The translations under genes were made by a program, and so were the position numbers. The notes below the pieces were generated by a model, which saw only the letters and a list, made by a program, of their open reading frames with translations, was not told the origin of the DNA and did not search any database. A stretch of 20,184 bases of DNA from a virus, in IMG/VR virus record IMGVR_UViG_3300025120_000748, positions 1 to 20,184 of that record; one strand, 5' to 3'. This document shows positions 1-20,184 of this stretch, in pieces. How positions within the stretch are numbered: position 1 is the first letter of the stretch; the number at the start of each line of letters is the position of its first letter.

Positions 1-21
1 CATGATCAGCAGTCGCACGGG
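1..21 (+). repeat. HDQKTHG motif, copy 1 (truncated by window edge)
   Basis: Encodes HDQQSHG. The first six residues of the 13-residue motif lie outside the window. It is followed by SWATGRAG, which matches TWATGGAG after copy 4. Confidence 0.8.
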
Positions 22-996
22 AGTTGGGCGACGGGTCGTGCTGGCGCGATCGCGAACTCGTCTGTGACGGGGGAGCCGTCGGGGATCACGTTGGCTGACA
101 TGGTTGAGATTCTGGATGACCCTGCCGCTTTCGGGTTTGAGCCTGATGGGTTGCCGTTGAGATACGAAGGTGATGAATCGAAATTTGTCGGGGATTTGCA
201 GAGGGCGGTTGTTGACGGGCACGTCATTCGCGAGGCAAGACAGGACGAGCAGTTTAGGCGAGCCGCTGAACTTACTGATGGACAGAAAGATGATCTTGTG
301 GATTACTTTGAGACTATCCGTAATGAGGGAACGGTTTTCGTGGCAGCCCACCCGCTTCACGCCGCACAAATAATTGAATTGGGGGAGTTCGATACGGTCT
401 TTGAGACTAATACGTCAAACGGCACAGTCAATTACGAGGCGCGTCGTCGTGAGGAGTTCGCGTCCCATGACCTGCACCCGAACGTCGACCCGGACCTGCG
501 TCCCGTTTACGGTTACGTCGCTTTCGACAATCCGGTAGTAAAGTCAGTAGACCAATATGGGAGCGTGCGGTTTGAGTTGAAGCCAGAGGTGAAAGAACGC
601 ACCACGATGACTGATGGTGACTCTCTTGGTTCTAAGGCTACGCCGATCCCGATGTCAGGTGATCCGATAACACAGCGGGAGGCCGTGGGTGGGTCTTTGG
701 GCTGGCAAAGTATGTCTGGACAAATGCTGGATGAGGTAAACGCAGCCGGGGCGTATTTCCCCTCGATCTTAGATGAGTCGTCACCGCAACTGCGTTTTCC
801 TCGCGGCGAGACAGCAATAGCCAACATTATTGACCGAACGGGCGTTGGCTCGACTCGTTACATTGAGGCGCAAGTAAAGGGCGGTGTGAAGATGGACGAC
901 GTCGCACGGATACACGTCGACGGTGCTTTCGTCATGGGAGATGTTGTTGTGGCTGCCCAAGAACGTGGCATCGAGATCGTGTACCACGAAGAATAA
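1..996 (+). CDS. HDQKTHG-motif protein with DUF3626/ADP-ribosyltransferase-like domain (5' partial)
   Basis: The frame is open from base 1, so the gene begins left of the window; the GTG at 64 is an internal Val codon. The first visible residues (HDQQSHGSWATG) are the end of the histidine-rich motif repeated five more times downstream, and they resemble the copy at 2840-2878, which continues THGTWATG. The C-terminal half has the pattern RPVYGY, then YGSVRFELKPEVKERTT, then GDSL, then RYIEAQVKGGVKMDDVARI. I associate this with DUF3626-like phage and bacterial proteins and, more loosely, with ADP-ribosyltransferase folds (a late E-x-Q motif). The family call is from memory of motif patterns and is tentative. 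There is no signal peptide or membrane segment in the visible part. A 63-residue ORF follows after 15 bases. Probable role: virion-packaged effector or domain of a larger portal/MuF-type polyprotein. Confidence 0.7.
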   Translation, partial: HDQQSHGSWATGRAGAIANSSVTGEPSGITLADMVEILDDPAAFGFEPDGLPLRYEGDESKFVGDLQRAVVDGHVIREARQDEQFRRAAELTDGQKDDLVDYFETIRNEGTVFVAAHPLHAAQIIELGEFDTVFETNTSNGTVNYEARRREEFASHDLHPNVDPDLRPVYGYVAFDNPVVKSVDQYGSVRFELKPEVKERTTMTDGDSLGSKATPIPMSGDPITQREAVGGSLGWQSMSGQMLDEVNAAGAYFPSILDESSPQLRFPRGETAIANIIDRTGVGSTRYIEAQVKGGVKMDDVARIHVDGAFVMGDVVVAAQERGIEIVYHEE

Positions 997-1011
997 AGAG
1001 AGGCTGTGACT

Positions 1012-1203
1012 ATGGACATGCGACCCGCGCAACCGGGAGAAACGATCGCGTACCGAGCCGACGGTGCGACACTTGTCTTTGACTACAACAAAGACGACTT
1101 GGATTGGGGTCACATCAACATGCCGAACGGTACGAGCGGTCGGGAGGCTCCCTTAGTGAGCCTGCTGGTGCGTGGTGGTTGGACGGCTGAGCCGAGTGAC
1201 TAG
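1012..1203 (+). CDS. small hypothetical protein, 63 aa
   Basis: A 63-residue ORF between two HDQKTHG-motif genes. I prefer the ATG at 1012, because the purine-rich AAGAGAGG ends 8 bases upstream; the in-frame GTG at 1006 would leave almost no spacing. The sequence is acidic and soluble-looking (MDMRPAQPGETIAYR at the start, LVSLLVRGGW near the end), with no membrane segment, cysteine cluster or recognised domain. Its stop codon overlaps the likely GTG start of the next ORF, so the two are probably translationally coupled. A role as an accessory or immunity partner of a neighbouring effector domain is possible, but nothing in the sequence shows it. Confidence 0.6.
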   Translation: MDMRPAQPGETIAYRADGATLVFDYNKDDLDWGHINMPNGTSGREAPLVSLLVRGGWTAEPSD

Positions 1204-4200
1204 CGAGGTGATCCGGTTCGCTCCGGGGTTGAAGCCTGTCCTGAAACATCAGCAGGGTGGGCATGATCAGAAGACGCACGGGCAGCGTGCTGGCGCGGGT
1301 GATGATCGTCCCGCGTTGAGGTTCGATAATCCTGATTATGAGCCGTTCGATTTGCCGTCTGGTTGGACTGAGCGTAGTTACTCAAATATTCAGGCCGACG
1401 TGGAGTACAGGCTGAATAGGACCGCTGAGGAACGAGGAACACCGGACCCTGAGTATGCACGGGAGTTGAGCGCCGAGATTGCGTCTTACACATTTGAGTA
1501 TGACGGCGGTAATGGAACAAGGGTAAGTGTTTACCTGATGGATACTGCTAGCAAATCGCCCGACCCCGAGACTATGACCACGATGCTCAAACGCATAGAT
1601 ACATTACAAGAAGACTTTCCCGTCAAAGACCTCGAAGTGAATTTCGCTAACTATCAGTTCAACGCACTAGATTTGCCTGCTGATAACGGTGGTTTAGTTA
1701 TGCAAGGATCAAAAACAATCCACCTGCGACCGGCCTTCTCTCAAAAGTTAGACGGCGTCATGGTGGAGGACTCAGGTAATCCTCTACGCGACCAATTCAT
1801 GCCTAGTAGAAAAACAGTTACTCAGGGTGAGTACGTTCTGGCGCACGAGTACGGTCATGTGAACGATCGGCGTAGCAACTCCCGACGTTTCAGTGATGCG
1901 GGTGATGGTAAAGATTCGAGGGGACTCAGAAACAGTACGCATATTTTCGGCGAACAAATAACGGAAGCGAATGTCGATTTCAAGCGAAGCGAGTATTCCA
2001 ACTCGAACGAAGGGGAACAGTACGCTGAGGCGTTCGCTGAGTACGCGCTAACCGGCGGTACGACCGATATCGGTTATGTGCAGGCGTATGCAGAAAAGTA
2101 TGATTGGGGTAGAAACTTGGAGAAGGCTGTCGATGATTTAGGCGACGACGGCGACAAAGTTATTTTCGTTGACACGTTCACAATGAACCCGCCCCCCTAC
2201 ATCATTGTGCGCCCGAAGCCTGCTGTCGTGAAGCACCTCGGCGTAAAGCATGACCAGAAAACACACGGTCGCGGGTCAAGCGTTCGCGCTCCGTTCTACG
2301 ACGACCTAGAAGACAGTCGTAGGGAAGCAATCGAGTACCTGACAGGGGAACGTCTATTCCCCCCGTCGTACAGCGCCGAGGGCGTCAGGCCACCAACGAT
2401 AACGATGAGCGACTCATTCAAGAACAAGGTCAACGCAGTTCGCAAGAAGGTGAAAGCGTGGGGCGCGGAGCGTGAGAGGCGGGAGTTAGCGGAGATGACA
2501 CCTAGCGAGGTGGCTGAGTTGGCTGCCGTGAATCAAAGCCGGGGCGCGAAGCGGGAGGGGCCGAGAAGCCCGTCATCGTGGGAGGGGCTTGTCCCGTCGA
2601 CGTGGGTGAATCCTTTCGCCGAGCCTGCTATGGCTAAGGCCGCAGATAACGTGTTACGCATCCTGTACCGAGTTTTCAAGGATGTTGTGGATGAGGAAGT
2701 TTGGACGGCGTTGGTGATGGACCCGCGTCCGTTGGATGAGTTGGACGGCCCGCTGGGTGATTTGCTTGATGACATGCTGGATGCGGTCGCGCCGAAGCCT
2801 GCTGTCGTGAAGTTCGCTCCGGGGTTGCGTCCGGTGTTGAAGCATCAGCAAGGCTCGCATGATCAGAAGACGCATGGAACTTGGGCTACTGGCGGCGCTG
2901 GTGGTGACTTTAGTGAGTGGGGGTCGCGTGCTCCGCAGATTCGTGAGATCGCTGAGGTCGCTCCCCCGTTAGCCGAGTTGGGGAGGCTCATGGCTGACCC
3001 GTATGACGCGATCTCGCTGAGAACGGATGACCTTATCGCGGATTTGGTTGAGGAGAGAAAGGACTTGATTGAGTCTTTTCCACCGGATGTCACGATGGTA
3101 AATCCAGAAGACGTAGATGTCTATTCTGACTCCGAGAAAGAGTTTCTTAGACAACAGTCTTTAGATTTCTTTTACGAATACGGTGACGACTTTCCTGATG
3201 CAGGCACAAAATATGATGCTTTACGCGACTACATGAGGCCGACGGCTAATTTTGAGTTTGTGAAGGAAAGTTTGAGTGATGAAGACATGCGACGCCTGCG
3301 AGATCGAGCACAGGGGCTAGTCGAGAGGGAAATGATTGGATCGCTTACGCCGGGGATGAAGGCGGTGTTTGGGATATCCCATCCGGTGACGCTTTCTGAT
3401 GGATCATCAAACGTCATGGAGGTGATGGTTGAGGACGTGACATGGACCGGAGGGCTAGGCAGCGAAAGGCCGACGGTCCAAGTGCTAATGGATGTTTACA
3501 ACAACGACGGATACATTATTGCTTCGGGTGTGCAGAGAGCATTTCGGTTAGGTACAGACGGCAAACTAGAAGTAGAGAATGTTTACCTAAAGATCGGGGA
3601 CGACGCTTACAGGGGTAAAGGGTTCGCGACTGTTTTCAATGAACGTGCCTACGACGCTTACATATCTCAGGGAGTGGAGAGCGTCACGGTCGGTACTGCT
3701 TGGGACGGTGGTTTCGTGTGGGCGAATAAGGGATTCGCGTGGGATGAAGCATCACCACAATCGAACATGCAGACTGCTAGTGATGCGGTGCAGAAAGTTT
3801 TGCGAGACTCACGGTCCTCTGCGTCAACATTAGAGCGTGCCGCAGTCATGTTGGATCAAGTGTCGACACAACAATCGCGATCCGTTCCTGATCTGAGCGA
3901 AATGCCGACACCTATGGAGATCGCGATGCTCGGTTACAGGGATCAAGGCACAGGTGCGTTTGGCAGCATCGAAACAACGACGTGGCCCGGTAAGACAGCC
4001 CTCTACGACGCTAGATGGAAAGGCCGTAAAGAGTTGACACCTGAGAATCTTGGCGGCATCGCTCGCTCGAAGGCAGACATGCGTCGCCCGTCAGAGGTAC
4101 CGGGTCAGAAACCGCTATTCGATAAGAATCCGGTCGTGCAGCAGCCAAGCGCCGGGACCGCAGGGGGAAGGCAAAGCCTTGACGAGGAGGTCATGGCGTT

Positions 4201-4378
4201 GCTTCGACCCATCGGTAAGGCGAAGAAACTGTCGTATTGGGACAAGATCGAGCAGCAGGCAGAGTTCTACGAGAAGTGGATCATGGAGACAGGTCGCGGG
4301 CTTGAGGAAGAAGACCCTGACTCGATGGATGATTTCTTCGCTGCCGCTGTCGAGGCTATGCCGTGGCTCGTTGAGTAG
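1196..4378 (+). CDS. multi-domain polyvalent protein: HDQKTHG motif + Zn peptidase + unknown + GNAT-like domain
   Basis: About 1060 residues; numbering here is from GTG 1196, whose start overlaps the preceding stop. GTG 1208 and GTG 1172 are alternatives. Residues 17-29 carry KHQQGGHDQKTHG. A zinc metallopeptidase follows: HEYGH at 217-221 and YAEAFAEY around 277-284 supplying a plausible third ligand Glu 278. Motif 2 is at 346-358, then about 190 charged residues I do not recognise, then motif 3 at 549-561. Residues ~700-860 look like a GNAT acetyltransferase: YRGKGFA at 805-811 fits the acetyl-CoA loop R-x-x-G-x-A, and GGFVWANKGFAWD at ~838-850 is typical of phage GNAT-like domains. The C-terminus contains PTPMEIAMLGY and a charged helical end. 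The domains are joined by repeated linkers (PKPAVVK twice; FAPGLxPVL twice). Known family behaviour: such domains occur in phage polyvalent proteins delivered with DNA. Inferred role: packaged effector acting early in infection. Confidence 0.78.
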   Translation: MTSEVIRFAPGLKPVLKHQQGGHDQKTHGQRAGAGDDRPALRFDNPDYEPFDLPSGWTERSYSNIQADVEYRLNRTAEERGTPDPEYARELSAEIASYTFEYDGGNGTRVSVYLMDTASKSPDPETMTTMLKRIDTLQEDFPVKDLEVNFANYQFNALDLPADNGGLVMQGSKTIHLRPAFSQKLDGVMVEDSGNPLRDQFMPSRKTVTQGEYVLAHEYGHVNDRRSNSRRFSDAGDGKDSRGLRNSTHIFGEQITEANVDFKRSEYSNSNEGEQYAEAFAEYALTGGTTDIGYVQAYAEKYDWGRNLEKAVDDLGDDGDKVIFVDTFTMNPPPYIIVRPKPAVVKHLGVKHDQKTHGRGSSVRAPFYDDLEDSRREAIEYLTGERLFPPSYSAEGVRPPTITMSDSFKNKVNAVRKKVKAWGAERERRELAEMTPSEVAELAAVNQSRGAKREGPRSPSSWEGLVPSTWVNPFAEPAMAKAADNVLRILYRVFKDVVDEEVWTALVMDPRPLDELDGPLGDLLDDMLDAVAPKPAVVKFAPGLRPVLKHQQGSHDQKTHGTWATGGAGGDFSEWGSRAPQIREIAEVAPPLAELGRLMADPYDAISLRTDDLIADLVEERKDLIESFPPDVTMVNPEDVDVYSDSEKEFLRQQSLDFFYEYGDDFPDAGTKYDALRDYMRPTANFEFVKESLSDEDMRRLRDRAQGLVEREMIGSLTPGMKAVFGISHPVTLSDGSSNVMEVMVEDVTWTGGLGSERPTVQVLMDVYNNDGYIIASGVQRAFRLGTDGKLEVENVYLKIGDDAYRGKGFATVFNERAYDAYISQGVESVTVGTAWDGGFVWANKGFAWDEASPQSNMQTASDAVQKVLRDSRSSASTLERAAVMLDQVSTQQSRSVPDLSEMPTPMEIAMLGYRDQGTGAFGSIETTTWPGKTALYDARWKGRKELTPENLGGIARSKADMRRPSEVPGQKPLFDKNPVVQQPSAGTAGGRQSLDEEVMALLRPIGKAKKLSYWDKIEQQAEFYEKWIMETGRGLEEEDPDSMDDFFAAAVEAMPWLVE
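1244..1282 (+). repeat. HDQKTHG motif, copy 2
   Basis: Encodes KHQQGGHDQKTHG, preceded by FAPGLKPVL. The His residues fall at motif positions 2, 7 and 12. It precedes the zinc peptidase domain. Confidence 0.9.
2213..2233 (+). repeat. 21-bp exact direct repeat, copy A
   Basis: Encodes PKPAVVK directly before motif copy 3. It is identical at the nucleotide level to 2792-2812. Confidence 0.85.
2231..2269 (+). repeat. HDQKTHG motif, copy 3
   Basis: Encodes KHLGVKHDQKTHG, preceded by PKPAVV. It is the most divergent copy in its first half (HLGVK instead of HQQGx) but keeps all three His. It precedes an unrecognised region. Confidence 0.85.
2792..2812 (+). repeat. 21-bp exact direct repeat, copy B
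   Basis: Identical to 2213-2233 and encodes PKPAVVK shortly before motif copy 4. Conservation at silent positions points to recent duplication or recombination at the linker. Confidence 0.85.
2840..2878 (+). repeat. HDQKTHG motif, copy 4
   Basis: Encodes KHQQGSHDQKTHG, preceded by PKPAVVKFAPGLRPVL. That combines the linkers seen separately before copies 2 and 3. It precedes the GNAT-containing part. Confidence 0.9.
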
Positions 4379-4392
4379 AATGTCTCGTTGTT

Positions 4393-4414
4393 CTAGGGGT
4401 TGACGGTAACCTAG
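4393..4414 (+). other. short imperfect inverted repeat between large ORFs
   Basis: In the 66-base gap after the 1060-residue ORF, CTA..GGTT pairs with AACC..TAG (two-base GG bulge, six-base loop). There is no T-run after it, so it is not a standard intrinsic terminator. A TTGACG at 4400-4405 lies inside it, but I see no good -10 at the right distance. Function unknown. Confidence 0.3.
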
Positions 4415-4444
4415 AGGGACACTACGCGAACTCTGAGGATGCCC

Positions 4445-6871
4445 GTGACTGATACTGCGACCCGACTCACGGGACTCAGCGACGATGATCTTCTCAGCCT
4501 CCACAAGAGGCTTGACGCTAGAGACATTGAGGCACCGGCTGTTGTCGAGGCTCATCACCTCGCCTCGACGGAGATCGCTCGTCGGGGGTTGAGTCACGGT
4601 CACACGGATGATGAATGGTCGAAGGCAGCCATTGAGACGCAGGTAATCGAGGTTGACTCCCCTGATGACATTGAGGCTCCCGCTGGCATGGAGAAGGCGT
4701 GGGGGGCTGCTTTAGCGAACGGCGGGACGGTTTCTGTTTTCTTGACCGTCGACGGGTACGTCTTGAAGGCAGACCCGACGGTGTCCGACGTTCACGTCCC
4801 GACGATCATGGGTGGGAAGAAACGGAAGCCTTTAGAGAAGACGATCCGTGAGGAGGACGGCAAGTTCGTCGTCTACTCGGAGGACATGAGCCGCAAGTTC
4901 GGAACCTACGAGAGTCGCGATGAGGCCGAGGAGCGTCTGCGTCAGATTGAGCGGTTCGCTAAGGCTGAGTCGTACTCGATCCCTGAGAGCGTGCAGTCAG
5001 CCGCTAAGCAGGGGTTGGAGTGGATCGCCGACGGTAAAGCAGGTAGCGGGTTCACGAGCACAGGACGGAACAGGGCTAATCAACTCTCTGCTGGTGGGAG
5101 CGTGTCTCGGGCGACCCTCGTGAAGATGCGGGCGTGGTTCGCACGGCACGCTGTCGATAAGAAAGCGAAAGGGTGGGGCGATAAAAGTAACCCGACGCCG
5201 GGGATGGTCGCGTGGTACGCATGGGGCGGTAATCCGGGTAGGTCGTGGGCTAATGACGTGCTGGGTCGAGTTGAGAAGCGTGCAGCGCCGGAGGCTGTGA
5301 CTGACCTCGGGGTGAACACGGAGAACCGTCAGTACGCGATCGACGAATACATGTACGGGCCGATGAACCCCGAGGAGCCGGGATCGTATTGGGAAGACCT
5401 CGGTGAGGTGTGGGGGGTTGAGGCTGAGACGGCGATGACTACGCGGTGCAGGAATTGTGCTGCGTTCAATCAGACTCCCGAAATGATTGGGCAGATCGAG
5501 GATGCCATTGGTGAGGCTGGGGAGAAAGTCGTCGCGGCAGCGGACATCGGCTATTGCGAGTTATTTGAGTTCAAGTGTGCGGGTGCTCGTGCTTGCGCGG
5601 CGTGGATCGGTGGGGGGCCGATCAAAAAGCATCAGCAGGGCAAGCACGACCAGAAGTCTCATGGGCGTCGCGCTACGGCTTTGGAACCTGCCGTGGCTGA
5701 CTCCATCATTAGTCAGACGATGGAGCAGGGTGGCTTGACGGTGAGCATGGTTGACGGCTCGACGCCTCCGAGCGGTTACATGGTCGCGAGGACTGAGGGT
5801 GTGAAGCCCGCGATCGTGGAAGCCTCTGAGTTCTATGACTCTGAGGCGGGTCCGAAGGCCCTTGGATCGTTCCTGAAAAACAACAGGGAACAGTTGACCG
5901 GGGGTGACTATCTAGGGGTTTGGCATGAGGTAGACTCGGGTAAAGTGTTCTTGGATGTTGCTCAGAACGTGTCAGACCGTGCGACTGCTGAGAGAGTTGG
6001 TCGTGAGCGTAATCAGATAAGTATTTGGGATGTAAGTCAAGGTGAGGAGATTGAGACAGGTGGCACAGGAGAAATCAGTAAATCCGATCCAATCGGTGAG
6101 GCTGCCGGACCTCTCGGAGATGACGGACGAGGAGATCGACGCTTACGCAGCGGAGATTTGGCAGAAGATTCAGAAGTAGAGAAACATCAGCAGGGTAAGC
6201 ACGAGCAGAAAAGTCACGGGCGGGGCACAGCGAGTGTTGACCTACCCCCGATTAGAGACAAAGAGCCGACCGCTGAGAGGTCACCGGAGTCTGTGGAGGC
6301 CGCTAGGCGGCTTCGCGCTGAGGCAGTTGCCGCTGAGCCGGAGTTCACGTCGATGATGGTGGATGTCGTGTCGGAGAACGGTGGTCGCCTCGAACATCTT
6401 GATCATCGCATCAAGACGACGGATTCTTTGGCTCGCAAGATTCAGTTGAAGGCTGATGAACACAACGTCAGCGTCGATGAGGCTAGGGGCTTGATCGGCG
6501 ACAGCGTCCGGTACACGTCAGTCTTCCCTGACGCTGATTACGTCCAAGGCACGCAGTCGATGGTCGATGCTTTGCAGGCAGACGGCTACGACGTGCGGGT
6601 GAAGGACTATTGGTCGATGACTGATGACCCGTACAAGGGAGTCAACATCAAGGCTCAGAAAGACGGCTTGATGATTGAGTTGCAGACGCACACTCCGGGC
6701 AGTCTTGCCGTCAAGGAGGGCAAGATGCACAAACTGTACGAGCAGTACCGTTCGGAGAAAACACCGCAACGGCAGGCGCAGTTGAGGGATGAAATGATGC
6801 AGGCATCGGAGGAGATTCCTCAGCCTCCGGGTGTCGGTCAAGGTGCCTTCGGTGGAGTGGGGGAGGAGTAA
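4445..6871 (+). CDS. multi-domain polyvalent protein ending in RelA/SpoT-type (p)ppGpp synthetase domain
   Basis: About 808 residues; I prefer GTG 4445 because TGAGGA sits 5 bases upstream, while ATG 4439 would touch it. Domains in order: ~141-172, a small phage domain (FGTYESRDEAEERLRQIERF); ~179-280, a phage-associated helical domain (WIADGKAGSGF ... ARHAVDKKAKGW ... AWYAWGGNPGRSWA); 335-384, a cysteine cluster C335-x2-C338 ... C371-x6-C378-x5-C384, probably metal binding; motif KHQQGKHDQKSHG at 395-407; ~408-550, a phage domain of unknown function (GYMVAR ... YLGVWHEVDSGKVFLDVAQN); motif KHQQGKHEQKSHG at 580-592; ~610-790, a RelA/SpoT-like domain. The last has R655-x-K657-x3-S661-x3-K665, D686 in DSVRYT, YKGVNI, and E745-L-Q-T-H, the residues expected for pyrophosphate transfer from ATP to GDP/GTP or another acceptor. 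No HD hydrolase domain is present. The prohead protease starts 3 bases after its stop. Confidence 0.8.
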   Translation: MTDTATRLTGLSDDDLLSLHKRLDARDIEAPAVVEAHHLASTEIARRGLSHGHTDDEWSKAAIETQVIEVDSPDDIEAPAGMEKAWGAALANGGTVSVFLTVDGYVLKADPTVSDVHVPTIMGGKKRKPLEKTIREEDGKFVVYSEDMSRKFGTYESRDEAEERLRQIERFAKAESYSIPESVQSAAKQGLEWIADGKAGSGFTSTGRNRANQLSAGGSVSRATLVKMRAWFARHAVDKKAKGWGDKSNPTPGMVAWYAWGGNPGRSWANDVLGRVEKRAAPEAVTDLGVNTENRQYAIDEYMYGPMNPEEPGSYWEDLGEVWGVEAETAMTTRCRNCAAFNQTPEMIGQIEDAIGEAGEKVVAAADIGYCELFEFKCAGARACAAWIGGGPIKKHQQGKHDQKSHGRRATALEPAVADSIISQTMEQGGLTVSMVDGSTPPSGYMVARTEGVKPAIVEASEFYDSEAGPKALGSFLKNNREQLTGGDYLGVWHEVDSGKVFLDVAQNVSDRATAERVGRERNQISIWDVSQGEEIETGGTGEISKSDPIGEAAGPLGDDGRGDRRLRSGDLAEDSEVEKHQQGKHEQKSHGRGTASVDLPPIRDKEPTAERSPESVEAARRLRAEAVAAEPEFTSMMVDVVSENGGRLEHLDHRIKTTDSLARKIQLKADEHNVSVDEARGLIGDSVRYTSVFPDADYVQGTQSMVDALQADGYDVRVKDYWSMTDDPYKGVNIKAQKDGLMIELQTHTPGSLAVKEGKMHKLYEQYRSEKTPQRQAQLRDEMMQASEEIPQPPGVGQGAFGGVGEE
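5627..5665 (+). repeat. HDQKTHG motif, copy 5
   Basis: Encodes KHQQGKHDQKSHG directly after the cysteine-rich segment and before the GYMV-type phage domain. Confidence 0.9.
6182..6220 (+). repeat. HDQKTHG motif, copy 6
   Basis: Encodes KHQQGKHEQKSHG and precedes the RelA/SpoT-like domain. It is the only copy with Glu in place of Asp after the second His. Confidence 0.9.
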
Positions 6872-6873
6872 TC

Positions 6874-7728
6874 GTGCATTGTGAGTATTACAAGGGCGTA
6901 GACGAGTTCGATGAGACGTTCCGTGTCCTGTACCGGCTGTTCGATCCGGTTAGTGAAGACTTTGGCGAGTTCCGGTGGACGCCGAACGGTTGGGTTCCGA
7001 CTGAATCGGTGATGTATCAGTTGATCAACGATCCTGACTCGATCCGCAAGATCACCGAGGATGAGGCGAAAAAGTTAGTTCCTGAGGCGTTCGCGACTCT
7101 GGTCTCGAAGCAGGTAACGGAACGCATGTTCACTCTCGGGCCGATGTATGTGCCTAACGTGAAAGACGCTCACGCTGAGTGGACGGACCCGGAGGAGTTG
7201 CAGAAAGCGGTTTGGGAGTACGTCCAAAAGGGTGACCGGCGTATCCGCTTGCAGCACGATAAGGATGTCGTCGCGGGCGAGTGGTTGGAGATCATGGCGT
7301 GGCCTTACGAGGTTGAGGCTCCGATCCTGATGAAAGACAGTTCGGAGGGGTCTATGAAGTTCCCGCCGAACACGGTTTTTCTAGGCGTGAAGTGGGAGCC
7401 GTGGGCGTGGGACATGATCAAGGAAGGGAAACTGCGCGGGTACTCGATCGGTGGGCGGGCCGAGCGGCTCTTAGCGGACCTTCCCGAGGAGTACGTCGGT
7501 AAGGCTCAGGCTCCGTTCGAGGACGCTATTCGCATTGAAGCGGAAGATTTTGTCGCGCCTGAGGTCGTTGAAGAAGTCGATTTAGAGCAGCGGATCGCGG
7601 CGGCAGTCGCCGAGGCCGTCAAGTCAATAAACCCTGTGGTGAACGTCGTTATGCCGGAGGATAAGCCGAAAGTGCGTAGAGTAGAGCGGGACGCCCACGG
7701 AAACATCTCGCGAGTTATTGAGGAGTAG
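6874..7728 (+). CDS. prohead maturation protease, XkdF-like
   Basis: 284 residues from GTG 6874, with a GGGGAGGAG ribosome binding site about 6 bases upstream and only 2 bases after the previous stop. Two blocks match the XkdF-type prohead protease pattern: RLQHDKDVVAGEWLEIMAWP (His 128) and WDMIKEGKLRGYSIGGRAERL (Ser 191). His 128 and Ser 191 are my candidates for the catalytic pair, by analogy to herpesvirus/HK97-type serine proteases. Before them lie about 110 residues I do not recognise, and the C-terminus is acidic and helical. Its expected job is to cleave scaffold and other internal proteins during capsid maturation. Its position directly after the HDQKTHG-motif ORFs makes those proteins possible substrates. 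Confidence 0.72.
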   Translation: MHCEYYKGVDEFDETFRVLYRLFDPVSEDFGEFRWTPNGWVPTESVMYQLINDPDSIRKITEDEAKKLVPEAFATLVSKQVTERMFTLGPMYVPNVKDAHAEWTDPEELQKAVWEYVQKGDRRIRLQHDKDVVAGEWLEIMAWPYEVEAPILMKDSSEGSMKFPPNTVFLGVKWEPWAWDMIKEGKLRGYSIGGRAERLLADLPEEYVGKAQAPFEDAIRIEAEDFVAPEVVEEVDLEQRIAAAVAEAVKSINPVVNVVMPEDKPKVRRVERDAHGNISRVIEE

Positions 7729-7733
7729 AAGGT

Positions 7734-8096
7734 ATGGCTGGAATCGTAAATGCTGGAAAGCATTTGATGTTGGCGGGTTTCTCTGGAACGGCTGTTCATT
7801 CAAGCCTCCACACGGCTGACCCCGGATCGGATGGTTCTAGTGAGGTGTCGGGTGGCTCGCCTGCCTACACTCGTGAGTCGATCTCGTGGGCTAGTCCGTC
7901 GAGTGGAGCGGTGGCGAGTAACTCGAACATAGTTTTCGATGTGCCTGCGAGCACGACGATCACGCATCTTGGTTATTGGTCAGCCTCCTCCGGCGGCACT
8001 TTTTATGGGTCTCGCGCTCTCGACACAAATCAGACGTTCGCTACTCAGGGCACTTACACGATTAGTTCAGGGAACCTTACTGAAACTGTGTCGTAA
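7734..8096 (+). CDS. putative virion surface/decoration protein, 120 aa
   Basis: 120 residues from ATG 7734, five bases after the protease stop. It is small, beta-rich and low in charge, with the pattern LHTADPG ... EVSGGSPAYTRESISW ... FDVPASTTITHLGYWS ... GTYTISSGNLT. I recognise this as a common phage structural protein usually found near head or fibre genes, without a characterised function. Its stop TAA shares one base with the ATG of the next gene, so the two are coupled. It may be a capsid decoration or fibre-base protein. Confidence 0.65.
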   Translation: MAGIVNAGKHLMLAGFSGTAVHSSLHTADPGSDGSSEVSGGSPAYTRESISWASPSSGAVASNSNIVFDVPASTTITHLGYWSASSGGTFYGSRALDTNQTFATQGTYTISSGNLTETVS

Positions 8097-8881
8097 TGGC
8101 TGTCGGGCTTTTCACGCTTGATAGCGCCACTCTCGGTGTTCTCGACACGAGCGTCCTCGGTGGCGACGGAACGGGTTTCGTCACCGGATCGGTTAGCAGT
8201 TCCGGGTCAGTCACGGGTTCGGTTGGTTTCTCCGGTTCGGTATCGGGGAGCGTAAGTTCCTCTGGATCGGCGACCGGCGCTGTCGGCTTCAAGGGCACAG
8301 TAAGCGGTTCTGTCGCATCCTCGGGCAGTTCGACGGGGACAGTTGCCTATCAGGGCACCGTAAGCGGCTCTGTCGCGTCTTCTGGATCGGTTTCCGGCTC
8401 TGCGGCACGCAACGGCTCGGTAACCGGCTCGACGGCCTCTAGCGGCGTTGCAGCAGGCTCGCCGCAGTTGAGCGGGTCGATCTCCGGCTCTGTCACCTCA
8501 TCGGGCACCGTGTCAGGTGCCGAGGGCGCTACGGGGAGCGTCTCGGGTTCTGTCGCGAGTTCGGGGTCAGTCACGGGTGTTTTCGGCGCGGTCGGCTCCG
8601 TATCCGGCGTGACTACATCGACGGGGTCAGTTGTCTCCGCTGATCGGTCTGGAAGCGTCTCAGGTAGCACGTCGTCGTCGGGGACGGTGGTCGGAGTTGC
8701 TTCCGGCGGTGCTCCTGCTGCCGGGGGCGGTGGCTCCCTGCCGATCGTTGTCGCGATGCCTAAAGTGTCGCCGTTCGGTTTTGTTTGGGGAGTGTCACAG
8801 TCGGCGGGGTCGATTGAAGGATCGCGTCGTGTACGGGAGGATGAGGACGTCGAGTTACTGGAACTACTCGGAGTCCTGTGA
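8096..8881 (+). CDS. Gly/Ser-rich repeat protein, probable fibre or surface structural protein
   Basis: 261 residues, starting on the overlapping ATG at 8096. After about 26 residues it contains nine units of about 20 residues (8174-8710) of the form G-[S/T]-V-[S/T]-G-S-V-x-S-S-G-S-x-x-G followed by five variable residues. One unit is 19 long. The regular alternation of Val with Gly/Ser suggests an extended beta structure such as a beta-helix, or a flexible stalk. The last ~65 residues are different: a Gly-rich linker, then VSPFGFVWGV and an acidic tail ending EDVELLELLGVL. No enzymatic motifs are visible. Next to a decoration-like gene and the protease, a head-surface or fibre role is most likely. 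Confidence 0.72.
   Translation: MAVGLFTLDSATLGVLDTSVLGGDGTGFVTGSVSSSGSVTGSVGFSGSVSGSVSSSGSATGAVGFKGTVSGSVASSGSSTGTVAYQGTVSGSVASSGSVSGSAARNGSVTGSTASSGVAAGSPQLSGSISGSVTSSGTVSGAEGATGSVSGSVASSGSVTGVFGAVGSVSGVTTSTGSVVSADRSGSVSGSTSSSGTVVGVASGGAPAAGGGGSLPIVVAMPKVSPFGFVWGVSQSAGSIEGSRRVREDEDVELLELLGVL
8174..8710 (+). repeat. nine tandem ~60-bp coding repeats
   Basis: Units start GFVTGSV, GSVSGSV, GTVSGSV, GTVSGSV, GSVTGST, GSISGSV, GSVSGSV, GSVSGVT, GSVSGST. Period is 60 bases (one unit 57). Units 3 and 4 are the most alike. The protein period is clearer than the DNA period, so the array is not very recent. Confidence 0.85.
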
Positions 8882-8920
8882 GTTGCGCGATAATGAATCA
8901 ACGACGATCGAGGAGTGAGA

Positions 8921-9259
8921 GTGTTCCTTTCAAGTGATGACGGCAAGACGACCAGCGTAGGCTCGCTGGGGAACGACTTGTTTGTCTCTAAGGCTGACCT
9001 CAAGCAAGGCGACTTCGCTGAGTGGAACTCAAGCGGAGGCAAGGCTCGCGGAAAGATCACGCGGATCGTCCGTGAGGGCACCCTTGACGTTCCGGGGGCT
9101 GACTTCAAGGTCAATGCTGAGGAAGATGACCCGGCGGTTCTTTTGACGGTGTACCGACCGTTTGGGGATGGTTTTCGGGCTACTCCGACGAAGGTGGGTC
9201 ACAAGATGTCGACGCTGCGTCGGATCGCTGCGTTGAAGGTCGTTGAGGGTGGAGAATAG
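8921..9259 (+). CDS. Tudor-like (Hva1-type) small protein
   Basis: 112 residues. I prefer GTG 8921, since GAGGAG (8910-8915) sits 5 bases upstream; GTG 8915 would overlap that site. The core FAEWNSSGGKARGKITRIVREG ... VPGADFKVNAEEDDPAVLLTVYR ... TKVGHKMSTLRRI fits the small SH3/Tudor-like proteins I know as the hypervirulence-associated (Hva1) Tudor type, which occur free or fused to phage proteases. Function in phage is unknown; binding to protein or nucleic acid is plausible. It overlaps the start of the next small ORF. Confidence 0.65.
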   Translation: MFLSSDDGKTTSVGSLGNDLFVSKADLKQGDFAEWNSSGGKARGKITRIVREGTLDVPGADFKVNAEEDDPAVLLTVYRPFGDGFRATPTKVGHKMSTLRRIAALKVVEGGE

Positions 9260-9449
9260 CGAAAATAGGCTCCCTGAGGCCCTTAGAGGCTGGATTGAGC
9301 AGTTGTTGGAGCCTGAGGTCACCAGATTATTTGATGTCTTCCCTGACGCTCAGATCGACGTGAGGCTGAGCGCCTCTAGGGGGAGGATTAGGCGGCATCC
9401 GACGATCACGGTGAATGGTGGGCCGACGGAGATGGTCGACCCCGCCTAG
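9249..9449 (+). CDS. small hypothetical protein, 66 aa
   Basis: 66 residues from GTG 9249 (TTG 9243 is an alternative), overlapping the end of the Tudor-like gene, with TGAGGG immediately upstream. The sequence has an amphipathic segment (LRGWIEQLLEPEVTRLFDVF) and a basic stretch (RGRIRRHP). I see no known domain. It is accepted because of the overlap, the shared strand and codon choice like the neighbours. It is the last gene before the C-rich stretch that opens the next cassette. Confidence 0.5.
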   Translation: MENSENRLPEALRGWIEQLLEPEVTRLFDVFPDAQIDVRLSASRGRIRRHPTITVNGGPTEMVDPA

Positions 9450-9496
9450 CAATACCCCCGTTTCCCCCTCCTAAACCCCCCCATGATAAACTGGGG
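9440..9496 (+). promoter_or_regulatory. C-rich leader with small hairpin upstream of cassette gene
   Basis: C-runs at 9440-9443, 9455-9459, 9464-9468 and 9476-9482 put four G-runs on the minus strand, a possible G-quadruplex. CCCCA (9479-9483) can pair with TGGGG (9492-9496) across an 8-base loop containing TGATAAA, which could be a -10 element. No clear -35 is visible. The strong AGGAGG of the next gene follows. Confidence 0.4.
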
Positions 9497-9516
9497 AACG
9501 AAATTAGGAGGAAACC

Positions 9517-10659
9517 ATGAGACGCAACATCAAGATCGACCCCGACCTCAACGTCGGCGCGGTCCTCGACAGGGCCGAGAAAATCGCGGCTCGCGCTAAC
9601 AAGCGCGGCCTGCTCGGCGGCTACAACGTCCAGATCATCAACCTGCAATCGAATCGGGACGGCGTGCCCTTCGAGCAACCTACTCTCGTCATCGACGGTG
9701 AGCCTGCTGCCTACAGCGGTTGGAAGTTCGTCGCGCTCGTCGAGTGGATCGACGACTCCGCTGTCACGACCGGCAACCCGTTCGCCAACGATCTCGCGCC
9801 CGTCGACCGCTCGACGCTCGTCAAGGGTGCCTGTGAGCATTGTGGTTGGAGCCGCGCCCGCAAGTACGCCGTGATCGTCGAGAACGAGGACGGTGAGCGC
9901 AAGCAGATCGGTAAGTCCTGTGTCAAGGACTTCCTCGGTCACTCGCTCTCCCTGTCGTGGTTCGCGGACCCGTTCGACGAGTTCGAGGGCTACCACGGGC
10001 GAGGCACCGCGCTGCTCAACACCCGCGAGACGCTCGCGATCGCTTACTCGGTGATCCGTCAGCGTGGCTTCGTCTCCAAGGCCAAGGCCGAGGAGGAGCA
10101 GCGCACCCCGACCTCCCGACTCGTGCAGTTGTCCATGAACGGAAAGCCGAGCACCGAGCAAGATCGCGTTCTGTACGAGGAACTGTGGGCTGGCTGGGAC
10201 GCTCATGTTGACCGTTTCAACGCTGTGCGGATTCACGAGTTCGCTGACGAACTGGACGGCAGCAGCGATTGGGCCGCCAACGTGAAGGCAGTTGTGGCGC
10301 AAACCCACTTCAACCCGAAGCACCTCGCGCTGGTCGTCAGCCTCGCGGGCGTGTATGTGCAGAAGACCAATCGTGACGCGCAAGACGTCAACGCCGTCGA
10401 CGAGGAGTTCGGTCAGATCGGTGAGCGCGTCACCGTCGACCTGACCGTGCAGTCGAGCGCCGCGTTTGACTCGCAATACGGGATCACGTTCGCGAACACG
10501 TTCCTCAGCGAGGACGGTCACCGTTTCAAGTGGCTGACCGGAACGCGCTCGTTCGACGAGGGCGAGACCGTCACCTTGACCGGCACGATCAAGAAGTACG
10601 ACGAGTGGAACGATAAGGTGTTCACCGTTCTCACCCGCTGTAAAGAGGCCGTAGCGTGA
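9517..10659 (+). CDS. zinc-ribbon-containing phage protein of unknown function (cassette/moron-like)
   Basis: 380 residues from ATG 9517 with a textbook AGGAGG about 7 bases upstream. Near residues 106-135 it has C106-E-H-C109 ... GKSC135VKDF, a partial zinc-ribbon pattern often seen in actinophage and plasmid proteins of this type. The C-terminal ~100 residues (RVTVDLTVQ ... GITFANTFL ... FKWLTGTRSFDEGETVTLTGTIKKYDEWNDKVFTVLTRC) look like an OB-fold-like beta domain, so nucleic acid binding is plausible. Codons favour C in third position (GTC, CTC, ATC) more than the flanking structural genes, which use many T-ending codons. With its own strong ribosome binding site and a terminator downstream, it looks like an inserted expression cassette rather than a virion gene. 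Confidence 0.7.
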   Translation: MRRNIKIDPDLNVGAVLDRAEKIAARANKRGLLGGYNVQIINLQSNRDGVPFEQPTLVIDGEPAAYSGWKFVALVEWIDDSAVTTGNPFANDLAPVDRSTLVKGACEHCGWSRARKYAVIVENEDGERKQIGKSCVKDFLGHSLSLSWFADPFDEFEGYHGRGTALLNTRETLAIAYSVIRQRGFVSKAKAEEEQRTPTSRLVQLSMNGKPSTEQDRVLYEELWAGWDAHVDRFNAVRIHEFADELDGSSDWAANVKAVVAQTHFNPKHLALVVSLAGVYVQKTNRDAQDVNAVDEEFGQIGERVTVDLTVQSSAAFDSQYGITFANTFLSEDGHRFKWLTGTRSFDEGETVTLTGTIKKYDEWNDKVFTVLTRCKEAVA

Positions 10660-10808
10660 AGCGGGTAGAGAGAGTGCAGTCGCTCCGTCGCAGTAATGCG
10701 GCGGGGCGTCATGCCGACCGCCGAACGAAACGGCTTAGGGACCGGGGAACACAGAAACGGGAAGCGATAGCGGAGCAAAGAAACTCTGGTTCTCAACGGG
10801 GGTCGTGA
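10656..10808 (+). CDS. small basic protein, 50 aa
   Basis: GTG 10656 overlaps the stop of the zinc-ribbon gene (GTGA), and AAAGAGG sits about 7 bases upstream, so translation is probably coupled. The 50 residues begin MKRVERVQSLRRSNAAGRH and are about one third Arg/Lys with no Cys, Trp or Phe. Such composition suggests RNA or DNA binding. It ends 23 bases before the terminator stem. No family is recognised. The good ribosome binding site and the overlap argue that it is real. Confidence 0.55.
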   Translation: MKRVERVQSLRRSNAAGRHADRRTKRLRDRGTQKREAIAEQRNSGSQRGS

Positions 10809-10831
10809 TAATCTCTTAGACATCGAGACCT

Positions 10832-10878
10832 GCGGGTTGTCGTTCAACGCACCAGCGTTGCACGAGGCCCGCTTTTTT
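10832..10878 (+). terminator. strong intrinsic terminator
   Basis: GCGGG (10832-10836) pairs with CCCGC (10868-10872), TCGT with ACGA inside, and CAACGC (10845-10850) with GCGTTG (10855-10860) around an ACCA loop, with a few mismatches between. Six T follow (10873-10878). It closes the zinc-ribbon/basic-protein cassette. The scaffold ribosome binding site (10884-10890) begins five bases later. Confidence 0.85.
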
Positions 10879-10893
10879 CATGTAGGAGGACAG

Positions 10894-11742
10894 GTGGGGC
10901 GACCTGCTAAGAAGATGGTTAATCTGTCGATCGAGGAGACCTCGGGGGTAGATCACCCGGCTCACCTACACGAAGGTTGGCTCGTGATGAAAGCGGCTTC
11001 GCAAGAAGATGTTGAGACGACTTTGAGTCGCGAAGCGAACCCTAGTGAAGAAGAAATGCAGCCGATCCTGAAAGAGACCGAGGAGGTCAACATGGAAACG
11101 CAGGATGAGCAGACTGAGGTGCAAGAGGCCGACGTCGAGAAGGCAGATAAGCCTTCCTATGAAGAACTCCAAGAGATGCTGAACAAGGCTAACGCTCGCA
11201 TCGAGGAGATGGAAAAAATGATGGGCGACAAGCCTAAGGAGGAAAAGGAAGACGACGATCTTCCCGAGTTCCTTCGTAAGGAAGCACCTGAGGGTGTTCG
11301 TAAGGCTTTCGAGTCGATGCAGAAGGCTGCGGAAGACGCGCAGGCTCAGGCTGAGGCAGCCGAGGCTGAACTCCGCAAGGAACGCTCGGAGCGTGCCGAC
11401 GCTGACTCGGTCGTGAAGGCTCGCGAATCGTTCTCCAATCTCGGCCTTGATGCTGAGGCAGTTGGTCCCGCTCTGCGGCGTCTGGCTGAAACTGATGAAG
11501 ACTTAGCGAAATCCGTTGAGGATGTTTTGACCGCCGCTAACGCGAAGGTCGAGTCCGCTGACTTGTTCGCTGAGATCGGGAAGTCTGCCCGCCCTGCGGG
11601 TAGCGCCTACGAGAAGGCTGAAGTTATGGCTAAAGCCGCCGTTGCTGATGGTAAGTCAGCGACATACGAACAGGCGCTCTCTGACGTGTTCACGTCTGAC
11701 AGCGACCTTTACATGTCCTACCTCGCCGAGCAAGGAAAGTGA
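10894..11742 (+). CDS. capsid scaffolding protein
   Basis: 282 residues from GTG 10894, preceded by AGGAGGA (10884-10890). The longer open frame upstream runs through the terminator and is rejected as a start. The N-terminus has KMVNLSIEETSGVDHPAHLHEGWLVMKA, a segment common in phage scaffold/protease proteins. A long acidic, Glu/Lys/Gln/Ala-rich coiled-coil region follows (about residues 50-190), then a compact Ala-rich end (KAAVADGKSATYEQALSDVFTSDSDLYMSYLAEQ). It is expected to direct assembly of the procapsid and then be removed, probably by the protease at 6874-7728. It lies directly upstream of the decoration and major capsid genes. Confidence 0.78.
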   Translation: MGRPAKKMVNLSIEETSGVDHPAHLHEGWLVMKAASQEDVETTLSREANPSEEEMQPILKETEEVNMETQDEQTEVQEADVEKADKPSYEELQEMLNKANARIEEMEKMMGDKPKEEKEDDDLPEFLRKEAPEGVRKAFESMQKAAEDAQAQAEAAEAELRKERSERADADSVVKARESFSNLGLDAEAVGPALRRLAETDEDLAKSVEDVLTAANAKVESADLFAEIGKSARPAGSAYEKAEVMAKAAVADGKSATYEQALSDVFTSDSDLYMSYLAEQGK

Positions 11743-11753
11743 GGGCCTAGAAA

Positions 11754-12152
11754 ATGGCCTACGAGTTCAGTAATTACGCAGTAAAGGCCACGCTCGTCGC
11801 GGGTGCGGACCTTTCTGCCAAGCAGTACCACTTCGTAAAGATTGACAGCAGCACCGGCAAGGCGATTGCTGTCAATGGAGCAACTGATCGTCCGTTCGGT
11901 GTTCTGCAAAACAACCCGACCGCTGATCAAGAGGCTGAGATTCTGGTGGTTGGCGGCACGAAAATTGTTGCCGGTGGAACCGCCGCAGCGGGCACTCCGC
12001 TGTTCCCGAGTGCATCAGGAAACGCCGTGACTCTGGCTTTCGGAGGCTCCGGCGCGACTGCTTACAGCGTCGGAACATTCGTGACCGCCGGTAGTGCGAG
12101 CGCGACTGCAACCGCCGTTGTCGACTGCGCTAACGCTGGTCGCGGACAGTAG
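11754..12152 (+). CDS. capsid decoration protein (DUF2190-like)
   Basis: 132 residues from ATG 11754. Ala/Gly/Val/Thr-rich beta protein with the pattern LVAGADLSAKQYHFVKID ... AVNGATDRPFGVLQNNPTADQEAEILVVGGTKIVAGGTAAAGTPL, typical of DUF2190-like decoration proteins placed just before the major capsid gene. It should bind the outside of the mature shell and stabilise it. It is separated from the major capsid gene by 14 bases containing AGAGGAGA. Confidence 0.78.
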   Translation: MAYEFSNYAVKATLVAGADLSAKQYHFVKIDSSTGKAIAVNGATDRPFGVLQNNPTADQEAEILVVGGTKIVAGGTAAAGTPLFPSASGNAVTLAFGGSGATAYSVGTFVTAGSASATATAVVDCANAGRGQ

Positions 12153-12166
12153 AGGAGAACTGAGAA

Positions 12167-13144
12167 ATGCCACAGCCAACGATCAGCGACGTACATGTTG
12201 ACGCGATCCTGACTAACATCTCCGTTGCTTACATGCAGCGTGCGGAGAACATGATCGCGGACAAGGTGTTCCCCGTCGTTCCTGTTGATAAGAAGTCGAA
12301 CAAGTATTTCACCTACACCAAGAGTGATTGGTTCCGTGACGAGGCTCAACGCCGCGCTCCGGGCACCGAGTCCGCTGGTGGCGGTTACAACCTGTCGACT
12401 GACACTTACAGCGCCGACGTTTTTGCGTTCCATAAGGACGTGGACGATCAGACGCTTGCCAATGCTGACACTCCCTTGAATCCTCTCCGTGAGGCTGCCG
12501 AGTTCGTCACCGCCCGCTTGATGCTGCGCCGTGAGGTTCAGTTCATTACGGACTTTATGACGACCAGCGTGTGGGCGAATGAGAAGACCGGCGTGGCTTC
12601 AGGCCCGTCTTCCTCACAGTTCATTCAATGGAGTAACTACAGCACCTCCGATCCGATTGAGGACATTGAGGAAGCAAAGGAAGACATCTTGTCGACCACG
12701 GGCTACGAGGGCAACACTCTCGTTCTCGGGTACCAAGCCTTCCGGCAACTCAAGAATCACCCGGATTTCGTCGACCGCTACAAATACACCACTTCCTCGG
12801 TTATCACCGAAGAAATGATGGCACGTTTGTTGGGTGTCGACCGGATTCTCGTCGCGAAGTCCGTGAAGAACGGCGCTGAGGAAGGTCTCGCAGACTCGTT
12901 CGCGTTCAACTTCGGTAAGGCTGCTTGCCTGCTGCACGTTGCACCGAACCCCGGTCTGATGACTCCGAGTGCTGGCTACATCTTCGCGTGGACGGGTGTA
13001 TCGGGTGGATTGGGCGCTACCGTGGGAACCTCACAGTTCCGCATGGAGAGCCTTCGTGCCGCTCGCGTTGAGGCTGAGTTCGCTTTCGACAACAAGGTTG
13101 TCGCTTCCGATCTCGGTTACTTCTTCGCTTCCTGTGTCGCTTAG
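12167..13144 (+). CDS. major capsid protein (HK97-like fold)
   Basis: 325 residues from ATG 12167, with AGAGGAGA upstream. The size, the position between decoration and connector genes, and the pattern support this: an N-terminal helix (AENMIADKVFPVVPVDKKSNKYFTYTKSDWFRDEAQRRAPG), a long alpha helix (PLNPLREAAEFVTARLMLRREVQF), TGYEGNTLVLGYQAFRQLKNHPDF, then LLGVDRILVAKSVKNGA and a closing TSQFRMESLRAARVEAEFAFDNKVVASDLGYFF. It lacks a long N-terminal delta domain, fitting the separate scaffold gene. Confidence 0.88.
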   Translation: MPQPTISDVHVDAILTNISVAYMQRAENMIADKVFPVVPVDKKSNKYFTYTKSDWFRDEAQRRAPGTESAGGGYNLSTDTYSADVFAFHKDVDDQTLANADTPLNPLREAAEFVTARLMLRREVQFITDFMTTSVWANEKTGVASGPSSSQFIQWSNYSTSDPIEDIEEAKEDILSTTGYEGNTLVLGYQAFRQLKNHPDFVDRYKYTTSSVITEEMMARLLGVDRILVAKSVKNGAEEGLADSFAFNFGKAACLLHVAPNPGLMTPSAGYIFAWTGVSGGLGATVGTSQFRMESLRAARVEAEFAFDNKVVASDLGYFFASCVA

Positions 13145-13153
13145 GAGGACTGA

Positions 13154-13468
13154 ATGTCAAATCGACTGACAAAGGGCGAAGCCCTGACAGGCACCATCCG
13201 GGCAGACGATGACGTTATTGCTGGCGATGATGTTACTGCTGGTGACGATCTGGTCGTCGGCGACGACGCCTCAGTTGCGGGCAACCTCGCTGTGACCGGA
13301 AACATCTCGGGAGCAAATCTGACGGCGACCGGAACAATCAACCTCGGTGATCCGGTTTCTGTTATTGCCGATCCGACAGGTGGATCAACAGTTGATGCGG
13401 AGTCGCGTGCAGCGATTGTGTCGATACTGGATGCACTTGACGCTGTTGGGATTATGGCGGCGTCCTAA
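13154..13468 (+). CDS. head fibre-like protein
   Basis: 104 residues from ATG 13154 with AGGAGG upstream. Residues ~18-55 are a short repeat of about six residues (VIAGDD, VTAGDD, LVVGDD, ASVAGN, LAVTGN, ISGAN), the kind that forms a left-handed beta-helix. The C-terminus VIADPTGGSTVDAESRAAIVSILDALDAVGIMAAS is the segment found in phage head fibre proteins (Phage_fiber_2 type). It probably trimerises on the capsid surface. Confidence 0.72.
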   Translation: MSNRLTKGEALTGTIRADDDVIAGDDVTAGDDLVVGDDASVAGNLAVTGNISGANLTATGTINLGDPVSVIADPTGGSTVDAESRAAIVSILDALDAVGIMAAS

Positions 13469-13482
13469 GAAGTTCCCTGAGA

Positions 13483-13516
13483 GGGGGTCGGCGGGTGATC
13501 CCTGTCGGCCCCCTTT
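13483..13516 (+). terminator. GC-rich hairpin after capsid genes, possible attenuator
   Basis: GGGGG (13483-13487) pairs with CCCCC (13509-13513); inside, CG/CG and GGG/CCC also pair. Only three T follow directly, then CATCATTT. It is likely a partial terminator or mRNA-stabilising structure separating abundant capsid from connector transcripts. Confidence 0.55.
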
Positions 13517-13535
13517 CATCATTTGAGGAGAAGTA

Positions 13536-13946
13536 ATGGCGTGGTCGTACAGCGGAAACCCTGCTGACTCTGACAGGGATGAAGTTCGGTTCCTTATTCA
13601 GGACACGGACACGAATGATCAGTTGTTGTCGAACGAGGAGATCGACTACACCTTGACTTCGGCAGGGTCCGTTTACATGGCGGCGCATGACTGCGCCTAT
13701 GTGATCGCTACGCAATACGCTCAGTTGGCGTCGAGCAAGAGCGTCGGGGACATGTCAATTAGTTACAGCGACCGGGCTGCTGGCTACTACACGATCGCTG
13801 ACCGGATGTTGCAGTTGCAGGCCATGAGGCAGCCGCCTACCCCGTACATCGACCCCGACAACATCATTAGGGCTTCCGAGAAGACTGTGCCGCCGGACAA
13901 TGGCACCGAGTTCTACACGGGTCAACAAGACTACTTGAGGCCGTAA
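13536..13946 (+). CDS. head-tail adaptor (connector) protein
   Basis: 136 residues from ATG 13536, with GAGGAG upstream. The start MAWSYSGNPADSDRDEVRFLIQDTDTNDQLLSNEEIDYTL and the helical middle with YVIATQYAQLASSKSVGDMSISYSDRAAGYYTIADRML are typical of the gp6/gp15-like adaptor that binds the portal and begins the neck. The end is extended and proline-rich. The next gene starts 2 bases after its stop. Confidence 0.78.
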   Translation: MAWSYSGNPADSDRDEVRFLIQDTDTNDQLLSNEEIDYTLTSAGSVYMAAHDCAYVIATQYAQLASSKSVGDMSISYSDRAAGYYTIADRMLQLQAMRQPPTPYIDPDNIIRASEKTVPPDNGTEFYTGQQDYLRP

Positions 13947-13948
13947 TC

Positions 13949-14278
13949 ATGGCTCTTGACCGCGAGTTCCTTCCACTCATGTTGGAGAATGTTGTTCTAA
14001 CTGCTCAGGCGAGTCTCGACAAGTACGGGAAGCAAACTTTCGCTGGGTCGGGTGACACCTATCGGTCGCGACTAATTTTTGAGGATCGTTTGATGCACGA
14101 CGACAACGGTCGCGAAGTTGTGGAGACGGGTAGGGCGATCTTGTTTGGGGCTGCCGCATCGGTGACCACTCAGCACAAGATCACGTTGCCTGACGGCTCG
14201 ACACCGAAAATAACGAGGGTTGACACGATTCAGGATGAGGACGGAGATCATCATTCCGTGATCGGGTTTGGCTTGTAA
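13949..14278 (+). CDS. head-tail stopper protein
   Basis: 109 residues from ATG 13949. Beta-rich, with YRSRLIFEDRLMHDDNGREVVETGRAILFGAAASVTTQHKITLPDGSTPKITRVDTIQDEDGDHHSVIGFG, matching the head-closure stoppers that follow the adaptor. Its final TAA shares one base with the next ATG. Function by position and pattern: it closes the connector after DNA packaging. Confidence 0.72.
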   Translation: MALDREFLPLMLENVVLTAQASLDKYGKQTFAGSGDTYRSRLIFEDRLMHDDNGREVVETGRAILFGAAASVTTQHKITLPDGSTPKITRVDTIQDEDGDHHSVIGFGL

Positions 14279-14688
14279 TGGCTAGTCGAGTTCGAGTGAA
14301 GAATCTCGCGCCTTTGCAGAAGGCTTTCATCCTCGCGGGTGCTGACGCTCCCGTGTTTGCCGCTCATGCCTTGCGTGAGGAGGCTGATGAGGCGTTCGCT
14401 TTGACGCAGACGTTCGTGCCTGTACGGACGGGTGTGCTGCGTGCTTCCGGGGAAGTTCACGGCCCGCGAACCCGTGGGAGCAAGGCTTTCGCGGAGATAA
14501 CTTATGGTGGACCGGCTGCGCCATACGCGATTTATGTGCATGAGATTCCACCATCGAGGGCGAGCCACGACTATCCGACACGATGGAAGTACCTTGAAAA
14601 CCCTGTTCGTGAATACGCTAAGGGCATGGGTGAACGCATGACGCGACGAGTGTTGGACATGATTGCTCGGAAGTTTGAGATTTCCTAA
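14278..14688 (+). CDS. HK97 gp10-like neck protein
   Basis: 136 residues, ATG overlapping the previous stop by one base. FVPVRTGVLRASGEVHGPR ... ITYGGPAAPYAIYVHE ... DYPTRWKYLENPVREY is the recognisable HK97 gp10-type pattern (VPVRTGxLRAS, then GGPxxPYAxYVHE). These proteins join the head connector to the tail. It overlaps the following gene by one base. Confidence 0.82.
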   Translation: MASRVRVKNLAPLQKAFILAGADAPVFAAHALREEADEAFALTQTFVPVRTGVLRASGEVHGPRTRGSKAFAEITYGGPAAPYAIYVHEIPPSRASHDYPTRWKYLENPVREYAKGMGERMTRRVLDMIARKFEIS

Positions 14689-15092
14689 TGGCGACGATCT
14701 TGGAGGCCGTGGGCGATTATCTTGTTTCGCAGAGTCAGGGAACTCTGGGTACGGACCTGTTTCTCGCGACCATGCCTGAGACGCCGGACGTGATCGTGAC
14801 TGTCTACGAGAACGCCGGTAATAAGCCTGAGATGACTATGGGGAGTTCCCCTTGGGCGATTGACCGTCCTCTGATTCAAGTTATTTGTCGTGGGTCACGT
14901 CAGGATTATCCGACGGCTAGAGATAAGGCAGAGACGATCCGAGCGATTCTTGCTGCCGTGAAGGACACAACAATTTCTACGATAAAGATCATGCGTATCG
15001 AGTCTCAGGGATCGGTCATACCTCTAGGGGAGGATGACAATCAGCGTCCAATGATCTCGATGAATTTCGAGTGCATGGTCAGGTATGACTGA
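14688..15092 (+). CDS. tail terminator protein
   Basis: 134 residues from ATG 14688. The pattern (LEAVGDYLVSQSQGTLGTDLFLATMPETPDVIVTVYENAG ... WAIDRPLIQVICRGSRQDYPTARDKAETIRAIL ... FECMVRYD) matches the minor-capsid/tail-terminator family that caps the tail tube. In most phages of this type the tail tube gene follows directly; here a block of non-structural genes intervenes. Its last 8 bases overlap the Com-like ORF. Confidence 0.76.
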   Translation: MATILEAVGDYLVSQSQGTLGTDLFLATMPETPDVIVTVYENAGNKPEMTMGSSPWAIDRPLIQVICRGSRQDYPTARDKAETIRAILAAVKDTTISTIKIMRIESQGSVIPLGEDDNQRPMISMNFECMVRYD

Positions 15093-15225
15093 CGCTTACG
15101 GGCGCGGCATCATCACAGATGAAGCACCGAGATGTTGGAGATGCAACAGAATCCTTGCAGTAATGGCATCTCGACCGTGGATAATAAAGTGTTCGCGTTG
15201 TAAAGCAGAGAACAGAAGCCAATAG
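15085..15225 (+). CDS. Com-like small zinc-ribbon protein, 46 aa
   Basis: 46 residues from ATG 15085, overlapping the tail terminator by 8 bases. Two CxxC knuckles (C17-W-R-C20 and C36-S-R-C39) lie 15 residues apart in RCWRCNRILAVMASRPWIIKCSRCKAENR. This is the layout of the Mu Com family of zinc-binding translational regulators (CxxCxKLL ... IKCPRCKxxN). In phage Mu, Com binds mRNA to permit translation of mom; no modification gene is visible here, so the target is unknown. The ribosome binding site is weak, suggesting translational coupling. Confidence 0.7.
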   Translation: MTDAYGRGIITDEAPRCWRCNRILAVMASRPWIIKCSRCKAENRSQ

Positions 15226-15234
15226 GAGTCGAGT

Positions 15235-15495
15235 ATGAGCGACTTATTCTCCGATCTCGATAATCTAACGAAACAATCTAAAGGCCCTAAAAATAAACAA
15301 TGCACCGTGGATTGGGTTCTGAACGAGGTTGATGAGGAGTCGAGAGAGAAATTAGTTTTTCTCCTTGATCAAGACCATATTTCTAGTGCTGCAATAAGCA
15401 AAGTGCTGTTATCCCACGGTTTCGACATACAGTATTCAAGCATCATCCGACATCGTCGGCGCTTGAAAGGAAACGTGGGATGCAAGTGCCCTTAG
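15235..15495 (+). CDS. helix-turn-helix protein
   Basis: 86 residues from ATG 15235, with AGGAG (15224-15228) upstream and overlapping the stop of the Com-like gene. The segment EESREKLVFLLDQDHISSAAISKVLLSHGFDIQYSSIIRHRRRL has the pattern of small actinophage HTH proteins (a helical pair SSAAISKVL, then xYSSIIRHRR as recognition helix). It ends in CKC. It could be a DNA-binding regulator or a small-terminase-like protein; position among non-structural genes favours a regulator. It overlaps the next ORF by 16 bases. Confidence 0.62.
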   Translation: MSDLFSDLDNLTKQSKGPKNKQCTVDWVLNEVDEESREKLVFLLDQDHISSAAISKVLLSHGFDIQYSSIIRHRRRLKGNVGCKCP

Positions 15496-15755
15496 ATCAG
15501 CAGTCTGTTCTCGTCATGCTGCTTGATGATCGTGTCTGGATTGACAGCGGAACTTTGATCTCGTACTTACGGATAATTGAGGATCAAGCGTCTGTGCATA
15601 TTGAGGAAGCGAAGGAGTCGGGCGATAAGGGTAGACAAGTCGCTGCCTTCGGCGGTCGAGAAGTTGTTCGGCAGATTGCCGACGGCATAGTTCTGACCAC
15701 TATGACCGCTAACGAGGAGATTAGGGCGAAACGTGAATCTTCCCGACGATCTTGA
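15480..15755 (+). CDS. small hypothetical helical protein, 91 aa
   Basis: 91 residues from ATG 15480, with AAAGGA about 8 bases upstream. Mostly helical and charged (DDRVWIDSGTLISYLRIIEDQASVHIEEAKESGDKGRQVAAFGGREVVRQIADGI). No cysteines or membrane segments; no family recognised. It overlaps both neighbours (HTH gene upstream by 16 bases, phosphoesterase downstream by 23 bases), so it is surely part of the same translation unit. It may act with one of them. Confidence 0.6.
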   Translation: MQVPLDQQSVLVMLLDDRVWIDSGTLISYLRIIEDQASVHIEEAKESGDKGRQVAAFGGREVVRQIADGIVLTTMTANEEIRAKRESSRRS

Positions 15756-16920
15756 TGCTCTGAGGAAAGCCGGAGAAATCTCGGGTTATCAGGCATCTGC
15801 CGTGAAGCATCCGTCCGGGTGGGAGCCGGGGGTTGCTTGGAACGGTGACTCTGGAACGCTAACTACTCACCCGATCGACGCTCAGCCAAATGATTGGTCT
15901 GAGTTGCTATCGGTGTGGGATTTGGACCCGACCGTTTTTGAGGTCATTGAGCCTGTCCAGTTTCGCGCTTGGGATGCTCCTGATCCTGAGGGCGGTTTGC
16001 GTCGACTGTTCTATTACAAGGCCACTATCAGGAGGCGTGTTGATTCTCGGGAGTCTGTGGAGGAGTTGCTCTCAGTCCTTCGGAGGAAGCGCCCTAAGAA
16101 GCCCCCTGAGAGTTCAGGAGAAGGTTTTGCGTTCTGTGTGCCTGCTGGTGACTTGCAGTTAGGTAAACCCGATGGGGACGGCACAGAGGGCACGATCGAG
16201 CGTTTCTCCTCTAAGACTGACGCTGCTGTGGCTCGGCTGAAAGAGTTGCGGAAAATGGGCCGAGTGGTCGACCAGATCGTTTTGCCGTGGCTCGGTGATT
16301 GCATTGAGGGGCTAGTCTCGCAGGGCGGCGCTCTCGCTGCTGCGGGCCGCTTGGACTTGACGATGACTGAGCAGTTGCGGGTGTATCGCCGGTTGATGCT
16401 GCACCAGATTCAGCAGTTCGCGCCGCTGTCGAGCCGCATCGTCGTCCCTGTCGTTCCGGGCAACCATGATGAGGTGCAGCGTGTGGGGAAAGTGACTCGG
16501 CGGTATGACGACTCGTGGGCGGTAGAGGGTGCGTCGGCTGTGGCTGACGCCTTGAAGTTGGCTGACGGCTATGAGCATGTTTCTTTCGTTTTTCCGGGCC
16601 ATGACGAGTTGACCATCACCTTGGACGTCGCGGGAACGCCTGTCGGGTTCGCTCATGGGCATCAGTTCGGGCGTGACCCGGTGAAGTGGTGGTCGGGGCA
16701 GGCTCACGGTATGCAGGAGATCGGTAATTCGACGCTCCTGCTGGGCGCTCACTTGCATCATCTGAGGGTGGAGCAGGGTGGCGCGAAGACGTTTATTCAG
16801 ATTCCGGCGCTGGATGGTGGCTCGACGTGGTGGCGGCACAAGACGGGTCAGGATGCGCCCGCTGGGATGGTGAGCCTCCTGATCGGTCACGGGGGCTGGA
16901 AAGATTTGGCGGTCCTGTGA
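15733..16920 (+). CDS. calcineurin-like metallophosphoesterase
   Basis: 395 residues from GTG 15733, with TTAGGG 6 bases upstream. The N-terminal ~100 residues (GTLTTHPIDAQPNDWSELLSVWDLDPTVFEVIEPVQFRAWDA) are a phage-specific region often joined to this domain. The catalytic domain shows all expected metal-binding blocks: GD140xQ, GD189xxEG, GN244HDE, H308GH and GAH340xHH. It should hydrolyse phosphoesters with two metal ions; substrate unknown (nucleotide, nucleic acid end or protein phosphate). It lies in the insertion between tail terminator and tail tube genes. Its stop overlaps the next start (GTGA). Confidence 0.88.
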   Translation: MNLPDDLDALRKAGEISGYQASAVKHPSGWEPGVAWNGDSGTLTTHPIDAQPNDWSELLSVWDLDPTVFEVIEPVQFRAWDAPDPEGGLRRLFYYKATIRRRVDSRESVEELLSVLRRKRPKKPPESSGEGFAFCVPAGDLQLGKPDGDGTEGTIERFSSKTDAAVARLKELRKMGRVVDQIVLPWLGDCIEGLVSQGGALAAAGRLDLTMTEQLRVYRRLMLHQIQQFAPLSSRIVVPVVPGNHDEVQRVGKVTRRYDDSWAVEGASAVADALKLADGYEHVSFVFPGHDELTITLDVAGTPVGFAHGHQFGRDPVKWWSGQAHGMQEIGNSTLLLGAHLHHLRVEQGGAKTFIQIPALDGGSTWWRHKTGQDAPAGMVSLLIGHGGWKDLAVL

Positions 16921-17147
16921 CATCCGAGGAGCACGCTGACGCCGTAGAAGCCACCCTAGAGGCTCTAAGGGGCAGAATTTTGGGCGTTGGTGCTCAGCAA
17001 TATGACGACGGCTCAGGTATTCAGCGGTTCGAGCGGAAGCCGCTAGAGGCTATCGTCACGGACGCTGTCGAGGAGATAGACGACCTGATTGTCTACCTTT
17101 GTCAGTTGCGTATTCGATTGACCGAAGGGCCGTTGTCACATCTCTGA
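16917..17147 (+). CDS. small MazG-like protein, 76 aa
   Basis: 76 residues; GTG 16917 overlaps the phosphoesterase stop, and the longer upstream frame is only a shadow. The core GRILGVGAQQYDDGSGIQRFERKPLEAIVTDAVEEIDDLIVYLCQLRIRL has a paired-acid EEIDD motif in a helix, as in MazG-like nucleotide pyrophosphatase proteins. It is short for an enzyme and the resemblance is a pattern guess. It is the last gene before the structured leader at 17150-17285. Confidence 0.6.
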   Translation: MTSEEHADAVEATLEALRGRILGVGAQQYDDGSGIQRFERKPLEAIVTDAVEEIDDLIVYLCQLRIRLTEGPLSHL

Positions 17148-17184
17148 TCTTTCTCAGGGTTTCGTGTTTTTTCCTTTAGACTGG

Positions 17185-17231
17185 ACGAAGTAGTTCCGTA
17201 CTCCAAGTGAGTCCGTCCGTCACTACTTCGT
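17185..17231 (+). promoter_or_regulatory. 10-bp perfect inverted repeat in leader
   Basis: ACGAAGTAGT (17185-17194) and ACTACTTCGT (17222-17231) are perfect complements with a 27-base loop; inside the loop ACTC and GAGT can also pair. It sits in the 138-base gap between the MazG-like gene and the first tail gene. It could be an RNA structure or a protein binding site. I found no convincing -35/-10 pair; a T-run at 17168-17173 lies upstream. Confidence 0.55.
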
Positions 17232-17243
17232 GACCCCGTGTGG

Positions 17244-17279
17244 TCCCTGCGGCGGTGCGGATTCGCGCTGCCACAGGGA
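17244..17279 (+). promoter_or_regulatory. hairpin covering the ribosome binding site of the next gene
   Basis: TCCCTG (17244-17249) pairs with CAGGGA (17274-17279). Inside, GGCGG pairs with CTGCC (one G-U) and GCG with CGC around a GATT loop. The 3' arm contains AGGGA, most of the AGGGAGG Shine-Dalgarno (17275-17281) for GTG 17286. Folding should hide it. Confidence 0.65.
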
Positions 17280-17285
17280 GGTCTA

Positions 17286-17498
17286 GTGCCGTACAAGGTA
17301 CTCAATGGTTTGTCCTATCCACCGGACAACCGTGCCGAGGTGGGGGAAATCGTTGATGACCTCCCCTCTAAGTCAATCAAGTGGCTCCTGAAAAAGGGGC
17401 ACATCGAGGAAGTAGCGGGTGGCGCTAAGTCATCGGGGAAGCCTGCATCTACTCATCCTTCATTCCAAAAGCCCAAGTCTGAGGAAGGTGACGAGTAA
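17286..17498 (+). CDS. small conserved phage protein, 70 aa
   Basis: 70 residues from GTG 17286, with AGGGAGG 4 bases upstream inside a hairpin arm. MPYKVLNGLSYPPDNRAEVGEIVDDLPSKSIKWLLKKGHIEEV is a pattern I know from many actinophage tail regions. It looks like a small beta/helix protein with a flexible Ser/Lys/Pro tail; function unknown. Its stop shares a base with the ATG of the first tail tube gene, so whatever opens the upstream hairpin may also raise tail tube translation. Confidence 0.65.
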   Translation: MPYKVLNGLSYPPDNRAEVGEIVDDLPSKSIKWLLKKGHIEEVAGGAKSSGKPASTHPSFQKPKSEEGDE

Positions 17499-18220
17499 TG
17501 GCTTTTATTCATGGCAAGGGAACTTCTGTTCTTTACAACGGGAGTAATCTTTCAGCGTTTTTCAATGACGCCTCGATGTCGCAGGATGTCGAGACCGCTG
17601 AGACGACTGCCTTCGGTGATAGTGCTAAGACGTACATCACGGGCCTGAAAGACGGGACGATGAGCCTGTCGGGCATGTTCGATGGTGCTGCTGGCGCAGT
17701 TGACGTTGTCTTGACATCTACTTTGGGCGCTACTGCTGCTGACGTCGCGACAGTTGTGCCTTCTGGACTGTCTTCCGCTGGCGTTTCTACCTTTAGTGCT
17801 GAGGTGCGCGAAACCTCTTACGAGATTTCAAGCCCTGTCAGCGATGTTGTAGCCGCCAACGCTGAGGTTCAGGCGACTGGCGGTATCGACCGTGGTGAGT
17901 TGTTGATCGGCGCGTCCACAGTTTCATCGGCGCAGAACACCACGGCAATCGACAATGGCTCCTCCACCAGCGACGGTGGAGTTGGTTATGTGCATGTCAC
18001 GGCTAACACCCGTGATGGTGCCAGCACCTTCAAGGTGCAGGACAGCGCAGATAACCTGACGTTCGCTGATCTCGTAGCATTTACGAGCGTGGCGGCAACA
18101 ACAACAACCGGCGAGAGAGTCGCCGTAACAGGCACGGTCGACAGGTACGTCCGCGCCCAAGCAACCCCCGGAGGTTCCTCTGGGTCACTCACATACACAA
18201 TGGCGTTTGCCCGGAGTTAG
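17498..18220 (+). CDS. tail tube protein, copy 1, with extra C-terminal domain
   Basis: 240 residues from ATG 17498, overlapping the preceding stop by one base. Residues 1-~150 follow the major tail protein pattern (MAFIHGKGTSVLYNGSNLSAFFNDASMSQDVETAETTAFGDSAKTYITGLKDGTMSLSGMFDG) and are clearly paralogous to the next gene. About 90 further residues (STVSSAQNTTAIDNGSS ... VHVTANTRDGASTFKVQDSADNLTFADLV ... RYVRAQATPGGSSGSLTYTMAFARS) form a second, beta-rich domain absent from copy 2, likely displayed on the tail surface. Confidence 0.82.
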   Translation: MAFIHGKGTSVLYNGSNLSAFFNDASMSQDVETAETTAFGDSAKTYITGLKDGTMSLSGMFDGAAGAVDVVLTSTLGATAADVATVVPSGLSSAGVSTFSAEVRETSYEISSPVSDVVAANAEVQATGGIDRGELLIGASTVSSAQNTTAIDNGSSTSDGGVGYVHVTANTRDGASTFKVQDSADNLTFADLVAFTSVAATTTTGERVAVTGTVDRYVRAQATPGGSSGSLTYTMAFARS

Positions 18221-18231
18221 GAGAAGTCGAA

Positions 18232-18660
18232 ATGGCTTTCATTCATGGTAAGAGTTCCCTTTTCAAGGTGGACAATGCAAGTGGGTCGCTGGTTGACCTT
18301 TCAGCGTTCTGTGAGGACGTTTCTTTGTCCCGAGACATCGAGACTGCTGAGGTCACCACGTTCGGTGACAGCGCGAAGGAATACATCACGGGTCTGACAG
18401 ACGCGACGATCAGCATCAGCGGCAAGTTCGATGCTAATGGTGCGTCCTCGGTTGACTCGGTTCTTTCGGGCATCCTCGGTCAGGCTGCGACGGTGACATA
18501 CAACTACCGTCCGAACAGCGCCGCTATCGCTGCGACTAACCCTGAGTATCAGGGTGAGGCGATCGTGACCTCGTATGAGGTTTCGGGCAGCGTTGGCGAT
18601 GCCGTTACGTTCTCGGCTGAGTTGCAGTGCTCCGGGGCTATCACTCGCGCTACTTCCTGA
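18232..18660 (+). CDS. tail tube protein, copy 2
   Basis: 142 residues from ATG 18232, with TTAGGAGA upstream. It shares MAFIHGK, DxETAExTxFGDSAKxYITGL, ISISGKFD and the closing ExxVTSYEVSGSVGDAVTFSAELQxSGAI with copy 1, but lacks the extra C-terminal domain. It is the length of a minimal tail tube subunit. The two may co-assemble or be used at different positions in the tail. A CTAGG/CCTAG hairpin follows its stop. Confidence 0.82.
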   Translation: MAFIHGKSSLFKVDNASGSLVDLSAFCEDVSLSRDIETAEVTTFGDSAKEYITGLTDATISISGKFDANGASSVDSVLSGILGQAATVTYNYRPNSAAIAATNPEYQGEAIVTSYEVSGSVGDAVTFSAELQCSGAITRATS

Positions 18661-18661
18661 T

Positions 18662-18675
18662 CTAGGCTCCCCTAG
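18662..18675 (+). other. short hairpin after tail tube genes
   Basis: CTAGG (18662-18666) pairs with CCTAG (18671-18675) across a 4-base loop, directly after the copy 2 stop. No T-run follows. It may slow exonucleases or modestly attenuate transcription. Confidence 0.4.
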
Positions 18676-18721
18676 ACAGTCCTAATCGTGGCCCCCTGTG
18701 GCCCCTACGGAAAGAGTGAGT

Positions 18722-19093
18722 ATGTCTTTACGCGACAAGATCCTTGCAGCAGAGGACATCGAGTCTGAGATGTTGGAAGTCCCTGAGTGGGATTGCACCG
18801 TCGAGATTCGTGGCATGAACGGCGCTGACCGTTCACGCATCTTGGAATCTGCCGCAGCGTCAGACGACGGCAAGATCAGTATCGGCAACATGTATGTCGA
18901 GACTGTGATTGCTAGCACCTACGATCCTGAAACAGGTGAACGTATCTTCACGAACGCTGACCGTGACGTGTTGATGAGCAAGTCCGCTGCCGCGATTGAC
19001 AAGATCGCGACTGTCGGGATGCGCTTGTCGGCGATGGACACGAAGGCGACTGATGATGCTAAGGCCACGTTTCCTGAAACGACCACATCGTAG
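18722..19093 (+). CDS. tail assembly chaperone, short (pre-frameshift) product
   Basis: 123 residues from ATG 18722 (GAAAGAG 5 bases upstream; GTG 18698 and 18716 are less likely). MSLRDKILAAEDIESEMLEVPEWDCTVEIRGMNGADRSRILESAA ... DDGKISIGNMYVETVIASTYDPETGERIFTNADRDVL matches the gpG/XkdN-like chaperones that bind the tape measure protein during tail assembly. It ends at TAG 19091. The following frame continues with a typical second chaperone part, so this is the short form of a frameshifted pair. Confidence 0.8.
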   Translation: MSLRDKILAAEDIESEMLEVPEWDCTVEIRGMNGADRSRILESAAASDDGKISIGNMYVETVIASTYDPETGERIFTNADRDVLMSKSAAAIDKIATVGMRLSAMDTKATDDAKATFPETTTS

Positions 19094-19256
19094 GTTTCTG
19101 TTCGAGTTAGCAGAAAAACTAGGTAGGACGGTCGGTGAACTCCTTTATGGTTCTCCCTCTCACAGGCCGATCACCTCGTCTGAATTGACGGAGTGGTCGG
19201 CTCTGTGGGAGTTACGGAACTACGAGGCTGAACAGGCCGCTAAACGTAAGCGTTAG
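19074..19256 (+). CDS. tail assembly chaperone, +1 frameshift extension
   Basis: There is no credible start or ribosome binding site for this frame, yet it encodes HRRFLFELAEKLGRTVGELLYGSPSHRPITSSELTEWSALWELRNYEAEQAAKRKR, the usual gpT-like chaperone tail. The shift from the short product is +1 (or -2). The best slip site I see is TTT-C at 19070-19073: tRNA-Phe can move from TTT to TTC, then reading continues at CTG 19074. The fusion would be about 177 residues. The tape measure gene follows, as expected for this pair. Confidence 0.75.
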   Translation: MKRPHRRFLFELAEKLGRTVGELLYGSPSHRPITSSELTEWSALWELRNYEAEQAAKRKR

Positions 19257-19270
19257 GTCGGAGGTGTGTT

Positions 19271-20184
19271 GTGGCTCAGGTAACTGTTGAGGCGCAATAC
19301 ATCGCCGACACTACGCAGTATGTTCGTGCCCTTCGGGCTGCCGCTGCGGCTACTACGCAGTTGGCGAATCAGATTCCTCCGCAACTTCGGATGCAGAATG
19401 AGTTAGCGGACGGCTTAGAGGAGACCCGAGAGTCAGCGGAGGACGCTGGCAAGGGCTTCACCATTTTGCGTAACGCTATGGGTACTGCCCTCGGTGTCGC
19501 TGCCGTGAACACGGTGACGCAGATGGTCGGGCGCATGAAGAACTTTGCTCGCCAGTCGTTTGATGCGGCGGCGCGTGTCGAGGAACTTGAGATCGCTATG
19601 CAGTCGATCGGCTCGGCGACGGGTGTCGGCGCTAAGGCTATCGAGGATGCCACGCAGGCTATCCGTGATAACGGTATTGAGTTGGGTGCTGCTCAGCAGA
19701 TCGCTATTGAGTTCGCTCAGAATCAGTTGGATTTGGCTAAGGCGTCGAAGATCGCTCGTGTCGCTCAGGACTTAGCGGTTATCGCGGGTCGTAACTCGAC
19801 GGCTACGACGCAGGTTTTGACGCAGGCGATCATTACGGGTAACAGCCGCTTGTTGAAGTCTGCGGGTATCGCTCGTTTAGCGTCGGAGGGGTATCAGGAG
19901 TACGCGGATTCGATTGGTAAGACTGTCCGGCAGTTGTCGTCGCAGGAACGACAGCAGGCTGTCACTAACTTGATTATTGCGGAGGGCGAGAAGGTAGCGG
20001 GCACTTATGAGGGTGCCATGAACGCTGCGGGGAAGGTGTTGCGTTCGTTCGCTCGTCTGATAAACGATATTCAGATCGAGATGGGCAAGGTTCTGCTCAA
20101 AGCGTTCGGCCCGATGATCAAGGCGACGTATGACTTGTTGAAGGCGTTCAGTAAGACGATGCGTGAGGGCGGCGAGTTTAGTGG
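19271..20184 (+). CDS. tape measure protein (3' partial)
   Basis: GTG 19271 with GGAGG (19260-19264) 6 bases upstream; the frame stays open to the window end (about 304 residues). It starts MAQVTVEAQYIADTTQYVRALR, with a coiled-coil N-terminus, a hydrophobic stretch (AMGTALGVAAVNTVTQMVGR) and the pattern DLAVIAGRNSTATTQVLTQAIITGNSRLLKSAGIARLA ... EGAMNAAGKVLRSFARL typical of tape measure proteins. It sets tail length and is the substrate of the chaperones encoded just upstream. The remainder lies right of the window. Confidence 0.88.
   Translation, partial: MAQVTVEAQYIADTTQYVRALRAAAAATTQLANQIPPQLRMQNELADGLEETRESAEDAGKGFTILRNAMGTALGVAAVNTVTQMVGRMKNFARQSFDAAARVEELEIAMQSIGSATGVGAKAIEDATQAIRDNGIELGAAQQIAIEFAQNQLDLAKASKIARVAQDLAVIAGRNSTATTQVLTQAIITGNSRLLKSAGIARLASEGYQEYADSIGKTVRQLSSQERQQAVTNLIIAEGEKVAGTYEGAMNAAGKVLRSFARLINDIQIEMGKVLLKAFGPMIKATYDLLKAFSKTMREGGEFS

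Follow-up and report, generated by a model that had tools for sequence, protein, structure and literature searches.

A short histidine-containing peptide motif that recurs in a 20,184-base stretch of viral DNA (IMG/VR virus record IMGVR_UViG_3300025120_000748, positions 1–20,184; hereafter the window) is shared family-wide among uncultured tailed phages, and is probably a label or cut site used for loading proteins into the virus head and delivering them to the host. By computation, the motif is conserved as protein, sits in flexible linkers or near N-termini, travels with the module that follows it, and occurs almost only between the MuF and XkdF genes. We infer the packaging, cutting and ejection of the tagged modules. 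That the motif acts as a portable tag by which cargo destined for ejection is targeted to the head, processed, or both, by analogy with the capsid-targeting sequence of T4, we regard as an even call.

The preliminary description of the window listed six in-frame copies of the motif, and all six were recovered (Table 1). They are spread over three open reading frames, one in ORF A, three in ORF B and two in ORF C; the minus strand of the window contained zero copies. The core DNA pattern was found at exactly six sites in the window, against 0.01 expected, and none of 100 shuffled sequences reached six. The copies do not represent a recent DNA repeat, since they diverge from each other at many synonymous positions. 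The form K-H-x2-G-x-H, given in the same description, holds for four of the five full copies, but the G is displaced in the copy at 2231 (KHLGVKHDQKTHG).

Table 1. Motif copies, reading frames and modules of the window.
Feature	Position	Strand	Evidence or remark
Motif copy 1, HDQQSHG, then SWATG	1..21	+	First half lost at contig end
ORF A, 5' truncated, DUF3626 module	1..996	+	Pfam DUF3626, 2.9e-11
Small ORF like the "slot leader" type ...GYWDEVY...	1006..1203	+	Resemblance by eye
ORF B, 1068 aa, three tagged modules	1172..4378	+	
Motif copy 2, KHQQGGHDQKTHG	1244..1282	+	Predicted disordered, pLDDT about 25
HEYGH module (zincin-like metallopeptidase signature)	1283..2230	+	Signature in translation; no Pfam match
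Motif copy 3, KHLGVKHDQKTHG	2231..2269	+	Predicted disordered
Module, mostly helical, no assigned function	2270..2839	+	
Motif copy 4, KHQQGSHDQKTHG, then TWATG	2840..2878	+	Predicted disordered
GNAT-like acetyltransferase module	2879..4378	+	PDB profile E 0.01; Foldseek, GNAT folds top, E 0.06
ORF C, 810 aa, phrog_2859 head-region domain and two tagged modules	4439..6871	+	
ORF C N-terminal domain, phrog_2859 residues 2-267, no assigned function	4439..5281	+	
Motif copy 5, KHQQGKHDQKSHG	5627..5665	+	Predicted disordered linker 367-414 of ORF C
Module similar to phrog_17808/phrog_3170, no assigned function	5666..6181	+	
Motif copy 6, KHQQGKHEQKSHG	6182..6220	+	Predicted disordered linker 521-599 of ORF C
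Alarmone synthetase module (RelA/SpoT fold)	6221..6871	+	8vx3, E 5e-15; Foldseek E 3.6e-10
ORF D, XkdF-family (Peptidase_S78_2) head maturation protease	6874..7728	+	Pfam 3.5e-12
Scaffold-like ORF, phrog_673 ORF and major capsid protein	10837..13144	+	No motif copy in any

Each copy is followed by a different module. The DUF3626 assignment after copy 1 and the RelA/SpoT-like one after copy 6, both made in the preliminary description, were borne out, the latter by a strong match to PDB entry 8vx3. The zinc peptidase proposed after copy 2 has the HEYGH signature in its translation but gave no Pfam match, and the GNAT-like assignment after copy 4 stood with marginal scores; this module also gave a partial tblastn match to the MuF protein of Microbacterium phage Jera. 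The fifth module, previously taken for a GYMV-type phage domain, here resembled phrog_17808 and phrog_3170. The last module has the fold and the conserved sequence of a RelA/SpoT-type synthetase and shares ≈40% identity with the C-terminal part of minor head proteins from pneumococcal phages; its homologues form the C-terminal region of minor head proteins in streptococcal and Pasteurellaceae phages, the setting of the (p)ppApp synthetases tested in PMC12226406. It is related to MuF-linked synthetases and to the enzyme SaEAS. ORF A aligned from its first residue with residues 388–719 of a MuF-tag-DUF3626 fusion (L008), with 199 of 329 residues identical (60%). Because the aligned part of L008 follows its MuF-like header, the lost upstream part of ORF A was probably a MuF domain. 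The small slot-leader-like ORF is out of frame with ORF B and overlaps its start; slot leaders with ...GYWDEVY... occur upstream of tags in other loci.

Viral contigs were scanned with the five full copies from the window, which yielded 68 loci. Repeating the scan with a more inclusive alignment gave 511 matching stretches; the 80 best of these were retained. Since the motif itself served to select the loci, finding it there is uninformative; its copy number, its place and the company it keeps are informative. The consensus from 335 unique instances is KH-(2 or 4 residues)-H-D-Q-[KSA]-[TS]-H-G-[NS]-W-A-x-G, in which K-H, H, D, Q, H and G are near-invariant. The conserved block is longer than the 13 residues originally delineated and runs on to x-W-A-x-G (W in 90%, A in 88%). 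The three histidines were said to be exactly five residues apart, which is true of the long form (KH-x4-H, 152 of 335 instances) but not of the short one (KH-x2-H, 177 of 335). Close relatives of the window phage contain a variant that is one residue longer (KHPGHSDQKVHG) and like forms; two loci (L078 and L057) have variant forms of the motif and are not motif-less relatives.

Most loci are multi-copy, and five to ten copies per locus are common. The motif pattern gave 58 matches in ten records, compared to 0 for a backwards control. With variants counted, 573 distinct modules, falling into about 76 loosely defined sequence families, are headed by the motif; they include ART, DUF3626, SprT-like, zeta-toxin, GNAT and alarmone synthetase modules. 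Chains of up to six modules have one motif copy per module. In an alignment of 17 sequences comprising ORF B and its relatives, no residue was invariant outside the motif and the stretch immediately before it. Where a module has an ORF of its own, the motif is near the N-terminus, with a median of 23 residues from start to HDQ when the ORF starts were picked by a simple ribosome-site score. This distribution over about 76 unrelated module families, the position near the N-terminus and the movement of the motif with the downstream module (see below) support the earlier characterization of the motif as a module header.

In the seven records with both MuF and XkdF (G001, G002, G003, G005, G006, G007 and G010), 46 of 48 motif copies are located between these two genes, an interval that makes up about 25% of the sequence; the remaining two are within about 1 kb downstream of it. 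One of the outcomes that, by the preliminary description, would refute its interpretation, a motif no more frequent before such modules than elsewhere, is not borne out by these counts. MuF was present in 27 of 29 motif-bearing records. XkdF was found in 22 of the 25 records of the first set, nearly all of those long enough to show it (two of the three contigs that lack it end near the motif genes, and the third has variant forms only), and in 10 of 19 records of the second set, in which many contigs are short. XkdF was also found in five of nine tag-less relatives of the ORF C N-terminal region (records of 18 kb or more), and the association between tag and XkdF may therefore reflect shared ancestry; confounded in this way, it is suggestive. 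In some relatives, the phrog_2859 domain is fused with the XkdF protease. A MuF domain is N-terminal to an enzyme domain in the same polypeptide in L015, L066 and L072, as identified by Pfam, and in MuF fusions the tag stands between MuF and the first module. ORFs B and C do not have a MuF domain at their N-termini.

In the proposed mechanism, the tag would be bound during head assembly by a component of the head, whether MuF, the phrog_2859 domain protein or the scaffold, and the module would thereby be brought into the prohead. The XkdF protease (ORF D in the window), the candidate reader or cutter of the motif, would then cut at or near the tag, so that each module is released from its leader or from a chain of several modules. 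Once released, the enzymes (ADP-ribosyltransferase, alarmone synthetase, acetyltransferase, metallopeptidase, zeta-toxin-like kinase and others) would be ejected with the DNA. The earlier suggestion that effectors are carried inside the capsid is favored by context, namely MuF upstream, XkdF downstream, the presence of domains known from MuF toxins, and one cargo family distantly homologous to gp205 of Rhodococcus phage E3, which is annotated "structural protein"; packaging itself we infer. A search of a defense-system library gave zero matches.

The capsid-targeting sequence of T4 is a short N-terminal element of variable internal proteins that is thought to let related phages load differing cargo (PMC9026906). 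It is the propeptide of internal proteins IPI–IPIII and is cut by gp21, making it both address and processing site. The motif described here is likewise a short element near the N-termini of diverse proteins, presumably located inside the head. However, it also repeats inside chains, whereas the T4 element, of about 10 residues, is exclusively N-terminal, and we noted no resemblance between the two sequences. Targeting and cleavage are proven in T4; in the present system they are predicted. If the motif served for targeting only, repeated tags within one chain would be needless, which counts against a pure targeting role. It is possible, although we put this forward only tentatively, that in a group of mostly uncultured phages one tag both addresses and marks for cutting a large arsenal of exchangeable enzymes delivered by the virion. 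In such a cassette system, fixed leaders and gene slots would take tagged modules, and tagging would suffice to make a protein ejected cargo. How a phage selects the proteins carried in its head has been worked out in detail in few cases. With a recognizable tag, virion cargo could be listed straight from metagenomes, and dozens of uncharacterized module families would be flagged as candidate host-takeover enzymes.

The strongest rival to a head-cargo tag is a pure processing site, at which a protease (XkdF or a zincin-like module of the cargo) cuts the chains, while packaging is achieved by other means, for example MuF fusion or expression timing. The single motif copy per module in long chains is consistent with this, as is its position between MuF and the first module, where MuF should need no extra address. 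XkdF is found directly before a tag in L179, and tagged ORFs are enriched for the HExxH signature (114, compared to about 6). Processing by metallopeptidases has been proposed for phage polyvalent proteins (PMC5512222). On the other hand, single-module ORFs carry the tag near their N-terminus, where cutting would remove just a short leader, and HExxH is absent from 22 of 104 loci that have four or more motifs. Scaffold and capsid protein are the usual substrates of maturation proteases, yet the scaffold-like and capsid proteins do not contain the motif, a point against this reading and the head-cargo tag alike. We consider a processing role without targeting rather doubtful.

AlphaFold2 models of ORF C and ORF B placed all five full copies in segments with pLDDT below 50, predicted to be disordered (residues 367–414 and 521–599 of ORF C; residues 1–58, 315–375 and 543–578 of ORF B), although the alignments used were shallow (26 and 17 sequences, respectively) and may by themselves lead to low pLDDT. 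A linear tag or cleavage site would be expected to look like this, a conserved block within a flexible linker, and the predicted disorder suits either of these better than a structured metal site. The near-invariant residues could also be read as a metal-binding element, in which the three histidines and the aspartate hold zinc or another ion and tie modules together or to a head protein. This is improbable, considering that the spacing between the first and second histidine varies (2 or 4 residues), that variants add a residue after the second histidine, and that the constraint on Asp, Gln, Gly, Trp and Ala is about as strong as that on His. In addition to the predicted disorder, a search of solved structures showed no sequence similar to the tag.

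The His, Gln and Lys codons at the motif follow the background usage of each locus. For Asp, there is a strong preference for GAC, which is explained by avoidance of GATC throughout the motif-bearing genes (observed/expected 0.44; for AGCT, the ratio is 0.07). As codon use at the motif is close to background, selection acts on the peptide, and we rejected the possibility that the motif is a DNA element.

The leaders upstream of the motif fall into a few recurrent classes with a nearly constant genome order (154 of 158 ordered pairs agree). With every contig counted separately, related ones included, 16 of 23 recurrent modules were found behind at least two leader classes, and 11 of 14 recurrent leaders before at least two module classes. 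When two copies share the module but not the leader, their variable positions are about as alike as when both are shared; when only the leader is shared, the likeness is near background. The motif thus tracks the module and belongs to it, with the joint at the K-H edge. Reassortment of modules and leaders at the motif would also be seen if it were a DNA-level recombination joint, a crossover site for module exchange without a role in the protein. This is very unlikely and largely refuted by the codon use, since synonymous positions are conserved no more than background; moreover, the joint is at the K-H edge, the motif moves with the module, and the internal copies are conserved too. An inert linker inherited by descent with modules related by exchange would be expected in such predicted flexible linkers, but is the least credible explanation, given that conservation is higher in the motif than in the enzymes that follow and that the motif is kept in about 76 module families.

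The tagged proteins share features with several known systems. As in phage polyvalent proteins (PMC5512222), a single polypeptide encoded among head genes brings together several effector-type domains: ORFs B and C have at least two distinct effector-type domains in a head-gene locus, and relatives have up to six modules. In contrast to polyvalent proteins, the domains here are separated by one shared tag and often lie in different ORFs. MuF polymorphic toxins (PMC5576092, PMC12226406) similarly consist of MuF followed by variable C-terminal enzymes, alarmone synthetases included, but here MuF and the first module are separated by a tag, which is found as well at the head of modules in ORFs without MuF. 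MuF-linked domains of the same type as the last window module, from S. pneumoniae and M. haemolytica prophages, are reported to produce (p)ppApp and to be toxic in E. coli (PMC12226406). SaEAS (PDB 8vx3, PMC12691689) resembles the last window module in fold and sequence, with a Foldseek TM score of 0.8 on the target; unlike that module, SaEAS is a secreted Streptomyces enzyme and is not phage-borne.

Among about 85,000 bacterial and archaeal genomes, no occurrence of the canonical motif was confirmed (four raw matches, compared to roughly three by chance). Short-peptide tblastn searches of annotated phages with three forms of the tag gave chance-level or no matches, although diverged forms may escape such searches, and no database phage isolate with the tag was found in this way. 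A literature search with literal motif strings found no paper on the motif. One contig of the actinobacterium Rhizocola hellebori, with a candidate prophage (locus L173), contains a variant motif beside a gene that appeared portal-like by eye; neither MuF nor XkdF was detected by Pfam in this genome. Related phages are present in collections and infect Arthrobacter, Microbacterium and other hosts. Isolates such as Microbacterium phage Jera have related modules fused to MuF without a tag, indicating that some such systems can do without it.

The XkdF protease gene of the window matched PHROG profiles named "RNA ligase" and "DNA methyltransferase". Both names probably derive from fusions, since the profiles are longer than the protease and the matched portion is their C-terminal part. 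Gene 20 of Arthrobacter phage Kovu, annotated as an RNA ligase, terminates in an XkdF-like stretch. In a related locus (L179), the XkdF protease domain is itself joined to the His-rich tag that heads the putative cargo modules.

Coordinates of features in the window and in related loci
Location	Feature	Remarks
Window 6874–7728	XkdF protease	
Window 1006–1203	Small ORF like a leader type	Overlaps start of ORF B (three tagged modules)
Window 8096–8881	ORF of repeated GSVSGSVSSSG units	Downstream of head-fibre-like gene
L179 7858–11295	XkdF protease domain directly N-terminal to tag	One polypeptide
L183 983–10528	About 10 tag copies	One contig
L173 9410–11902	Variant tag downstream of portal-like gene	Rhizocola hellebori contig

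The tag copies in L183 come in several variant forms (KHPGHADQKSHGG, KHLPHQHNQQTHG, KHLAGKHDQRSHS), making this a good site for setting the limits of the motif. Rhizocola hellebori is a possible cultivable source of a variant tag.

The leader type (a recurrent N-terminal segment class) resembled by the small ORF at the start of ORF B continues in frame into the tag at other loci; in the window, the small ORF ends out of frame.

Some palindromes were strongly depleted in the window (1–20184): AGCT (0 observed vs. 75 expected), TTAA (1 vs. 34), TATA (0 vs. 12) and CCAGG/CCTGG (0 vs. 19). The palindrome shortage suggests restriction pressure or differing host methylation. GATC was not avoided in the window, but was avoided in related loci.

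Follow-up and report, generated by a model that had tools for sequence, protein, structure and literature searches.

In a linear virus record of 20,184 bases (the window, meaning this whole stretch of DNA), we found that the gene directly upstream of an XkdF-type prohead protease ends in what is, by sequence and structural model, a complete RelA/SpoT-type pyrophosphokinase (Rel) domain. We lean, somewhat beyond an even balance, toward reading this domain as a putative toxin that, together with an immunity partner, is encoded within the phage head genes. The basis by sequence and model is the intact domain, its cargo context, an interchangeable C-terminal slot, and a matched extension on XkdF that is related to IapK, the immunity protein of Apk2 toxins. 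RelA/SpoT domains are already known from phage polyvalent and MuF proteins, as described previously (PMC5512222). What is new is the setting, with its motif-linked cargo string, polymorphic slot, and slot-matched XkdF extension.

The Rel domain and its gene neighborhood

The window carries the following features.

1..996, + strand: P0004, 3' end of an ORF that is cut by the window edge, opening with an HDQQSHG motif and then a DUF3626 (ART-like) domain
1172..4378, + strand: P0001, cargo ORF of 1068 aa, with a HEYGH zincin-like module (about 1349-2203), an unknown module (about 2270-2839), and a GNAT-like module (about 3050-4051), assigned by family clustering only, apart from the HEYGH motif
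1244..1282, + strand: linker motif KHQQGGHDQKTHG in P0001
2231..2269, + strand: linker motif KHLGVKHDQKTHG in P0001
2840..2878, + strand: linker motif KHQQGSHDQKTHG in P0001
4439..6871, + strand: P0002, head-region carrier ORF of 810 aa, its last ~190 residues being the Rel domain
Modules of P0002, + strand, by profile and family matches: phrog_2859-type N-terminal module (about 4445-5278), CxxC "FeS"-type module (about 5294-5623), phrog_17808 domain (about 5702-6070), then Rel
5627..5665, + strand: linker motif KHQQGKHDQKSHG in P0002, in a stretch of pLDDT <30
6182..6220, + strand: linker motif KHQQGKHEQKSHG in P0002, in a stretch of pLDDT <35 directly 5' of the Rel domain
About 6287-6856, + strand: RelA/SpoT-type alarmone synthetase (SYNTH) domain of the Apk2/EAS group, by sequence, fold, and tree
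6874..7728, + strand: P0003, XkdF-type prohead protease ORF (Pfam Peptidase_S78_2, 3.5e-12)
6874..7098, + strand: XkdF N-terminal extension of ~75 aa, a putative immunity domain that resembles IapK by hhalign profile match
7099..7467, + strand: XkdF protease domain proper (Pfam)
10837..11742, + strand: scaffold-like acidic/coiled ORF preceding the capsid gene (phrog_13547, 1.1e-60, no function on record)
12167..13144, + strand: major capsid protein (phrog_1005, 1.1e-101)

P0004 matched DUF3626 in Pfam at 2.9e-11 and shares 70.5% and 55% identity with the C-terminal portions of ORFs that contain MuF in two other loci, L123 and L138. It would thus be the C-terminal end of a MuF-cargo protein, and therefore the window appears to begin within a MuF-XkdF cargo block. 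The start of P0003 lies 2 bases past the P0002 stop. The capsid protein is closest to those of Arthrobacter phages (58.7% identity to Arthrobacter phage Ottawa, the nearest), which suggests an actinobacterial host. An ORF at 8096-8881 is built of repeated GSVSGSVSSSGSVTG units, and a similar repeat stands behind a phosphodiesterase in gp77 of Microbacterium phage ValentiniPuff.

The original prediction, a complete synthetase domain with all hallmarks in a virion-region ORF, was borne out: the domain is in frame, its motifs are as described, the surrounding genes are head genes with XkdF next, and no hydrolase domain was found in P0002 or elsewhere in the window. Its span of 6182-6871 does contain the domain, but base 6182 is the first base of the KHQQGKHEQKSHG linker motif and the folded part runs from about 6287 to 6810. 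The ATP site reads RIKTTDSLARK (R 6407, K 6413, S 6425, K 6437), followed by DSVRYT (D 6500), YKGVN (Y 6632), and ELQTH (E 6677). On alignment the ATP-binding R, K, S, and K are retained, together with the catalytic Asp, the G-loop Tyr, Gly, and Asn, and E-x-Q-x-H-T.

A phmmer search of the PDB with the Rel domain gave one significant relative, 8VX3 (SaSAS/SaEAS, E 5.7e-15), and a profile of 22 relatives reached 8VX3 at 1.2e-33 and Tas1 (6OX6) at 6.4e-5; since the latter match is weak, an origin from Tas1/T6SS was rejected. The domain also matched phrog_7625, "head morphogenesis," at 1.7e-29. P0002 had no Pfam match at all, including none above cutoff to RelA_SpoT (PF04607), from whose model this family has diverged, and Pfam, NCBIfam, and PADLOC gave it no name. 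A hit to NCBIfam XopAD (2e-27) reflects the Rel-like stretch of XopAD and falls far under that family's 2000-bit cutoff, so membership was discarded. The AlphaFold (AF2) model of the domain, built with 22 alignment rows, had a pLDDT of 94.6 and a pTM of 0.87, and its fold is RelA/SpoT-like: Foldseek placed 8VX3 first (TM 0.87, E 2.2e-11), followed by RelP (about 0.62), SAS1, SpoT, and CapRel. The full-length P0002 model was poor (pLDDT 58.5) and was used for domain limits only; in it, both linker motifs have a pLDDT of about 25 to 35 and the Rel domain is confident.

Each catalytic residue (R, K, S, K, D, RY, Y.G.N, E.Q.HT) is kept in 38 to 41 of the 41 related domains from uncultured viral contigs (the HDQ group, see below), two rows of which are truncated. 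The dN/dS ratio was 0.157 between the window and L001 and 0.11 to 0.13 for three other pairs, as under purifying selection. Because the catalytic residues are conserved and dN/dS is low, the enzyme is very probably active.

A motif-separated string of predicted cargo domains with a polymorphic slot

The motif KHxxGxH[DN]QxxHG occurs six times in the window, the first copy cut by the window edge and the sixth reading HEQ, and every copy precedes a domain: DUF3626, HEYGH zincin-like, the unknown module, GNAT-like, phrog_17808, and Rel, respectively. We searched IMG/VR with a DNA pattern for the motif and obtained 102 stretches with some 450 copies. The spacer from KH to HDQ is 4 residues (238 copies), 2 residues (205), or 5 residues (8), never 1 or 3, and 448 of 448 copies are on the coding strand. 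In the 19 loci with both MuF and XkdF, 117 motifs lie between the two genes, 11 after XkdF, and 0 before MuF; as most loci were fetched by the motif itself, the number of loci is no frequency, and the position relative to MuF and XkdF is unselected. The Lys and His codons of the motif are used about evenly, so it is conserved at the protein level. A DNA recombination site was ruled out, as synonymous codons vary freely.

The segments that follow the motif belong to families including ADP-ribosyltransferase (Pfam ADPrib_exo_Tox), DUF3626, Arr-ms, zincin, GNAT, and Zeta, and several such effector-like domains per polypeptide were observed in the virion gene block of the window. By its sequence context, the Rel domain is one predicted cargo in a motif-separated string of effector-like domains between MuF and the XkdF prohead protease. 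The HDQ motif string is not described in the literature we searched, which covered few subscription papers.

The place directly before XkdF is polymorphic by sequence comparison and is predicted to hold Rel, a Zeta toxin, or nothing. The usual order of the carrier is N-module, motif, ParB-like domain, motif, Rel, and stop, followed by XkdF; the window carrier has the CxxC module and phrog_17808 domain instead of the ParB-like domain. The carrier of L145 (N-module, ParB-like, Rel) matches phrog_2859 from end to end (residues 1-734 to 1-724, E 3e-297). In L109, L113, L155, L188, L191, L095, and L097, a Zeta toxin (PF06414, 2.9e-24 and 5.6e-28) fills the place of Rel, and in L099, L111, L143, L148, L159, and L161 the slot is empty and the carrier continues in frame into XkdF (Pfam 5.9e-12).

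Some other ORFs of these regions deserve mention. A small ORF after XkdF, possibly scaffold-like, carries one HDQ motif and an acidic tail ending in ...DDP[RK]WMDDMDI (L170:7907-8179, L177:9614-10210, and some 24 other loci). Actinomycetia phage DSL-LC01 has a very large head-region ORF without the HDQ motif (L007:1-9277, 3289 aa) that opens with RRDRYGKFA; neighboring ORFs contain similar R-D-x-x-GKF strings, perhaps an analogous linker. At L115:1677-8027 (- strand), a cargo ORF of 2117 residues has several domains and modules ending in D-x-D-x-DG strings.

An IapK-like extension on the prohead protease

The Rel-type XkdF extension, of ~75 residues, has the pattern MRYFVK...LYRF...W...W.P...L..G..D.EEITE..A..FP.AF and takes the position of IapK in Apk2 phages, directly downstream of the toxin. 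Against a profile of 12 IapK sequences, hhalign gave a probability of 91% and a score of 36.2, with 55 columns spanning both. None of 200 column shuffles reached this score (maximum 17.5), and the reversed profile gave 0.3%. Segments cut from the other domains of those contigs scored 14.3 or less, except one from XkdF (29.4) that contains the end of the extension. The match needs the family profile, as window-like rows alone gave a nonsignificant 8.7%; without those rows the score was 37.0. We take the extension to be a probable remote relative of IapK, and the reading in which there is no immunity at all was given up after this match.

The extension changes with the slot. Among 52 loci, Rel occurs with the IapK-like type in 35 of 35, Zeta with a type of its own in 8 of 8, and an empty slot with no extension in 9 of 9, with zero exceptions; these counts include near-copies and reduce to 13 Rel, 6 Zeta, and 6 empty loci at 90% XkdF identity. 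The Rel type is thus present in all 35 Rel loci with XkdF and absent from the 17 others. The Zeta type was ruled out as an IapK relative (probability 0.5%) and had no convincing match in Pfam and no match among phage records. In L175, the ORF directly following Zeta begins with this domain, and a ParB-like domain stands before XkdF; therefore it tracks the toxin, not the protease. The sequence pattern points to a virion-borne polymorphic toxin with an immunity domain fused to the maturation protease, an arrangement not described in the same literature search, limited as it was to few subscription papers.

On the fuller proposal we are evenly divided: in a head polymorphic toxin, the protease-fused immunity would swap with the toxin (IapK-like for the alarmone synthetase, a different domain for Zeta, and no domain for an empty slot), and the same polypeptide would neutralize the cargo, bring the protease to it, and release it at maturation. 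In these apparently virulent phages, the system would serve all the motif-linked effectors encoded from MuF to XkdF. XkdF is also joined to another domain in L194:13592-14713 (Arthrobacter phage Salgado gp18) and L193:12142-13281, where an "RNA ligase" is a 2H/LigT phosphoesterase plus an XkdF protease (Pfam 2.7e-10 and 1.9e-14); the annotation omits the protease, and phrog_14859 inherits the name.

An alternative, which we regard as possible though unlikely, is that the extension serves to dock or target the protease and the synthetase needs no antidote, as it is made late, is inactive in the polyprotein, or works in a cell that the phage lyses; the enzyme would still act on the next host. 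This fits the gene content. Of the 18 HDQ-Rel records, six of which exceed 60 kb though the records may be fragments, none has a tyrosine integrase or serine recombinase, versus an integrase in 13 of 18 MuF-Apk2 records, so that the HDQ-Rel phages are apparently virulent. Likewise, no stand-alone IapK or Aph1 gene was found near the HDQ-Rel domains in the fetched loci, versus 78 to 80 of about 82 MuF loci. However, a plain carrier-docking domain should stay unchanged when Zeta replaces Rel, while the extension resembles IapK both by profile and by location, and the type of extension goes with the type of toxin in every locus.

No Aph1-like gene was found in the window, which excludes the region upstream of MuF, or in the fetched loci of Rel-bearing kin. 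A gene for HD_4, a small alarmone hydrolase-like protein, occurs in 2 of 18 whole Rel records and in four other array contigs; examples are L106:167-667, L108:6965-7483 (- strand), L117:4694-5197, L129:795-1310, and L168:5183-5821, those in L106, L117, L129, and L168 lying a few kb upstream of MuF.

Likely product, role, and known systems

A tblastn search of annotated phages with the Rel domain returned 42 records (32 to 40% identity) from phages of Streptococcus, Pasteurella, Mannheimia, and Aggregatibacter/Haemophilus; those matched genes that carry an annotation are mostly called minor-head or head-morphogenesis proteins. By sequence, we assign these matches to the Apk2 toxins, polymorphic toxins that combine MuF with an adenosine 3'-pyrophosphokinase in prophages of S. 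pneumoniae, M. haemolytica, P. multocida, and B. caccae (PMC12226406). One such gene, from Haemophilus phage Aaphi23 (L004:1099-3501), is interrupted by ~330 codons whose ends look intein-like (Cys at the start, ...VSN before Cys) and which its close relative L080 lacks. Uncultured viral contigs, the window included, contain a second group, the HDQ group, which stands apart from MuF-Apk2 in a maximum-likelihood tree (branch support 90/98, in 92% of bootstrap trees, with long branches flagged). The tree places the window domain as the predicted sister of the MuF-Apk2 toxin domain. One genome scan for a bacterial chromosomal parent gave only three loci, all in Bacillota.

The DSVRYT and YKGVN strings of the window contain RYT and GxN, the Syn2 and Syn3 signatures of Apk2 (PMC12226406). 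The Syn4 position is Tyr in 82 of 82 MuF-Apk2 domains, Thr in the window, and L, V, F, I, or T across the HDQ group. The characterized members of MuF-Apk2, the predicted sister group of the domain, produce nothing but (p)ppApp (PMC12226406), which makes (p)ppApp more likely as the product than the ppGpp of a classical stringent response. The clues to the acceptor are split, as RYT and GxN favor adenylates versus SaEAS, which has RYT and YKGxN as in the window, makes both products, and uses GTP better than ATP (PMC12691689). We accordingly dropped the specific name (p)ppGpp synthetase from the original prediction.

That Rel makes mainly (p)ppGpp, giving a stringent-like response in the infected cell, as the original prediction suggested, or aiding the exclusion of other phages, is an improbable but serious alternative. 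The guanylate preference of SaEAS, the closest structure, speaks for it, as do VpEAS and AaEAS, which make (p)ppGpp only (PMC12691689), and an alarmone-like host shutoff was proposed for polyvalent proteins by Iyer 2017 (PMC5512222). Against these stand the (p)ppApp-only activity of the nearest phage kin, Apk2 (PMC12226406), and kin that lack integrases and give no sign of expression in lysogens; we found no evidence for exclusion of competing phages. It is very unlikely that Rel acts like FaRel2 or CapRel and pyrophosphorylates the CCA ends of tRNA: the fold search reaches both enzymes, but at a TM of about 0.4 to 0.5 versus 0.87 for SaEAS, and the sequence groups with nucleotide-acceptor enzymes. 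Less probable still is a cargo string aimed at eukaryotic grazers, the "Trojan horse" role proposed for ADP-ribosyltransferases of freshwater phages (PMC6802176). The arrays do contain ART domains (ADPrib_exo_Tox, DUF3626, Arr-ms), but alarmone synthetases and Zeta proteins poison bacteria, the cargo sits between MuF and the prohead protease, and a matched IapK-like domain is sensible only against a bacterial target. A degenerate or structural, inactive domain is hardly credible: activity is a prediction from sequence, but the catalytic residues are all invariant and dN/dS is 0.11 to 0.16.

Under the preferred toxin-immunity reading, late expression would let the extension bind and silence the synthetase, as IapK blocks Apk2 (PMC12226406), and perhaps also dock the protease onto the cargo. 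The cargo would then enter the prohead, where maturation cleavage within the disordered motif linkers would release the Rel domain. The freed domain would enter the next cell along with the DNA, an injection step that the original prediction had raised and that we grade as plausible. In the new host, it would make (p)ppApp, possibly also (p)ppGpp, and drain ATP, and host growth and biosynthesis would stop, to the benefit of the phage. The interpretation of the original prediction is supported in part; the polymorphic slot, linker repeat, MuF-XkdF cargo string, and IapK-like domain were absent from it.

MuF-linked toxins have so far been described from temperate phages, where their immunity genes are free-standing; one report restricts them to such phages (PMC5576092). 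The window would extend this toxin chemistry to phages that are apparently virulent and would link a putative immunity domain to the maturation of the capsid, which makes testable whether MuF-type toxins travel as capsid cargo and act on the next host. It also offers a predicted function for the C-terminal third of phrog_2859, an unannotated family whose synthetase part is newly assigned here, and suggests that the ART domains of HDQ arrays are head cargo and that KHxxGxHDQKxHG may be a cargo tag or protease site.

Compared with known systems, the window protein shares with Apk2 a homologous C-terminal synthetase, RYT and GxN, a position in the head genes, and an immunity-type sequence directly downstream. 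Unlike Apk2, it has no MuF by Pfam, starts with a phrog_2859-type N terminus, and has KHxxGxHDQKxHG linkers, and its kin carry MuF as a separate upstream ORF; the Syn4 Tyr is replaced, Aph1 does not adjoin, and IapK, a free protein in Apk2 phages, is represented by a remotely matching sequence fused to XkdF. SaEAS (PDB 8VX3) is the best PDB match in fold and sequence, with the same motifs, but is Sec-secreted by Streptomyces (PMC12691689), whereas the window domain sits on a phage head carrier from which delivery would follow. Tas1/Apk1 has a homologous SYNTH domain but is delivered by PAAR/T6SS, and toxSAS modules, unlike the window domain within a head-gene cargo protein, are free bicistronic toxin-antitoxin pairs outside virion genes. 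The polyvalent proteins of Iyer 2017 are likewise multidomain, combine ART, metallopeptidase, ParB-like, and RelA/SpoT domains, and are predicted to enter with the DNA; in the passages covered, that account describes neither an HDQ linker repeat nor a prohead-protease immunity domain (PMC5512222).

Follow-up and report, generated by a model that had tools for sequence, protein, structure and literature searches.

Com is a zinc-finger protein of phage Mu that activates the translation of mom (PMC6483171). The SELEX motif of Com is NGAGNNCC(N)2-3GAGNNCCNN, with the layout GAGNNCC(N)2-3GAGNNCC, and the selected hairpin has a variable stem of 3-4 nt that is always closed by a C-G pair; Com binds a short hairpin adjoining the structure in which the mom start is hidden (PMC6483171). 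In the open-licence literature, we found no Com target besides mom and no phage leader of the kind described below.

The stretch of DNA analysed here, hereafter the window, is a 20,184-base IMG/VR virus record that encodes capsid, connector and tail genes. The leader under study is located between a short ORF that ends at 17147 and a 70-residue gene (phrog_7924; 17286..17498, + strand), the first of the tail operon. Further downstream on the same strand are two major tail protein genes, copy 1 (phrog_9522) at 17498..18220 and copy 2 (phrog_10528; Pfam Phage_tail_2) at 18232..18660, and the tail assembly chaperone gene (phrog_344, E 7e-24) at 18722..19093. The adjacent tail protein genes (17498-18660) are diverged, with about 47% identity over their shared part, and both are present in most relatives.

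The original prediction for this leader was that a 10-bp perfect inverted repeat, followed by a long hairpin holding most of the Shine-Dalgarno sequence (SD), forms a translational switch or thermosensor-like element at a GTG start coupled to tail tube copy 1. Judged against relatives, GTG 17286 is the correct start; the SD, AGGGAGG, is located at 17275..17281 (+ strand), and the stop codon of the small gene overlaps the tail-tube start, ATG 17498 (TAATG). The inverted repeat is present (ACGAAGTAGT at 17185-17194 and ACTACTTCGT at 17222-17231, inside 17-nt arms), as is the long hairpin, which extends from TCCCTG at 17244 as far as CAGGGA, whose last base is 17279, and contains, in its 3′ arm, the AGGGA of AGGGAGG just 5′ of the GTG. 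The predicted fold of 17140-17300 has an energy of -60.4 kcal/mol, which none of 200 dinucleotide shuffles equalled (z -3.57), and the segment 17190-17300 by itself is less extreme (z -1.68; 11 of 200 shuffles equally good). Better conserved than any of these earlier-noted features are two short hairpins at 17197-17213 and 17229-17246, with a third at 18687-18704.

Relatives with the same tail genes were gathered by protein, DNA-pattern and alignment searches of viral records, and nine stretches of named phages were added. The 228 loci comprised 202 with the small gene, which gave 80 distinct 100-nt leaders; two leaders that were too short (L039 and L047) and phage Ottawa, for which no start was found, were left out before counting. 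Two hairpins of the same design are located upstream of the small tail gene in 71 of the 80 leaders, while the same tandem rule was satisfied by 7 of 7100 shuffled leaders. The design consists of (C/T/A)GU, a stem of 3-4 bp, a loop of 5-7 nt with a pyrimidine first and GU last, the second stem strand and, nearly always, a C. The spacing between the hairpins is 25-35 nt, and the second begins 52-69 nt before the start codon. The nine leaders without the tandem motif are L041, L075, L076, L077, L079, L081, L202, L203 and L211. In the window, the first hairpin, HP1 (CGU-ACUC-CAAGU-GAGU-C), is located at 17197..17213 and the second, HP2 (CGU-GACC-CCGUGU-GGUC-C, exact sequence GUGNNCCNNNGUGNNCC), at 17229..17246, both on the + strand; we propose them as Com-type sites 1 and 2.

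The stems of these hairpins vary widely among relatives, with pairs such as GTC/GAC, GAC/GTC, ACCC/GGGT, GCC/GGC, GCG/CGC, ATCC/GGAT, GATC/GATC, GGCC/GGCC and GTTC/GAAC, among others. Covariation across relatives was the check suggested with the original prediction, and it showed that pairing in the HP1 and HP2 stems is preserved by compensatory changes. In a 47-sequence alignment, double changes occurred in all six inner pairs of HP1 and HP2, which were paired in 89.4% of cases; they amounted to 39 cells, compared with 9.8 in shuffles (0 of 500 as high). The covariation score was 0.476 against 0.187 when shuffled (0 of 500) and at most 0.186 in slid versions of the motif. The tandem motif is also specific to this position. 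A pattern derived from one group matched 61 stretches. The small gene follows in 59 of them; of the other two, L137 is this same leader, located at the end of a contig, and L142 sits elsewhere. Of the 8 stretches matched by a second pattern, 6 are leaders of this type and the other 2 are simple repeats. When the strict tandem rule was applied to all loci, 171 of 174 matches fell in such leaders and the remaining 3 were in simple repeats of L088 and L089; these counts are redundant because many loci overlap. A covariance model, R1, detected the element in all 20 of the records chosen. We also considered pairing of the 3′ half of HP2 to 16S rRNA, which was dropped by reasoning since the HP1 variants fail to fit. 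The existence of a translational leader that is conserved and co-varies is well supported, and we regard it as very probable.

The leader motif, GUG-N1-2-C(C/U)-N2-3-GUG-N1-2-C, was derived before it was compared with the published Com site. It has the same layout with U in place of A in both halves (PMC6483171), and HP2 and the third hairpin of the window fit GUGNNCC(N)3GUGNNCC exactly. By the published rule these are therefore not Com sites, as GUG stands in place of GAG. Nevertheless, the likeness to the Mu site extends to a variable stem of 3-4 bp with a C-G closing pair, a loop of 5-6 nt of the form C(N)2-3G-x, a GxG before and after, and two motif halves. Among 142 HP1 and HP2 sites, the loop part C[CU]N2-3GUG was found in 127, and the 15 exceptions are closed by G-C. 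Additionally, as in Mu, the site adjoins a structure that would hide the start: HP2 abuts a predicted hairpin, P3, that carries AGGGA, and we consider P3 the counterpart of the Mu translation inhibition structure. The arrangement differs from that of Mu in having two full tandem hairpins and a third before a second gene, and in its targets, which would be the phrog_7924, major tail protein and chaperone genes instead of mom.

The operators of the MS2 and PP7 coat proteins are short bulged hairpins near a ribosome binding site in a structural-protein context, and the MS2 and PP7 coat proteins repress the replicase. Short bulged hairpins just 5′ of SDs resemble such operators, the hairpins here are consistently placed before tail genes, and 8 of 8 motif-bearing records encode members of the small, tail and chaperone families. 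The hairpins could therefore be operators for another protein; for example, the tail tube, the small protein or the chaperone could bind and repress its own message. The leader shares with the MS2 and PP7 operators the short hairpin near the ribosome binding site and the structural-protein context, but its loop and bulge sequences differ, and its hairpins are in tandem with a large alternative fold. Autoregulation of this kind appears unlikely to us: the motif layout matches Com sites in detail, a Com-like gene is present, and the tail proteins also occur in phages without the motif.

A small CCCC zinc finger is encoded by the phage, as it is in Mu. The Com-like protein of the window (46 aa, RCWRCN...IKCSRCK; 15085..15225, + strand), our candidate trans-acting factor, is encoded about 2 kb upstream of the leader, within the head-tail module; the gene is thus set apart from its putative target, unlike com of Mu. 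A zinc finger of 46-59 residues with the pattern PRCWRCNR..RPW.I.C.RCKAEN was found in 8 of 8 long motif-bearing records as well as in the window. All 11 Com-like proteins matched phrog_6417, annotated as translational regulator, and an hhalign comparison with Mu Com gave a probability of 91.7 and an E value of 7.9e-7; the proteins fall below the Pfam Com cut-off, with 4 of 11 matching PF10122 at E up to 0.1.

The Com-like gene and the motif occur together. In a second set of 30 motif-bearing records, which shares one record (G003) with the set of eight long ones, 24 carried the gene. It was found in 0 of 19 records without the motif, of which 5 (L187, L190, L198, L209 and L215) stop just short of the tail genes and are thus uninformative. 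Judging by the distances in sister records, the six motif-bearing misses seem to break off ahead of where com would be expected. Among the fetched loci, the gene accompanied all 14 motif-bearing leaders that had 2.5 kb or more of upstream sequence, 37 of the 54 that had 1.5 kb or more, and 0 of 4 motif-free ones. This co-occurrence may be mere co-inheritance within one module. The Arthrobacter phages Salgado and Ottawa also encode a Com-like protein, which has CRxCG..KT instead of CWRCN..KA; no such hairpin was found in their tail leaders, and a search for generalised G-x hairpins, with other bases allowed, gave no site before the tail gene.

Pairing outside the short hairpins was analysed with a strand-swap test, in which the leaders of 26 lineage representatives were divided into segments and pairing between the strands of one leader was compared with pairing between strands exchanged among lineages; the p values, from about 35 duplex tests, are nominal. 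Own strands paired better in P1, which joins the segment just after HP1 to the segment after HP2 (z -5.4, p 0.0002), in P2, which surrounds HP2 (z -3.4, p 0.0006), and in P3 (z -5.6, p 0.0002). S1, which separates HP1 from HP2, likewise paired better with the SD of its own leader (z -4.5, p 0.0002), as did, less strongly, the HP2 arm (z -2.15, p 0.018); control pairings in the 26 lineages showed no such advantage, and a shuffled-strand control was included. The 10-bp outer repeat of the original prediction gained no support across lineages (pre-HP1 with S1, z -1.4, p 0.08). RNAalifold gave independent predictions of both P1 and P2 in the near group of relatives. In the same group, covariation in P3 did not rise above shuffles, and a GUAGU/ACUAC pseudoknot of this group was unsupported across lineages.

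In the window (+ strand), the 5′ strand of P1 is UCCG (17212..17215, partner 17258-17261) and that of P2 is CCGUC (17217..17221, partner 17251-17255). In several relatives the latter is an anti-SD; since the two overlap, P2 and SD pairing are mutually exclusive. P3 (17244..17279) is flush with HP2 and holds the AGGGA of the SD in its 3′ arm. In the minimum free energy fold of 17229-17300, GACC of the HP2 5′ arm (17232..17235) takes GGUC (17280-17283) as an alternative partner and, with UCCCUG:CAGGGA, leaves the SD fully paired; HP2 formation would, in this model, undo part of that pairing. The SD-holding hairpin that had been predicted thus exists in the window, but its exact form is particular to its lineage. 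The counterpart in many relatives stops right before the SD, which is paired by other segments, and the sequences that pair with the SD are unrelated, as in L064, L172, L026, L208 and L200.

The SD is predicted to be paired only a little more than in shuffled leaders. Its mean unpaired probability in the free ensemble was 0.247, compared with 0.301 in shuffled leaders (0 of 40 sets as low), and only 3 of 26 leaders fell individually in the lowest tenth. When P1-P2 was forced, the SD became more exposed in 15 representatives, by more than 0.05, and less exposed in 3, and two of the 26 were unforceable; in the window, forced P1-P2 costs 7.5 kcal/mol and SD exposure barely moves, from 0.20 to 0.22. 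Of the 26 lineages, 8 have an S1:SD duplex weaker than -6 kcal/mol.

As for the switch or thermosensor reading of the original prediction, compensatory changes and co-variation among lineages favour a translational switch. The location of the SD in a hairpin would suit an RNA thermometer, but the predicted P3 duplex, of about -26 kcal/mol, is probably too stable to melt near growth temperature, and the conserved loop and flank nucleotides would require another reason; we consider a thermometer extremely improbable. These nucleotides of the short hairpins are the best kept, and this points to a factor that recognises them rather than to melting.

In SD-sequestering riboswitch platforms, a strand of the closing stem also serves as the anti-SD. 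The leader resembles them in this respect, and its nested co-varying helices with an alternative SD-pairing fold would fit a metabolite riboswitch, with HP1, P1, P2 and HP2 as the aptamer and the SD pairing as the expression platform. Such a riboswitch is nevertheless improbable: unlike these platforms, the leader matches no Rfam family, and lone hairpin copies elsewhere, such as the single 17-nt copy that stands alone before another gene, favour a protein ligand. With Rfam 15 at the gathering score, the window had 0 matches, and at E up to 10 the leader had only an irrelevant miRNA match on the opposite strand (E 7.4). The element is also restricted to one phage tail position, and one tandem form had no match in cellular genomes.

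When the 34 nt before HP1 were searched, every one of the 26 lineages had a TANNNT box, at a distance of 13-24 nt from HP1; in the window, the -10-like box TAGACT is located at 17177..17182 (+ strand), 20 nt before HP1. A terminator-like hairpin with a T-rich tail (17142..17172, + strand; one of 4 found, with 1.7 expected) lies just upstream of the leader, and in several relatives terminator-like hairpins occupy the equivalent place ahead of the TANNNT box. Given this box and the preceding hairpins, the leader is probably the extreme 5′ end of the tail transcript, for which we infer a start just upstream of HP1. The closeness of HP1 to the predicted promoter, with a terminator-like hairpin ahead of it, would also be consistent with an antitermination or RNA-stability leader of the put or nut type, in which the SD pairing is incidental. 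To this we assign a small probability only, given that the S1:SD pairing co-varies and that a third hairpin lies within the operon, shortly before an SD.

This third hairpin came to light through weak additional matches of model R1 about 1.5 kb downstream in several records, which are single hairpins of the same design. In the window, HP3 (CGU-GGCC-CCCUGU-GGCC-C; 18687..18704, + strand) is located just before the chaperone SD. The longest ORF of the chaperone begins within HP3, at GTG 18698, and relatives place the true start at ATG 18722. HP3 was found before the chaperone gene in 26 of 84 intergenic regions, 4 of 88 having been left out because no start was assigned, compared with 2 of 4200 shuffles. 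It begins 29-38 nt before the chaperone start codon, with stems GGCC/GGCC, GGGC/GCCC, GCC/GGC, GGC/GCC and GAC/GTC. A hairpin of the form CGT-GTC-CYTNCGT-GAC-C lies over the chaperone GTG start in relatives of the L042 type (31 of 84 intergenic regions, all without HP3). It has 7-nt loops and we did not count it as a site; it may be a shifted site or may merely reflect the conserved MSLRD codons.

The strict rule matched the + strand of the window at 2167, 17197, 17229 and 18687 and the other strand nowhere, with 0.33 matches expected per strand. The eight long records, in 20 pieces, had 23 strict matches against about 3.4 expected, namely 15 tandem members, 3 copies of HP3, 1 new site (L241:3473) and 4 elsewhere. 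All loci together had 136 distinct single sites: 91 tandem members, 28 right before an SD and start (19 HP3, 8 leader members whose partner failed the strict rule, and 1 other) and 17 others. The new site, L241:3473-3505, is a hairpin of the same design (GAC-CGTAGT-GTC) directly 5′ of the SD of a small gene (MAYKVLKPIPKG...) in the head-tail module of that relative; by eye, the small protein resembles the product of the small tail-operon gene.

Control of the leader by the Com-like protein, that is, a Com-type translational switch on the tail genes, is in our judgement the best explanation and a probable one on the sequence data. Comparison among relatives shows the hairpins with their covariation and placement, the alternative pairings, and the Com-like gene alongside them. 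We infer that the protein binds the hairpins and, by analogy with Mu, that it activates rather than represses. The segment would be the 5′ leader of the tail operon, transcribed from its own promoter at about 17177-17182. In the unbound leader, the SD of the first tail gene would be paired, in this phage with P3 and the HP2 5′ arm and in others with the segment between HP1 and HP2. HP1 and HP2 would be the binding sites for the phage's own Com-like zinc finger, and binding at both would stabilise the hairpins and the P1-P2 arm that carries HP2. The stabilised hairpins would pull away the SD-hiding strands so that the small gene is translated, and translation of the tail tube would be switched on by coupling. 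HP3 would bring the chaperone into the same regulated set, and the switch may time tail production.

On balance, we also favour a broader proposal for a wide group of uncultured phages that are probably actinobacterial. Under this proposal, the Com-like protein, encoded in the head-tail module, would time the start of tail-tube synthesis by opening a bistable, co-varying leader, a second site would set the chaperone dose, and the RNA code would have changed from GAG to GUG. Com-like control of the leader predicts this altered recognition code, GUG for GAG. If it is true, Com-type zinc fingers control more than DNA modification, Com-like zinc fingers outside Mu-like phages gain a target, and a structured, co-varying RNA switch governs a tail operon.

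The nearest named phages are mostly Arthrobacter phages, with tail-protein identities of 31-47%, which sets this group apart from Mu-like phages. The leader was absent from all nine named phage stretches examined, and no homologous leader was recovered from named phages by blastn, whether the query was the leader region or a 45-nt core. The tail-protein alignment and the tandem pattern had zero matches in cellular genomes, and because of this we name no prophage host. Leaders of Arthrobacter and Microbacterium phages (L075, L076, L077 and L078) have a common CGGCGTGTCG box upstream of the tail genes, and in Salgado-type leaders a CCTCTAGG/CCTAGAGG pairing reaches into the SD. In the window, the peptide KHQQGxHDQK(T/S)HG is repeated several times in two adjacent long proteins, encoded at 1172-4378 and 4439-6871.
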